64,000 nucleotides of DNA. Source: an uncultured Neomegalonema sp. Lineage in GTDB: Bacteria; Pseudomonadota; Alphaproteobacteria; Rhodobacterales; Rhodobacteraceae. The stretch is taken from assembly GCA_937995735.1 (NCBI GenBank), contig CALKIZ010000069.1, positions 1-64,000 of the forward strand, read 5' to 3'. The notes under the pieces were generated by a model. That model was not told the DNA's origin. It worked only from the letters and a program-made list of their open reading frames with translations, and made no database searches. Positions 1-64,000 of this stretch are shown here, piece by piece. Position 1 is the stretch's first letter; every line of letters begins with the position of its first letter. The position numbers and the translations under genes are program-made.

Positions 1-412
1 GGAAAACGACAACCTTCGTTGCCGGATTGCGCCATGACCGCATCGTCGCCCCGGTTGCCCTCAACTGTCCGATGAACGGCGAGATATTTCAGGCCTATAT
101 CGATCAATTTCTGGTGCGCGAACTGGCACCCGGCGACATCCAACAGTGATGGACAATCTATCCTCACACAAAAGCGACGCTGTTCGGGAAATGATCGAGG
201 ATGCTGGCGCTGAACTGCTATTCCTGCCGCCCTACAGTCCCGATCTGAACCCCATCGAACAGGTCTTCGCCAAGCTGAAACACCTCGCTCCTGAAATTAC
301 GCGAAAAGCTGCTACGCGAACAGTCGGTGCTCTCTGGGACGAAATCGGACGCCTCATCAACTGCTTCGCACACCATGAATGTGCCAGCTACATCACCAAT
401 AGCGGATATTGA
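1..412 (+). pseudogene. IS630-family transposase C-terminal part, split over two frames (frame ending TGA at 147-149, then ORF 146-412); truncated by window edge
   Basis: Frame 3 reads KTTTFVAGLRHDRIVAPVALNCPMNGEIFQAYIDQFLVRELAPGDIQQ*; the -1 frame continues VMDNLSSHKSDAVREMIEDAGAELLFLPPYSPDLNPIEQVFAKLK (DDE-type IS630 signature). Confidence 0.85.
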
Positions 413-443
413 ACCATGTTAGAAGCAAATCGCTCTAGGCTTT

Positions 444-674
444 CTACTGCTCTGCTGTTAACCTGGTAACTATTTTACGAACCACAGGCGCGACCACCAA
501 TACAGTCGGGAAAGCAACGAGACAAGACGACGCCCAATTCGCCATCCAAGCACCAAAAATACCATCGATAAGACCAAGCACACGGACAGTCGATACGCCG
601 GACACAATCAAAGACATGAACCCCGACAGTAAAAACCAAATAAAACCGGGGCAAATTTCGGCGGCATTTCTAAG
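444..674 (-). CDS. DUF2798-like small membrane protein (start uncertain; ORF open to 743)
   Basis: Translation FIWFLLSGFMSLIVSGVSTVRVLGLIDGIFGAWMANWASSCLVAFPTVLVVAPVVRKIV resembles DUF2798 two-TM proteins. Confidence 0.6.
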   Translation of the reverse strand, partial: LRNAAEICPGFIWFLLSGFMSLIVSGVSTVRVLGLIDGIFGAWMANWASSCLVAFPTVLVVAPVVRKIVTRLTAEQ

Positions 675-1935
675 CAACCAAACTCGAAGCAGCCGCTTCA
701 ATCGCCTCAATCGTCTGGTTGATATCCGAGTCGGTGAGAGCAAGGCACGGGTACATTTTTGAGGGCGACTTTAAGATACCCTTTTCACGCAATACCGCAT
801 TAAAGCGCCCGTTTATCTCGGCATCACCCGTCAGCCAATCACGGTAATTGCGTATCGGAGTCCCGGTAAACACCACATCGAATAATGTCGGATCACCTAC
901 AATCTGATGCGCGATGCCGCGTTTCCCAAGGGATTCAGTCAGTGCGCTCTGCAATGTTTTTCCGAGCTCACGTAGACGATCATAATTGCCGGGACGGCGT
1001 AATATTTCCATGGTCTTTAAGCCGGCAACCGATGCAACCGGATTTCCGCTTAGTGTCCCAAGTTGCATAAGAAATCCATCGGCCCCAACTTTTCCTTTAT
1101 CGAAATGTGCCATGATTTCGGTCTTACCAGCGGTAGCCGCAAGGGGAAAACCGCCCCCAATAATCTTACCCAATGTGCACAGGTCAGGTGTTACGCCATA
1201 CAGCTCTTGCGCGCCGCCATAGGCAAAGCGAAACCCGGTAACGACCTCATCAAAAATGAGGACTATACCGTGTTTGTCGGCCTCCTCACGCAGCGCTTCG
1301 AGAAAACCCGGAGCGGGTGGAATAACACGTTGCAGCGGTTCAACAATGATACCCGCAATGTCTTGACCATGCTCTGCTATCAACGAGCGCGCAAAATCAA
1401 TATCATTGAAAGGCGCAATCAACATTTCGTCACGGACACTCTCAGGAATACCCGCCGAATCCGGCACGGCTATGGGAAAGTTTACAAGATTGGTCGGCGC
1501 AAGACTCATCTGCGCTTCTGCGCTCATGCCGTGATAACCACCCTCAAACTTCATCATTTTCGTACGGCCCGTATAGGCGCGGGCAAGGCGCATCGCATAC
1601 ATATCTGCTTCACCGCCGGAAGCCGTATACCTTAACTGTTCGGCGCAGGGAACGGCGCGGCAGATTTCTTCAGCTAGTTCTACCCCCGCCGCATTATTGG
1701 CAAAGAATGTCATGCCTTTAGAAACTTGTTCTTGCACGGCATCGACCACTTCTTCATGGCCATGTCCGACCAGCATAGGACCAGAGCCAATCAGATAGTC
1801 GATAAACTCGTTACCATCTTCATCCCAGACGCGGCTTCCCTTGCCTTCGCGGATTAAAATTGTGTGGTCGAAATTACCAAAACCGCCTGCGGGTAAAACT
1901 TCTTGTGCCCGCGTCATCCAATCCGCCTGCGTCAT
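670..1935 (-). CDS. Class III (PLP) aminotransferase, glutamate-1-semialdehyde aminomutase-like
   Basis: 421 aa; LIFDEVVTGFR, TLGKIIGGGFPLAATAGK lysine motif. Confidence 0.9.
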   Translation of the reverse strand: MTQADWMTRAQEVLPAGGFGNFDHTILIREGKGSRVWDEDGNEFIDYLIGSGPMLVGHGHEEVVDAVQEQVSKGMTFFANNAAGVELAEEICRAVPCAEQLRYTASGGEADMYAMRLARAYTGRTKMMKFEGGYHGMSAEAQMSLAPTNLVNFPIAVPDSAGIPESVRDEMLIAPFNDIDFARSLIAEHGQDIAGIIVEPLQRVIPPAPGFLEALREEADKHGIVLIFDEVVTGFRFAYGGAQELYGVTPDLCTLGKIIGGGFPLAATAGKTEIMAHFDKGKVGADGFLMQLGTLSGNPVASVAGLKTMEILRRPGNYDRLRELGKTLQSALTESLGKRGIAHQIVGDPTLFDVVFTGTPIRNYRDWLTGDAEINGRFNAVLREKGILKSPSKMYPCLALTDSDINQTIEAIEAAASSLVA

Positions 1936-2051
1936 CGCGTCAACCCTTCATCTATAACAGCGCCTACCGTAGTGGCGAAATGGCGATCATTTCAATGAGG
2001 GAATTACAGTCAGCAGCAGTTTGTGATACGATCAACAAAGGTCTGGTTAAG

Positions 2052-2534
2052 CTATCCCCGTTCGTCTTTCGGTGATCCCATGACAATATAAGAAGTAATC
2101 GCATTCACCTGTGGAAATGTCCCCAGCACTTCTGTGTGGAAGTGTTTGTATGCGGCCAAATCCGATACTTCTACCCTCAGCAGATACTCTACAGTGCCTG
2201 TAATATTGTGGCATTCACGGACTTGCTGCGCCAGCGCGATAGATTTTTCAAATGCTTCCTGAGCGATTTTGGAATGATCGGACAATCCGACAGTAATATA
2301 AGCAACGAATCCAGCGCCCGTTGCGTGTCGATCCAAAACGGCCCGATAACCCTTGATAACCCCGGTGCGCTCTAACTCTTGCACCCTGCGTAAGCAGGCA
2401 GAAGGCGATAAGCCGACACGATCCGCCAGTTCGGTATTGCTCACACGGCCATCGCGAGCCAGCTCACGCAATATTCTATCGTCTTTTGAATCAGTTTTCG
2501 TCATTAATTGCATAATTAGCGCTTTTGTACGCAT
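2052..2534 (-). CDS. Lrp/AsnC family transcriptional regulator
   Basis: N-terminal HTH DDRILRELARDGRVSNTELADRVGLSPSACLRRVQELERTGVIKGYRA plus RAM domain. Confidence 0.93.
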   Translation of the reverse strand: MRTKALIMQLMTKTDSKDDRILRELARDGRVSNTELADRVGLSPSACLRRVQELERTGVIKGYRAVLDRHATGAGFVAYITVGLSDHSKIAQEAFEKSIALAQQVRECHNITGTVEYLLRVEVSDLAAYKHFHTEVLGTFPQVNAITSYIVMGSPKDERG

Positions 2535-2577
2535 TTTCGCAATAATATATTTCCCAAAACAGCTTACCGTCCCGCCT

Positions 2578-3174
2578 ATGACTTATGATATTTTCTTCGC
2601 TTTCGCGACGTTCTGCTTTGTCTCTTCGGCGACACCGGGACCAAATAATCTGATGCTGATGGCATCCGGGGCCAATTTTGGCATCAAGCGCACGATCCCC
2701 CATTGGCTTGGTATTGGCATTGGCTTCACAGCGATGATCGTGCTGGTTGGTGTGGGGTTAATACAGGTCTTCGACGCTTTTCCAATCACCTATACCGTTC
2801 TCAAGATTCTCAGCGTCGGGTATCTGCTTTATCTCGCGTGGAAGATCGCAAACGCTGCCCCGCCGAGCGAGGCAATCGAGACTGGCAAGCCGTTGAGCTT
2901 TCTGCAAGCCTGCGCCTTTCAATGGGTCAATCCAAAGGCTTGGGCGATGGCGCTTACGGCCATTAGTGTCTACACACCCACAGAGGGCCTCATCGCGATT
3001 TTGACCACGGCATTGATCTTCGGCGTGATCAACCTGCCCGCTTGCAGCCCGTGGATGTTCATCGGGCAGCAGATGCGGCGTTTCCTGACCGACCCTAAAA
3101 AACTCCGCGCCTTCAATATTCTGATGGCAGTGTTATTGGTTGCGTCGCTCTACCCGATCCTGCTGTCTGAATGA
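2578..3174 (+). CDS. LysE family amino-acid translocator (ATG at 2578; ORF open from 2353)
   Basis: SATPGPNNLMLMASGANFG motif, multiple TM helices; divergent from Lrp regulator. Confidence 0.9.
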   Translation: MTYDIFFAFATFCFVSSATPGPNNLMLMASGANFGIKRTIPHWLGIGIGFTAMIVLVGVGLIQVFDAFPITYTVLKILSVGYLLYLAWKIANAAPPSEAIETGKPLSFLQACAFQWVNPKAWAMALTAISVYTPTEGLIAILTTALIFGVINLPACSPWMFIGQQMRRFLTDPKKLRAFNILMAVLLVASLYPILLSE

Positions 3175-3193
3175 AGCAAAGATGAAGATAAGC

Positions 3194-4291
3194 CTATCCT
3201 AAACTTCGCGCTAGGTATCCGTGGAAATCATGGATCGTCCCTTCGTAATCTGCGGGAGCCAAAGGTCCGGCATCCGCTCGGCTGGACGCCAACCCCGGCT
3301 GCAAGCGTTCCAGCTTTTCGCGGTCCTCGCGGTTCACCTCTTCCCACAGCGCGACCCGCTGCGCGATGGTTGCCGTATCAAGCTCATCTTCCCACACAGA
3401 AAGCGTCCACCGCACCCGCACCGAGCTTGGCGACAAAGGTTGCAGGGACAGAGAAACCGTCAGATTAGCGGCTTGACTGACCACCTGACACGGATAAACG
3501 CAAAATAACGATGACCGATGGCGTTGCTCCGCCGTCAACCCCGGATGCCCTGTACCGCGCGGCGGGGTCGATTGCGGATAGTTTGCATGGTATCCGGTAA
3601 AGCCTTCGCCGCCCTCGAATTTTCGCGACAGCGCTGTGGGCGTGTATCCGTGCAAGGTCACGGGGTGAACGACCGACAGGTGATACCCCTCCATAAAATT
3701 CTCAATGAGGCATTTCCAATTACAGTGCCAAACTTCCTCGGCGCTATGGACAATCTGAAAGTCCTCGACGTGATACGGCGCAACAATGTCTTCTAATCCC
3801 ACCAATGTCGGAGCAAGCGGCAGCGCATCATCGTCGAGGGACACATAAATAAATCCCCGCCATTCTTCGCTGCGATACTCGGGCAAGCGGCAAGATTTCA
3901 TATCCAGAGCGGTGTTTTTCATCCGGGCAGCATTGCGCAGCGCACCGTCCCTCGAATAGCTCCACGCATGATAGGAACAGATGAATTTATCCGCGTTTCC
4001 GCTTCCCTCTGCCAGCGGCATGGCACGGTGGCGGCATAGGTTCGACAACACCCGGATCACATCATCATCGCCGCGCACTACAAGCAACGGCTCACCAAGC
4101 AAATCAGCGGTAAAGAAATCCCCCGCAGACGCCACCTCGTCACACCGGCCAAGGCAGTGCCATCCTTGTTTCAGCATGGTCTTACATTCATGCGCAAAAA
4201 GCGCTTCATCCGAATACGCCTGCCCCGGCAAACTCAGCGCTTTTTCCTGCGGCAATGCAGCGGTTTCGCGGATTATATCAAGCAACTGCAT
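3194..4291 (-). CDS. Rieske aromatic ring-hydroxylating oxygenase, alpha subunit
   Basis: CRHRAMPLAEGSGNADKFICSYHAWSYSRDG Rieske motif; ENFMEGYHLSVVHP catalytic domain. Confidence 0.92.
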   Translation of the reverse strand: MQLLDIIRETAALPQEKALSLPGQAYSDEALFAHECKTMLKQGWHCLGRCDEVASAGDFFTADLLGEPLLVVRGDDDVIRVLSNLCRHRAMPLAEGSGNADKFICSYHAWSYSRDGALRNAARMKNTALDMKSCRLPEYRSEEWRGFIYVSLDDDALPLAPTLVGLEDIVAPYHVEDFQIVHSAEEVWHCNWKCLIENFMEGYHLSVVHPVTLHGYTPTALSRKFEGGEGFTGYHANYPQSTPPRGTGHPGLTAEQRHRSSLFCVYPCQVVSQAANLTVSLSLQPLSPSSVRVRWTLSVWEDELDTATIAQRVALWEEVNREDREKLERLQPGLASSRADAGPLAPADYEGTIHDFHGYLARSLG

Positions 4292-4965
4292 CAGTCGTCC
4301 CCAGGCACGCCATAACTCGGCGCAGATTCAGGATTGAGAGCACGGGTTACGTAATCCGAAAGCTGTGGTTTATAAACCTCCCAGACATCGGCCAAACCCT
4401 TGATTGGACACTCTTCAGACCAATCCACCCGTATGTCCGCAACCGGCCAAGACACTTTATCAACCAGCCGCATCCCCGCCGAATGAACCGGCCCAGCCTC
4501 TCCTCCGGCGGCAAGCGCGGCCTGCATGGAGGTAATTAAACGATCCCCGATATGACCGCTCGAGCGCAGGAAAGCATCGACCATCGCTTGCGGCACATCG
4601 GAATTGGCGAGCAAATTACCCGCAGCCGCCACATCCTGCGCCGTTGCCTGTGCCCATGTTCCTAATATCTGATCACCGGACCCGATGGCTGTCGCACCGG
4701 TTTTATCGACCATCAAGACTTGGCGATATTCCGGGAAAGTTCCGGTTGCGCGCAGAATAGAAACCGCTTCCGAAGCCCCCGCCCCCAACTCCATAAGATC
4801 AAGACCGCGCGGTCCGAGCGTCGGATCGGTCACGTTCTGACTCGCCACAGCCCCCACACCAGCGCGCGCATAAGCACAACGCGCAGCTACACAAGGCGAA
4901 GAAGACGAAACTGCAACCCCAAACATGCCAGTCTCAGCGCAACGCGCCACAAGTGAAAAAGTCAT
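4291..4965 (-). CDS. DUF1028 domain-containing protein (Ntn-hydrolase-like); start MTFSLVARC at 4965
   Basis: MTFSLVARCAETGMFGVAVSSSSPCVAARCAYARAGVGAVASQNVTDPTLGPRGLDLM typical of DUF1028; 1-nt overlap with Rieske gene. Confidence 0.88.
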   Translation of the reverse strand: MTFSLVARCAETGMFGVAVSSSSPCVAARCAYARAGVGAVASQNVTDPTLGPRGLDLMELGAGASEAVSILRATGTFPEYRQVLMVDKTGATAIGSGDQILGTWAQATAQDVAAAGNLLANSDVPQAMVDAFLRSSGHIGDRLITSMQAALAAGGEAGPVHSAGMRLVDKVSWPVADIRVDWSEECPIKGLADVWEVYKPQLSDYVTRALNPESAPSYGVPGDD

Positions 4966-5107
4966 AAAACCCTCTGAATCATTCCTGAAAAGCTGCGCGA
5001 GATTTTCAAAACCCGCAAGCCGCCAAGAACGCCAAAAGATGTCGTTTTCGCACTTTTCTTGCAGGGCAGCGTGTTCTAGCGTCACAAGGATAGAATGGAG
5101 GCGCTTT

Positions 5108-6019
5108 ATGTGCGGCATTGTCGGGTTATTTTTAAAGAACAAAGCGCTGGAGCCAGAGCTTGGCCGCTTAACCGCGCTCATGCTGCATGAGATGTGTGAT
5201 CGGGGGCCGGACTCAGCCGGTTTTGCAATCTATGGCGGCGGCGATGATCGGGCAAAACTGGTGCTGTTGTCCAAATCCGGCGAGACGGATTGGGCCGCGA
5301 TGAAGGACCAGCTTGTCGCGGAATTATCGGCGGAGATGGAACTCGAGACACTCCACGATCACGCAATCATCCGCACGAGTGCCGATGGCCGCGCCGTTCG
5401 TCGCTGGATTATCGACAACGCGCCTGACGTGACGGTGCTGTCTTTGGGTAAAAACATCGAAGTCTTCAAAGGTGTCGGTGATCCTGACCGTGTTGCCAAA
5501 GATTTCGGGCTTGCAGAGCGCACCGGAACCCATGCGATTGCTCATACGCGCATGGCCACCGAAAGCGCGATCACAACGGCAGGGTCGCACCCGTTTTCCA
5601 CTGGCGCGGATACATGCCTCGTTCATAACGGGTCACTCTCGAACCATAATAATCTGCGCGAAATGCTGATGACCCATGGCGAGCAATTCCAGACCGAGAA
5701 CGACTCCGAAGTCGCCGCAGCTTATCTCGCATGGCGCATGTCCGAGGGCGATACTCTGAACCAAGCATTAGAATCCGCGCTGCGCGATCTCGACGGGTTT
5801 TATACCTTTGCAATCGGAACCGAGAATGGGTTCGCCGTGTTGCGCGATCCGGTTGCCTGCAAGCCTGCTGTGATTGCCGAGACCGATGATTGGGTTGCAA
5901 TGGCGAGCGAGTTCCGCGCGATTGCTCCGCTCCCCGGTGTCGAGAATGCAAAGATTTATGAGCCGGAACCCGCTAAGATTTACTCATGGAGCCATGCGGT
6001 AAAAGGACAAGCGGCATGA
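5108..6019 (+). CDS. glxB: Class II glutamine amidotransferase domain protein (GlxB / N-methylglutamate synthase subunit A-like)
   Basis: N-terminal Cys nucleophile MCGIVGLFLKNKALEPELGRLTALMLHEMCDRGPDSAGFAIYGGG. Confidence 0.85.
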   Translation: MCGIVGLFLKNKALEPELGRLTALMLHEMCDRGPDSAGFAIYGGGDDRAKLVLLSKSGETDWAAMKDQLVAELSAEMELETLHDHAIIRTSADGRAVRRWIIDNAPDVTVLSLGKNIEVFKGVGDPDRVAKDFGLAERTGTHAIAHTRMATESAITTAGSHPFSTGADTCLVHNGSLSNHNNLREMLMTHGEQFQTENDSEVAAAYLAWRMSEGDTLNQALESALRDLDGFYTFAIGTENGFAVLRDPVACKPAVIAETDDWVAMASEFRAIAPLPGVENAKIYEPEPAKIYSWSHAVKGQAA

Positions 6020-6702
6020 GCGATACCTTGCTGCGCAACACGACGCTCGATGTCGCCGCCTCCTCCGTTCGCGATGTTAACCGCGCGCTGAAAGCGGCGG
6101 ATGATGGGTCGTTTCAGGTTCTCAATTCCGGCGGCGCTCATGCACTCGCTTGTGGATTGGATGCCCCTGTTGACGTTACGATCAAAGGTCATGCGGGGTA
6201 TTACTGTGCAGGCATGAACAAACATGCCAGCGTGACGGTTGAGGGCAATGCCTCAACGGGACTTGCCGAAAACATGATGAGCGGCACGGTGCGGGTGAAA
6301 GGCAATGTCAGCCAATCCGCAGGCGCAACAGCGCATGGGGGCTTGCTTGTGATCGAGGGGGATGCCTCTGCAAGATGTGGCATTTCTCTCAAAGGCGCAG
6401 AGATTGTCGTTGGTGGCTCGGTCGGGCATATGAGCGCGTTCATGGCCCAAGCAGGAGCTTTAGTCGTTTGCGGGGATGCGGGCGAAGCACTCGGAGACTC
6501 AATTTATGAGGCCCGCCTTTACGTGCGCGGCTCCGTCGCCAGCCTCGGCGCGGATTGCATCGAAAAAGAAATGCGCGATGAACACCGAGAACAGCTAGCC
6601 GACTTGCTATCACGAGCAGGAATGGACGCAAACATAGCAGATTTCAAACGCTACGGCAGCGCGCGCCAGCTTTATAATTTCAAGATTGATAATGCTTACT
6701 AA
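6016..6702 (+). CDS. glxC: Glutamate-synthase GXGXG (beta-helix) domain protein, GlxC-like
   Basis: Repeats GLAENMMSGTVRVKGNVSQSAGATAHGGLLVIEGDASARCGISLKGAEIVVGGSVG; starts MSDTLLRNTTLD overlapping glxB stop. Confidence 0.85.
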   Translation: MSDTLLRNTTLDVAASSVRDVNRALKAADDGSFQVLNSGGAHALACGLDAPVDVTIKGHAGYYCAGMNKHASVTVEGNASTGLAENMMSGTVRVKGNVSQSAGATAHGGLLVIEGDASARCGISLKGAEIVVGGSVGHMSAFMAQAGALVVCGDAGEALGDSIYEARLYVRGSVASLGADCIEKEMRDEHREQLADLLSRAGMDANIADFKRYGSARQLYNFKIDNAY

Positions 6703-6722
6703 ACACTCACAAATTTGAGAAG

Positions 6723-7130
6723 TTGCAAATTATGAAACGTGACATGGATTTGATCCGCCAAATTTTACTTGATTTTGAGAACGGCAAAAAATCGTGGTCT
6801 TGTTTAACAAAATCTGTTGCTGATGCGATTTGCGCTGAAGATGAGCATGTAGTCCCCGACGACATAGCAAAAGCGCATGACTACCATATAAACTTGCTGG
6901 TGATTGGAGGCTTTATTGAGGCGGAAAGAAATTCGGCTAGCGTTTGGTATATAGAGAGAATGACGTGGCATGGACATGATTTTATCGACTCCGTTCGTGA
7001 TAACGATATTTGGAAGGAAACTAAGAATGCAGCGAAGTCTGTAGGCGGTTGGAGCGTCGAAATTTTAACGTCTCTTGCGAAAGGCTTCATTAAAACGAAA
7101 CTTCAAAGCCTAACCGGTATGGATTTGTAA
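6723..7130 (+). CDS. DUF2513-like hypothetical protein (probable start MKRDMDLIRQ at about 6732)
   Basis: MKRDMDLIRQILLDFENG...YHINLLVIGGFIEAE...MTWHGHDFIDSVRDNDIWKETKNAAK resembles DUF2513; low-GC segment. Confidence 0.75.
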   Translation: MQIMKRDMDLIRQILLDFENGKKSWSCLTKSVADAICAEDEHVVPDDIAKAHDYHINLLVIGGFIEAERNSASVWYIERMTWHGHDFIDSVRDNDIWKETKNAAKSVGGWSVEILTSLAKGFIKTKLQSLTGMDL

Positions 7131-7163
7131 TTATAATAAACGCTTAGATTACTATTACTTGAG

Positions 7164-8741
7164 TCACGTCACCCCGCACACCTCAATGAGCGTCGGTTTG
7201 TTTTCTGCAACAGCGTGAGCCAATGCATCCGGCAGGGCATCTGCACCGCTTAACGCGACAGTCTCATAACCGTAAGCCCGCCCGATCAACGTAAAGTCTG
7301 GCGGGGTCAGGTTCACGCCTTCCGGTTTGATCTGGCGGTTCTCCATAAAGCTGCGGATTTCGCCATAGCCATTGTTATTCCAGACAATCACCACAATCGG
7401 GAGGGCCTCGTCCATCGCGGTCCCCAATTCACCTAACGTGAACTGAATCCCGCCATCACCGATCAACACAATAGACGGGCGCGAAGGATCGCCGAGCTTC
7501 GCACCAATGGCCGCAGGCAAACCATAGCCGAGCGTTCCAAAGCCACTCGACGAATTAAACCACGCGCCTTCATTCCCCGGCTCGAATGCAAGGTTACCAG
7601 CATAGGTTAGTTGCGTTGAATCGCCGACCATCATTGCGGTTGGGACAGCTTCACGGATCGCACCAAGCGTATGCAGCATCTCGGTATAGCTTTCCGGCAA
7701 AGCCGCACGCGCGGCATCGCGTGTTTGTTTCGTCCGAACAGCGCCCTCGCGCGCCAACTCATCCACCCGTTTACAAAGATCAGCCATGACTGCCGCCGCA
7801 TCGCCTAGCACAGCAATATCCGTTCGCGGCCCCCGCGCTAGTTGTTCAGCGTCAATATCAACCCGCAGCATCCTCTTCGGCGCGGTCACGAGCCCAGTCT
7901 CGTAATCGAGATAGTCCGTCGGCCCCATCTCTGTCCCGAAAGCCAGCGCCAAATCGGAATCCTCAATAAGAGCCGCAACCGGCGCAAATCCGGGCGATGC
8001 CGCGACATGGAGCGGATGACCATGAGGGATCATCGCACGCGCGCTCATCGTCGTAACAATCGGGCAATCAAGACGCTCGGCCAATGCCAGTGCAGCCTGC
8101 GCCCCCTGCTTTGCACCGCCGCCCAATAACATCACCGGCGATTTGGCCGCATTGATCGCTGTAACCGCCTCATCAAGTGACGCGGGCACTGGACGCGCAA
8201 TAGATGGCGCGCGCGCAGGAGTGGGAAGCCCGTCTGTTGCCGCCCCCATCAGATCAAGCGGAATTTCAATATGAACCGGCCCCGGACGCGCCCCCTCGAA
8301 TACTGCGAAAGCACGGGCAACCGCATCGGGCAAATCTTCAGGTTTAAGAATGGTGCGCGAGAAAACAGAGCATTGTTTCGCAAAGCCACGCTGGTCAGGC
8401 ATTTCATGCAGATGGCCTTTACCCGACCCCATCTCGCCGCGCGCATTAACACCGGAAATCACCAACATCGGAATCGAGTCCGCTTTGGCTTGCAGCATCG
8501 CGGTTGCGATATTCGATAACCCCGGACCTGTGATAACGAGGCAAACACCGGGCTTGCCAGTCACCCGCGCATAGCCATCAGCCATGAACCCCGCCCCTTG
8601 CTCATGCCGGGGAGTAATGTGGCGGATGCTAGAGGTCGCAAGTCCCCGATACATCTCGGCGGTATGCACACCGGGAATCCCAAAAATCGCATCGACGTCA
8701 TACTGCTCGAGCAAAGCAATCAGATACTCGCCAAGATTCAT
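7164..8741 (-). CDS. Thiamine-pyrophosphate enzyme, 5-guanidino-2-oxopentanoate decarboxylase/acetolactate synthase-like
   Basis: 525 aa; GIPGVHTAEMYRG, TPRHEQGAGFMADGYAR, GDGGIQFTLGELGTAMDEALPIVVIVWNNNGYGEI TPP motif. Confidence 0.88.
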   Translation of the reverse strand: MNLGEYLIALLEQYDVDAIFGIPGVHTAEMYRGLATSSIRHITPRHEQGAGFMADGYARVTGKPGVCLVITGPGLSNIATAMLQAKADSIPMLVISGVNARGEMGSGKGHLHEMPDQRGFAKQCSVFSRTILKPEDLPDAVARAFAVFEGARPGPVHIEIPLDLMGAATDGLPTPARAPSIARPVPASLDEAVTAINAAKSPVMLLGGGAKQGAQAALALAERLDCPIVTTMSARAMIPHGHPLHVAASPGFAPVAALIEDSDLALAFGTEMGPTDYLDYETGLVTAPKRMLRVDIDAEQLARGPRTDIAVLGDAAAVMADLCKRVDELAREGAVRTKQTRDAARAALPESYTEMLHTLGAIREAVPTAMMVGDSTQLTYAGNLAFEPGNEGAWFNSSSGFGTLGYGLPAAIGAKLGDPSRPSIVLIGDGGIQFTLGELGTAMDEALPIVVIVWNNNGYGEIRSFMENRQIKPEGVNLTPPDFTLIGRAYGYETVALSGADALPDALAHAVAENKPTLIEVCGVT

Positions 8742-8744
8742 GCC

Positions 8745-8981
8745 TTAAAACGCCCTGAAAGTCAGGATTGTATAGGTATCGCGGATGCCGGAAATCGCGT
8801 GGATCTTTTCATTCACGAAATGCCCTATATCAACACTGTCCTCGACGTAACACTTGGCAATTAAGTCCCAATCGCCACTGGTAGAGTGGACTTCAGATGC
8901 TATTTCAGCATCTGCGATAGCGGCAGCGACCTCGTAAGCACGGCCTAACTCGCATTTTATATTCACAAAAAAGCATTGCAT
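8745..8981 (-). CDS. Stand-alone Lrp/AsnC ligand-binding (RAM) domain protein
   Basis: 78 aa, IKCELGRAYEVAAAIADAEIASEVHSTSGDWDLIAKCYVEDSVDIGHFV; no HTH. Confidence 0.85.
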   Translation of the reverse strand: MQCFFVNIKCELGRAYEVAAAIADAEIASEVHSTSGDWDLIAKCYVEDSVDIGHFVNEKIHAISGIRDTYTILTFRAF

Positions 8982-9012
8982 GACGATGTTGTCTCACGTC
9001 CTACGCTCAGGA

Positions 9013-9786
9013 TCAATCATAGCTATGCCCTGCCCGCAAACCTTCACGGACACGATGGGCAATATCGAGAAATTCTTGGCTCTCCCGAATATCGAGCGGG
9101 CGTTCTTTCGGCAAGGTCGTCTCGATCACATCGGTCACACGACCGGGACGCGGGGACATGACCACGATCTTCGTCGAAAGATAGACCGCTTCGGGGATCG
9201 AGTGCGTCACAAAACAGATCGTTTTATCTGTGCGATCCCAGAGCTTGAGCAGTTGTTCGTTCAAGTGATCGCGCACAATTTCGTCCAGCGCACCGAATGG
9301 TTCATCCATCAGCAACAGGTCCGCATCAAAGGCCAACGCACGGGCAATCGAAGCCCGTTGCTGCATTCCACCGGACAATTGCCATGGGAATTTCTTACCA
9401 AACCCCTTGAGATCGACCAGCTCCAGCACGCGCTCAATACGCTCTTGGCGCTCACGCTTGGGAATACCCATGATCTCCAGCGGCAATGCGATATTCTTGG
9501 CAATACTCCGCCACGGATAAAGCCCCGCCGCCTGAAAAACATAGCCATAGGAACGGTCGAGTCGTGCTTGTTCCGGCGAGACGCCGTTGACGGCAATATC
9601 TCCGCCTGTCGGCTTTTCTAGGTCAGCAATAACCCGCAGAAATGTCGTTTTACCGCACCCGCTGGGTCCAATAAAGGAGACGAATTCACCTTTATCGATG
9701 GTCAGATCGACATCTGACAGCGCATGAATAGGACCGTCATTGGTTTCAAATGTCAGCGAAAGTTTTTCGGCGGATACGACAGTCAC
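9013..9786 (-). CDS. ABC transporter ATP-binding protein (nitrate/sulfonate/taurine-type)
   Basis: Walker A GPSGCGKTT, signature LSGGMQQRASIARALAFDADLLLMDEPFGALD. Confidence 0.92.
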   Translation of the reverse strand: MTVVSAEKLSLTFETNDGPIHALSDVDLTIDKGEFVSFIGPSGCGKTTFLRVIADLEKPTGGDIAVNGVSPEQARLDRSYGYVFQAAGLYPWRSIAKNIALPLEIMGIPKRERQERIERVLELVDLKGFGKKFPWQLSGGMQQRASIARALAFDADLLLMDEPFGALDEIVRDHLNEQLLKLWDRTDKTICFVTHSIPEAVYLSTKIVVMSPRPGRVTDVIETTLPKERPLDIRESQEFLDIAHRVREGLRAGHSYD

Positions 9787-9967
9787 AAATAAGAAGCCCC
9801 GGACCTAAATGTGGCCCTTTCAAATGTAATAATAGCCTATCTGACGGCGCAGAACCAAGAACGTCAAGAGGCAATCCGAATAGACATGCGCTTTATCCTT
9901 GCCGCCCTATTGTCAACGCTACATCAAGGCACACATAAAAACATGCCTATAAACCGGAGTGCCCCGC

Positions 9968-10918
9968 GTGACCAATTCGCTATCAGAAATTATCCTTCAT
10001 AATTATCCGCAATCGCCCGTCGCGGAAAAGGCCCGTGTTGCATTAGGGATCAAACAGCTCGCTTGGCGCTCGGTAGAGATTCCGCGCATTCCACCAAAAC
10101 CTATGCTAACAATGCTGACAGGTGGATATCGCCGTACACCAGTAATGCAGATTGGCGCAGATATTTACTGCGACACCCAATGCATTATTCGCGAGTTGGA
10201 ACGCCGTCATCCCTCGCCCTCTTTCTTTCCGGCGAAAGATACCGGGTTACTCTGGTCTCTAAGTCGCTGGACTGATGGCGCATTATTCGACCTCAGCGTA
10301 AAGATTGTCCTTGGATCGGCAGGCGACGGCCTCCCTCAAGATTTCGCAGAAGATAGAGGCCGTCTCTATCTTGGACCCGATTGGGCGAAGGGTCTCAAAG
10401 AAGCAAACAGCACATTGCCCCACCTCGCGGCACAAATGCGCGCAGCTTTGCAATGGCTCAATGACCAACTGAAAGATGGCCGCGCGTTCATCTCCGGCGA
10501 TGCACCCGCCGCGATTGACGCACAGTTTTATCATACGATCTGGTTCATCAGAGGACGATGGGACCGTGGCCCCGCTTTTCTGTCCGAATTTTCTGAGGTC
10601 GAAAGATGGGAAGCCAATATCAACGAAATCGGCCATGGAGCCATGTCCGAAATGACCGCAGAGGAGGCAATCGCTCGTGCCAAATCATGCGAACCAATTA
10701 CGTCAGAGGCAACAGACCCGCATGATCCTCAGGGCCTCACCTCCGGCATGATGGTTACAGTTTCGCCCGACCTCGACGGCGGTGAGCAACCTGTTGACGG
10801 TACGATTGTGAGCGCCACGGTCGACACCGTAACACTTCGGCGCTCGGAAGAAGACATTGGAACCCTACATGTCCACTTCCCTCGTGCGGGGTATCGGGTC
10901 GATATAGCGGATGAGTGA
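9968..10918 (+). CDS. Glutathione S-transferase family protein with extra C-terminal beta domain
   Basis: GST N-domain SEIILHNYPQSPVAEKARVALGIKQLAWRSVEIP; GTG start at 9968 or 9959. Confidence 0.82.
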   Translation: MTNSLSEIILHNYPQSPVAEKARVALGIKQLAWRSVEIPRIPPKPMLTMLTGGYRRTPVMQIGADIYCDTQCIIRELERRHPSPSFFPAKDTGLLWSLSRWTDGALFDLSVKIVLGSAGDGLPQDFAEDRGRLYLGPDWAKGLKEANSTLPHLAAQMRAALQWLNDQLKDGRAFISGDAPAAIDAQFYHTIWFIRGRWDRGPAFLSEFSEVERWEANINEIGHGAMSEMTAEEAIARAKSCEPITSEATDPHDPQGLTSGMMVTVSPDLDGGEQPVDGTIVSATVDTVTLRRSEEDIGTLHVHFPRAGYRVDIADE

Positions 10919-10965
10919 AAGATTTGGTTATTCGATAGTATCTGACGCTATCGACAGTTAGTCCA

Positions 10966-11003
10966 GATCTCTTTGGAGCGGATATTTTCGCTCTAAAGAG
11001 ATC
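10966..11003 (+). terminator. Strong hairpin between convergent genes (GATCTCTTTGGAGCG / CGCTCTAAAGAGATC, 8-nt loop), no U-tract
   Basis: 15-bp stem with a single G.T pair; lies 48 nt after the GST stop. Confidence 0.55.
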
Positions 11004-11089
11004 GACATAATCTTTCGCTTCCTTCAGACTCCATCCAGTGGTTTCGCATCAGTCTTTCCAGAGGATGATTACGCTTCCCAAAAGCTGCT

Positions 11090-12289
11090 CTACCCGAAGT
11101 GAGCCAGAACGCCATACGCGGCACGATGGCCACTGGCAAAGCATCCTTGCAGGAGGTATCCGCCTGTCGAGGCTTCCCAATCCAACATCTCACCAGCAAC
11201 GAAAACACCCGGACGAGCCTTGAGCATAAGGTTATCATCTACGGATGCAGAACTGACACCCCCCGCCGTCGAAATCGCGCGCTCAATTGGATAGACGCCC
11301 CGCAAGGGGACATTTGTAGCTTTGACAACAGCCGCGAGCTGATCCGCGCTATCGGGTAAAGGATGATGGCTCTCGCGCATAATGGCGATGGCTGCACGGG
11401 ACAAGCCCAACTTCCGAAGGCGGTTTGACAAAGAGTCACCAGCGCGATTGCGTTTAAGGCGGTTTTCGATTTCGGAAACATCAAGGGCGGGTTTAAAATC
11501 AACCGTCAACACCGCCTCGCCCGCACGGTCGATCTCGTCCCGTAAAGGCGCAGACAAGGCATAGATCGCGCCGCCCTCGATACCCGCCTCGGTGATGACC
11601 GCTTCACCTAAAACCGTTTCATTGCCAAAACTGAAGGACACAGATTTTAAAGGCGTTCCGGCAAACTTACTGCCGACATGCTCCTGCCATCCAATCGTGA
11701 ACCCGCAGTTTGACGGGCGCAGCGGAGATAGTGCCACGCCCTCAGCGCCCAATAAATCCTGCCACGTTCCGTCAGACCCAAGCCGTGGCCAACTTGCCCC
11801 GCCCATTGCGAGAACCACCGCATCGGGGGTCGTGCTGACCTCACCCTCTGGCGTATCAAATAAAAGCGCATCGCCGCGCCAACCAAGCCAGCGATGCCGC
11901 GTCCGAGTCGCGACACCCTTCCCTGCCAGCCGCCTCAGCCATGCCCGCAAAAGCGGCGAGGCTTTGAATGATCTGGGGAAGACACGTCCAGAACTGCCAA
12001 CAAAAGTTTCCTCACCAAGAGCTTCGCACCATTCCCGCAAAGCCTGCGGCGTAAAAGCGTCGATCATTACCGGCAGCCCTAAGGGCCCGCGATAACGCCC
12101 TTTAAAATGTTCCAGAGCTTCAGAATGCGTGAGATTCAGCCCGCCAATTCCGGCCATAAGAAATTTACGCCCTAGCGATGGCATCTGGTCGAAAACCGTA
12201 ACATCCCAACCTGCCTCCGCGAGCATCTCCGCCGCCATCAGGCCCGCTGGTCCTCCCCCGACAATCGCACATGATTTTGGTTGAGCCAC
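11090..12289 (-). CDS. HI0933/TIGR03862-family flavoprotein (NAD(P)/FAD-dependent oxidoreductase)
   Basis: CAIVGGGPAGLMAAEMLAEAGWDVTVFDQMPSLGRKFLMAGIGGLNLTHSE; C-terminal GEMLDWEASTGGYLLQGCFASGHRA. Confidence 0.92.
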   Translation of the reverse strand: MAQPKSCAIVGGGPAGLMAAEMLAEAGWDVTVFDQMPSLGRKFLMAGIGGLNLTHSEALEHFKGRYRGPLGLPVMIDAFTPQALREWCEALGEETFVGSSGRVFPRSFKASPLLRAWLRRLAGKGVATRTRHRWLGWRGDALLFDTPEGEVSTTPDAVVLAMGGASWPRLGSDGTWQDLLGAEGVALSPLRPSNCGFTIGWQEHVGSKFAGTPLKSVSFSFGNETVLGEAVITEAGIEGGAIYALSAPLRDEIDRAGEAVLTVDFKPALDVSEIENRLKRNRAGDSLSNRLRKLGLSRAAIAIMRESHHPLPDSADQLAAVVKATNVPLRGVYPIERAISTAGGVSSASVDDNLMLKARPGVFVAGEMLDWEASTGGYLLQGCFASGHRAAYGVLAHFG

Positions 12290-12304
12290 CAGCCACTCCG
12301 CTAT

Positions 12305-12319
12305 TGTTATATTATAACA
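12305..12319. promoter_or_regulatory. Zur-like operator TGTTATA-T-TATAACA
   Basis: Perfect 7-1-7 palindrome 50 bp upstream of the znuA ATG (12370). Confidence 0.75.
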
Positions 12320-12369
12320 CTTTTGATAAAGCTACGCATTCCCCTATCGCCTATCAGCCGGGAAGTCTG

Positions 12370-13296
12370 ATGAGAACCATGATGTTAACGCTCGCCTCAA
12401 TCGTATTTTCGGTTAAGGCTCATGCCCAATCACCTAACGTCGTAGCCGATGTTGCACCGATCCATTCATTGGTCGCGCAGGTTATGAAGGGCGTTGGAAA
12501 ACCCGCGCTACTGGTCCCGGCAAAAGTGTCACCCCATGGCCATGCCCTGAAAGTCTCTCAAATGCGCGCGCTGACACAAGCAGATGTCGTATTTTGGGTC
12601 GGAGAAGCGCTGACACCATGGCTCGAGAAAGCATTGGACAGGCTTCCCGAAGATGCAGAGGCGGTCGAGCTATTGGATGCAGATGGTCTGAACCTGCTAA
12701 CATACGACACGGACGAAGAAGAAGGTGACGATCACGATGAGCATGAAGATCATGACGATCATCATCACGACCATGATCATGCAGGTTTAGATCCACATAT
12801 CTGGCTCGACCCAGCGAATGCAAAAGTTTTGATCGACGCCATTGCCAATACGCTCGCCCAACGCGACGCGGCAAATGCAGAGCGCTATAAAACCAATGCA
12901 GAAACCGCAAAAGAGACGCTCGAAAAATTACTGACAGATACACACTCCGCAACCAAGGCAATCAAAGACAAACGCTACATCGTATATCACGACGGATACC
13001 GTTATTTCGAAGCGCAATTCGGCCTTGGGAGAGCGGTTGCGATTGCCGACGGACATGCGGCCAAACCCGGCGCGAAACGCCTCATCGCCATACGCAAAAC
13101 CGTTTCCGAGCTTAGCCCGCGCTGTATCTTTTCCGAAAGTCAGTTCGAAACGCGGCCAGTGCAATCCCTCTTACGCGGAACAGATGCGACCGAAGCTCAA
13201 CTCGACCCCATGGGACAGTCGATAGAACCGGGCCCACATCTTTATGAAACACTAATCCGGAACTTGACTAACACGTTTACGCGCTGCCTTAAATAG
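12370..13296 (+). CDS. znuA: Zinc ABC transporter substrate-binding protein
   Basis: Signal peptide, HSLVAQVMKGVG, His/Asp-rich loop DDHDEHEDHDDHHHDHDHAGLDPHIWLDP. Confidence 0.92.
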   Translation: MRTMMLTLASIVFSVKAHAQSPNVVADVAPIHSLVAQVMKGVGKPALLVPAKVSPHGHALKVSQMRALTQADVVFWVGEALTPWLEKALDRLPEDAEAVELLDADGLNLLTYDTDEEEGDDHDEHEDHDDHHHDHDHAGLDPHIWLDPANAKVLIDAIANTLAQRDAANAERYKTNAETAKETLEKLLTDTHSATKAIKDKRYIVYHDGYRYFEAQFGLGRAVAIADGHAAKPGAKRLIAIRKTVSELSPRCIFSESQFETRPVQSLLRGTDATEAQLDPMGQSIEPGPHLYETLIRNLTNTFTRCLK

Positions 13297-14740
13297 AAGC
13301 GGCAGCGCTTCTGCGGCGCATTCCCAACGCAAAAGCCCCGCAGCCGATAACCAGCACGGCTATGCAGATATAAAGCAGCGCCGTGTATTTATGCTCAACG
13401 CCCATCAAGGCCATAGCGTCAATGCCAATGGCCTTTTTGCCGTTAATCAGAAAGTACAATACTGCGCCGCCCAGCGCCGCTGCGAATGAGACAAGATAGC
13501 TCCATAGCGCGATTTGTGCCCCGCCAAGTAGCGAAAACAAAATCACCGGAGCTAGAAACATCGAAGCCGTCCCCGAGACTGCGACCGCAGCGAATAGGTC
13601 TTGCGAGCCGAAGAAGCAAAAGGCCAAGCCGCCCACCATAAACGCCGCCATTGTCAGGCGTCCGCTGGTCACTGAATGGGGCAGCACTTTCATATCGACG
13701 ACGACAAGTTTCGACGCGCTCGACAATGTTGAATCGAGTGTCGAGATGGCCGAGACGATCAAAGCTGCATTCACGGCAACCATAACCCAAGGTCCAAACA
13801 TCTGTTGCCAGACATCCTGCATCCCCTGACCCTCAGTCGCTAAAATTCCTGCTTGAACGCCAAATAAACCAAAGCCGAAGATGCACAGTGCAGAAATCCA
13901 AAAAGCATGAACAAACGACCATGCCGTCGTGCGCCGATCCGCAATCAAGCCACGGTCCATCATAACCGGATCATGCAGCGGATAGCTCAACACCTGCAAG
14001 AGGGCGACCCCGAGTAGAACCCACCCCGGAAGCGCACCACTTTTGCCTTCTGCACTCGCAATAGCGGCAAAATTGAAACTCTCATGCGTTATTAATGTAG
14101 TCAGCGCGATGGCAAAGACCGCAAGAAAAACCAGCATTTGCATGACATCGGTTTTCAGTGATGCCCGCAACCCTCCAAGCATCGAATACCCGACACCAAT
14201 CATGGCAAGCACCACCATCGCAAGCCCGCCGCCATCATCAATCGAACCGGTTGACAGCACCCCCCCGAAAAGATTAGCACCGATGACGACCGAGAAAATC
14301 CCACCAACAACCAACAAATTAGCGAAGACTTCCGACAGAAGCCGCAGAGCGATAACAAAGTTATAGCACGTCACGCCTGCGCCGCCAAAACGGTCACTCA
14401 AAAAGCTCTGCACAGATTCATATTTATATCCATGCCGAAACCGAAGCTGATCAATGATCAGCCCTCCCGTTAGGAAAGAGAGGTAATAGGCGGCATAGGC
14501 CAGCGCCCCCGGCGTTCCGTAATAAAACCCGAGAATCGCCGCCGTCATCAAAGACCGTGCGAAAATCCATGTCGTGACTTGGCTCAGTACCAATGTCCAA
14601 AGACCGGGAGCCAACCCTCGAGGGTCTTTACCGTTGAAGAAACCAGCCTCGCTTACCTCTCGCGGTGTCAGAAAATAACTGGCAATACCGACAGCCGAAA
14701 TCAGGCCAATCAAAAGAATGGTCGGAGCGTGTTCGATCAT
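13289..14740 (-). CDS. Sodium:solute symporter family protein
   Basis: 483 aa multi-TM, SSS-family architecture (SAISTLDSTLSSASKLVVVD). Confidence 0.88.
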   Translation of the reverse strand: MIEHAPTILLIGLISAVGIASYFLTPREVSEAGFFNGKDPRGLAPGLWTLVLSQVTTWIFARSLMTAAILGFYYGTPGALAYAAYYLSFLTGGLIIDQLRFRHGYKYESVQSFLSDRFGGAGVTCYNFVIALRLLSEVFANLLVVGGIFSVVIGANLFGGVLSTGSIDDGGGLAMVVLAMIGVGYSMLGGLRASLKTDVMQMLVFLAVFAIALTTLITHESFNFAAIASAEGKSGALPGWVLLGVALLQVLSYPLHDPVMMDRGLIADRRTTAWSFVHAFWISALCIFGFGLFGVQAGILATEGQGMQDVWQQMFGPWVMVAVNAALIVSAISTLDSTLSSASKLVVVDMKVLPHSVTSGRLTMAAFMVGGLAFCFFGSQDLFAAVAVSGTASMFLAPVILFSLLGGAQIALWSYLVSFAAALGGAVLYFLINGKKAIGIDAMALMGVEHKYTALLYICIAVLVIGCGAFALGMRRRSAAASI

Positions 14741-14852
14741 GAATTAGTCCTTGGATGGTCACTCAGCGGCGGGCTTAAAGGTTTCATCCCGAGCGGTTAC
14801 GCGCTGAACGGCGTTGTGGCAAGTTATAGGGTGGCAATAAGGCGTTAAGGAA

Positions 14853-15896
14853 TCAGGCTGCCGTCTTCGCAACAGCTTGTTCTGCCGCAATATGCGCCAT
14901 TGCCAAGCCGGTTTTGAACCCACCCGTAGCAACAATGACGCCTTCCAAAGACGGATGTTTCTCTACCAATAAGCGCTTATTCGCGGCACGGGGTCTCAGT
15001 CGCGCCCATTTTTCGATAATTTCCGCTTCAGCAATCCTCGGGCAAATCTCCCGCGCACGCTCGATAAGGGTATCAAGTTGCGTATCGGTTGTTTCCGCAT
15101 CCAAATAATCGCGTTCGCTGGTTGCACCAACGGCAACCAATCCTTCGCCGCGTGGAACGATATAAAGGCGATCCCGGTAAATGATAGGCAACTCATCAAG
15201 TCCTGAATCAGGCCCAACCCTCAAGATTGCCGCTTGGCCTTTTTCACCTCTCCCCGCCGGAACATCGTCCTCGACGTCAGGGAGCAGACGAAACGCATCC
15301 GCACCCGTTGCGAGAAATATCCATTTCGCAGACAAGCGCGTCCCGTTTTCAAAGATTGCAGTGTTATTTTCGAGATGGGAGAGCCGGTATCCTGTTTCGA
15401 CAGTCCCAACGCTCGCGACAAGCGCCCGGCAATAGTTTCGGGCATCGATTCGAGCTGATAAACCGCAATTTACCGCCCCAAACGGCGCGGCTTCCGCAGA
15501 TAGCCACGTAGGGTCCGGTGAAATAATCGACATGCCAGCAACGCCCTGCCAATTGGACTCGGCATCCTGCGCCCTCCCCCGCCACAGAGGGACATGCGTG
15601 TCCCGTGTCAGCGGAATCAACCGCCCACACCGGCGATACCCCACATCAATGCCCGTTTCATCCTCAAGGGCCTGAACAAGCTCTGAAAGCGATGTAAGCG
15701 CTTCAAATTGCGACTGTTTTTTCTCGTTCCAGCGGTCCGGCGCGTGAGGAGCCAACACACCCAAAGGCGTGGCACTTGCACCAGCGCCCACACCCACTGC
15801 ATCCACAACAACGACCTCACGCCCCGTTGTTTTCAAGGCGCGGGCAATGCTGAGGCCGAAAACACCGGCCCCGACAATCAGACATTCTGCATCCAT
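14853..15896 (-). CDS. FAD-dependent oxidoreductase (DAAO/ThiO family)
   Basis: MDAECLIVGAGVFGLSIARALKTTGREVVVVDAVGVGAGAS; VATGGFKTGLAMAH C-terminus. Confidence 0.88.
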   Translation of the reverse strand: MDAECLIVGAGVFGLSIARALKTTGREVVVVDAVGVGAGASATPLGVLAPHAPDRWNEKKQSQFEALTSLSELVQALEDETGIDVGYRRCGRLIPLTRDTHVPLWRGRAQDAESNWQGVAGMSIISPDPTWLSAEAAPFGAVNCGLSARIDARNYCRALVASVGTVETGYRLSHLENNTAIFENGTRLSAKWIFLATGADAFRLLPDVEDDVPAGRGEKGQAAILRVGPDSGLDELPIIYRDRLYIVPRGEGLVAVGATSERDYLDAETTDTQLDTLIERAREICPRIAEAEIIEKWARLRPRAANKRLLVEKHPSLEGVIVATGGFKTGLAMAHIAAEQAVAKTAA

Positions 15897-15957
15897 AATC
15901 TGTGACCAACGGCAATTTGATCCGTGACGCAACAGCTTCGTGCTTTAAAGTGGAAGG

Positions 15958-16674
15958 ATGAAACGATTTTTTATTGCGATAAGCCTCTTGATGGCACTGC
16001 CTTTCGTCACAGCAGAGGCAGAAAACTCGCTGGTAGACCTAGAGTTAGTGCTTGCCGTCGATGCCTCAGGAAGCGTGGATGAGGAAGAATTTCGACTGCA
16101 ACTGTCGGGCATTGCCGCGGCCTTTCGCGATCCTGCGATTCAGCAAGCCATAACATCAGGGTCGGAACATCGTATCGCGGTTGCGCTTGTTGTTTGGTCC
16201 GATTCCAATTTTCCGAAGTTCCCAACGACTTGGCATATCCTTCACAATGCGGCGACCGCCAATCGCTTTGCCGATATTGTTGAGACGTTCCATACAAAAA
16301 CGGGACGGAGCCGAGGCATTGGCGGGGGTGGAACATCAATCGGCGATGCGATTGATTATGCCATCGGTATGATTGAAGTGAACGGCTTAGAAGGAACGCG
16401 GCGCGTTATTGATGTCTCCGGCGATGGCGTCGAAACTGATCCTTGGGCTGTACCGGCAACGATGCTGCCAGAAGCAAAGATTAAAGCAACACGCGCGGGC
16501 GTCACAGTAAACGGATTGGCGATTCTGAACGATAATCGCCGTCTGAATACGTACTACCGCGACAATATGATTGTAGGCGAAGGCAGCTTCGTTTTAGAGG
16601 CCGCCGATTACGAAGATTTCAAACGTGCTATCCGCGAAAAATTATTGCGGGAAATCGCGGTCTATATCGGATGA
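15958..16674 (+). CDS. DUF1194 domain-containing secreted VWA-like protein
   Basis: Signal peptide, LVDLELVLAVDASGSVDEEEFRLQLSGIAAAFRDPAIQQAI (MIDAS-like DASGS). Confidence 0.9.
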   Translation: MKRFFIAISLLMALPFVTAEAENSLVDLELVLAVDASGSVDEEEFRLQLSGIAAAFRDPAIQQAITSGSEHRIAVALVVWSDSNFPKFPTTWHILHNAATANRFADIVETFHTKTGRSRGIGGGGTSIGDAIDYAIGMIEVNGLEGTRRVIDVSGDGVETDPWAVPATMLPEAKIKATRAGVTVNGLAILNDNRRLNTYYRDNMIVGEGSFVLEAADYEDFKRAIREKLLREIAVYIG

Positions 16675-16700
16675 TACGCCTTAATCTCTGCAATACTCAG

Positions 16701-17390
16701 TTACTTGATAATTTCAGTTCGTGAGTTAAACGAGACAATCACGCGATCCGTATCACCGATATAGGGAAGCGCGCTGTGCAGTAAGTAAGACGGGAAGATC
16801 ACCAACCGTCCCTCTGTAGGTTGAATATCGAGATAACCCCGGCCCAGATACATATTGCCATAATCACGCACGAGGCCGCCGCTACCAATCGGTGTGTAGA
16901 AACGGTTGATGCCGTTACCCGCAACGTTATTGCCTTCAGCTTTTACTTCACCCGCATCTCCAGCTGCCACATAATAGATACCGCACCACGAACAAGCGCC
17001 GTGCGTATGCGCGTCATGGAACCCACCGCTATTTGTTATGTGGAACCAGCTTTGAGTGAACTCGGTCTGAAGTTTACTTGGCGGAACTTCATCGCCGTTA
17101 GCTCTGCTAACAGCGGCACGAACACAGTTAGAAATCCACCCGATAAGAGCTTTTAAGTCAGGGTCTTGTGTCGATTTAAATAATTGCAACGGGCTTTCTA
17201 CAAGACCAGAAGCCGGCTTTGCAGATTTTGCAATACCACTCGCGATTGGTTCTTTGTAGGTGGAGGCCAATTCGTTGATATGTGAGACTATGCCTTGTTT
17301 ATGCTCGGCATGATCACCCCAGTCACAAAGAAAAAGCAGACTGGGCCAGGCTTCATTGATCGCAATCGTAGTTTTATTTTGCTGCATCAA
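16701..17390 (-). CDS. TIGR02466-like putative 2OG-Fe(II) oxygenase
   Basis: SWFHITNSGGFHDAHTHGACSWCGIYYVAAGD...GRLVIFPSYLLHSALPYIGDTDRVIVSFN (HxD...H). Confidence 0.8.
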   Translation of the reverse strand: MMQQNKTTIAINEAWPSLLFLCDWGDHAEHKQGIVSHINELASTYKEPIASGIAKSAKPASGLVESPLQLFKSTQDPDLKALIGWISNCVRAAVSRANGDEVPPSKLQTEFTQSWFHITNSGGFHDAHTHGACSWCGIYYVAAGDAGEVKAEGNNVAGNGINRFYTPIGSGGLVRDYGNMYLGRGYLDIQPTEGRLVIFPSYLLHSALPYIGDTDRVIVSFNSRTEIIK

Positions 17391-17487
17391 AACTCTCCAC
17401 CAAATTCCCGATTAGCCCTAACGAACGACGTTTTGACAAGCAAGCATTGTGGTAAACCTCGGCATATCCCTTGAAGCCACAATCGCT

Positions 17488-18147
17488 CTACTCAACGTCT
17501 TGAAGTCCGTAACCAGAAAATAGTTGAAGCGTTTCTTCGATCTCGGCATCACTCAATATAACAGGTCCGCCGATTGCAAGGCTGAGGCAGTATTGTTTTG
17601 CAAGCGCTTCCAGTTCAAGCGCGCGCCACATCGCTTTAGCCAGCGTATCTCCGATGACGACCATACCATGGTTCGCGAGCAAGCAAGCCGTTCGCGCCTT
17701 CATCGCTTCCATCGTCAGGTCCGACAGTTCTTCGGTCCCGAAAGTCGCATAGCCAGCGCACCTGACGGAGTTTCCGCCGAACGCAGCGATCATATAATGA
17801 CAGGCGGGAATTTCTTTGCGGGCGATAGCGAGTGATGTGCAATAGGCGGGGTGAGCATGGACGACTGTCATAGCATCCTCGCGGCCCGCCAATAACTTTT
17901 GGTGAAAGCGCCATTCCGTTGAGGGCTTACATGGTCCTTCATACGCACCTGAAACGTCATCAAGCGCGACAGACGCGATCATATCCGGCGTCATATCATC
18001 ATACGGCACAGCCGACGGCGAAATGAGCATTCGGTCTTCAAATCGCACGGAGATATTACCCGACGTTCCCTGATTGATGCCGCTTGAATTTAATTCACGG
18101 CATCGTTGAATAATTTCAGTTCTCAGTTCTTTTTCAGGCTGTTTCAT
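17488..18147 (-). CDS. Class II aldolase/adducin family protein
   Basis: GTSGNISVRFEDRMLISPSAVPYDDM; VVHAHPAYCTSLA; LLANHGMVVIG. Confidence 0.9.
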   Translation of the reverse strand: MKQPEKELRTEIIQRCRELNSSGINQGTSGNISVRFEDRMLISPSAVPYDDMTPDMIASVALDDVSGAYEGPCKPSTEWRFHQKLLAGREDAMTVVHAHPAYCTSLAIARKEIPACHYMIAAFGGNSVRCAGYATFGTEELSDLTMEAMKARTACLLANHGMVVIGDTLAKAMWRALELEALAKQYCLSLAIGGPVILSDAEIEETLQLFSGYGLQDVE

Positions 18148-18779
18148 GAAGTTCGCAACTCAGAAGCATCACTTGCGAGATTGGTGATTCTAGCCCAGTC
18201 GCCGGTATCAATAGCGTCTTTTGGCGTCACCCAAGAACCGCCCACACAAATAACATTGGGCAGGCTCAGATACTCTTTCGCGTTTTCCTCATTCACACCG
18301 CCTGTAGGACAAAACTGCAAACCGGCAAGCGGACTGGCCCACGCTTTGAGGACGGGCACACCGCCATTGGCCTCGGCAGGGAAGAACTTGAGAATTTCAA
18401 ACCCGCGATCTGCGGCTCTCATCGCCTCGGATGGAGTCGCAACGCCCGGCAACATCGGCAACCGCTGTGCTTCGGCAGCATTTATCACAACATTAGTAAA
18501 TCCCGGGGAGACACCGAACCGCGCCCCTGCATCAATCGAGGCTTTGACATCATCGGCAGTTCGCAGCGTGCCAACACCAACCACAGCACCTTCAACAGCA
18601 TCCGCTATTGCACGGATTGCTTTGAAGGCGACAGGCGTTCTCAATGTGACTTCCAATGCCGACAACCCGCCAGCCACCAACGCTTCAGCCAATGGGACAG
18701 CTTTGTCGAGATCATCAATAACGATTACCGGAATAACCGGCGCGCGGCGGCATATCTCCTTGATGCTTAGCAAAGCCAT
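18144..18779 (-). CDS. eda: 2-dehydro-3-deoxy-phosphogluconate aldolase (KDPG aldolase)
   Basis: VIPVIVIDDLDKAVPLAEALVAGGLSALEVTLRTPVAFKAI; GVSPGFT; KFFPAEANGG; FCPTGGV. Confidence 0.95.
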   Translation of the reverse strand: MALLSIKEICRRAPVIPVIVIDDLDKAVPLAEALVAGGLSALEVTLRTPVAFKAIRAIADAVEGAVVGVGTLRTADDVKASIDAGARFGVSPGFTNVVINAAEAQRLPMLPGVATPSEAMRAADRGFEILKFFPAEANGGVPVLKAWASPLAGLQFCPTGGVNEENAKEYLSLPNVICVGGSWVTPKDAIDTGDWARITNLASDASELRTS

Positions 18780-20368
18780 CAGGACAAGCCTTTTATCGCC
18801 GCGATAAGACCGGCGGTTGATACATCATGATCCACCGAAGAGTCACCTTTCAGGGACGGCAGCAAATTCACAGCCAATTCTTTGCCCAATTCAACACCCC
18901 ATTGATCGAAGCTATCGACATTCCAGACAACACCTTGCACGAAGACCTTGTGCTCGAACAGTGCGATCAAACGGCCCAGCGAAAACGGGTCTAAACGGCG
19001 ATGCAAAATTGTTGTCGATGGGCGGTCACCGGGAAAAACGCGATGAGCGGCAAGGCGGTCAATCTCTTCTTGTGAAGCAGATTCCTTCGCCATGCGCGCG
19101 CGCACTTCATCTTCGGTGCGACCAAATGCAAAGGCTTTTCCTTGCGCGAGACAATTCGCAAGAAGCGTGGTGTGATGCTCGCTCGCACCATCACGCGATT
19201 CAGCCGCGACAATAAAGTCCACCGGGATGACATCAGTGCCTTGGTGCATAAGCTGGAAAAACGAATGCTGCGAATTTGTCCCCGGCTCACCCCAAATCAC
19301 CGGGCTTGTGGCGGCGGTAACGGGCACGCCTTGTCGTGTTATCCGCTTACCATTGCTCTCCATATCGAGCTGTTGCGTATAAGCGGGGAACCGCTCTAAC
19401 CGTTGATCGTAAGGAATGAGCGCAACCGTCGGCCAACCCATCGCATTACGACGCCATACGCCCAGCAGGGCAAGAATGACCGGCAGATTTTGCTCGAACG
19501 GGGTATTGATAAAATGATTGTCCATTGCCGCAGCACCGGCGAGGAAGGCGCGAAACTTTTCCGCGCCAATACCAATGGCCACAGGTAATCCAATCGCCGA
19601 CCAGATCGAGTACCGCCCTCCGACCCAATCCCAAAAGCCGAACACGCGCGACTCTTCGATACCGAATTCCGCTGCGCCCTCGATATTGCTCGACACGGCT
19701 ACCATGTGCTGACCGGCCTCATCGCCAACAGCGTCGCGCAGCCATTGCCGGGCAGATTGCGCGTTGATCATCGTTTCCATTGTCGTGAATGTTTTCGATG
19801 CAATAACAACAAGCGTATGTGCCGGGTCCAAATCTTTGGTAATATCTGTCAGATGAGCGCTATCTACATTCGACACGAAATGCAGACGAGGACCATCGCG
19901 GTCCGGCTCCAAAGCCCGAGCGACCATCACAGGACCAAGGTCGGACCCACCGATTCCAATGTTGATGACATCGGTAAAGCGTCCAGCTTTCGGAGCATAC
20001 CGTCCGCTGCGCACATCTTCAGCAAAGGCTAGAAAGCGATCAAGCGTTCCTTCCACATCATCACCGGCGGGCGGGTTTGCCCCTCCCCGAAGCGCCATAT
20101 GCAGGACAGCTCGATCTTCGGTGAGGTTCCAGTGCTCACCACCGACCATAGCGTCGCGGGCCGCCGCAACATTGGCAGCGCGCGCAACATCAAACAGCGC
20201 AGAAAGCGCAGGCGCATCAATCTTCTCTTTTGAAAAATCGATGAGCAAATCATCAAATCGGACAGAGAACCCGGAAAACCGCTCAGGATTTTGAGCAAAC
20301 AAAGTGCGCAGATTAGTCTCTTTTATGCGCGCTGCATGAGGATCGAGCTGTGAGAGGTAGTCACTCAT
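18779..20368 (-). CDS. pgi: Glucose-6-phosphate isomerase
   Basis: DVINIGIGGSDLGPVMVARAL; VVIASKTFTTMETMINA; DQWGVELGKELA. Confidence 0.96.
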   Translation of the reverse strand: MSDYLSQLDPHAARIKETNLRTLFAQNPERFSGFSVRFDDLLIDFSKEKIDAPALSALFDVARAANVAAARDAMVGGEHWNLTEDRAVLHMALRGGANPPAGDDVEGTLDRFLAFAEDVRSGRYAPKAGRFTDVINIGIGGSDLGPVMVARALEPDRDGPRLHFVSNVDSAHLTDITKDLDPAHTLVVIASKTFTTMETMINAQSARQWLRDAVGDEAGQHMVAVSSNIEGAAEFGIEESRVFGFWDWVGGRYSIWSAIGLPVAIGIGAEKFRAFLAGAAAMDNHFINTPFEQNLPVILALLGVWRRNAMGWPTVALIPYDQRLERFPAYTQQLDMESNGKRITRQGVPVTAATSPVIWGEPGTNSQHSFFQLMHQGTDVIPVDFIVAAESRDGASEHHTTLLANCLAQGKAFAFGRTEDEVRARMAKESASQEEIDRLAAHRVFPGDRPSTTILHRRLDPFSLGRLIALFEHKVFVQGVVWNVDSFDQWGVELGKELAVNLLPSLKGDSSVDHDVSTAGLIAAIKGLS

Positions 20369-20397
20369 ATCGCAGTTTCCATTCCTGTTTCTCTGGC

Positions 20398-21069
20398 TCA
20401 ATCCGCGTAGAAAATCACCGGCGATTGCGCCGCATCCAAAACAACCCGAATTGGAGCGGCAAGCGAATCCGTCATACTCATTGCTTGATCAAGAGCGGTT
20501 CGCTTTTCGATTCCTTTAATAAGCAAATAAGTATGAGCAGAACTCGTTAATGCTTTGGCAGTCAGCGTAACGCGCGGTTCATCCGCTTTCGGCGGATTTG
20601 CCTCAATTATGAGAGATTTACTCTCCAAATCGAGCATTTGCTCCAATCCCGGTGTGCCGGGAAAAAGAGACGCCGTGTGCATATCCGCGCCCATCCCAAG
20701 CACACACACATCGAACGGAGTGATTAAGGCCAAACGTTCCGCAACGCCTGAAATACCGTTTTCAACCGAAAAGAGTGGCAAAAACTCTGCCTTGGCCGCC
20801 TCGCCCTGCAATAGATTGTCAGAGACAAGACGCGCATTAGACCGTGGGCTGTCAGCCGCGACCTGACGCTCATCCGTCAACGTGACGACGACTCTCTCCC
20901 AATCCACCGACTCTTTTGCCAATGCTGCAAGAAAAAGAGCGGGAGTGCTGCCACCCGATACCGCAATGCTGACTTGGGTTTTCTTTTCTAAGGCAGCGCG
21001 CAGGTTAGACGCCACGCGCTCGGCAAGTGCTTTACCCAAACTTTTCACAGAATAAGTTTCAACTATCAT
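20398..21069 (-). CDS. pgl: 6-phosphogluconolactonase (start MIVETYSVKS at 21069)
   Basis: SIAVSGGSTPALFLAALA; TLTDERQV; GMGADMHTASLFP. Confidence 0.92.
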   Translation of the reverse strand: MIVETYSVKSLGKALAERVASNLRAALEKKTQVSIAVSGGSTPALFLAALAKESVDWERVVVTLTDERQVAADSPRSNARLVSDNLLQGEAAKAEFLPLFSVENGISGVAERLALITPFDVCVLGMGADMHTASLFPGTPGLEQMLDLESKSLIIEANPPKADEPRVTLTAKALTSSAHTYLLIKGIEKRTALDQAMSMTDSLAAPIRVVLDAAQSPVIFYAD

Positions 21070-22523
21070 GCAGAAATCTCGCGCCAGCGTCGGCCTTCGC
21101 GGTGCAATAACATCAAAGAATCTTCCGGCCCCGATGATCCTGAATCGTAAAGGCTTGGGACCGAATTTTGCCATCCATGAATAATCGGATCAACCCATGC
21201 CCATGCAGCCTCGACTTCATCTCCGCGCATAAAGAGAGTCTGATCGCCTCGGATCACATCCATAATCAAACGCTCATAGGCATCGGGCATTCGTTTACCC
21301 GTAAGCGCAAGGCTATCAGCGAAACTCATATCAAGTTCGGTTTCTTTGAAGCGCATACCCCCCGGTCCGGGATCTTTAATCGTCATCGAAAGTGTAATGC
21401 CCTCATCCGGTTGGAGGCGTATCGCAAGCACGTTCGGTTTCGGAGCAGCCGCAGAACCAGAAAAAATAGAATGCGGGATGTCTTTGAACTGAATGGCGAT
21501 CTCAGAAACCCGATTACGGAGGCGTTTGCCGGTGCGGAGGTAAAACGGAACACCCGCCCAACGCCAATTGGAGATAGTCGCTTTCAGTGCAACAAAGCTC
21601 TCTGTCCGGCTTTCCGGGTTTTCAGCATCATCGTGATACGCGCTCGTTGACGCGCCCCCGCGATACTGGCCTCGCACAACATCAGCAGGATCGGTCAAAG
21701 GTTGCAACGCCCGCAAAACTTTGAGCTTTTCATCGCGCACTGCATCCGGCTCAAAATGCGAAGGAGGCTCCATCGCCGTTAGGCACAATAGCTGGAGCAA
21801 ATGGTTTTGGACCATATCGCGCATCGCGCCGACATTATCGTAATAAGGCCCCCGCCCTTCAATCCCGACGCTTTCAGCAGCAGTAATCTGAACGTGGTCG
21901 ATATGTTGAGCATTCCAAAGCGGTTCAAAGAGCGCATTCGCAAACCGCAGCGCCATGAGGTTTTGGACCGTCTCTTTTCCTAAATAGTGATCAATCCGAT
22001 AAACCTGACTTTCGGCAAAACCTTCGGCAAATTGCCTGTTAAGCTCCCGAGCAGAGTCAAGGTCGCGCCCGAGCGGTTTTTCGATAACAATCCGGGTTTG
22101 CTCATCAACAAGACCAACTTTTTGGATGGCCTTCGCGATCACACCAAAAAATCGCGGTGCAACGGAGAGGTAATACGCACAAGGGCGACCATCATCACTC
22201 AACAAGCCGCGCAGTTCACCCCATCCCGCTTCTGATGTGACATCAAGTTGCAGGTAAGTCAGGCAAGACAGAAACCGCTCGCGGGTGTCGCCTTCAATTT
22301 CGTCTTTCGATACGAATGTGTCGAGCGCATCGGAGGCAAGTTTACGAAACCCGTCAGTGTCTAGGTCGCTCCGCGCAGCACAGATAATGCGCGCCGTATC
22401 GAGCATCTGACCATCCGCCATACGGCGATAGAGTGCGGGTATCAGCTTGCGGCGTGCCAAATCGCCAGTCGCACCGAAAACGACAAGATCAAACGGATCT
22501 ACCGGGACAACACGTGAGACCAT
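21066..22523 (-). CDS. zwf: Glucose-6-phosphate 1-dehydrogenase
   Basis: VVFGATGDLARRKLIPALYR; RIDHYLGKETVQNLMALRFAN. Confidence 0.97.
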   Translation of the reverse strand: MVSRVVPVDPFDLVVFGATGDLARRKLIPALYRRMADGQMLDTARIICAARSDLDTDGFRKLASDALDTFVSKDEIEGDTRERFLSCLTYLQLDVTSEAGWGELRGLLSDDGRPCAYYLSVAPRFFGVIAKAIQKVGLVDEQTRIVIEKPLGRDLDSARELNRQFAEGFAESQVYRIDHYLGKETVQNLMALRFANALFEPLWNAQHIDHVQITAAESVGIEGRGPYYDNVGAMRDMVQNHLLQLLCLTAMEPPSHFEPDAVRDEKLKVLRALQPLTDPADVVRGQYRGGASTSAYHDDAENPESRTESFVALKATISNWRWAGVPFYLRTGKRLRNRVSEIAIQFKDIPHSIFSGSAAAPKPNVLAIRLQPDEGITLSMTIKDPGPGGMRFKETELDMSFADSLALTGKRMPDAYERLIMDVIRGDQTLFMRGDEVEAAWAWVDPIIHGWQNSVPSLYDSGSSGPEDSLMLLHREGRRWREISA

Positions 22524-22643
22524 ACGGTCAGCTCCTCACTTATCGAAAACGCACCTCCCATACACGAAAGAAGGGGTTGCCGTCGACAGAAGGTATTCAA
22601 ACTACGAGATTATATATTTCGGCAATACGCCGATTTGGGAAGC

Positions 22644-24734
22644 TCATTTAATAAACAGCTTTGTCCGTGCTGATTTTCCCGAACGATCTATCACTGAAAT
22701 CGACATAAACCCGCCCCCATCGGGTTGATAGCTGACCTCACGATCAAATCGACTGACGTTAAGGGGCTTGCCGTCCGCCAACCAAGTAAAGGGCGGTAAG
22801 CCGTCTCGTACTTTCAAGGTCAGTGCTGCGGGCCGTGATCCATCAATACCAAGCTCAACCGTCGCACCATTCGGTGGAAATGCGATTTTGGGTTTCGGAG
22901 ATTCGTTGCGACCAGACATTGAAGGATGGCGGAAGCGTTTCAAAGGATGCGGCAGTTCTGAATGGCTCACCGTCAAAACTGTATCGGGTGGCGGAGACAG
23001 AGGGTCGGGTTTCGACTTTACCCGCGAAAACGTCTCGAACAATAATGGTGCAGCGGTGTCAATTCCGAGGATACCGGGCGCTGGCGCTGCGTCGGCTCTG
23101 CCGATCCAAACGCCAATGACATGAGCGCCATCAAAACCCACGGCCCACGCATCGCGATACCCGTAAGATGTTCCGGTCTTGAATGCGAGCCGTTCAGTAT
23201 GGGCCATATCCGGTGTTGGAGCGCTTGCGAGAATATCGCTGACCTGCCAAGCGGCCTCCGGTGATAGCACCCTACTCTCCCGACGGTTGGTTCGTCGACC
23301 AAGGCGCTCGTGCAATTCGACTGCTTCACCGCCACGGGCAATCGCAGCATAGAGCGCGACCAAATCACGGAGCGTCAGGCCAACACCGCCAAGCCCGATG
23401 GCCAATCCTGTTCCGCGTCCGGGCGGGAGCTTGGCATCCGCTCCGGCTCTGCGCAAACGGGCCATTAATTGCGCGGGGCCAATGCTATCAAGAACCGCAA
23501 CGGCGGGAATGTTCAACGAGCTTTGCAGCGCCTCGCGGATGCTGACTGTGCCGCGATACGTCTGGTCAAAATTGCCGGGGGCATATCCCCCGAAATCCGT
23601 TGGGCGGTCCTCAATCAAGGTTTCTGGATGCGCTAAACCGACTTCGAAACCTAGCCCGTAAATCAAAGGTTTCAGCGTCGATCCCGGTGATCGGACAGCG
23701 CGAGTCATGTCGATGAACCCACGGCGGCTGGTATCAAACAAATGGGGAGAGCCGACCGACGTAATGATCTCTCCAGTTTGGTGATCTGCGATAATCACAG
23801 CACCGGAGAGGTTGCGTCCTAACCGGCCACTACGAGTGCGGAATAAGTCCTCAACTGAAGACTGCAAATCCCGATCAATCGTCGCGCGATGAATTGCTTG
23901 GGTGCTTTCCCTCCGCAATCTGTCGGCCAAGTGCGGCGCACGAAGTGGGAAATGCATTCGCGCATCCGGTGTCCGCTCAGACCGGGCCGCCTTGACGGTA
24001 TCGCTCGACAATACACCGGAGTCTTCGAGCCGCGCTAATACACGATCCCGAGCGCGGCGCGCATTCTGTGGAGAGCGATCCGGTCGCCTTGCATTCGGAG
24101 ATTGCGGCAGCGCCACCAACAATGCCGCCTCGCTTGGTGTAAGGCGCGATGGTTCTTTATCAAAGTATGAAAGGCTCGCCGCACGCACGCCTTCGATATT
24201 ACCCCCAAACGGTGCAATCGTCAGATAGAGCTTTAGGATTTCCTCTTTGGATAAACGCCGCTCCAGCGCGAGCGCAAGACGCACCTGACGCAGTTTCGCC
24301 TTTAGGTTTCTGGATGGTGCTTCTTCCAGCAGACGAGCGACCTGCATTGTCAAAGTCGATCCGCCGGACACCACCTTGCCATTCAATGCGAGCTGTCCAA
24401 TGGCCCTGAGCGATGCAACGGGATCAACGCCGATATGTGACCAAAATCGCTTATCCTCATAGGCAATCAGTTGCTCAAGATAGCCGGGATCAACGTCGCC
24501 GACCTCGACCGGCAAACGCCACCGACCATCGGCAACAGTATAGGCGCGCAGCAACCGCCCCTTACGATCCAGAACTGTGGTTGACACCTCCGGTGTCAGT
24601 GACGGAATTTCGGTTTTTTCAATCCATCGATCAGCGGAGAATACCCCGCCAATAGACAGCGCTGCCACGACGAGAACGGCACGGCAGCGCCTTGAGTTAC
24701 GGAATTTCACACGCACGGGAGCCTTGTCGCTCAC
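22644..24734 (-). CDS. pbpC: Penicillin-binding protein 1C
   Basis: GT51 EDKRFWSHIGVDPVASLRA...GGSTLTMQVARLLE; transpeptidase SPGSTLKPLIYGLGFE; C-terminal BiPBP_C-like domain. Confidence 0.95.
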   Translation of the reverse strand: MSDKAPVRVKFRNSRRCRAVLVVAALSIGGVFSADRWIEKTEIPSLTPEVSTTVLDRKGRLLRAYTVADGRWRLPVEVGDVDPGYLEQLIAYEDKRFWSHIGVDPVASLRAIGQLALNGKVVSGGSTLTMQVARLLEEAPSRNLKAKLRQVRLALALERRLSKEEILKLYLTIAPFGGNIEGVRAASLSYFDKEPSRLTPSEAALLVALPQSPNARRPDRSPQNARRARDRVLARLEDSGVLSSDTVKAARSERTPDARMHFPLRAPHLADRLRRESTQAIHRATIDRDLQSSVEDLFRTRSGRLGRNLSGAVIIADHQTGEIITSVGSPHLFDTSRRGFIDMTRAVRSPGSTLKPLIYGLGFEVGLAHPETLIEDRPTDFGGYAPGNFDQTYRGTVSIREALQSSLNIPAVAVLDSIGPAQLMARLRRAGADAKLPPGRGTGLAIGLGGVGLTLRDLVALYAAIARGGEAVELHERLGRRTNRRESRVLSPEAAWQVSDILASAPTPDMAHTERLAFKTGTSYGYRDAWAVGFDGAHVIGVWIGRADAAPAPGILGIDTAAPLLFETFSRVKSKPDPLSPPPDTVLTVSHSELPHPLKRFRHPSMSGRNESPKPKIAFPPNGATVELGIDGSRPAALTLKVRDGLPPFTWLADGKPLNVSRFDREVSYQPDGGGFMSISVIDRSGKSARTKLFIK

Positions 24735-27700
24735 TTCAACGCGCCCAACACTTCAACCCAGCCTGCATCTGAGTTTGCACGATAATCAGGGCGATACATA
24801 TCTTCGACGCTCGCCGCCGGATGATAGAACCGACCGGGCGAGACGGCACGAACAATGTAAGCGATCTCAAACGATTCATTGTCAGTTGAATCTACCGCCG
24901 CCAACAGGCGATCCGTCCTGAACTCAAGAGTCTCTGTCGCCCTGACAGATAACCATTCGAGCGCGTCCATATCACCGGCACGCAATAGCTTCGGATTGTC
25001 GATCTCAAAGCCTGCCGGAAGAGGATCATTGACCATCAACCGACCTGCCGGTGCGCCTTTGCCTTTGACACTGATAACAGCAACCAAACGATCATTTTGC
25101 GCGACCGCATCCGGTGATATTTCTTCACCCTCAAGCGTGTAATATGCCCGCGAGATTTCAAAGCCATTGCCACCCGCAACCGGAGGCTCATTAGGGATAC
25201 CAAACGTGGTGAGCACGGCGTCGGAACTGCGATCACCCCCATTCGCAATCACGACTGTTCTCTCACCGACCGCTTGATCTTCGAAGACACGAACCATAGG
25301 GCCGTCGATTGCAACGCCGTCCACTGTGATGTCACCCGCAGAGGCATCGTTGATCAAGGCTTTGGCCGCGAAGAGTGTCCAGACTTTTTCTTGAGTTGAC
25401 GTTCGGCGCTCAGAAAAGCCCCGAGGATTAACAATATCGACCAAGGCTTCGTGGTCTACTGCGTCGGAACCGGCCTCAACCGACAGCGCAAGCACACCGG
25501 CAGCATCCCGCAATTGCGAACCGTAATCATCTCGCCAAAAATGTTTCGAAATCGGCTTCTGATTTAGTGTCTGCTCCGCAGCAAGGCGGAACATTGTGTC
25601 AGCGCGTTTTTGTTCGCCGTAAGTCGCCAGAGCCATACCAAGTTGCGCTTTGGCAAGCGGCGAGGAGAGGACATCTACTTTAGCATCAGCATAATACCGT
25701 AAATCACCGATCGACGCAGCGCCTTCACGGGCCATCACCATCAATGCATAAGCGATATAGTCCGCTTTATCTTCGTTATCGCCAGCATACGCCACACGGT
25801 TGCGCAAGTTTGACAACGCCGCCTTCATCGCCTGTTCAGGGACATCATGCCCTTGGAGGCGCGCTTGACTGAGAAAGTCAGTTACATAGGCATCAAGCCA
25901 AGCATCACTGTTTGCGGGCTGCCATAACCCAAACGACCCTCCGTTGGTTTGGTTGGCCAGTACCTTGCGGACCGCTTCTTCAATCCGTTCCTCGATCCCT
26001 TTGCCTTCGTCAAGGCCCATCGCCGAAGCGATATCATTGAAATGTAGCAACGGAAAAGCGCGGGATGTCGTTTGTTCAGTGCAGCCGTAAGGATATTGAT
26101 CCAATTCGCGCAGCAATCCCGGAACATCGAACCTTGCAAGCGGCCCAACGGTCAAAGTTGCCCGGCCAGTTCCTTCACGGAACCCTTCAAAAGTGCTGGC
26201 ATCAACAGTTAGCGTTCCGCCATTCGCGGCGAGCGGAATTCTGTTTTGACGCAAGACTTCAGGGCCATTTGCCCGAACCGCAAGCCGCACAGATTTGGTG
26301 AGAGTTTTGCCGTCAGGGGTTGTCGTGACAAACCGCAACTCATGATCACCAACGGTCTTAGCCGTAACCGGGATCAACAAGGAAGCCTTGGATTGTAGGT
26401 CAAACTGCTGAGATGACTTGCCTAAAATAAGGCCTTCATCCGCCTCGATGTCCAAGGTTACATCGCCCTTTGGCCCGCTGGCATGAGCGATCTCTATCAA
26501 TACACGGCTTTTATCGCCCGGTGCGAGAAAACGCGGAGAGCTGACAGAAACAACAACAGGGTCAACGACCTTCACATCTTTCTCTGCATTGCCAACGCCT
26601 GCATCAGACCAGACAATCGCCATCAGCTTCACTGTGCCGTTAAAGTCCGGCACGTTGAATGAGGCACGAGCTGTTCCGTCTTCACCGACTTCAAGAACAC
26701 CGGAGAAGAATGCCAGCACATCTTCGTTAGGCGGCGGCGAAGCCCCATTGGAGGCAGGACCATCACCGCCCGAGCGAATACGTCCCGGCGTCCCAAGCGA
26801 CCCATTTATCAACCGTCCATAAACATCTCGAATATCAATCCCAAGGCGGCGTTGACCGAAATAATGCGATCCCGGCTCAGGCGCATCGAAACCAGTGATA
26901 TTCAGCACCCCAACGTCAACCGCCGCAATCGTTGCATAGGCGGTTTCGCCTTTTGGCAGGTTCGCGATCTTTAGCTCGGCCAGCATTGGCCCCCGTGGAT
27001 CAACCTTGTCCGGCGTCAGAAAACTGACATCAAACTTGCGATCATCTACATCGACTTCAGCCCATTGAACCCCGATAGCGCGTGAAGGGTTACGTCCGGC
27101 GTCAACATCCATTGGCTGGATCAGCGTTGCCGTAAGATAGGCCCCCGGCCCCCATTCTTCAGTAACCGGCATGTCGATCAGACTCTCGCCTGCATCAACA
27201 TCAACGGCTTTCATGTCGATAATTCGATTGTCGAGTGCTGCGACCAGTACCTTCCCTGCAAACCGAGCATTTACACGCAGCTTCGCAGTATCACCGATTT
27301 TATAACGCTCTTTATCAAGCGAGACTTCCAAAGTATCCGGTGTATCCGACCCCGCAACAGGTGCATACCATCCCGCATCAAAACCAACACTCGCAGCTGT
27401 ATACGTGCCATCGGTCGCAATCAGTTTTAGCTCGTAGCGCCCCCATTCGACCGGGGCTTCAACAATGGCAGGTTTGTCAGTGACGAGTTCAAGACTTCCA
27501 GAAGCCACACGCTCGCGGCGGGTTGTCGGCTCGTAACGCCACGATCCGTTCACTTCATACCATTGATACTCAGTTTCAATCTTTGAGATTTCCCAACCGA
27601 CGCTTTCCAAATCAGTCCGGGCGGCGTTTCGGTCCACACCGATAACTTCAAAACGGGCAAGGCCCCCTTGTTGTACAGAATCTTCGAAGAGTGGCTTGAT

Positions 27701-30175
27701 TCCGATCATGCGCGAGACTGGAGCAATGGCTCGTTTCAAAACGCGCTCAACCGGGCGACCAGATCCATCTCGCAGCCGAATAATTGCTTCCATTTCGAGG
27801 GGCCGTGTAACGCCGTCCATCGTTGGCAATGACAACGGAACGATAGCGCGTCCATTGGCATCCGTGGCTAAATCTCCGGGCAGAGATTCGACACTGGCGT
27901 TGATGCGTTCACTTTCAAGGCCAAACGAATACCCCGGAAAATCTTCCAGCCCTTTTGCCAAACCGATACGAACCTGCCCGCTGATTGGCATGTCTGCGGC
28001 AGGAGCGCCGTAAAGGTAGCGCCCCTCAATCTCCAGATCAGGGACATCAGAGATGCGGATTGTTTCCGCAGCAATGTTGAGGTCAAAGTCGATTCTCTCC
28101 GGCGTGAAATCTTCAACCAGAAAGCTCCCACGCGACAAAGCGCGGGTGTCAGGATCAGCATGAACAGCAATCTCCCACGCACCGCGCGCTGCACCCGAAT
28201 TAAGATCAAACGATACGCTGCGACCGCCAGCGCCCTCGTCTTTAAGGACCATCCGCGCATGTTCAACGCCATCGGGCCGCGATATGATTGTCGTCAAAGG
28301 CAAGTCAGCAACGGCTCTCGCTGTTGCATCGCGTGCGAGGATCGTCGCGTTGACAGTCTCGCCGGGACGATACGCACCGCGCTCAGTGCTAATGAAAACA
28401 TCAATGGGTCCAGGCGCTGCACGGCCTTCAACACCGCGATCAGATAAATCGAAGCCGCTTTCAGTCAGATCAAGAAAAGCAAAATCACCATCCGCGCTTT
28501 CAATCGTGATCATGGCCGGAGCCATCCCGACTTCGCCGCGCGTTAAGCCGGGTGCAAAATTCAGATAGCCTTCACTGTTTGTCGTTCCCATTCCTAAGAC
28601 TTCATTGTTGAAGGCAATCAGCTGAACTTCAGCGCCTTCAATCGTCTCGGCGCTCGCCAGTGAGCGCGCAAAAACATGCAGCCCATCCGCACCGGATAAT
28701 GTCGCTAATCCAAGATCAGTAACAACAAACCACTGGGTTGCAGCATCAATCCAAGCCTCATTCGTACCTGCACGGGCTGTCATCACATAAACGCCCGGCT
28801 CAAACTTGGTGATCGCATCACCAATCGGAAGCGCCGTGGTCACATCTTCATTGAGTCGATTACCGACTTCGCCGGTTCCCTCCCAAACAGGCGTGCCGAA
28901 GTCGCGAGCAATCTCGCGCTCACGATACCCGTCAATCGCTTTGCCCAGCATATCACGCTGTGCGACTGTTCGTAGATTCCGAACACCAACGCGGTGAATG
29001 CGCAGGTCAACCTCATCCAGATTGACCGATACAAGAGGAATCGACGCCTTCGCAGATTTAGGCAAGACATAAGCCCGCCCGGAAAAGCGCGCTGATGGAC
29101 TTCGGTCCCGCACATAAACATCCAGATCAACAGAGCGGTTCAGTTTTTCACCGCTCGCAGCTGGCAGACCTTTTCGGACCGTAAATTTGTAACGCCCGCC
29201 ATGCTCAACGCCATCAATGCAAACTTGCTGACCCTCTGCTTCGACAGGCAGGTCGCGCTTATCGAGGCGAACAAAAGTCCCGTATTCTGTTTCCAGATCG
29301 AGGTCTTCGGAAAATGTTACGCAAATGCGCGGGTTTACTGCGTTTGAGTCAACGCTGTGATCAATAACTCTAAACCCGTAACGCGCAATCGTGTTGTCTA
29401 GTTCGGCTTGCTTATAACTTCGGGGGACAAGTTCTTGAGAAAGGCGCAGTGCGTCGATAGCTTGCCTGCCATTTCCACGATTGATCAGCGCTTTAGTAAG
29501 TTGATCCAAAGCATTCGCTTGTTGCAAAGGACGCTCTGACCGAAGGTAACCATTAACTGCAGCCGCAACGCTACGCCGCCGCATTTCCTGGTCTTCATCG
29601 TAATCGCCATCGTCGATTTGTATGAAAGAACGAGACAGGTTGACCCAAATATCCGCATCGTCGTCAATATTTAACGCCGCAGCGTAAAGCTGTGCCGCCT
29701 GACGAGGTTTTTCGTATTGCGCATTCGCCAACAGGCTCCTTGCCGATTTATCTCCGGGAGGGAACTCTACGCCTATTTCTCGTGCCAGAGTGTGCGCTTC
29801 TTCAAGATAACCACCCGGTAAAAAATCTAGGTCAGCGGATCGCAACTCGATCCGCTCGCGGGTTTTATCTGGCAGTTCCACGATGCGTGCTGAGATCGCG
29901 CCATCAAAAGCGCGCATCTCATCAAATCCATCTTTAGGAAAGCAGGCTGACGATTTCGCGTTGTAGGTAAATGCTTTGCATGATGCATCGGACAGACAAA
30001 TATTTTCACACGCTTCAAAAGTCGTATCAAAATGCGGCTCCAGATCGCCGCCATAGAAATCCATGTTTTCGACAACTACTGAACGGCGATCAGGGACCCC
30101 TTTATCTTCGGCAACAGCAAACGTCGTCGTTGCGATTAGCGCCAGTACAGATAGAGTTGCCCTATAGCTTGTCAT
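24731..30175 (-). CDS. Bacterial alpha-2-macroglobulin family protein (YfhM-like) with N-terminal PAN/Apple-like domain
   Basis: 1814 aa with signal peptide; MG2 region ISTERGAYRPGETVNATILARD; thioester YPYGCTEQTTSRAFPLL at 26072-26083; Cys-rich N-terminus FEACENICLSDASCKAFTYNAKSSACFPKD. Confidence 0.95.
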   Translation of the reverse strand: MTSYRATLSVLALIATTTFAVAEDKGVPDRRSVVVENMDFYGGDLEPHFDTTFEACENICLSDASCKAFTYNAKSSACFPKDGFDEMRAFDGAISARIVELPDKTRERIELRSADLDFLPGGYLEEAHTLAREIGVEFPPGDKSARSLLANAQYEKPRQAAQLYAAALNIDDDADIWVNLSRSFIQIDDGDYDEDQEMRRRSVAAAVNGYLRSERPLQQANALDQLTKALINRGNGRQAIDALRLSQELVPRSYKQAELDNTIARYGFRVIDHSVDSNAVNPRICVTFSEDLDLETEYGTFVRLDKRDLPVEAEGQQVCIDGVEHGGRYKFTVRKGLPAASGEKLNRSVDLDVYVRDRSPSARFSGRAYVLPKSAKASIPLVSVNLDEVDLRIHRVGVRNLRTVAQRDMLGKAIDGYREREIARDFGTPVWEGTGEVGNRLNEDVTTALPIGDAITKFEPGVYVMTARAGTNEAWIDAATQWFVVTDLGLATLSGADGLHVFARSLASAETIEGAEVQLIAFNNEVLGMGTTNSEGYLNFAPGLTRGEVGMAPAMITIESADGDFAFLDLTESGFDLSDRGVEGRAAPGPIDVFISTERGAYRPGETVNATILARDATARAVADLPLTTIISRPDGVEHARMVLKDEGAGGRSVSFDLNSGAARGAWEIAVHADPDTRALSRGSFLVEDFTPERIDFDLNIAAETIRISDVPDLEIEGRYLYGAPAADMPISGQVRIGLAKGLEDFPGYSFGLESERINASVESLPGDLATDANGRAIVPLSLPTMDGVTRPLEMEAIIRLRDGSGRPVERVLKRAIAPVSRMIGIKPLFEDSVQQGGLARFEVIGVDRNAARTDLESVGWEISKIETEYQWYEVNGSWRYEPTTRRERVASGSLELVTDKPAIVEAPVEWGRYELKLIATDGTYTAASVGFDAGWYAPVAGSDTPDTLEVSLDKERYKIGDTAKLRVNARFAGKVLVAALDNRIIDMKAVDVDAGESLIDMPVTEEWGPGAYLTATLIQPMDVDAGRNPSRAIGVQWAEVDVDDRKFDVSFLTPDKVDPRGPMLAELKIANLPKGETAYATIAAVDVGVLNITGFDAPEPGSHYFGQRRLGIDIRDVYGRLINGSLGTPGRIRSGGDGPASNGASPPPNEDVLAFFSGVLEVGEDGTARASFNVPDFNGTVKLMAIVWSDAGVGNAEKDVKVVDPVVVSVSSPRFLAPGDKSRVLIEIAHASGPKGDVTLDIEADEGLILGKSSQQFDLQSKASLLIPVTAKTVGDHELRFVTTTPDGKTLTKSVRLAVRANGPEVLRQNRIPLAANGGTLTVDASTFEGFREGTGRATLTVGPLARFDVPGLLRELDQYPYGCTEQTTSRAFPLLHFNDIASAMGLDEGKGIEERIEEAVRKVLANQTNGGSFGLWQPANSDAWLDAYVTDFLSQARLQGHDVPEQAMKAALSNLRNRVAYAGDNEDKADYIAYALMVMAREGAASIGDLRYYADAKVDVLSSPLAKAQLGMALATYGEQKRADTMFRLAAEQTLNQKPISKHFWRDDYGSQLRDAAGVLALSVEAGSDAVDHEALVDIVNPRGFSERRTSTQEKVWTLFAAKALINDASAGDITVDGVAIDGPMVRVFEDQAVGERTVVIANGGDRSSDAVLTTFGIPNEPPVAGGNGFEISRAYYTLEGEEISPDAVAQNDRLVAVISVKGKGAPAGRLMVNDPLPAGFEIDNPKLLRAGDMDALEWLSVRATETLEFRTDRLLAAVDSTDNESFEIAYIVRAVSPGRFYHPAASVEDMYRPDYRANSDAGWVEVLGALK

Positions 30176-30304
30176 AATAGCCCATCCCTGACAAAATTAC
30201 ACAGCTCGCACCCAATTTCGTTGTTCAGGGCGAACCCTCGACAACCTATGGGGGGTTGAACGGTATTAGTGAGAGAAGGGCAATTTGACGGCGAAATAGC
30301 GCCG

Positions 30305-30700
30305 TCAAGCAGATTCGCGAATAATGTTGTCGTTTGAGGCATAAGGCGCGCTGCGCGGGATTGTCCTAACAACTATTTCAAGAATTCGGTTGAGTTTTTC
30401 GGTTGGCGTCAATTTTTGATTAACCATCATACGGTTGAGAAAAACATTTTCGAAAAACACAACCCGGCTATCTCCGAGCACCAAACAAATCGCGGCCAGT
30501 GCATCGAATGCATCTTGGGTTTTCATTCCCATGCGTCGGCCATAGTTTAAAGCCATAGCTCCGCATTCACGCAAATTGGCCTCCACATGCGGTTCCAGCA
30601 GTGTGAAATCACCGCGCAAACCGCTAGAAAGCGCCTGAATCGCTGCTTCGTCTCGATTTGCGTAAAGGTCCGCAAACTCAATTTCTAATTCTTCAAGCAT
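30305..30700 (-). CDS. Hypothetical protein (likely start MLEELEIEFADL at 30700)
   Basis: 132-aa alpha-helical ORF with no overlapping alternative; no family recognised. Confidence 0.6.
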   Translation of the reverse strand: MLEELEIEFADLYANRDEAAIQALSSGLRGDFTLLEPHVEANLRECGAMALNYGRRMGMKTQDAFDALAAICLVLGDSRVVFFENVFLNRMMVNQKLTPTEKLNRILEIVVRTIPRSAPYASNDNIIRESA

Positions 30701-30756
30701 CTCAATACCCCCCAGTATAAGATGATCTCTTATAATCACTTTTTTAGCATAAGTGC

Positions 30757-30772
30757 TGTGATGTTCATCACA
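30757..30772. promoter_or_regulatory. CRP/FNR-superfamily-like operator TGTGATGTTCATCACA
   Basis: Perfect 6-4-6 palindrome matching TGTGA-N6-TCACA in the divergent region between the 30305-30700 gene and petA. Confidence 0.6.
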
Positions 30773-30930
30773 ACTTATCACCCTAAAGCATCCCCCATAT
30801 GGGGTATATCGTATGAAACTGCGTCAATTGGGTTATTTTGCCATCTGGACGCAGCGAATTACCTGACTATAACACCCTTGATTTGACTGACTGCCGTGCG
30901 GCGGTCGAAATGCCTATTAAGGAGCCAATC

Positions 30931-31500
30931 GTGGCGCATACTCATGGGACGGGCGACGGCAATGAACCGCATCGCAGGGACGTTTTGTTTTTGGCAACTG
31001 GCGCAATGGGAGCCGTTGGTGTAGCAGCAACTGTCTGGCCACTAATCGACCAGATGAATCCGAGCGCCACAGAGCGCGCTCTTTCATCAATCGACGTAGA
31101 CGTCAGTGCAATCGAGGTTGGTCAGCAGGTTACAGTTACTTTCCTAAAGTCACCTGTTTTCATTCGTCGTCTTACTGACGAAGAAAAGGCCGCTGCTGAG
31201 GAAACCCCTATTGCCGACCTGAAAGACCAAAACGCCCAGAATGCGCTGCATCCTGATGATAGCGCGACTTTAAAGCACCGCTTGGTTGATCCGGAACGCG
31301 ATTTCCTGGTCATGAGCGGCGTTTGTACGCACCTTGGATGTGTTCCGGTTGGTGAAGCCGGAGACTTTGGCGGTTGGTTCTGCCCTTGCCACGGATCGCA
31401 TTACGACACTGCCGGACGTATCCGCAAAGGGCCTGCACCGACAAACCTACCGATTCCGGTCGCAAGATTCCTCGACGAAAACACGCTGAAGCTCGGGTAA
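30931..31500 (+). CDS. petA: Ubiquinol-cytochrome c reductase iron-sulfur (Rieske) subunit; GTG start after AAGGAG
   Basis: CTHLGCVPVGEAGDFGGWFCPCHGSHYDTAGRIRKGPAPTNL. Confidence 0.95.
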   Translation: MAHTHGTGDGNEPHRRDVLFLATGAMGAVGVAATVWPLIDQMNPSATERALSSIDVDVSAIEVGQQVTVTFLKSPVFIRRLTDEEKAAAEETPIADLKDQNAQNALHPDDSATLKHRLVDPERDFLVMSGVCTHLGCVPVGEAGDFGGWFCPCHGSHYDTAGRIRKGPAPTNLPIPVARFLDENTLKLG

Positions 31501-31512
31501 GGGACAGAAATT

Positions 31513-32853
31513 ATGGGAAATATTCCTCAGGAGCATTACGAGCCAAAGCCCGGCGCTGCGTCTTGGGTTGAAGAACGCCTGCCGATTGGCGGCTTGATCT
31601 CACACCTGCAAAACTTTCCGACGCCGAAAAACCTGAACTACGCCTATGTATTTGGTGGCATTCTGGTTCTTTTCCTCGTCATCCAAATTGTAACCGGCAT
31701 CGTCTTATCGATGCACTATCAGGTCGGCGACGAAGCCTCGTTTAGATCCGTTGAGCACATCATGCGGGATGTGAATGGCGGTTGGTTGCTGCGTTACGCA
31801 CACGCGAATGGAGCGTCTTTCTTCTTTATCGCCGTCTACGCACATATCTTCCGTGGTCTTTACTACGGTTCATATAAAGCCCCGCGCGAGTTACTCTGGA
31901 TTATCGGCGTGTTGATCTACGTCGTTATGATGGCAACGGCCTTCATGGGTTACGTTCTTCCTTGGGGGCAAATGAGCTTCTGGGGCGCGAAAGTTATCAC
32001 GTCCCTCTTCGGAGCGATCCCGCTGGTCGGTGATAGTCTCACGACGTGGCTCTGGGGCGGCCCTGCGGTTGGTGAAGCAACACTGAACCGTATGTTCTCG
32101 CTACACTATTTGCTTCCATTTGTGATTGCGGGTCTAACCGTGCTTCACATTTGGGCGCTCCACCACGTCGGTAATACAAACCCGACGGGCGTGGAAATCC
32201 GCAAGGACAGCATCGAGAATGTGAAAAAGGATACAGTTCCTTTCACACCATACATCGCGATTAAAGACCTCTATGCGATTGTGATATTCCTGATCTTGTT
32301 CGTTGCGTTCACCTTCTTTGCACCGAACTATCTTGGTCACCCGGATAACTACGTCGAAGCGAATCCGCTGGTAACACCGGCTCATATCGTTCCTGAGTGG
32401 TACTTCCTGCCATTCTACGCGATCCTTCGTGCCATCACAGATGATCTTTGGATCATGATGATCATGCCGTTCGACGCCAAGCTCGGCGGTGTGCTTGCGA
32501 TGTTCGGCGCGATTGCGGTCCTAGCCTTCATCCCTTGGCTTGATACGAGCCGTGTCCGGTCAACGACGTATCGTCCGATTTATCGCTGGTGGTTTATATT
32601 GCTCGTCATCGACTTTTTCGTCCTGATGTGGGTCGGTGCAAAGCCAGCCGAGGGCATTTATCCAATCATCGCTCTGATCGGTACAGCTTACTGGTTTATC
32701 CATTTCCTAGTGGTGCTGCCAGTCGTCGGCCTGATCGAAAAACCGCTTGCGCGCCCTGAGACTGTTGAAGCCGCGTTCAACGCAAAGCATGGCATCGAAC
32801 CGGGCAGCGGTAAAACAGATGCAGAAGCCGCTGCGCTTCAGCCAGCAGAGTGA
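31513..32853 (+). CDS. petB: Cytochrome b of the bc1 complex
   Basis: [49 protein letters not shown]. Confidence 0.97.
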
Positions 32854-32872
32854 CCAAGAGGGAATGGAAACA

Positions 32873-33610
32873 ATGAAAATGATTAAAGCCGCCCTTGCAT
32901 CATTGGCACTTGCTTGCGCGATGACTACAGGAGCATTCGCTGCTGGCGGTGATGTAGAACACGCTGACGTCGAATTCTCGTTCGAAGGTCCGTTTGGTGT
33001 CTATGATCGGGCTGCTTTGCAGCGTGGTTTGCAAATCTATCAAGGTGTTTGCGCCGGTTGCCACGGTATGAAGTTCGTGGCTTTCAGAACGCTTGCAGAC
33101 AAAAATGGACCGGGCTTGTCCGAAGATCAGGTCAAAGCGTTTATCGCCGAGGCTGGTTATGAAGTCGAAGACGAAAGCGGCGAACTGATCCCCGCGAAGA
33201 CATATGATTACTTTCCAGCCAATAAGGGTGCTGGCGCCCCTGATATGTCACTGCTCGCAAAAGCGCGTGCGGATGGCGCTGTCCATATCTACTCAATCCT
33301 CACCGGATATACGGGTGAAGAAAAAGAAGTCGCCGGTACGACGCTCTATGAAAATAAGGCGTATCCGGGCGGTTGGATCAACATGGCTCCCCCACTTTGG
33401 GGCGACGATGTTGAGTATAGCGACGGAACCGAACCAACACTGGAGCGCGAAGCAAGAGATATTTCGCAATTCCTGATGTGGGCAGCAGAGCCAACGATGA
33501 TCGAGCGCAAGCAAGCCGGAATACGGAATATCGTGTTCTTGCTCATCTTCGCAGTGATGCTGTTCTTCGTTAATCGCCGCATCTGGGCGAATGTCAAACA
33601 TCCTGAGTAA
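32873..33610 (+). CDS. petC: Cytochrome c1
   Basis: Signal peptide; GVCAGCHGMKFVAFR haem motif; C-terminal TM anchor. Confidence 0.95.
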   Translation: MKMIKAALASLALACAMTTGAFAAGGDVEHADVEFSFEGPFGVYDRAALQRGLQIYQGVCAGCHGMKFVAFRTLADKNGPGLSEDQVKAFIAEAGYEVEDESGELIPAKTYDYFPANKGAGAPDMSLLAKARADGAVHIYSILTGYTGEEKEVAGTTLYENKAYPGGWINMAPPLWGDDVEYSDGTEPTLEREARDISQFLMWAAEPTMIERKQAGIRNIVFLLIFAVMLFFVNRRIWANVKHPE

Positions 33611-33619
33611 TCAGGAAAA

Positions 33620-33658
33620 CTGGAGCGGTTTGCGTATCTAATGCGTAAGCTGCTCTGG
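33620..33658 (+). other. 18-bp RNA hairpin with 3-nt loop, six G.U pairs on + strand
   Basis: CTGGAGCGGTTTGCGTAT-CTA-ATGCGTAAGCTGCTCTGG pairs end to end only with G.U wobbles; 10 nt after petC stop. Confidence 0.55.
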
Positions 33659-33666
33659 ACAAAGCC

Positions 33667-33702
33667 AAAGACGCCGTTATCTTGACTTGGCGTTCTTTTT
33701 TT
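33667..33702 (+). terminator. Rho-independent terminator of the bc1 operon
   Basis: AAAGACGCC ... GGCGTTCTTT stem (one bulge) followed by a T-run. Confidence 0.75.
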
Positions 33703-33737
33703 GATTAGTCGGCGATCCCTATATTGAAGGAGCGACA

Positions 33738-34085
33738 ATGGCTCGCGTTACAGTCGAAGATTGTGTCGAAAAGATTCCAAATCGCTTTGAAGTTGTCATG
33801 CTGGCGGCTCACCGCGCAAGGCTGATTTCAACGGGTTCAGAAATGCTCGTTGAGCGCGATGATGACAAAAATCCTGTCGTTGCGCTGCGCGAAATCGCTG
33901 AAACCGCGCTGGAGCCGGACGAGCTTCGTGAAGAAGCAATCTCTTCCCTGCAAAAACAGGTTGAAGTTGATGAACCTGAAGACGACAACATGGCCGCCCT
34001 GATGGGTGAAGGCGATGCTGCTGAAGAAGACCTTTCGGAAGAAGAGTTAATCCGCGCTCTTCAAGCCGAAAGTCCGCCGCGCTAA
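33738..34085 (+). CDS. rpoZ: DNA-directed RNA polymerase omega subunit
   Basis: [55 protein letters not shown]. Confidence 0.97.
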
Positions 34086-36292
34086 TGCCGGGAGCGGCGG
34101 GGCTAAACCTGCCGCATTCAGGCGCAGCAAACGCTGCGCCGCGCGTCTTTACACGCGAACTCGAAGACCTGTTGATCAAGACGGCCCGCTATAACCCGCA
34201 CCGAGATGGTACGGTGCTAGAGCGGGCTTTTTTATTCGGCGAAGCCTCTCATGCTCCGCAAAAGCGAGCAAATGGCGAACCTTATTTCATTCACCCGATT
34301 GCGGTGGCAAATCTGCTCGCCGATTTGCGGCTTGATGATGCGACCATTGCCACTGCCCTGCTCCACGATGTGGTCGAAGACACTGATGTGACGCTGGCAA
34401 TGCTCTCGCAGCAATTCGGGCCTGAGATCGCCGATCTTGTTGCCGGTGTCACAAAGCTCAGCGAGATCGAGCGACGGGACCAGGTTCTCAATACGCGCGA
34501 ACAAGCGCAGGCCGAAAATTTCCGAAAGCTGATACTGGCTGTCGCACAGGATGCACGAGTGTTGCTGGTGAAGCTGGCGGATCGCCTGCACAACATGCGA
34601 ACGCTTGGTAACCTATCCGATGAACGCCGCGAACGCATCGCGCGCGAAACAATGGAAGTCTACGCGCCGCTTGCAGGCCGCATGGGGATGCAGGCCATGC
34701 GAGAAGAACTTGAAGACCTTGCTATGCGAACTCTCGTACCCGGCGCACGAACCTCTGTGCTGCGCCGGTTTGCTCGCTTGCGCAAAGAACACGGTGAGAT
34801 CGTTGTCTCGAACATTGTTGATGAAATCCGCTCGGTTCTCGATGAAGTCAATATTACCGCCGAGGTCGATGGCCGCCAGAAACGGCCTTACTCGATTTGG
34901 CGTAAGATGGAGCGGGAAAAGGTTGGATTTGAAAATCTCTCCGACCTTGCCGGGTTTCGCGTCGTAACTGACACCATTAGCGATTGTTACGCTGCGCTCG
35001 GCGCGATTCACCAACGATGGAAAGTCGTGCCGGGGCGGTTTAAGGATTACATTTCAAACCCTAAGGGCAATGGCTATTCTTCCCTGCACACGACCGTCAT
35101 AAACAAAAGCGGTTGGCGGATCGAGGTTCAAATCCGCACTCAGGAAATGCAGGAAGTCGCAGAAGGCGGCGTCGCTGCACACTGGTCATACCGCGACGGC
35201 GTGCGGACAGCGAACCCTTATGCGGTGGGTCCAACGTTGTGGCTCAAGGATGTTTTGCAAAAGCTGGAACAAGGTGCACCGCCAACCGAATTTCTCGAGC
35301 ACGTCAAACTGGAGATGTACCACGATCAGGTGTTCTGCTTCACGCCGCGCGGTGATGTTAAACCGCTGCCAAGAGGCGCGACGGTGCTGGATTTTGCGTA
35401 TGCGGTTCACACCGAGGTCGGGAATCACTGTGTCGGCGCGCGCATTGATGGGCACAAAGCACCCTTGTGGAAGCCCCTTCGTAATGGTCAAACTGTGCAA
35501 TTGTTACGGTCAGACGGACAACACCCTTCTGAAAGCTGGGAAGATATGGTCGTCACGGGCCGTGCAAAGTCTTCGATTCGCCGCGCGCTAAAAGAACGTG
35601 AGCGCGGAGAGTTCTCCCGATTCGGCGAACAACTGCTTCGGCGCACATTCACAAAGGCAGGATATGAACTGCGCCAAGAAGATTTGGTTCGCGCTGTTGC
35701 GGCATTGGACCTCGATCATCCCGGCGCCCTTTTCGTCGCCGTGGGCGAATCGCAACTAACACCACAAGCCGTCTTCGAGGCTGCGGACCCTGCAAGGGAA
35801 GCCAGCGTCGAAATTTCCCGCAGTGAAGAACCTGTTGTGATGGTGCGCGGTGCAGAACGAAGCCCAGCCCATAGTTTTTGCCCAAACTGCAACCCAATCC
35901 CGTTTGAACGTATTGTCGGCGTCATAGATCAACGGGATGGCGGCGCAATTCTTCACCGAATCGATTGCCCTGAACTGATTAAAGACGAAGATAATGCCGA
36001 TACATGGCTCGATATGTTCTGGGGAGAGCACGCGGACAGCCATGCAGAGTATCCCGTTACCCTCTCGATCATTTTGGCCAATGAACCGGGGGCATTAGGG
36101 TCAGTTTGCACGGGCGTGGGCGCGCTAGACGCTAATATTGTTAATCTTTCTATCGTTGAGCGAAAATCGAGCTATTGGCGTGTGAGATTGGATTTGGAAG
36201 TCCGGGACGCCCGACACCTTCACAAAATACTCAAGACGCTGGACAATCATCCTAGAGTCGACCAAGTGGATCGTATTAACAACGAGAGTTAA
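34085..36292 (+). CDS. Bifunctional (p)ppGpp synthetase/hydrolase, RelA/SpoT family
   Basis: HD domain ALLHDVVEDTDVTLAML; synthetase KGNGYSSLHTTVI; TGS and ACT domains. Confidence 0.96.
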   Translation: MPGAAGLNLPHSGAANAAPRVFTRELEDLLIKTARYNPHRDGTVLERAFLFGEASHAPQKRANGEPYFIHPIAVANLLADLRLDDATIATALLHDVVEDTDVTLAMLSQQFGPEIADLVAGVTKLSEIERRDQVLNTREQAQAENFRKLILAVAQDARVLLVKLADRLHNMRTLGNLSDERRERIARETMEVYAPLAGRMGMQAMREELEDLAMRTLVPGARTSVLRRFARLRKEHGEIVVSNIVDEIRSVLDEVNITAEVDGRQKRPYSIWRKMEREKVGFENLSDLAGFRVVTDTISDCYAALGAIHQRWKVVPGRFKDYISNPKGNGYSSLHTTVINKSGWRIEVQIRTQEMQEVAEGGVAAHWSYRDGVRTANPYAVGPTLWLKDVLQKLEQGAPPTEFLEHVKLEMYHDQVFCFTPRGDVKPLPRGATVLDFAYAVHTEVGNHCVGARIDGHKAPLWKPLRNGQTVQLLRSDGQHPSESWEDMVVTGRAKSSIRRALKERERGEFSRFGEQLLRRTFTKAGYELRQEDLVRAVAALDLDHPGALFVAVGESQLTPQAVFEAADPAREASVEISRSEEPVVMVRGAERSPAHSFCPNCNPIPFERIVGVIDQRDGGAILHRIDCPELIKDEDNADTWLDMFWGEHADSHAEYPVTLSIILANEPGALGSVCTGVGALDANIVNLSIVERKSSYWRVRLDLEVRDARHLHKILKTLDNHPRVDQVDRINNES

Positions 36293-36316
36293 AACAGTTC
36301 GTAGTTGGGGCGACTA

Positions 36317-36913
36317 ATGACACAGGATGAGGCACTCGCAGAGTTTCGCGAGGCAGAAGCATTGCTGGAAGGCCATTTCATTCTGTCTTCGGGCTTACGC
36401 AGTCCAATTTACCTTCAATGTGCGCGCGTTTTGATGGACCCGGCACGGGCGGACAGGGTTTGCGGCGCTCTCGCAGCTAAAATCCGAGCACAGTTTGGTG
36501 AAAATGCTTTCGATATTTGTGTTTCGCCCGCGATGGGAGGGGTCATTGTCGGATACGAGATTGCACGGCAACTAAATCTCCCGTCTGTTTTTGCCGAACG
36601 TGTTAGCGGTTCATTTACATTTCGGCGGGGCTTTGAAATCCCAAAAGGTGCGCGATGTCTGATGGTTGAAGACGTTGTTACAACCGGATTATCATCTCGC
36701 GAATGTATCGAAACGATCACAAATCACGGTGGCGATGTTATTGGCGGGGCTTGTCTGGTCGATAGAAGCGCAGGATCGGCAAATATTGGCCGTCCTTTGA
36801 TCTCACTCGTATCATTAACTGTTCCGTCGTATACTGTGGATCAGGTTCCTTCCGAGCTGGCGAAGATTCCGGCGATCAAGCCCGGAAGCCGGGGGTTGAA
36901 TACCGCGACGTAG
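36317..36913 (+). CDS. pyrE: Orotate phosphoribosyltransferase
   Basis: HFILSSGLRSPIYLQCARVLMDP; GARCLMVEDVVTTGLSSRECIE PRPP loop. Confidence 0.93.
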   Translation: MTQDEALAEFREAEALLEGHFILSSGLRSPIYLQCARVLMDPARADRVCGALAAKIRAQFGENAFDICVSPAMGGVIVGYEIARQLNLPSVFAERVSGSFTFRRGFEIPKGARCLMVEDVVTTGLSSRECIETITNHGGDVIGGACLVDRSAGSANIGRPLISLVSLTVPSYTVDQVPSELAKIPAIKPGSRGLNTAT

Positions 36914-36955
36914 TTGAATTTAGCCGTCTCTCTGACGGCGTATTGGAGGGCCGCT

Positions 36956-37633
36956 ATGGTTTTCAAGAGACGAGACCCCAGGACGTTTTGGCGTCGCTGT
37001 GTGGCTTTCGTCTTTCCCGGGCGTGGTTACACGCGCGGCTGGAAATACATAGGGCGACGTGTTCAGAGAATCCGCGATACGCCAGAAAAGATCGCATTGG
37101 GCTTCGCCTGCGGTGCATTGGCGTCTTTTACACCTCTCTTCGGCTGTCATTTCTTCGTTGCTGCATTTCTAGCATGGGTGTTGCGCGCAAATGTTGTCGC
37201 CGGCCTGTTCGGTACGATAGTGGGCAACCCTCTTAGCTTTCCGTTAATCGCTACATCCGCGCTAGGTGCAGGCCGCGTTCTTATGGGCGGCCAAAAACAG
37301 AGCGTCGATGGTGAAGGCGTCATGTCAGCATTCGCCGATGTGGGCGCTTTGCTCTGGAATGCCCTCCTCCAAGGCATCGGCTTTCACGTTGAAAATGCGG
37401 TTTCGTGGAGCGTGACCAAGGCGCGGTTCATGGATTTTTGGGAACAGGTGATGATTCCTTACTTCGTGGGCGGTCTTGCAGTCGGCATGGTCGTGGCAAT
37501 CATCTGTTATTTCTTGTTCCGGCCTGCAATCGCCGCGTATCAAAAACGCCGCAAGGAAAAACTGTCCGCAAAGAAGAATTCCAATAGCATCAAGAAGATG
37601 AAATCAGCTACTAAGGCTCCTGTCTCTTCATAG
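36956..37633 (+). CDS. DUF2062 domain-containing membrane protein
   Basis: [56 protein letters not shown]. Confidence 0.9.
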
Positions 37634-37644
37634 GAACTCAACCG

Positions 37645-38403
37645 ATGGCTGTTCGCTTTCTGCGCTTAGGCGTCAATATCGACCATGTAGCGACCATTCG
37701 TAATGCGCGCGGCGGTGATGCGCCGTCTCCGGTAAGAGCTGCACAAATGGCCGAGAAAGCGGGCGCAGATGGGATCACAGCGCATTTGCGGGAAGATCGC
37801 CGCCATATCCGGGACGAAGATATCGCCGCATTGATGGCGAACATTTCCGTGCCGCTTAATTTTGAAATGGCGGCAACCGACGAAATGCAGGCAATCGCGC
37901 TGCGCCATAAACCGCACGCTGTTTGTATTGTCCCCGAACGTCGTGAAGAACGAACAACGGAAGGCGGTTTGGGAGTTCACCAAGATCAGGAACGCCTCAA
38001 CGCTTTTGTCGCACCCTTAAGAGACGCCGGATGCCGGGTTTCGATGTTTATCGAAGCAGATCCCGCACAAATCGAGGCTTCGGCGAAAATCGGGGCCGCC
38101 GTTGTTGAACTGCATACAGGTGCGCTTTGTGAAGCTCATCTTGAAGGAGATTTTGCGGCCCGCGATGCTCACCTCGAGCGAATCACAAATGCAGCGAAAC
38201 TTGCGCATGACATCGGGCTAGAGGTTCATGCCGGGCATGGCCTCGATTTCGATACTGCGCCTATGGCCGCTGCAATCCCGGAAGTTGTGGAGCTGAATAT
38301 TGGCCATTTCCTGATTGGAGAAGCAATTTTCACCGGACTGCCTAATGCCATTGCCCAAATGCGCGCTGTCATGGATGCCGTTCGACCGCCGGTCGACTCA
38401 TGA
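37645..38403 (+). CDS. pdxJ: Pyridoxine 5'-phosphate synthase
   Basis: [50 protein letters not shown]. Confidence 0.97.
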
Positions 38404-38804
38404 TAATCGGCATTGGTTCTGATCTGGCCGATATTCGCCGAATCGAAAAAACATTAGAGCGGTTTGGCGAGCGCTTTACGAACAGGGTTTTCACAGAAAC
38501 CGAACGCGCTCGCTCGGATAAACGCGCGGCGCGCGCCGCGAGCTATGCAAAACGGTGGGCTGCGAAGGAAGCTTGCTCAAAAGCACTCGGCACTGGGATT
38601 AGGATGGGCGTCGCATGGAAGGAAATGGGCGTCGTCAATCTACCGTCCGGACAACCGACTCTGGAATTGGTCGGGGGAGCAGCGGAAAGACTCAACGCTT
38701 TAGTGCCGCAGGGTCATGTTCCTAAAATCCATCTGACGATCACTGATGATGAGCCTTATGCCCAAGCATTTGTGATTATCGAAGCACTGCCCACTACAAT
38801 ATGA
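38400..38804 (+). CDS. acpS: Holo-[acyl-carrier-protein] synthase
   Basis: [52 protein letters not shown]. Confidence 0.97.
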
Positions 38805-38993
38805 TTGTTACTGCATTCATTTCGGGAGGCATTTCATGATATTTTTCCGCCTTAATACAACAGGTTGAAAAAACTCCACCTCCAGGATTACTCACTTAGA
38901 CCTAGATTACTTGACATTGACCGGTTTGATAACGCTTATTCCGGCTTTGTCGGGCCTGTTGCGCCGGGACTTTTACCGTACAGGGACCATAAC

Positions 38994-39770
38994 ATGGCGC
39001 TCCACTCGTCTAGCGATAAATCAGATGGATTTGGCGAAATCGTAAAGACCATTATTTACGCGCTTTTGATCGCTCTAGTTTTTCGCGTGTTTCTTTTCCA
39101 GCCGTTTAGCATTCCCTCGAGTTCAATGAAACCGACACTTCTGATCGGCGATTATCTATTCGTCTCAAAATATGCGTATGGATATTCGAAAAACTCGATC
39201 CCCTTTAGCCCTCCTTTATTTGAAGGGCGCATCTGGTTCACACCGCCAGAGCGCGGTGATGTCATCGTCTTTAAAAACCAGCTTGACGGTAACAAAGATT
39301 ACATCAAGCGCTTGATTGGACTGCCCGGAGACAAAATTCAGGTAAATGCAGGGATCGTTTCAATCAATGGTAAGCCCGTTCAAGTCGAGGCGATTGATCC
39401 GTTTATTGAACCTGTCGATACTCAACACAATCAACAATGCGCGATCCGTCAAAATCGAGATGGCGAACGGGTGTGTGTTAAAGAACAATTCATGGAAATC
39501 CTGCCCAACGACATTACCCATCTCACCGTGAATGTGGATCGGAACAACGGCGCTCGCGATAATACGAAAGTCTATGAAGTCCCCGAAGGCCATTACTTCT
39601 TCATGGGCGATAACCGCGATAATTCCGGCGACAGTCGGCGCTTTGGCGGGCATTATATCCCCGAAGAGGATTTGATCGGGCGTGCCGAGATAATATTCCT
39701 TTCTTCAAAAGGTAGCCCTTTCTTCCCATGGGAATGGCGTTTTGAACGCCTTTTCAATTCGATAAATTGA
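38994..39770 (+). CDS. lepB: Signal peptidase I
   Basis: FQPFSIPSSSMKPTLLIGDYLFVSKYAYGYS; GDVIVFKNQLDGNKDYIKRLIGLPGD; FMGDNRDNSGDSR. Confidence 0.96.
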   Translation: MALHSSSDKSDGFGEIVKTIIYALLIALVFRVFLFQPFSIPSSSMKPTLLIGDYLFVSKYAYGYSKNSIPFSPPLFEGRIWFTPPERGDVIVFKNQLDGNKDYIKRLIGLPGDKIQVNAGIVSINGKPVQVEAIDPFIEPVDTQHNQQCAIRQNRDGERVCVKEQFMEILPNDITHLTVNVDRNNGARDNTKVYEVPEGHYFFMGDNRDNSGDSRRFGGHYIPEEDLIGRAEIIFLSSKGSPFFPWEWRFERLFNSIN

Positions 39771-40450
39771 TCCGGAAAAGCGAGGATATCGGGGCGCTTG
39801 AACGCGCTATCGGACACAGGTTCGAAGATCGTAAGCTCTTAGCCGAGGCTCTGACCCACTCCAGCATCATCGATTCAGAGTCTAATGAACGTCTTGAGTT
39901 TCTGGGTGATCGGGTTTTGGGGCTGGTAATCGCGCATACTTTGATCTCCCGATATCCAAACGAAAACGAAGGGATGCTTGCCCCTCGCCTGAATGATTTG
40001 GTGCGGCGGGAGACATTGGCTTCGGTCGCTGAAACACTGAACCTTGGTGCGCATATGAAGATGGCACGCTCCGAGTCCCAAAGCGGCGGGCGGCGCAAGC
40101 AAGGCATGTTGGCAGATGCGATGGAAGCTGTCGTGGCCGCTGTTTTCCTCGATGCAGGACTTCAAGCTGCCCGCGATGTGATTTTAGACGCTTGGCAACC
40201 TCATTTGGACACGCAAGATACCGCCCCAATTGACGCAAAGACAGCCCTGCAAGAATGGGCGCAGGGACGAGGCTTGCCCCTGCCCGCTTATGAGACACTT
40301 AACCGCGAAGGCCCGGACCATAATCCACGCTTTCGGGTCAGCGTCAGCCTCAGCACGGGGGAACGTGCTGAAGGCATTGATTCGTCGAAACGAGCGGCCC
40401 AACAAGTCGCTGCAAGCGAACTGCTTTCAATGTTGGATACCACCACGTGA
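39767..40450 (+). CDS. rnc: Ribonuclease III
   Basis: ERLEFLGDRVLGLVIA signature; C-terminal dsRBD. Confidence 0.97.
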   Translation: MIRKSEDIGALERAIGHRFEDRKLLAEALTHSSIIDSESNERLEFLGDRVLGLVIAHTLISRYPNENEGMLAPRLNDLVRRETLASVAETLNLGAHMKMARSESQSGGRRKQGMLADAMEAVVAAVFLDAGLQAARDVILDAWQPHLDTQDTAPIDAKTALQEWAQGRGLPLPAYETLNREGPDHNPRFRVSVSLSTGERAEGIDSSKRAAQQVAASELLSMLDTTT

Positions 40451-41892
40451 TCTGGCGATCTTTTGCCCTTTGCACATTGTTGGTTACTCCTGCTTGGGCA
40501 GATATTTCGGTGAAGCTGACCGATGTAAACTGTCCGTACTCGGCAAACGATCTACCGCCCGATACGACTGCGGCTTGCTCAACTATGGCTTGGCAGGATG
40601 CATCAATAGATTTTCGGACAACGGTTGCTGTTCTGAAACCTGGTAACGCCAGAACGGATGCCGCGCCGATTGTTTATATACCGGGTGGTCCCGGTGATGC
40701 GCCGGTGAATAAAGGCGGGAATGTTGCGTCGATACTGTCGCTTTTTCCCGGTCGCGCTTTGATCACGCTCAATCCGCGCGGGGTAAAAGGTGCAACGCCT
40801 CGACCAACATGTGAATTTGCCGAAGATTTCTGGGACGAAGACCATTCTGTTGAACGCGAGACTGAAATCGTCACGGATTGCCGCGATTCAGTGACGTTCG
40901 ATTTGGCAAGATTCGATGCGCCTCATCTCGCACAAGATGTCTCGCGAATGATCGAAGCGCTTGGCATCAAACGTGCCGGTGTGTTTGCGATCTCTTACGG
41001 GACGGAAAGTGCCCTGCATCTGCTCGCTGACAAAGCGCCGTGGATGGATATGGCGATCTTAGATTCAGTCTCTCTGCCCGGCGTCATTGGTTCTTTTGAA
41101 CGTTTGGAAGCTCGGGACCGGTTTCTTGGCGTTATAGATCGGCTTTGTTTCGCCGAGAAACAATGTGCGTCCTCCGTGACATCGCAATACGAAAACCTGT
41201 TGGATTGGACAGCGCAGTTTGACGACGAACCGCTGGACCTTAAACTTGGTCCGCACAAGAAAGAATGGTCGCTCGATTCAAAAGATATGCTGGGGTTTGT
41301 CGCGTCGCTGGCGTCATATCCTGACGGTGCAGGATATGGCCCGTTGCTGATTGAAGCTTTTGAAGCCTCGCGCAAGAGTACGGCTGTCTGGATTAAATCT
41401 GAATTGGAAAACGGATTTAAATACGCTTCAGAAAACTTCGCCCTGCTCTATGCGGCGTTCAGCGATAGTGATGAACGAAACTTGCCGACACCAAAAGCGG
41501 GCGACACGCACTATCCGTTCAAAATCGATGATCAAGAGGCTTTTGCACGATTATTTCGCGTTTGGAACAAAGACAACCGCACCGAAGCGCGCTTTATCGG
41601 AGCAGATACGCGAAAAGAACCCGCCCACGTTCCTGTTCTCGTCCTCTCGGGCGGTGCAGATACGTTGACGCCTTTAGAATGGGCGACAGAGTTAGACCGG
41701 CGTTTTAGCAGTTTGACGCGGTTCGTTTTCCCTCATCTTGGCCATGCTGTTGCGTTTGGGAAAGATGCAGATGTCAAAGACAAAGAAGTGGCGATGCAAC
41801 TGAACTGTGGCCCGAAGGTCGTGCGAGCCTTTGCAAGCGGGAAAAGCTATAATGAGTGCGAACGATACATGCGAAAGGCTTTAGATGACTGA
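40447..41892 (+). CDS. Secreted alpha/beta hydrolase (TAP-like / prolyl aminopeptidase-like)
   Basis: Signal peptide; PIVYIPGGPGDAP; FAISYGTESALHLLAD; VPVLVLSGGADTLTPLEWA; LGHAV. Confidence 0.88.
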   Translation: MIWRSFALCTLLVTPAWADISVKLTDVNCPYSANDLPPDTTAACSTMAWQDASIDFRTTVAVLKPGNARTDAAPIVYIPGGPGDAPVNKGGNVASILSLFPGRALITLNPRGVKGATPRPTCEFAEDFWDEDHSVERETEIVTDCRDSVTFDLARFDAPHLAQDVSRMIEALGIKRAGVFAISYGTESALHLLADKAPWMDMAILDSVSLPGVIGSFERLEARDRFLGVIDRLCFAEKQCASSVTSQYENLLDWTAQFDDEPLDLKLGPHKKEWSLDSKDMLGFVASLASYPDGAGYGPLLIEAFEASRKSTAVWIKSELENGFKYASENFALLYAAFSDSDERNLPTPKAGDTHYPFKIDDQEAFARLFRVWNKDNRTEARFIGADTRKEPAHVPVLVLSGGADTLTPLEWATELDRRFSSLTRFVFPHLGHAVAFGKDADVKDKEVAMQLNCGPKVVRAFASGKSYNECERYMRKALDD

Positions 41893-42799
41893 TGCTCCTA
41901 CCCATGCCGGATTTGTCGCTCTGATTGGCGAGCCGAATGCGGGAAAATCGACTCTGCTCAACGCGGTCGTTGGTGCGAAGCTTTCCATCGTCACGCATAA
42001 GGTTCAGACAACACGGTTCCGCATACGCGGCGTTTTGAACGAAGACGCCTCGCAGATTATTTTTGTCGATACGCCCGGCCTCTTTGCGCCCAAACGGACT
42101 TTAGACCGAGCGATGGTTGCGGCAGCATGGGCGGGAGCGTCCGACGCCGATGTGGTGATGCTTTTGATTGAGGCGCATCGCGGCGTGACAAAAGGTGTGC
42201 AACGCATTCTCGATGATCTCGACAAACATCTTGGGCCAGACACGCCGGTCGCTCTTGTCGTGAACAAAATTGACCGCGTGAAGCGCGATGAACTGCTCGC
42301 GTTAACCGCTGAAATTCAAGAAAAACGTTCGTTCGAAGAAGTTTTCTACATCTCCGCCACGCGCCAAAACGGGTTAGACCCAATGACACAGTGGCTTGAA
42401 GAAAAAATGCCTGAAAGCCCGTGGCTTTACCCCGAGGACCAGCTTGGGGATGCTTCAATGCGCGCGATTGCCGCCGAGGTGACGCGCGAGAAGCTTATGC
42501 TGCGTTTGCATCAGGAACTTCCCTATCAAATGACTGTTGAAACCGAAGCATGGGAAGAGCGTAAAGACGGGTCGGTCAAGATCGACCAAGCAATCATAGT
42601 TGCGAAAGAGGGCCATCGCCCGATTATTCTCGGGAAAGGCGGACAAACGCTCAAACAAATTGGGCAAGCCTCTCGCACAGAATTATCTGAGATGATGGAA
42701 CGGAAAGTACATCTGTTCTTGCGCGTCAAAGTTGACGAACGCTGGCAGGAAGACCGCGCGCGATATTCCCAAATGGGATTGGAGTTTCCAGAAGGCTAA
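41885..42799 (+). CDS. era: GTPase Era
   Basis: GEPNAGKSTLLNAVVGAKLSIVTHKVQTTR; DTPGLF; KH domain IILGKGGQTLKQIG. Confidence 0.97.
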   Translation: MTDAPTHAGFVALIGEPNAGKSTLLNAVVGAKLSIVTHKVQTTRFRIRGVLNEDASQIIFVDTPGLFAPKRTLDRAMVAAAWAGASDADVVMLLIEAHRGVTKGVQRILDDLDKHLGPDTPVALVVNKIDRVKRDELLALTAEIQEKRSFEEVFYISATRQNGLDPMTQWLEEKMPESPWLYPEDQLGDASMRAIAAEVTREKLMLRLHQELPYQMTVETEAWEERKDGSVKIDQAIIVAKEGHRPIILGKGGQTLKQIGQASRTELSEMMERKVHLFLRVKVDERWQEDRARYSQMGLEFPEG

Positions 42800-42877
42800 T
42801 TTGGGGCTTTGCCGATACAAGCAAGGAATGAACCTTGATCCCGCTTTCGGTATCCGCAAAGATGCGCGCGGGAGGAC

Positions 42878-43501
42878 GTGATGAACGATCCAGAAGATTT
42901 TTTCAAAGACATCTATCACTATACATCGCTTGAGCAAACCGCCGCGCATTATGCGAAATTCGCCGCTGATTATGAAGCGGCAATGGCTGCTGGCGGATAT
43001 GTCACGCCGGGACGATGCGCCGAAGCATTGATTGCATCCGGCGCGGACAAAGCCTCGCCGGTTCTTGATATTGGATGCGGCAGCGGTTTGAGCGGATTGG
43101 CGCTTAAAGCTCAAGGTTTCGAGATTTTGGACGGAACGGATTATTCGGAAGAAATGCTCGCGGAGGCTCGGCCTAAAAATATCTATCGGGCTTTGTGGCA
43201 AGCCGACCTAACGGAGCCAGACCCGGAGCGTGCCGAGAGTTACGATACAATCAACGCTGCGGGTGTTCTTAACCCGGCTCATGCGCCAGCAGAGACGCTG
43301 GATAATGTAATGGAAATGCTACGCCCCGGTGGGTTGTTCGCATTCTCGCTGAATGACCATGCCGTAGAAGACGGAACCTATGAAGGCCGTTTGCATATTC
43401 TGATAGATTGCGGCTCGGTAGAGTTGATGCACCGCGAATACGACGAGCATATGCCTGCGAAAGACCTAAAGGCGTGGGTCTATGTGCTGAAAAAGCGTTA
43501 G
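42878..43501 (+). CDS. Class I SAM-dependent methyltransferase
   Basis: PVLDIGCGSGLSGLALKAQGF motif I; NVMEMLRPGGLFAFSL. Confidence 0.88.
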   Translation: MMNDPEDFFKDIYHYTSLEQTAAHYAKFAADYEAAMAAGGYVTPGRCAEALIASGADKASPVLDIGCGSGLSGLALKAQGFEILDGTDYSEEMLAEARPKNIYRALWQADLTEPDPERAESYDTINAAGVLNPAHAPAETLDNVMEMLRPGGLFAFSLNDHAVEDGTYEGRLHILIDCGSVELMHREYDEHMPAKDLKAWVYVLKKR

Positions 43502-43592
43502 AGCGTGTTGCGAATTCAATGAGTCAGATATTCGTACCAAGTGCCGCACGAAATCTGACACTTGATGATCCATAGTCAACGCAACTCGCTCT
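43500..43592. repeat. Nested palindromic element: outer arms AGAGCGTGTTGCG/CGCAACTCGCTCT, inner arms GTCAGATATTCGT/ACGAAATCTGAC
   Basis: Outer arms 43500-43512 and 43580-43592 pair 12/13; inner arms 43523-43535 and 43548-43559 pair with one bulge; lies between convergent genes. Confidence 0.6.
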
Positions 43593-43594
43593 GA

Positions 43595-44341
43595 TTACCA
43601 GCGTCCTGTTGCGCCGCGCCACAGGAGCGAAATGCTCTGGCGTAGAGCTGAACGCTCGGTAGGGGCGGACAGATTATGCGCCGCCTTCGCGCATTCAAGC
43701 AAAGCGGGGGCTGCTGCTTTTGGGATTGCCTTGCGCTCTGCGCGCGCGCGGGCAAGGCGCTGTCGGCCCTCTTCCGCGAGCGCATCGACGCTTTCCATCG
43801 GTAAGGGTTTCTTCCCCAACTCAACGAGTTGCGGCATAGCCATCAAATAACGCGCCGCGCCGATTGCAAAGCCCGCATCTTTGGCGACGCTCATGCCATC
43901 TTGTCCGAGTTCGGGCGCGAGGGCTTTCGCGGCGAGGCTGGTCAATCCGCCCGCAGTGGCTTCGATGTATTCATGCAGCGCGGTGTCATTTTGCGGGAAG
44001 GTCGGGTCGAGATCGTTGCTGCGCTGGTCGATCAAAGTATCGAACGGAGCGCGCGGCAGACTCGCAGCGCGGATCGCGTCGGCCAGCGGTGTTGTCACTT
44101 CATGTTTGCGCACCGGGGCATCGCTGTAGATTTGATCGAGCGCCTCGTGCCACCACTGCAAACGGATTTCGCCCAGCATTGGCTCGGAAACCATCGGCGC
44201 AATCTTCGCGATTTCGAGATTGAACGCATAGAGCGCAAACAGATGTTCGCGCGGTTCAGGCTTTGCGAAGAGCGCTGTGCGAAAGCGGTCGGGATCGCCC
44301 GCGCGGACAATCTCACCACAAGGAGACAGACGCTCAGTCAT
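43595..44341 (-). CDS. Squalene/phytoene synthase family protein (NDUFAF6-like type)
   Basis: RFRTALFAKPEPREHLFALYAFNLEIAKI; EIRLQWWHEALDQI; YIEATAGGLTSLAAKAL. Confidence 0.85.
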   Translation of the reverse strand: MTERLSPCGEIVRAGDPDRFRTALFAKPEPREHLFALYAFNLEIAKIAPMVSEPMLGEIRLQWWHEALDQIYSDAPVRKHEVTTPLADAIRAASLPRAPFDTLIDQRSNDLDPTFPQNDTALHEYIEATAGGLTSLAAKALAPELGQDGMSVAKDAGFAIGAARYLMAMPQLVELGKKPLPMESVDALAEEGRQRLARARAERKAIPKAAAPALLECAKAAHNLSAPTERSALRQSISLLWRGATGRW

Positions 44342-44366
44342 GCGATTTGTCCGGTGGTGACAGCAA

Positions 44367-46016
44367 TCACTCTGCGGCAACTTTTGCCGATGTGGGGGCG
44401 CTTTCCGTCAATAGTTTGTAGAGAATAGCATCTTCCAACGCCTGAAACGATGCATCGACAATGTTGGCCGAAACGCCAACCGTCGCCCAGCGTTTTCCAT
44501 TCCCATCGCGGCTGACGATCAGCACTCGCGTCACAGCGGCAGTGCCGCGCCCGACGATGCGGACTTTAAAATCCTCCAGTTCGAGGTCGGCGATATAGCT
44601 TTGATATTTGCCAAGGTCTTTACGCAAAGCACGGGACAAAGCGTTGATCGGACCTTGATCACCGCCCTCAGGGTCAAGGCTTTCAGAGACAGACAGGAAC
44701 CGCTCGCCATCGACAGCGACTTTTACAACCGCTTCGGAGGCAGTGATCAAATCCCCTTTTGTGTTGTGACGGCGCTCGACAGTGACGCGATAGCGGTCCA
44801 CCTCGAAGAATGTCGGCATCTGACCGAGGAACCGGCGCGCGAGCAAAACAAAGCTGGCTTCGGCGCTGTCATACGCGAAGCCTTTCTCTTCCATGTCTTT
44901 GACATGCTCAAGAAGGCGCGCGAGGCGGGGGTCGTCGGTCTTCACAGAGATACCGGCTTCGGCAAGGCGCTTTAACAGGTTTGAGCGACCCGCTTGATTT
45001 GACATCGGGATAACACGCTCATTGCCCACTTTTTCCGGGGGGACGTGTTCGTAGGTCGTCGGGTCTTTGACAATCGCGGAGGCATGAAGGCCCGCTTTAT
45101 GCGCGAACGCCGCAGTGCCGATATAGGGTGCGTGTGGATTGGGCTGGCGGTTTAGGATTTCATCCAACAAATGCGACAGACGCGGCAGGCGGGTTAGGTT
45201 CTCGGGTGTAATGCCCGTCTCTAACATCGCAGCGAACGGCGCTTTCAGCAGTAGCGTCGGGATGATTGTAACGAGATTGGCGTTGCCGCACCGCTCGCCA
45301 AGGCCGTTGAGCGTTCCTTGAACCTGCCTTGCACCCGCCGCCACCGCTGCGAGGGTATTCGCCACTGCATTGCCGGTATCATCATGGGTGTGGATGCCGA
45401 TTTTATCGCCGCCGAAACGATCACAAACAACCCGCGTGATGTTGGCGATGTCACCGGGCAGCGTCCCGCCATTGGTATCGCAGAGCACCACCCACCGCGC
45501 GCCCGCTGAGAGCGCCGCCTCGACACAGGAAAGCGCATAATCAGGGTCCGCTTTATACCCATCAAAGAAATGCTCGGCGTCCAGCATCGTCTCGCGGTTT
45601 TGGCTCACACAATAAGCGATAGAAGCGCGGATATTCTCGAGGTTCTCGTCATTGGTGATGCCCAGCGCAGTTTTGACATGGAAAATATGGGTTTTACCAA
45701 CGAGGCACACGGTATCCGTACCGGCGTTTAAAACACCGGCCAGAACGTCGTCGTTTTCAGCAGAGCGCCCCGCCCGCTTGGTCATGCCAAAGGCGAGAAA
45801 CTTAGCGCGTTTGGGTTTTGGCGGGTTGGCAAAAAATTCCGTATCGACAGGATTAGCACCCGGCCAACCACCCTCGATATAATCTATACCAAGATCATCA
45901 AGCGCGGTGGCAATGCGGCGTTTGTCTTCGGCGGAGAAATCGACGCCTTGAGTTTGCTGGCCGTCGCGGAGGGTCGTGTCGAAAAGGTAGAGGCGTTCTT
46001 TCGTCATGGCATTCAC
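44367..46016 (-). CDS. cimA: Citramalate synthase
   Basis: LYLFDTTLRDGQQTQGVDFSAEDKRRIATALDDLGIDYIEGGWPGANP; C-terminal LeuA allosteric domain. Confidence 0.95.
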   Translation of the reverse strand: MNAMTKERLYLFDTTLRDGQQTQGVDFSAEDKRRIATALDDLGIDYIEGGWPGANPVDTEFFANPPKPKRAKFLAFGMTKRAGRSAENDDVLAGVLNAGTDTVCLVGKTHIFHVKTALGITNDENLENIRASIAYCVSQNRETMLDAEHFFDGYKADPDYALSCVEAALSAGARWVVLCDTNGGTLPGDIANITRVVCDRFGGDKIGIHTHDDTGNAVANTLAAVAAGARQVQGTLNGLGERCGNANLVTIIPTLLLKAPFAAMLETGITPENLTRLPRLSHLLDEILNRQPNPHAPYIGTAAFAHKAGLHASAIVKDPTTYEHVPPEKVGNERVIPMSNQAGRSNLLKRLAEAGISVKTDDPRLARLLEHVKDMEEKGFAYDSAEASFVLLARRFLGQMPTFFEVDRYRVTVERRHNTKGDLITASEAVVKVAVDGERFLSVSESLDPEGGDQGPINALSRALRKDLGKYQSYIADLELEDFKVRIVGRGTAAVTRVLIVSRDGNGKRWATVGVSANIVDASFQALEDAILYKLLTESAPTSAKVAAE

Positions 46017-46294
46017 TCGTAATATCGACGGAGCACAGAAGGCATCGACGTCTGGTCTATTTTATGGGCGAGTGTGCGGGTGTCAGGGGTGTCGTATTCT
46101 GCCCCTGCACCCGGAGTAATTCGGATGCCAAGGCCAATTTGTTTACAGTAATTCGCAATGGGTGTGCGCGGGCGATAACCGTTGTCGGAGATGTAATCAT
46201 CAATCGCACGCTTGAGGCGCTCGACGAGGCGTTCCTCAACAGCGGCACGGGCGCGGTCGGCTTGAGCGGTGGTTATGAAGCCGGGGTTGGTCAT
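46013..46294 (-). CDS. Hypothetical protein
   Basis: 93-aa ORF with 4-nt overlap to cimA start; no family recognised. Confidence 0.55.
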   Translation of the reverse strand: MTNPGFITTAQADRARAAVEERLVERLKRAIDDYISDNGYRPRTPIANYCKQIGLGIRITPGAGAEYDTPDTRTLAHKIDQTSMPSVLRRYYE

Positions 46295-46429
46295 ATGGCT
46301 TGCACCCTAAGAATACGATACAAGAGATTCCCGCTTACGCGGGAATGACAGAAAGCTAATCGGAGACGGGCGTGCGTAGCACGGGCACAGTCGGCTTGGG
46401 CAGTGGTTATGAAGCCGAGATCGCGCACT

Positions 46430-47866
46430 CTAAATCCCGCTCAATTTTGCAACGTCAAATGAAGGGGTCAGGGACCATTCCGTACCGCCGGGGATGTCTT
46501 TGACTTCGACGCCTGCGGCAACAAGAGCGGCACGAATGCCGTCTGCCTTGGCGAAGTCTTTCTCGCTTTTTGCTGTCGCACGATCCGCGAGTAAGCCATC
46601 GATCCGCGCCGAGGTATCGCCATCCGCTTCGGGTAAGACTTCCCAACCGGCCAAATCGTCGTCGAGCAAACCAAGCAACATCGCGCCGCCCTTGAGCAAA
46701 CGATAGCTGTCGCGTTCGTTTCCTGAAGGGGGATTCGACATCATATGCAGCCAAGTCAGCGCTTGAGGCACATTCAGATCATCGCGCAGGCATGACAGCA
46801 CTCCGGCATGAGGCGGAAGCGGCTTTTCTACGTCATTCACCAAACCGCGCCATTTACGCAGGGATTTCTCGGCTTCGTCGAGTGTCTTTTCGGTCCAGTC
46901 AATCGGCGAGCGATAATGCGTCATCAGCATCGCCAAACGCATCACCTCGCCGGGAACGCCTTGTTTGCGCAAATCTTCGACCGTGAAGAAATTGCCTGCC
47001 GATTTCGACATCTTCTCGCCTTCGACCTGAAGATAGCCATTGTGCATCCAGATGTCGGCAAACTGGTGCCCGGCACAGCGCGATTGCGCCAATTCGTTCT
47101 CGTGGTGCGGAAATTGTAAATCAATGCCGCCGCCATGAATGTCAAAATGTGGACCAAGCAAATCGCCCGCCATCGCTGAACATTCAATATGCCAGCCCGG
47201 ACGCCCCCTGCCCCAAGGACTGTCCCAACCCGGTTGATCATCGGTCGAGGGCTTCCAGATCACCGAATCCATCGGGTCACGCTTGTAGGGCGCAACCTCG
47301 ACCCTTGCTCCGGCACGCATTTCATCCAGAGGACGCCGCGAGAGCGAACCATAATCAGGATCGGTTCGCGCCTCGAACAACACATGGCCTTCGGCCACAT
47401 ACGCATTGCCGCGAGATATCAGGTCTTCGCCCATCGCAATCATCTGGGCGATATATTCGGTGGCTCGCGGTTCATGAGTCGGACGCAGCGCGCCGAGCGC
47501 ATCCATATCCTCGTGATACCACTCAATCGTCTCATCTGTGATGCGCTTGGCGGCGTCGACCAAGGTTTCACCTGCTTGTTTGGTCTCTAATGCCTTCGCG
47601 TTGATCTTGTCGTCGACGTCCGTGAAATTGCGGACATACGTGACCGCTTGCGCGCCGTAATCATGACGCAGCAAGCGATAAAGCAGATCAAACACGACCA
47701 CAGGCCGCGCATTACCGATATGTGCGCGGCTGTAAACCGTCGGCCCACAGACATACATCCGCACATTATCCGGGTTAATCGGATCAAGCTCGTCCTTGCG
47801 GCGAGTCTTGGTATTATAGAGGCGAATGGTCATGCGGCGTCCTTCCCTGCGGGAAAGCCTTAGCAT
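46430..47866 (-). CDS. cysS: Cysteinyl-tRNA synthetase (likely start [13 protein letters not shown] inside ORF, about 47833)
   Basis: [43 protein letters not shown]. Confidence 0.97.
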
Positions 47867-48171
47867 TCAGATGAATAAATGAAAACGGACCCGCGTGACG
47901 ATATGTCAGCGAATAATGCAAATTTGGGTGAATGTTTTCTTGATCATGCTCACTTATCGCTGATCCGTGTCTATGTGGTCAAGCATACTGTATCGGAATT
48001 ATTGAATAAATTCTGGTGACAATAAGATTACAACATCATCATTAATCCTTTGTAATCAAATAAAAGTTCAGAGTCAAAAATGATATTTGAGGAATTACTT
48101 TGCAAATGACAGGGCCGTGATAGGCTTTACAACGTGGGCGATTGCAATGATTGGCTTAAACGTGGGGTAGC

Positions 48172-48582
48172 ATGAAAAACGACACCTTAAGTCGATTATT
48201 CCAAAACCTTGATGCAACGGTTCAAGGCGAATCTGGACATTGGCAGATTACACTCGAGAATGTCCGTATCATCTGTCTGACAGACGAACATCATAACCGA
48301 ATGCGCTTTATTGCGCCGATCCGCGAGATCGACGGCATGAATGCAGACGAATTGACCAGATGCCTTGAAGCGAACTTCCACACAGCACTCGATATAAAAT
48401 ATGCGATTTCTGACGGCGTGCTGTGGTCCGCCTTTATGCACCCTTTGGCCGAACTGAGTGAGGCGCAGGCGCATGATGCGCTGGAACAGGTTTATAATGG
48501 CGTGCTGACTTATGGCAATTCTTACAGCAGTTCGAACTTATCTTTTCCGACCTCGCAAGCCCGCAAAGACAAGATGCACTGA
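48172..48582 (+). CDS. Small hypothetical protein, CesT/YbjN-like fold suspected
   Basis: MKNDTLSRLFQNLDATVQGESGHWQITLENVRIICLTDEHHNRMRFIAPI; typical pattern of chaperone-like alpha/beta proteins, weak. Confidence 0.55.
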   Translation: MKNDTLSRLFQNLDATVQGESGHWQITLENVRIICLTDEHHNRMRFIAPIREIDGMNADELTRCLEANFHTALDIKYAISDGVLWSAFMHPLAELSEAQAHDALEQVYNGVLTYGNSYSSSNLSFPTSQARKDKMH

Positions 48583-48593
48583 CTGTCAGACCA

Positions 48594-48887
48594 TCAAGAT
48601 TTGTCTCTAGGCTTATCGTCCAAAACCTGTTCGTCGATGACAACATAGTCCGCGTCGATTGTTCCGTTACCGCCGGGGCTTCCCGCCTGTGATCGCGCGA
48701 ATTCAGCTTGTTGTTTGGCCATTTCTTTACGGAGAGGCGCGCTTTTGAAATAGACATAGATCGCGAAAATGCCGCCGACGATCAGCAGGATAACGAACAA
48801 AAAAGCGGCCAGATAAATAGCCAACAGCAAAATGCCGATGCCGCCAACGCCCGCCGCGATTTTTTTCAGCTTTGTCATGAGATGCAA
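48594..48887 (-). CDS. Small membrane protein, hypothetical
   Basis: 97 aa with two adjacent TM segments. Confidence 0.55.
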   Translation of the reverse strand: MHLMTKLKKIAAGVGGIGILLLAIYLAAFLFVILLIVGGIFAIYVYFKSAPLRKEMAKQQAEFARSQAGSPGGNGTIDADYVVIDEQVLDDKPRDKS

Positions 48888-48942
48888 TGTAGGGGCTGTG
48901 GATAGATTTCACAGCCCCCTAAAAGCGATTTTATCAGTTTGG

Positions 48943-49344
48943 CTATTTTGCTGGCTTTTTTATGCCAAGTTTAACGCCAAATCGGAACGTGAACCTGATC
49001 GCAAGCAGACTGAGTAATCCGGTAAAAGCCGAGATCGTCAAGAACTGTGCCACCGAAATACCGATTGTCAAAGGGTTGTCGAACACGTTCCGCAACACCA
49101 GCAGAACGATAATAGCTAAAAGAATAGAAACGAGCGTGAGAACAGCGGCGACTTTCCACGCAAAGCCCGAACTGACCTCCTCGCCCGTTCGCGCCCCGTA
49201 AAGCTGTCCCGCAATCATTGATCCGATGACGGTAGAAATTGCACCGCCGGGGGACCCGAGATCAGGGAAGAAATGCGCAATGGCTGCGAAGACAATTGCG
49301 CAGAGGATTGAGATTGCGAAAAAATCAATAATGATTCGAGTCAT
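48943..49344 (-). CDS. ABZJ_00895-like four-TM membrane protein
   Basis: GSMIAGQLYGARTGEEVSSGFAWKVAAVLTLVSILLA typical pattern. Confidence 0.65.
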   Translation of the reverse strand: MTRIIIDFFAISILCAIVFAAIAHFFPDLGSPGGAISTVIGSMIAGQLYGARTGEEVSSGFAWKVAAVLTLVSILLAIIVLLVLRNVFDNPLTIGISVAQFLTISAFTGLLSLLAIRFTFRFGVKLGIKKPAK

Positions 49345-49356
49345 TGCTCGTCTCCG

Positions 49357-50688
49357 TTATCGTTTCAGCAAAGGTAAAAGCGCGCCCATATCCGGCCCAT
49401 TGGAGCGCCCTGTCATTGCTTTACGCAGTGGCATAAAGAGGCCCTTACCTTTCCGTCCCGTCTCGGTTTTCAGCGCGTCGGTTACGGTTTTCCATGTCGT
49501 CTCATCCCATGGCTTCGCACCATCAAATGCGGCTTGAGCGGTGGTGACGAACTCGCGGTCTTCATCGGCAATGTCGGGGGTGATGTCGCCGGTAACGACT
49601 TTCCACCAATCAGAGATTTCGTCTGTCGAGGCGATGTTCTCTCTGATCAGCTCCCAGAATTTCGGCGCGATGGCCGTTTCTACACCCGCATCAGCAAGCA
49701 GCGGCGCGACGTCTTCGAACGGGCGCGTGTGCAGCATCTTGACGCCGAGCGCGTCGATTTCTTCGCGGTTAAAGCGCGCAGGCGCACGGCCAAGGGTATC
49801 GAGACTGAAGCCTTCGATAATCTCGGCATGGGTGGCGCGGGCTTCAATAGGCTCGGACGTGCCAAGACGCGCCATATAGGACAAAAGCGCCAGTGGATCG
49901 ACGCCGGCTTCGCGTAAAGACTCAAGGGTCAGTGATCCAAGGCGCTTTGACAGCCCCGAACCATCCGCATCAACCAGCAATGAATGGTGCGCAAAGCCGG
50001 TAGGCTTATCGCCCATTGCATCGAAGATTTGAATTTGCGTTGCCGTGTTGGTGACGTGATCTTCGCCCCGGATCACATCGGTAATACCGAAATCTATATC
50101 GTCACACACGCTACACAAAGTATAGAGAAATCCACCGTCTTCGCGGATCAGAACCGGATCGGATACCGACGCACAATCGACATTCACATCGCCGCGAATG
50201 CCGTCGGTCCAACTGGTCCGGGTTTGGTCGAGCTTGAAGCGCCAATGCGGTTTGCGGCCTTCGGCTTCTAACTTGGCCTTGTCTTCGTCAGTCAGATTCA
50301 GTGCGGCACGGTCGTACACTGGCGGCCTGCCCGATTGCAGGAGAGTTTTGCGTTTTAGGCCCAGTTCCGTGCCGGTTTCGTAGGCAGCATAGAGACGGCC
50401 TTGTGCGCGAAGCTCATCCGCAACGGCATTGTAGCGATCCATCCGCTCGGATTGGCGCTCGTACCGATCCCAATCGAGGCCGAGCCATTCGAGATCGCGT
50501 TTTACGGCATCGACGTACTCTTCTTTTGAGCGCTCGGCGTCCGTGTCATCAATCCGTAAAACAAATTGCCCACCGCCTTTGCGCGCATAAAGCCAGTTCA
50601 AAAGCGCCGGACGCAGATTGCCGACATGCAGCTTTCCCGTGGGCGAAGGAGCGAAGCGGGTAACAGGATTAGCACACATCAACGTCAT
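49357..50688 (-). CDS. gltX: Glutamyl-tRNA synthetase (ATG at 50688 or 50679)
   Basis: VTRFAPSPTGKLHVGNLRPALLNWLYAR (HIGH); GLSKRLGSLTLESLRE (KMSKS-equivalent). Confidence 0.95.
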   Translation of the reverse strand: MTLMCANPVTRFAPSPTGKLHVGNLRPALLNWLYARKGGGQFVLRIDDTDAERSKEEYVDAVKRDLEWLGLDWDRYERQSERMDRYNAVADELRAQGRLYAAYETGTELGLKRKTLLQSGRPPVYDRAALNLTDEDKAKLEAEGRKPHWRFKLDQTRTSWTDGIRGDVNVDCASVSDPVLIREDGGFLYTLCSVCDDIDFGITDVIRGEDHVTNTATQIQIFDAMGDKPTGFAHHSLLVDADGSGLSKRLGSLTLESLREAGVDPLALLSYMARLGTSEPIEARATHAEIIEGFSLDTLGRAPARFNREEIDALGVKMLHTRPFEDVAPLLADAGVETAIAPKFWELIRENIASTDEISDWWKVVTGDITPDIADEDREFVTTAQAAFDGAKPWDETTWKTVTDALKTETGRKGKGLFMPLRKAMTGRSNGPDMGALLPLLKR

Positions 50689-51049
50689 ACTTTCTGATTT
50701 GGGGATCGGTGGTCATCAAGGTCAGGCCCTCTGTCTGTGCCTGAGCAATAAGGGTGCGGTCAAATGGATCGCGGTGAATAAACGGAAGTTTCTCCACGGC
50801 TTTTGCATGATGCCATGTAAAGGGAAGCTCTAAAAAGCCAAGCTGTAAACATCGTTCATGCAAATCAAAACCTAAACTCATCTTACCGATAGATGTCTTG
50901 ATCGCGATTTCCAGCCTGGAAATGGCACTGACAAAGATTGGCATCCGAGGATCAGTCAGCAAAATATCATGGTTTTTGTTTCGACGCGGATCAGCAGCAA
51001 GCGCCCAAAGAACGACATGCGTATCAGCAAGGAACCCTGCCTCACTCAT
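50669..51049 (-). CDS. PIN-domain toxin, VapC-like
   Basis: FLADTHVVLWALAADPRR; AISRLEIAIKTSIGKM; HRDPFDRTLIAQAQTEGLTLMTTD. Confidence 0.92.
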   Translation of the reverse strand: MSEAGFLADTHVVLWALAADPRRNKNHDILLTDPRMPIFVSAISRLEIAIKTSIGKMSLGFDLHERCLQLGFLELPFTWHHAKAVEKLPFIHRDPFDRTLIAQAQTEGLTLMTTDPQIRKYDVDVC

Positions 51050-51302
51050 CAGGGTCGATGCCTTTTTCCATGGCTTCTAGGACTTCTGTTGGCGTTTCAT
51101 CAAAATCATCTGCCGTCCAAATCTGTCCTTTCATTGATCCAATAAGGTTCCGACGACGCTGTGACATAACCGGATCGCGCAGTTCGAGGACCGGTTTTCC
51201 GTGGCGGGTCACGGTGATTACCTCGCCTTTTTCAACGCGCTTCACCAATTCGGAAAGCTTTGCTTTTGCCTCGCTGAGTGTGATTTCCATGCGGCCCTCC
51301 AT
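51042..51302 (-). CDS. Phd/YefM-family antitoxin
   Basis: MEITLSEAKAKLSELVKRVEKGEVITVTRHGKPVLEL; 8-nt overlap with toxin. Confidence 0.92.
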   Translation of the reverse strand: MEGRMEITLSEAKAKLSELVKRVEKGEVITVTRHGKPVLELRDPVMSQRRRNLIGSMKGQIWTADDFDETPTEVLEAMEKGIDPDE

Positions 51303-51336
51303 TTAAACCAAAACATAGGTCAAAACTTTAGACTAC

Positions 51337-52998
51337 TCAAGCGCGATCCCTAAATCTGTTGGTCATGGGATAACGGCGTTCCAGCCAAAAGGCGCGGCGG
51401 GATAGCTTTGTACCGGGGGCCGATTGGAAGCGTTTGTATTCGGATATGGACAGCAGATGCTCGACACGTTCGACCGTTGCGCGCTCGTATCCAGCCGCGA
51501 CGATATCATCAATCGCCGCATCGTCTTCAATCAGCATTTCAAGGATTGCGTCGAGAATTTCGTATGGAGGCAGCGAATCCTCGTCTTTTTGATCCTCGCG
51601 CAGTTCTGCCGATGGTGGTTTGTCGATCACACGCGGGGGAATAACGACCCCCGCTGGAGCAAGCATCCATTCGCGGTGGTTTTTGTTCCGCCAGCGGCAC
51701 GTCTCGAAGACGCGCATCTTATAGAGGTCTTTCAAGGGGTTATATCCGCCCGACATATCACCATAGAGCGTCGAGTAGCCTACCGCGACTTCGGATTTAT
51801 TGCCCGTCGTCAGTAGCATGTGGCCGAACTTGTTCGACAGCGCCATCAAATAGAGGCCGCGCAAGCGGGATTGGATGTTTTCCTCAGCCACTCCGGTCTC
51901 AGTGCCCTCAAAAAAATCACCAAGCGAGCCTTCGATTGCGCCGACGCCCTCATCGATTGGCAACACGACATAAGGCGCGCCGAGTTTTGCCGCCAGTTCA
52001 GCAGCATCCTCAAGGGAATGGTCGGCGGTGTATTTTGACGGAAGCATCACGCACCAGACATATTCCGGGCCAAGGGCATCTGCCGCGATTGCCGCGACCA
52101 GACCCGAATCAACTCCGCCTGACAGCCCGAGAACGACTCGCTCAAATCCATTTTTTTGAACATAATCACGGAGGCTTTCCACCATCGCGCGATAATCATT
52201 TTCGTACTCGTCAGGCACTTCCCCTAAAACACCGTCAACTAAGTGCCATCCATCATCACGGCGCTCATAGTCGACATAGATCATGGCCTCGTCAAAAAAC
52301 GGGCCTTGCATGGCAAGTTCAGCACCCTTGTTGAGTGCAAACGTGCCGCCGTCGAAAACCTGATCATCCTGTCCGCCGACAAGATTCACATAGAGGAGCG
52401 GTAGCCCTGTCTCAATGACACGCGCAACCATTGACTGCATACGGCGGTCATACTTATCACGTGCATAAGGTGATCCGTTGGGAACAATCAGGATTTCTGC
52501 GCCCGATTCTTCATAAGTCTCGCTCACATCAGGAAACCAAGCGTCCTCACAAATGGGAACACCGATCCGCACACCGTTTACTGAAATGGGACCGCGCGGC
52601 GCAGCAGACGTAAACAGGCGTTTTTCATCAAAAACCCCGTAATTGGGGAGTTCGTGTTTGCGAAAAACGGTCTTGATGCCGCCATTTTCCAAGAGAAAAA
52701 CACCGTTGAATAACGCGCCGTCTTCAAACAAAGGCGCACCGACGAGGATGTGTGGCCCCCCATCGCTTGTTTTGGCCGCCAGGTTTTCAATTGCGGCGAG
52801 GCAGGCACGATGGAAGGCCGGTTTCTTTACGAGGTCATAAAGTTGATATCCGCCGATGAACATTTCAGGCAACACAAGCAAGTCGGCTTTCTCGGCCTTC
52901 GCGTGTTCCCATGCTTCAACCGCCTTTGCGGTGTTGTCATCAAGAGCACCAACCGTAGGGTTAAGTTGCGCAGCCGCGACACGGAAGCGATCCGCCAT
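51337..52998 (-). CDS. nadE: Glutamine-dependent NAD+ synthetase
   Basis: Nitrilase domain RVAAAQLNPTVGALDDNTAK plus VLGLSGGVDSGLVAAIAADALG. Confidence 0.96.
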   Translation of the reverse strand: MADRFRVAAAQLNPTVGALDDNTAKAVEAWEHAKAEKADLLVLPEMFIGGYQLYDLVKKPAFHRACLAAIENLAAKTSDGGPHILVGAPLFEDGALFNGVFLLENGGIKTVFRKHELPNYGVFDEKRLFTSAAPRGPISVNGVRIGVPICEDAWFPDVSETYEESGAEILIVPNGSPYARDKYDRRMQSMVARVIETGLPLLYVNLVGGQDDQVFDGGTFALNKGAELAMQGPFFDEAMIYVDYERRDDGWHLVDGVLGEVPDEYENDYRAMVESLRDYVQKNGFERVVLGLSGGVDSGLVAAIAADALGPEYVWCVMLPSKYTADHSLEDAAELAAKLGAPYVVLPIDEGVGAIEGSLGDFFEGTETGVAEENIQSRLRGLYLMALSNKFGHMLLTTGNKSEVAVGYSTLYGDMSGGYNPLKDLYKMRVFETCRWRNKNHREWMLAPAGVVIPPRVIDKPPSAELREDQKDEDSLPPYEILDAILEMLIEDDAAIDDIVAAGYERATVERVEHLLSISEYKRFQSAPGTKLSRRAFWLERRYPMTNRFRDRA

Positions 52999-53163
52999 CA
53001 GAAATCTCCACTTTTATCCTTGCTCCTGATAGCGATACCGTCACGATACGTCCATCAAGCACTCCGTCATTGCAGAAAAACACTGAATGCTACTAATATC
53101 CGTCCACTTCGTAATTTTCCCGATCTCGCACTGAGGCGACGACAGAACGATAAAGGGGTAAGA

Positions 53164-54075
53164 ATGAGATATCTGCTTTTGGCTACAGGTTTGGCTCTCA
53201 GCACGTTTCATCCAGCTTACGCGGACGATAATGCTGAAAATATCGCCTCGACTGAACCGCCGAAGGCCGAGGATGGCAGCACCATCAAATATCCTGATGG
53301 TGGCCAATATACCGGCGAATTCGTCAACGGGAAACAACACGGCACAGGCACATTTACGCTGCCGGACGGATACGAATATGTCGGTGACTGGAAAGACGGC
53401 CAGATAGACGGCAAAGGAACGGCAACGTATCCGAACGGATCTGTCTATGTCGGCGCTTTCGCTGATGGCGCTCCAAACGGCATTGGAACAATCACTTATG
53501 AAGATGGCGGTGAGTATACCGGTGAGTGGGTCGATGGCCGCATCGAGGGTAAAGGCAAGGCAAAATACGCGAATGGCGTCGTGTATGAAGGTGATTTCAA
53601 AGACACAATCCACCACGGCAAAGGCAAAATGGTGACACCCGCTAAATATTCCTACGAAGGCGAGTGGGTCGACGGATTACAGGACGGCAAGGGCAAAGCG
53701 ACCTATCCCAACGACACGATCTATGTCGGCGAATTCAAAGCCGGTCTACGTCACGGCAAGGGAACCATCACCATAATCGAAGACGGCTTCGAATTCACCG
53801 GGTCATGGAAAAAGGGCCTTATGCACGGAAAAGGTGAAGCCAAATACCCAAATGGCGACTCGTTCAACTATTATGAAGGCGAGTTCATTGACGGCAAACG
53901 CCATGGCTATGGGGTTATGAAATACGCCAGCGGTGAAACCTACGAAGGGTATTGGGCGGACGGAGAGCGATCCAGTAAATCAGACGTCGAGCTTCCTGAA
54001 GATGAAACTGAAAAGTCTTCGTCTTCAGATGCATCAGATTCTTCTGAAGCCGATGAAGACAAAGAAACGAATTGA
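53164..54075 (+). CDS. Secreted/periplasmic MORN-repeat protein with acidic Ser-rich tail
   Basis: Signal peptide; roughly ten repeats of the YxGEWxxGxxxGKGxxxYxNG type; tail DETEKSSSSDASDSSEADEDKETN. Confidence 0.92.
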   Translation: MRYLLLATGLALSTFHPAYADDNAENIASTEPPKAEDGSTIKYPDGGQYTGEFVNGKQHGTGTFTLPDGYEYVGDWKDGQIDGKGTATYPNGSVYVGAFADGAPNGIGTITYEDGGEYTGEWVDGRIEGKGKAKYANGVVYEGDFKDTIHHGKGKMVTPAKYSYEGEWVDGLQDGKGKATYPNDTIYVGEFKAGLRHGKGTITIIEDGFEFTGSWKKGLMHGKGEAKYPNGDSFNYYEGEFIDGKRHGYGVMKYASGETYEGYWADGERSSKSDVELPEDETEKSSSSDASDSSEADEDKETN

Positions 54076-54125
54076 GGACCAAGGCTGGAGAAGGCCACGA
54101 GCGAAGTTTCAAAAATAACTGAACC

Positions 54126-55058
54126 TTATACTGGCCTGTCATAGACCTCCGCCATCTCACGCATCCAAGCAATAAACGCGCGCACCTCTGGCCGCTTTTC
54201 CGCTGCTCTCGTGGTCACAAGATCATACCCGATGTCAGATTGCAGGCTCTCCTTAAATGGTCTGACAAGATGCCCTCTTTCGAAAACGTCGCGTAGGATT
54301 GGCAGGCTGGCTAGTACCATGCCTTGACCCGCAACCGCCGCTTGTACCGCTTGCCCGTAATCATTGAAGAATAACGCGCTTTCGCTCTTGTGATTACGAA
54401 TGCCAAGTTTTGAAAACCATTTATCCCAGACAAACCAGTCTCTTGTTTTATGTGCCCATTCCAGTTGGGAAATATCCCAATGGATCATCGGAATGGTCTG
54501 TATTACTGAGAGTCCGCAATTCTTGGGCAATGTCTTCGCAAGTGACGCACTGCACGCTGGAAAAATATGATCATCAAATAAACGATAGGTCATCAGATCA
54601 TCACGCTCAGCAACACCGTACCGAATGGCGACATCGACATCACTGCGCGGCAAGTCAACAATCACCTGCGTGGAGTCAATCAAGACGTTGACCTTCGGAT
54701 GTTTAGCCCGAAACGCATCCAGCTTTGGAACGAGCCACATCGTAGCCAGTGATGTTTCTACTGAAATAATGAGCCGGGGATCACTTTCTTCCCCGCGCAT
54801 ATTCGCAACAGAGTTTTCAAGATGATGCATTGCAGCCGTTAGATCCTCTAACCCTGCGCGCCCCTTGCGGGTTAAAGATAATCCGCGCCCTTTCCTTTCG
54901 ATCAAGGATGTATCGAGCGTGGCTTCAAGCCGATACACTAACTGCTTCACTGCCGCCGGGGTGACACGCAGTTCTTCTGCGGCAAGATTATAGTTGAGAT
55001 GCCGGGCGACGGATTCGAACGCGCGCAATGCATTTAAAGAGGGAAGCCAGTTGCTCAT
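54126..55058 (-). CDS. LysR family transcriptional regulator (GcvA-like)
   Basis: LPSLNALRAFESVARHLNYNLAAEELRVTPAAVKQLVYRLEATLDTSLIER HTH. Confidence 0.92.
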   Translation of the reverse strand: MSNWLPSLNALRAFESVARHLNYNLAAEELRVTPAAVKQLVYRLEATLDTSLIERKGRGLSLTRKGRAGLEDLTAAMHHLENSVANMRGEESDPRLIISVETSLATMWLVPKLDAFRAKHPKVNVLIDSTQVIVDLPRSDVDVAIRYGVAERDDLMTYRLFDDHIFPACSASLAKTLPKNCGLSVIQTIPMIHWDISQLEWAHKTRDWFVWDKWFSKLGIRNHKSESALFFNDYGQAVQAAVAGQGMVLASLPILRDVFERGHLVRPFKESLQSDIGYDLVTTRAAEKRPEVRAFIAWMREMAEVYDRPV

Positions 55059-55059
55059 T

Positions 55060-55084
55060 ATAAAGTTAGGTTAGCTAACTTTAT
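55060..55084. promoter_or_regulatory. Putative LysR operator ATAAAGTTAG-GTTAG-CTAACTTTAT
   Basis: Perfect 10-bp inverted repeat with 5-nt spacer, 1 nt upstream of the LysR start codon and in the divergent region to the GcvT-like gene. Confidence 0.7.
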
Positions 55085-55216
55085 GGTTAGATCAAATAAT
55101 TTCCCTAGTCGCACTTTTTCTCAGATATTCAGGGCTTAGGCGGGCTATTCCCAAAGTCCTCCACCACAAAATCGTCGGGGGAATTGGTTGCCTGACGCAC
55201 CTGTAGGAGAGAAACG

Positions 55217-56401
55217 ATGCGCTCAAGCGATGGCAAAACGCGGGATTTGGTGACGAGTATGCCGGGCGCGGGTTGGGATTATTCGCTCTGTCGCCATCCC
55301 TATCACGAAATCGAACGCCCCAAAGGTCCGCATTATTGCGTCTATAATCGACGCCACATGGCAGTTTGCTTTGACGATCACGCCACCGAAGACGGGTATT
55401 GGCAGCTTCGCCAAAAAGCAGCGGTGCTACATACCGGTGAATGGCCACTGCAATTTGAAGGCCCCGATGCAGAACGGCTTTTGAATAAGCTGTTCACAAA
55501 AGACATCACCAAACTAAAGGTCGGGCGATGCGGGTATGGACTGGCTTGCTATGAAGACGGCGGATTGATTGTCGATGGCATCTTGGTGCGTCTTGAGCAG
55601 GATAAGTTTTGGTATGCTCAGGCGGATGGTGATTTTTATAGCTGGGCGCGTGCTCATGCGATTGGGATGGACGTTGAAATCTCCGATCCCGATGTCTTTG
55701 TCTCGCAAGTTCAGGGACCAAACGCGCTGAAAATTTTAGAAGCGGCGAGCGATCACGGGATGCCCTCCCCGTTCGGGTATTTCGCAAGCGCACGGGTATC
55801 TTTCGGCGGTCAGGATGTTGTCATCACCCGCACGGGATATACGAATGAATTGGGATGGGAGTTCTATACCGAACCGCATCATGACGCCGAGGCACTCTGG
55901 GCGCATCTGAGTGCGGCTGGCGAAGCGTTCGGGATGACGATTTTTGGCCTTGATTCCATGAACATCCGCCGCATTGAAGCAGGTATCCTCAATGCAGGGT
56001 CAGACTTTAATCAGTGGACCAATCCCTACGAAGTAGGCTTGGGTGTTTTTGTCGATGAAGACAAAGATGATTTCATCGGGAAAAAGGCGCTTGAGACAGC
56101 GCCCCGTGGCAGGCGCTCTCATGGTATCCAATGCGCAAATGGCGAACCGTTGATTAGCGGGAAGATTATGTTCGGTGATCAGGCTGTCGGCATCGTCACC
56201 GCTGGTGCAACATCGCCCTATCTCGGACATGGCATCGGGATTGGCTTGCTCGACAGTGCAGAGGTTATGCCCGGCGCAACTGTATCGATCGAGTGCAGAG
56301 ACGGTTCGACACAAACAGCAGAGTTGGTCGAGCTACCCTTCTACGACAAGGCTGGCGAAATTCAGCGCGGGAAATCGACTGACATTCCGGTGCGCCCGTA
56401 A
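55217..56401 (+). CDS. Aminomethyltransferase (GcvT/DmdA)-family protein
   Basis: Folate-binding GcvT fold: FTKDITKLKVGRCGYGLACYEDGGLIVDGILVRLEQDKFW; RTGYTNELGWEFY. Confidence 0.9.
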   Translation: MRSSDGKTRDLVTSMPGAGWDYSLCRHPYHEIERPKGPHYCVYNRRHMAVCFDDHATEDGYWQLRQKAAVLHTGEWPLQFEGPDAERLLNKLFTKDITKLKVGRCGYGLACYEDGGLIVDGILVRLEQDKFWYAQADGDFYSWARAHAIGMDVEISDPDVFVSQVQGPNALKILEAASDHGMPSPFGYFASARVSFGGQDVVITRTGYTNELGWEFYTEPHHDAEALWAHLSAAGEAFGMTIFGLDSMNIRRIEAGILNAGSDFNQWTNPYEVGLGVFVDEDKDDFIGKKALETAPRGRRSHGIQCANGEPLISGKIMFGDQAVGIVTAGATSPYLGHGIGIGLLDSAEVMPGATVSIECRDGSTQTAELVELPFYDKAGEIQRGKSTDIPVRP

Positions 56402-56408
56402 ATTACAA

Positions 56409-56444
56409 AAAAGCCCTTCACGTTGCTAACGGTGAAGGGCTTTT
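56409..56444. terminator. Bidirectional Rho-independent terminator between the GcvT-like gene and the ACP operon
   Basis: AAAAGCCCTTCAC-GTTGCTAACG-GTGAAGGGCTTTT: 13-bp stem with A/T flanks. Confidence 0.88.
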
Positions 56445-56465
56445 GAGCGATAATGTGGCGGCGGT

Positions 56466-56708
56466 TTAAGCTGCGACTGCAGACTCCAACGCGCCTTTCT
56501 CGATCAGCAAATTCCGCATATCGCCGAGATTTTGCATGGACGTTATTTCAGGCATCGTGAATTGCACTTCAAACGCAACCTCGACGGCCAGCATCAAGTC
56601 GATGTGGCGGGCGCTGTCCCAATTCGGTGTGTTCTTCGCATTCGAGTCATCCGACAAAATTGCCGGATCTATCGAAAGCACGTTGGCTATAACTTCATTC
56701 AGTTTCAT
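56466..56708 (-). CDS. Dedicated acyl/aminoacyl carrier protein
   Basis: MKLNEVIANVLSIDPAILSDDSNAKNTPNWDSARHIDLMLAVEVAFEVQFTMPEI; WDSARHIDLM is the 4'-phosphopantetheine Ser context. Confidence 0.9.
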   Translation of the reverse strand: MKLNEVIANVLSIDPAILSDDSNAKNTPNWDSARHIDLMLAVEVAFEVQFTMPEITSMQNLGDMRNLLIEKGALESAVAA

Positions 56709-56760
56709 TGTCTTACCCCTTAGTGTGATAGTCATTTCAGCTGTTTTCCAGCTCTTCGTT

Positions 56761-57975
56761 TTATCCGAAAATCCGATCACGAACAGCTTCGGGCCAGCGC
56801 ATCGGATCAAATCCATGCTGCGTAAAGGCTGCAAGAACCCAACGCTCAATACCCAGACCGACGCATCCCGTCGAAGCAGGCTTTCCCGTTGAAGCCGTAA
56901 TGTTGAATCTCTCGCCAAAGAAGCGGCCATGCATGTTCACAGAACCACATGCCATAGATTTTTTATGACCATCTTTATCAAGGACCGGAATCAGGATTTC
57001 GTTTTTCACTTCTTGTGCAGCTTGGAAGAATTTTTTCGAAGCAGACACAGTTGCGAAAAACGGATCGGTCGCGGTTTCGACTTTCATGTCGAGGTCAAAC
57101 GTCTTTGCAAGCCCTGTAACCAACGGAATTGCTTGTCGACGTTTCCGAGCGACGAACTCGTCAGACCCAACAAACACAATCTCGCGCACATTGAACTCAT
57201 AGAGGCGATCAAGACCGGAAGCGTTGCGGCTTTCATAGCGGAAAACGCGGCCAAGCCATGACACGACGAAACCAGCCTCATCAAAGGTCTTGCCTTCGAG
57301 TGTTGGATAGGCCGGGAAACATGCAGCAGGATTCAGACACATGCCGTCATGGTGGATATGCTCGGATGGTGGCAAGATCGCACCTTCGGAACAACTGTTC
57401 GCCACGCGGAAATCTTCGAGCGCATCGAAATCTTCCAGCACATTGCCTACAAATGTCGCTTGGTTTGGGTGGCTGTCGAAGTAACCGCATTTATGCAGCA
57501 CATCCGCGTCGATAAACCCCGGAAATTGCCCATCGACAGCATCGAAATGCTCTTCATAAAGCCTACCAGCAATCTCGTTTACAAGACGCGCTACTTTGAG
57601 AACAGGGCCGCTATAAGCAATTTGTCCTTTACCATAGTCATAAACCCAACCGCGCTTGATAAATTCTTCATTGACGCCGCTTTGATAAGGGCCGTCATCT
57701 TCACGCTCATTCTCGGAGTACGTCTTAATGTCAAAGCCAGTGCGTTGCTTGGCCATGACGGTCAGATAACGATGCGCTTTGTCAACGATTTCATCGGTAT
57801 GCTCAGCATCGCGAATATGCAAAACGGCTGTCTTACAATCGTCCGATACCGTAATACGTTCGAGGTGCGGCGATACGAATACTGACTCTTTTACGATGTC
57901 AGCCGCGACTTCCGGTTCAATTTGTTTTGGCAAATCGACCGTAACATCGACCGTGCCTGTCATCATCTGATTCAT
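56761..57975 (-). CDS. Amino acid--[carrier protein] ligase, class II aaRS-like (seryl-tRNA synthetase core paralogue without tRNA-binding domain)
   Basis: Motif 2-like GRVFRYESRNASGLDRLYEFNVREIVFVG; motif 3 GCVGLGIERWVLAAF; Cys-containing segments NSCSEGAILPPSEHIHHDGMCLNPAACFPAY; ACGSVNMHGRFFGERFNI. Confidence 0.88.
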   Translation of the reverse strand: MNQMMTGTVDVTVDLPKQIEPEVAADIVKESVFVSPHLERITVSDDCKTAVLHIRDAEHTDEIVDKAHRYLTVMAKQRTGFDIKTYSENEREDDGPYQSGVNEEFIKRGWVYDYGKGQIAYSGPVLKVARLVNEIAGRLYEEHFDAVDGQFPGFIDADVLHKCGYFDSHPNQATFVGNVLEDFDALEDFRVANSCSEGAILPPSEHIHHDGMCLNPAACFPAYPTLEGKTFDEAGFVVSWLGRVFRYESRNASGLDRLYEFNVREIVFVGSDEFVARKRRQAIPLVTGLAKTFDLDMKVETATDPFFATVSASKKFFQAAQEVKNEILIPVLDKDGHKKSMACGSVNMHGRFFGERFNITASTGKPASTGCVGLGIERWVLAAFTQHGFDPMRWPEAVRDRIFG

Positions 57976-58116
57976 CTTGGTTCCCCTTATTAGCCCCACA
58001 GCAATGTCCCGTTGCCGTGGTGCTTTTCCCCTGCCTCGCATATCAAACGACGGAGCAGTCCTTTTTATTTCGCGCCCAACAACACAGATGCGCGCATTAG
58101 TCCAACCTCAAGCCCT

Positions 58117-59634
58117 CTAAAATTTGTAATAGAGGAAGTTTCCATTATCGCCGAGCGAGGTAAACGCGATTACCAGCATCACAGCGGCAATCAGTGCCCA
58201 AACAGCCGTCGGCTGCCATCTGATCACGCTCGCGCTGCTTGAAACGCTTTCTTCGTCATCACAGCTTACCCAGTGGGTGCGAAGAATTTCTTGACTGTTT
58301 GGCGCACACATCACGATTGCACCGAGAACGCCGATCATTGCCAATGTCGAATAGACATCAAGCGTGACAGTATCAATGGTTTGTACGCCTTCGAAGATCG
58401 CATTCAGACCAAACATGCTCGTGAGCATCGTACCCGCAACTGACAAATCAGGAGAGCGGAAGATAACGAGGCCGACAACGACGACCATCATCGTTAGCAA
58501 CCAACCAACTTCGCGGCCAACGTCGCCCATTTGGAAATGACGCCACCCGTGGTTCACAGCTAAAGCCAAACCATGTAGCAAGCCATAAGCAACGAACGTC
58601 CAGCCTGCACCATGCCAGACACCAGCGAGAACGAAGGTATACGTCACCGGCACTGCACTGGCTGTCAGCCAGCGGTGGAAAGGGCTATATTGGCCGTGCA
58701 TCGCTCTGCGCGTGTTGGTCATCGCCATGGGCGTATAGAGGTACGTGGTAAAGAACCGCGTCATCGTCATGTGCCAACGGCGCCAGAAATCCGAGATGCT
58801 CGTCGCTTTGAAAGGCGAGTTGAAGTTCAATGGCAGCTTGAGGCCAAAGATATATCCCAACCCGACGGCCATATCCGAATAACCCGAGAAATCGAAATAG
58901 AGTTGCAACGTGTAAGCCAGCGACCCCATCCATGCGTTAAGCATGTCGATGCCAGCACCCAAAGCAACGCCATCAAAAGCAAAGTCGGCATATGGCGCAA
59001 TTGAGTCTGCCAAGATGACCTTTTTGAAAAGACCAATCCCGAACATCGTCAAACCGACCGAAAGCGCCGCCGTCGAAAAAGCCGGACCTTGCTTGTCTTC
59101 CATTTGCGGAAAGATTTCACGTTGCAGCAGAAGCGGACCCGCAGTCACGACAGGGAAGAAAGTGGCAAACAGCGAATATTTTGCAAAGCCCACTTTACCC
59201 GCTTGCCCGGAATTGCTTTCCAGCAAAAACCCGATTTGCGTAAAGGTAAAGAACGAGACGCCCACAGGAACAATGATGTTCAGGTGTGAAAAGCCTGCTC
59301 CTCCAACCGAATTGGCGATGTCGATGAAGAAATTCGTATACTTGAAATAACCCAGCGCGAAGACGTTTGCGGCAACAGCAAATGCCGTCATCCATCCAGA
59401 AGCTTTTCCTTTTTCGCGCATCCCCCGAATGACATTTGCCGCTAAAAAGTTCAGAACGACCGACGCCACAAGAATTGCAGCAAGCAAGGGGCTGAATTGT
59501 GCATAGAAGACCAGCGAGGCAATCGCGAGGTAGGGATATACTGCCCCCCAACCCATGAACCGATGTACGGCCAGAAAGCCCAAATACACAAGCGGAAGGA
59601 AGACAAGAATAAATTGGAACGTATTGAAAGCCAT
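58117..59634 (-). CDS. MBOAT family O-acyltransferase (DltB/AlgI-like)
   Basis: YFDFSGYSDMAVGLGYIFGLKLPLNFNSPFKATSISDFWRRWHMTMTRFFTTYLY; AGVWHGAGWTFVAYGLLHG; ends FLYYKF. Confidence 0.94.
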   Translation of the reverse strand: MAFNTFQFILVFLPLVYLGFLAVHRFMGWGAVYPYLAIASLVFYAQFSPLLAAILVASVVLNFLAANVIRGMREKGKASGWMTAFAVAANVFALGYFKYTNFFIDIANSVGGAGFSHLNIIVPVGVSFFTFTQIGFLLESNSGQAGKVGFAKYSLFATFFPVVTAGPLLLQREIFPQMEDKQGPAFSTAALSVGLTMFGIGLFKKVILADSIAPYADFAFDGVALGAGIDMLNAWMGSLAYTLQLYFDFSGYSDMAVGLGYIFGLKLPLNFNSPFKATSISDFWRRWHMTMTRFFTTYLYTPMAMTNTRRAMHGQYSPFHRWLTASAVPVTYTFVLAGVWHGAGWTFVAYGLLHGLALAVNHGWRHFQMGDVGREVGWLLTMMVVVVGLVIFRSPDLSVAGTMLTSMFGLNAIFEGVQTIDTVTLDVYSTLAMIGVLGAIVMCAPNSQEILRTHWVSCDDEESVSSSASVIRWQPTAVWALIAAVMLVIAFTSLGDNGNFLYYKF

Positions 59635-59637
59635 CGA

Positions 59638-60885
59638 TTATGATCCCTTCAATGCCGTCAGCTGCTCAACCTTATCGAGCACAAGAAACTGCTTGATAAT
59701 TTTTCCGAGGCAAACCGAATTCGAATGCTCACCGTCAATGTACATATCTGATGTACATCCCGTTTTTGCCGGATCAAAACCACCGATGATTGGCATATCG
59801 TATTTTGCACTCCACTCGCGGGTCATATTACGGATATCTTCGATACCGTCCATGTAGGGCGAGCCTTGCACCGCGTCCCAATAGATGGGGTTAAACGGCG
59901 GGTGTGCGAGGTAAACTTTGACGCCTTGATCCTTCAGGAAAGCAAGCATCGCATCCACGGATTGGCGGCCAACAGGATCAATACCCGGTGCATTCGGACG
60001 CTGTGCATACGCATGTGATAACGCTTCAGCGCGGGCGCGTTCTGGCGTAAATGCTTGCTGGTGCAGTGTTGACCAGGTAATCGAACCGTCCGGATGCAAA
60101 GTATCCAAAGTCGGATGGCTCTTCAGGTCCGTTGATTGAGGCGCAACAGGAGACTTAAGATAACGTTCAACATTGGCCTTCAGCAACGGCAATGAAATTT
60201 TTTGCCTGAGCTGTGGCGTTAAACCATTTGGATAGTAATCCATAACCGGCAGATTCAGGCGCATCGCCATCTCTTGATAGTCCCGCATGATCGGAACCCA
60301 GAGCCAATCTGTCCGCTTATGGAATGGCTTGAACTGATTATCCCGGATCGTAATAATCATTTTCTTTGGCAGCTTGCCAACGCGAACAAACATATTCGAG
60401 ACACCAAGAATGTCTTCGAAGTAATCGCGATGAACATGCGCATTAAACGCTTTCATATTTCCGGCAAGGGATGCCGGTGCTTCCTGCCAGTGGCTTGCCC
60501 CGAGAATAGCCATTTCAGGAACTTCAGCCAAACCTTCAATCAAGGACCGCTTTAGCAAACGTGTTTCGATGTTAAGGTCATACGTCAGATAGTTCTTGCC
60601 AGACGCGAGAATCTTCCCAACACTTTCAATTTTTGTATCGTCGTTCAGAACAGGTGCAAGCTGTTTATTTGCATTGTAAATTCCCGTCAACCCGATCACA
60701 AACAGCATCGCCATAAGTAAAACGTATTTTACACCAGACTCGCCGTGACCTAAGTGTGCCTCAGCTTCTTTTGTAATCAGTTCGCGTTCGGCGCGATCAG
60801 ACTCGCGCTGACCATTTTCCGCACGCGGGAGTATCCGACGATCTTCATGAACACGTTTGCGCTCGCCAGCCGCAGTTAATTCCAT
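59638..60885 (-). CDS. DltD/AlgJ-AlgX-like SGNH-type membrane-anchored protein
   Basis: Single TM YVLLMAMLFVIGLTGIY; EMAILGASHWQEA Ser motif; YIDGEHSNSVCLGKIIKQF Asp/His block; 3 nt between its stop and nothing else, adjacent to MBOAT start (59634). Confidence 0.8.
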   Translation of the reverse strand: MELTAAGERKRVHEDRRILPRAENGQRESDRAERELITKEAEAHLGHGESGVKYVLLMAMLFVIGLTGIYNANKQLAPVLNDDTKIESVGKILASGKNYLTYDLNIETRLLKRSLIEGLAEVPEMAILGASHWQEAPASLAGNMKAFNAHVHRDYFEDILGVSNMFVRVGKLPKKMIITIRDNQFKPFHKRTDWLWVPIMRDYQEMAMRLNLPVMDYYPNGLTPQLRQKISLPLLKANVERYLKSPVAPQSTDLKSHPTLDTLHPDGSITWSTLHQQAFTPERARAEALSHAYAQRPNAPGIDPVGRQSVDAMLAFLKDQGVKVYLAHPPFNPIYWDAVQGSPYMDGIEDIRNMTREWSAKYDMPIIGGFDPAKTGCTSDMYIDGEHSNSVCLGKIIKQFLVLDKVEQLTALKGS

Positions 60886-61003
60886 GATCGTTGTCCAGCG
60901 TGCGTAAGTGATACCTGAAAATCGTACGGTACGCGATCCTTGTTGAGATCAGGTAAAACGGGCAAATTAACGGAAATAGTTTTGTAAGGAACTGGCATCA
61001 CAT

Positions 61004-62485
61004 TCATGGTGTGGCCACCTGCTCTCTGTCAGGTGAATGAATGTCCACACTCAGGGGCGGAAGCGTAATAAATACCGCCGTTCCTTCGCCAATCATCGTT
61101 TCGATGCTAACATTGGCGTTATGATGCCTCGCTACGGATTTGACAATTGGAAGACCAAGACCTGTCCCTTCATGGCTGCGGTCTAAAGAGTCATCCAGTT
61201 GAACAAAAGGAACAAAGGCTCTATCAACTTTTTCAGGGTCCATCCCTACGCCGTGATCGCGCACACATAGCGAAGCGCTTCCGTTTTCAAGCGCATAAAG
61301 TGTTACTTCGACACTGCCGCCTTCATAGGAAAATTCAATCGCGTTGCTGAGAAGGTTAGTAAGAATCTGGCGTAACCCCATCTGGTCGCCAAAAAGACTT
61401 ATAATCTGTGGATCAATCGTAAATTCAATAGTAACGTTTCGCCGCGAAGCCGCACTCGCGACCTTTGCGATCGACGCCTTAATCAAACCATCGATTTCAA
61501 AAATGCGTTCTCTATTACAAGAATACTCGCCCGACTCCAATTTTGAATATGAAAGCACGTCTTCGATTAGCGATAATAAATGCGTACCGCTCTCATGGAT
61601 TTGCCCGGCACAGTCTTTGGGATTCAGCGCATCAGTCCCGGACAAAATTAAGTCCGAATATCCGATAATGCTATGTAAGGGTGTCCGAAGCTCATGCGAT
61701 ATATTTGAAAGAAACGCAGACTTTGCGCGACTGGCCGCCTGAGCGTCATTGCGCGCTTGGATCATGGTTTCTTCAAGGGCTTTTTGCTCGGTGATATCCA
61801 GCACAAATACAACGGCACCGCCGGATGGAACGGTGTTTAGTCGCAATTCAAAAATATGCCCATCGGGGCACACGACCGAAACAGTTTGCGAAAGCTCCAG
61901 ATCCAATAACGCAGCAATTTTTTCGAGCGTTATGTCTGCTTTATTTTTGATAAAGTTTGAATCAAAGCGATCAATGAAAAAGTCGAATAAGTGGTTCGAC
62001 ATCGTTAGTTTCCGGCTCGCATCAAATGCGGCAATACCTGCCCCTGTATTTTCGAGCGTGGTTTCCAGAAACCCGGTTTTTTCTGCCAACGCCTTCATCG
62101 AAGCGGCATTTGCAATCGCGTATCGGATCGTACGATCAAGTGTCGTCGAGCTTAATTCAGATTTATCCAAAAAATCAGCTGCACCGGCTTCTGTCGCGGC
62201 AACGTCGATATCCCGTTGGCCAACGCCCGTAAGCAAAACCATCGGAATTTGAGTCCCTTTAGCTTTAACGCCCGCAAGAAATTCCAGTCCGGTATGACCG
62301 CCAATCCGATAATCGACCAAGCAAATATCCAAGCCACCTGCATCTATCAGGGCCATACCTTCTTCGTAATTATCCACCCAGTGAAGGTTTAACTTTCTAC
62401 CCGGAATTTCTTCAAGAAATTCGCGCGTGATTAAGTAATCATCCTCATCATCCTCGACGAGAAGTATGCTCCATTCATCAGCCAT
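61004..62485 (-). CDS. Response regulator-PAS-histidine kinase (REC-PAS-HisKA-HATPase)
   Basis: SILLVEDDEDDYLITREFLEEIPG REC; SKSAFLSNISHELRTPLHSIIGYSDLI HisKA; GTGLGLPIVKSVARHH HATPase. Confidence 0.93.
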   Translation of the reverse strand: MADEWSILLVEDDEDDYLITREFLEEIPGRKLNLHWVDNYEEGMALIDAGGLDICLVDYRIGGHTGLEFLAGVKAKGTQIPMVLLTGVGQRDIDVAATEAGAADFLDKSELSSTTLDRTIRYAIANAASMKALAEKTGFLETTLENTGAGIAAFDASRKLTMSNHLFDFFIDRFDSNFIKNKADITLEKIAALLDLELSQTVSVVCPDGHIFELRLNTVPSGGAVVFVLDITEQKALEETMIQARNDAQAASRAKSAFLSNISHELRTPLHSIIGYSDLILSGTDALNPKDCAGQIHESGTHLLSLIEDVLSYSKLESGEYSCNRERIFEIDGLIKASIAKVASAASRRNVTIEFTIDPQIISLFGDQMGLRQILTNLLSNAIEFSYEGGSVEVTLYALENGSASLCVRDHGVGMDPEKVDRAFVPFVQLDDSLDRSHEGTGLGLPIVKSVARHHNANVSIETMIGEGTAVFITLPPLSVDIHSPDREQVATP

Positions 62486-62495
62486 GCGGTCCACC

Positions 62496-62963
62496 CTATG
62501 CAACGTGCGTCGTGCATTCGGGCGGAAGCGCCACAATTTCAATCCAATAAGCGCCGATCGTCTTAACGACCTCAACCAACCCGTCAAACGTCACCGGCTT
62601 GGTGATAAATGAACTGACACCAAGACCATATGTGCGCAGGATGTCTTCTTCCGCCTTTGACGTGGTGAGGACAATCACAGGAATGCGGCACAGCTCCGGG
62701 TCTTCTTTGATTTTACCAAGCGCGGTACGTCCGCACATTTTCGGCATATTCAAATCAAGTAAAATCACGCCCGGATAAGGTTCATCGCGCAACTTCTCGA
62801 AGCCGCCCTCTCTGCGAAGATATTGCAACAACTGTTCGCCATCTTCGACAAAATGAAGTGGATTTTTTAAACAGCTTTCGTCAAAAGCATCCTCGATGAG
62901 CATCCGGTCATCTGCATCATCGTCAGCAACTAAAATTGTTATTGGTGTACCTTCACGTGCCAT
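62496..62963 (-). CDS. Response regulator (Rcp1-like single REC domain)
   Basis: ILVADDDADDRMLIEDAFDES; GVILLDLNMPKMCGRTAL; VIVLTTSKAEED. Confidence 0.93.
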   Translation of the reverse strand: MAREGTPITILVADDDADDRMLIEDAFDESCLKNPLHFVEDGEQLLQYLRREGGFEKLRDEPYPGVILLDLNMPKMCGRTALGKIKEDPELCRIPVIVLTTSKAEEDILRTYGLGVSSFITKPVTFDGLVEVVKTIGAYWIEIVALPPECTTHVA

Positions 62964-64000
62964 GATTACGACCCCCCATAGAATTATTCTGACTTTGATT
63001 GTGTTTTACTCTTAACATCGCAGTAAAGGTTGCCCCTTTTCCTTCGACGCCGTTTGCATCGATTTCGCCGCCGTGGCGCTCGACAATTTTGCGACACGTC
63101 GCAAGACCGATTCCAGTGCCCTCATAGTCATTGCGACCGTGTAAGCGTTGGAAGATTGTGAAAATTTGATCTTTATAACGGTTGTCGAAACCAATGCCGT
63201 TATCGGCAACCGACAACTCTATCATATCCGGAACACCAGAGATAAAGTCACCCTTAATCAGGCGGGACGAAACAGCAACGACAGGAGCCACACCTTCCCG
63301 CTGAAATTTTAGCGCGTTTCCAATCAGGTTTTGAAGCAACTGCCTCATTTGTGTGCCGTCTGCTTCGATTATATGCAAGTCTTTGAAATTGACGGTTGCT
63401 CCAACTTCTTCCATACGAATTTGCAGGTCTGATAAAACTCCGCTCACGACTTTATTCAGATCAAGTTCGGCAAACGGTTTTGCCTTCGTCGTGATCCGCG
63501 AGTAGTTAAGAAGGTCGTTGATGAGCAGTCGCATCCGCCCGGTCGCATTTTGCATTCGTTCGATATAAAGAGTGGCATTCTCAGGCAGGTCGTCCGCATA
63601 TTTATTTTTCAACCGGTCGCCGAATGTCTCGATCTTACGAAGAGGCTCTTGCAAGTCATGCGAAGCTACATAGGCAAAATCTTGAAGTTCACGGTTACTT
63701 GCTTCTAACTTGCGTGTGTATTGCTTCAGGTTTTCCGCATTCCGCTCCAACTCGGTGACATCTTCATACGTCGCGATTGATCCGCCATCGGGCATCGGTT
63801 GATTCTTTACCGCGATGATCCGCCCATCCCGGAGGTATTGTTTGAGAACAGTCTGTTCTCTGTTACGAGCTGCTTCCGGCCGCTCCGCTTTGGCGCGTTC
63901 CGCGTCTTCATGCGTATAGTTTCCGATGCCGATCGAGTATTCCATGATTTCAGAGAGCTTAATGCCCGGCTTCACCACATCAGGCGAAAATCCGTAAAGT
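62953..64000 (-). CDS. PAS-domain sensor histidine kinase, truncated by the right window edge
   Basis: Frame stays open to 64000 (LYGFSPDVVKPGIKLSEIMEYSIG...); YVASHDLQEPLRKIETFGDRL; GTGIGLATCRKIVERHGG. Confidence 0.92.
   Translation of the reverse strand, partial: LYGFSPDVVKPGIKLSEIMEYSIGIGNYTHEDAERAKAERPEAARNREQTVLKQYLRDGRIIAVKNQPMPDGGSIATYEDVTELERNAENLKQYTRKLEASNRELQDFAYVASHDLQEPLRKIETFGDRLKNKYADDLPENATLYIERMQNATGRMRLLINDLLNYSRITTKAKPFAELDLNKVVSGVLSDLQIRMEEVGATVNFKDLHIIEADGTQMRQLLQNLIGNALKFQREGVAPVVAVSSRLIKGDFISGVPDMIELSVADNGIGFDNRYKDQIFTIFQRLHGRNDYEGTGIGLATCRKIVERHGGEIDANGVEGKGATFTAMLRVKHNQSQNNSMGGRNHGT

Follow-up and report, generated by a model that had tools for sequence, protein, structure and literature searches.

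A carrier-protein-fed MBOAT-SGNH cassette with a tRNA-synthetase-like loading enzyme, proposed to aminoacylate the envelope of a Gram-negative bacterium

What the amino acid:[carrier protein] ligases derived from aminoacyl-tRNA synthetases (aaRS) do in the cell has been described as unknown (PMC9437257), and outside dlt no MBOAT-SGNH system is said to have a carrier protein (PMC12148441). A locus in the stretch of DNA analysed here, 64,000 nucleotides from an uncultured Neomegalonema sp. (the window), has genes of both kinds side by side and raises the question of whether an amino acid loaded on a carrier protein by such a ligase could be handed to such a transferase for export. Four intact genes occupy positions 56466-60885 of the minus strand, in the order SGNH-fold protein (59638..60885; 415 aa), MBOAT acyltransferase (58117..59634; 505 aa), class-II aaRS-like amino acid:[carrier protein] ligase (56761..57975; 404 aa) and stand-alone carrier protein (56466..56708; 80 aa). 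The gaps between them are 3 nt, 141 nt and 52 nt, respectively. For the ligase we prefer the MNQMM start, behind an AAGGGG ribosome site, over the longer ORF start, and for the carrier the start MKLNEV, preceded by AGGGG. The operon is closed by an intrinsic terminator on the same strand (56409..56444; arms AAAAGCCCTTCAC-(loop)-GTGAAGGGCTTTT), with a 13-bp stem and a T run, which is convergent with a plus-strand GcvT-like gene; our pattern scan had a loop limit of 8, and the terminator is therefore absent from its listing. Both the run of four consecutive minus-strand genes and this terminator had been proposed in an earlier, sequence-only reading of the locus, and both are borne out here. The promoter scan gave signal at background level.

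The ligase matches the NCBIfam model PRK07080, 'amino acid--[ACP] ligase', at 1.3e-47; the archaeal-type SerRS model follows at 4.6e-46. Its PDB matches are 3W3S and Bll0957/3MEY, and among its characterised matches the best are methanogen SerRS and Bll0957, a Gly:carrier ligase whose structure in the presence of its carrier is known (4H2S). That the protein might be the cell's own SerRS is ruled out, as an ordinary SerRS is encoded elsewhere in the genome. Against the curated NCBIfam equivalog for aa-[ACP] ligases, which has a cut-off of 357 bits, the protein scores 162 bits, and on this sub-cut-off score we class it as a distinct subfamily. The Zn ligands Cys219, Glu265 and Cys371 are invariant in alignment A1 and align to what we take to be C131, E176 and C279 of Bll0957. 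The window enzyme thus resembles the Bll0957-type ligases (3MEY/4H2S) in its class-II core, its Zn ligands and a stand-alone carrier nearby; indeed, ligase and carrier are adjacent in every complete copy of the cassette. It differs from them in forming a separate clade, in its linkage to MBOAT and SGNH genes, which would give the amino acid a destination, and in having what may be a retained N-terminal domain (1-90), of beta-alpha-beta-beta-alpha-beta order; about 90 residues precede the core, and from residue 30 on the protein aligns with the archaeal SerRS model. The carrier itself has a weak sequence match to ACP models (5.6e-5), and Ser32 of its D-S motif, the predicted site of phosphopantetheine attachment, is invariant in 14 of 14 carriers, as would be expected of the dedicated phosphopantetheine carrier of a dlt system.

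The remaining two genes have the features of an MBOAT-SGNH pair. The MBOAT scores 75.7 bits against the Pfam MBOAT model (cut-off 27), has its catalytic His341 within a WHG motif and ends in the acyl-shuttle motif F500-L-Y502-Y-K-F505 (FLYYKF). A C-terminus of the FXYXXF type was present in all 55 MBOATs surveyed; for PatA an acyl-Tyr shuttle via such a C-terminus was shown and proposed to be general (PMC12148441). The adjacent SGNH protein has one N-terminal transmembrane helix (about 49-76) followed by a periplasmic domain, in which Ser131, Asp384 and His387, together with Cys377 and Cys392, are invariant among 13 homologues. Searches of Pfam, NCBIfam and PDB gave no sequence match for this protein, and its SGNH fold is assigned from an AlphaFold model (pLDDT 81) and from Foldseek, where it matched DltD as well as SGNH esterases. 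The pair shares with the PatA/PatB-type acetyltransferases the MBOAT histidine, the C-terminal FXYXXF shuttle and a membrane-anchored SGNH partner, but differs in that its operon includes a carrier and a loader, and their presence would argue against acyl-CoA as the donor of the MBOAT.

Is the cassette then a dlt operon? The Gram-positive Dlt system (DltA, DltB, DltC, DltD and DltX), which D-alanylates teichoic acid, likewise combines a loader, a dedicated carrier, an MBOAT and an SGNH protein, and it shares with the window the FXYXXF acyl shuttle and the aminoacyl thioester as proposed donor. It could be supposed that a true dlt operon, loading D-Ala, was inherited or transferred from Gram-positive bacteria; DltB (LTA_dltB) is the best NCBIfam match of the MBOAT, and DltD is among the Foldseek matches of the SGNH protein. 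However, the DltB match reaches 183 bits against a cut-off of 375, about half, and in our tree the window MBOAT is placed among proteobacterial exopolysaccharide-type MBOATs with DltB as a distant outgroup. The SGNH protein is without a DltD family match in Pfam or NCBIfam and resembles DltD at the level of fold only (Foldseek TM about 0.32-0.40). No AMP-binding Pfam match, and hence no DltA, was found in the cassette or in those neighbouring genes that were scanned, and among ORFs of 60 aa or more there is no separate DltX-like gene between the four genes; the shuttle motif is fused to the MBOAT. The family scores and the tree thus rule against a true dlt operon, which we regard as extremely improbable. 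The window system differs from Dlt in its Gram-negative host, in an MBOAT and an SGNH protein that are not orthologues of DltB and DltD, and in its loader, a class-II aaRS-like ligase rather than an AMP-binding enzyme. Carrier-based aminoacylation of the Gram-negative envelope has a precedent in AlmEFG of Vibrio cholerae, which glycylates lipid A, although there the loader, AlmE, is of the adenylation type and the transferase, AlmG, is not an MBOAT.

The cassette is not a chance grouping, because dN/dS against the closest relative is 0.025-0.095 across all four genes, indicating strong purifying selection, and because it is complete in ten genomes: that of the window, L003-L008, L010, L039 (G184, of another family) and L054 (G406, of another genus). 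Three more copies are incomplete solely through contig ends. Recurrence in other arrangements likewise speaks against chance neighbours. The linkage of ligase, MBOAT, SGNH protein and carrier is found in two arrangements besides that of the window, one in the order carrier-ligase-GNAT-MBOAT-SGNH (L040/L041) and a further grouping in L120, and the ligases and MBOATs of both fall in other clades than those of the window. The neighbourhood survey of the ligase family, which had been put forward as a check on the sequence-only reading, did not refute that reading: it found the four genes conserved together, but with two exceptions within the genus. Of these, G389 has kept the ligase and carrier, with no MBOAT or SGNH gene in the cassette or detectable in the genome, while G398 has kept MBOAT and SGNH, its ligase being decayed and its carrier gone. 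The ligase-carrier pair can therefore persist without MBOAT and SGNH. Most relatives of the ligase are without an MBOAT nearby, for example in L042-L053 and in Rhizobiales clusters with ACP, acyl-CoA dehydrogenase and DUF1839 genes. Like the sub-cut-off score of the ligase, these cases weigh against the reading proposed below.

That G389 and G398 each retain one half of the set would fit a different division of labour, in which MBOAT and SGNH protein acetylate a polymer from acetyl-CoA, and ligase and carrier are mere neighbours serving a separate pathway, such as one to a small aminoacyl-derived metabolite. PatA uses acetyl-CoA (PMC12148441), and the closest carrier-less relatives of the window MBOAT belong to polysaccharide clusters, where their neighbours include heparinase-like and glycosyltransferase genes. 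Yet the window MBOAT itself belongs to a single clade (support 100/99) whose 15 sampled members are all carrier-linked, and the linkage recurs, as described above, in other arrangements and clades. Furthermore, in the actinobacterium Nonomuraea gerenzanensis (L139) we found an SGNH-MBOAT-carrier-NRPS(C-A)-PPTase cluster, of which we found no description in the literature searched. Its SGNH protein (30%), MBOAT (41%) and carrier are homologous to those of the window, and the two MBOATs are sisters in the tree, but its loader is an AMP-binding adenylation domain in place of the aaRS-like ligase. We therefore consider acetylation from acetyl-CoA unlikely. The MBOAT-SGNH relatives on plasmids in Subdoligranulum and Pseudomonas were without a carrier. 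Loaders observed within the carrier-linked clade comprise FkbH (the form in Rhodobacteraceae SC52), an NRPS adenylation domain or an aaRS-like ligase. At the position three residues ahead of WHG, none of 17 carrier-linked MBOATs has Gly, whereas 35 of the 38 other MBOATs do; DltB, too, has a residue other than Gly there. A non-Gly residue here is a candidate sequence mark of carrier-fed MBOATs.

The Nonomuraea trio also bears on the original description of the locus as dlt-like, with DltA replaced by a tRNA-synthetase paralogue. The cluster, with its AMP-binding domain and PPTase, comes close to a literal counterpart of that exchange, and together with the carrier-linked MBOAT clade it upholds the description as one of working; as one of descent it fails, the MBOAT and SGNH protein not being DltB and DltD. 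Taking these observations together, we think it highly probable that the cassette is a carrier-protein-fed route of envelope aminoacylation, dlt-like in its working but built from other parts.

Based on characterised homologues, we propose the following model. First, the ligase would activate a small amino acid at the expense of ATP, Gly or Ala being the likeliest and Ser a possibility, and attach it through a thioester bond to the phosphopantetheine arm that its dedicated carrier bears on Ser32. The MBOAT would then take the aminoacyl group from the carrier at the cytoplasmic side and, using His341, pass the group along its membrane tunnel and onto Tyr502 in the FLYYKF shuttle. Finally, the membrane-anchored SGNH protein would receive the group on Ser131 and join it by an ester bond to a hydroxyl group on a polymer of the periplasm or the cell surface, which would add positive charge. 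In a variant of this scheme the amino acid would undergo dehydrogenation, N-acylation or a comparable chemical change while still on the carrier; the exported group would then be a derivative and the ester not cationic. The GNAT acyltransferase between ligase and MBOAT in L040/L041 is in keeping with such a step, as is the occurrence of ligase relatives alongside acyl-CoA dehydrogenases, but the window operon has no such modifying enzyme between its four genes and the terminator, and we judge the variant to be quite improbable.

Expression of the cassette is probably controlled by a phosphorelay, to judge from the gene neighbourhood. Directly upstream, on the minus strand and conserved with the cassette, lies a receiver-PAS-HisKA-HATPase hybrid sensor kinase (61004..62587), followed by a single-domain response regulator (62496..62963) and a PAS-HisKA-HATPase sensor kinase (62953..63978), both also conserved and on the minus strand. 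The start of the last probably lies beyond the window; its counterpart in L055 has 681 aa. In G184 the SGNH ORF carries a fused receiver domain, and in some relatives c-di-GMP proteins are present and would join the upstream control.

Searching the literature for operons that pair the ligase, or FkbH, with an MBOAT, with most subscription papers outside our coverage, we found no description of them. We believe, with somewhat more reserve than for the cassette itself, that these MBOATs probably represent a distinct and previously undescribed clade, present in Gram-negatives and in certain other bacteria, to which a carrier protein rather than CoA supplies the acyl group. Through interchangeable loaders (the aaRS-like ligase supplying amino acids, FkbH supplying glyceryl, or an NRPS A domain), one export machine would place varied small acids on envelope polymers, and the aaRS-like ligases would gain a physiological role. 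The operon joins two gaps, a ligase without a known role (PMC9437257) and non-dlt MBOAT-SGNH systems without a carrier (PMC12148441), and both questions, the role of the ligase and the carrier-fed MBOAT, become testable with four proteins. If the model is true, it provides the first concrete cellular role for the aaRS-like amino acid:carrier ligase family and predicts a new envelope ester in Gram-negative bacteria.

The four minus-strand genes that the sequence-only reading had recognised at 56466-60885 are all present and intact in the window, namely those for an SGNH protein (59638-60885), an MBOAT protein (58117-59634), an aaRS-like amino acid:[carrier protein] ligase (56761-57975) and a carrier (56466-56708), and the terminator placed at 56409-56444 is likewise there. 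Judged by ribosome sites, 57975 and 56708 are the better starts for the ligase and carrier, respectively. Measured against the closest relative, dN/dS is 0.04 for both SGNH and MBOAT, 0.03 for the ligase and 0.10 for the carrier. Elsewhere in the window, at 50669-51302, overlapping small genes resemble by eye a PIN-type toxin and antitoxin. A genome scan together with class, genus, order and phylum surveys identified the window-type cassette, whole or as remnants, in 15 genomes. In ten it is complete (the window, L003-L008, L010, L039 from another family and L054 from another genus), and in three it is interrupted by the end of a contig (G396, where it is divided between L002 and L056; L011; L012). 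The two true exceptions are natural half-losses: G389 (L117) keeps ligase and carrier without MBOAT and SGNH, and G398 (L118) keeps MBOAT and SGNH, its ligase decayed and its carrier gone.

Pfam and NCBIfam identify the MBOAT and the ligase. Among PDB sequences, phmmer matches the ligase to the SerRS of M. kandleri (6.6e-34) and to Bll0957 from Bradyrhizobium, a Gly:carrier ligase (6.3e-31); its predicted model matches the same structures, with a TM of ~0.78 normalised to Bll0957. An N-terminal domain of ~90 residues is retained, and Cys219, Glu265 and Cys371, all invariant, align with the zinc ligands of Bll0957. An ordinary SerRS is encoded separately in the same genome. The carrier gives a weak profile match, but its phosphopantetheine serine is invariant.

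The MBOAT, the sole Pfam MBOAT of its genome, has a WHG His341 and ends in FLYYKF, an instance of the FXYXXF motif; in PatA the tyrosine of this motif undergoes auto-acetylation, and DltX has the motif too (PMC12148441). The SGNH protein had no family match in Pfam, NCBIfam or PDB sequence searches; its predicted model (pLDDT 81) comprises a single TM helix followed by an SGNH fold, in which Ser131, Asp384 and His387 are invariant among 13 homologues. Foldseek matches the model to sialate O-acetylesterases, DltD and PatB. The DltD alignments are full length, yet their TM is only 0.32-0.40, and this therefore indicates a shared fold rather than DltD membership. The operon, earlier read as dlt-like, is so in its predicted working but is not a dlt operon by membership.

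After 40 further alphaproteobacterial MBOAT loci were added, an FkbH-like protein and a carrier were found near the MBOAT in nine alphaproteobacterial loci, SC52 included (L141, L148, L151, L153, L157, L164, L167, L174, L175; L174 was counted as carrier-linked despite the script label 'none', its FkbH and carrier being on the other strand), suggesting that carrier-fed MBOATs move glyceryl-type groups. Nonomuraea gerenzanensis has the order SGNH, MBOAT, carrier, NRPS-type protein (condensation and AMP-binding domains) and phosphopantetheinyl transferase, with 30% (SGNH) and 41% (MBOAT) identity to the window proteins. In the MBOAT tree, the window type, the FkbH-linked type and the Nonomuraea protein, which is sister to the ligase-linked MBOATs, make up a single 15-row clade (support 100/99) in which every member is carrier-linked; solved DltB, a partial sequence on a long branch, falls outside all other MBOATs. 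The residue three before WHG is Gly in 0/17 carrier-linked MBOATs versus 35/38 others (Met in DltB), and the Fisher p of 1.7e-11 for non-Gly versus carrier linkage overstates independence because the rows are related.

G374 and G184 show a different gene order, carrier-ligase-GNAT-MBOAT-SGNH, whose ligases and MBOATs belong to clades other than those of the window type. Since the MBOATs of this second arrangement (L040/L041) lie outside the carrier-linked clade, carrier coupling there probably arose separately. The divergent cluster of G518 (L120) holds a carrier, an SGNH-like protein (weak DUF1574 match), a ligase and an MBOAT. More typical ligases (L042-L053; Rhizobiales plasmids) have no MBOAT nearby; they either neighbour DUF1839 and acyl-CoA dehydrogenase genes or belong to NRPS/PKS-like clusters. 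A third clade (L122, L124, L126, L128, L130 and L131; G435 etc.) comprises full-length carrier ligases with an adjacent carrier and without an MBOAT. In another proteobacterial group (L123:5669-9190; L121), polysaccharide deacetylase, carrier ligase and GNAT genes stand in a row with no carrier gene detected alongside, and a plasmid of the honeybee lactobacillus Apilactobacillus kunkeei (L059:7670-10318) has a small ORF, a carrier-ligase homologue and a D-Ala-D-Ala-ligase-like gene side by side. The role of carrier ligases was called unknown in a 2022 review (PMC9437257), a 2025 paper states that no carrier takes part in non-dlt MBOAT-SGNH pathways (PMC12148441), and we found no description of such an operon in the literature searched.

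The most economical reading, in which we infer loading, transfer and acceptor alike, is that the ligase would charge the carrier with an amino acid, the MBOAT would move the aminoacyl group onto Tyr502, and Ser131 of the SGNH protein would hand it to an envelope hydroxyl. Our best guess for the amino acid is Gly or Ala, because the characterised relative uses Gly; from kinship with SerRS, Ser is possible. In most copies with upstream sequence, three signalling genes come ahead of that for SGNH, coding for a PAS sensor kinase, a response regulator and a receiver-hybrid kinase, and in G184 a receiver domain and the SGNH protein are fused in one ORF (L039:4728-6431), a fusion that would connect the acyltransferase with the phosphorelay encoded upstream. 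Receiver-GGDEF proteins encoded immediately after the carrier (L010:9523-11568, which adds EAL, and L012:2570-3502) point to c-di-GMP control. The acceptor may, tentatively, be an exopolysaccharide, because related MBOATs of this genus that lack a carrier lie next to heparinase-like and glycosyltransferase genes, and because relatives have these c-di-GMP proteins beside the cassette.
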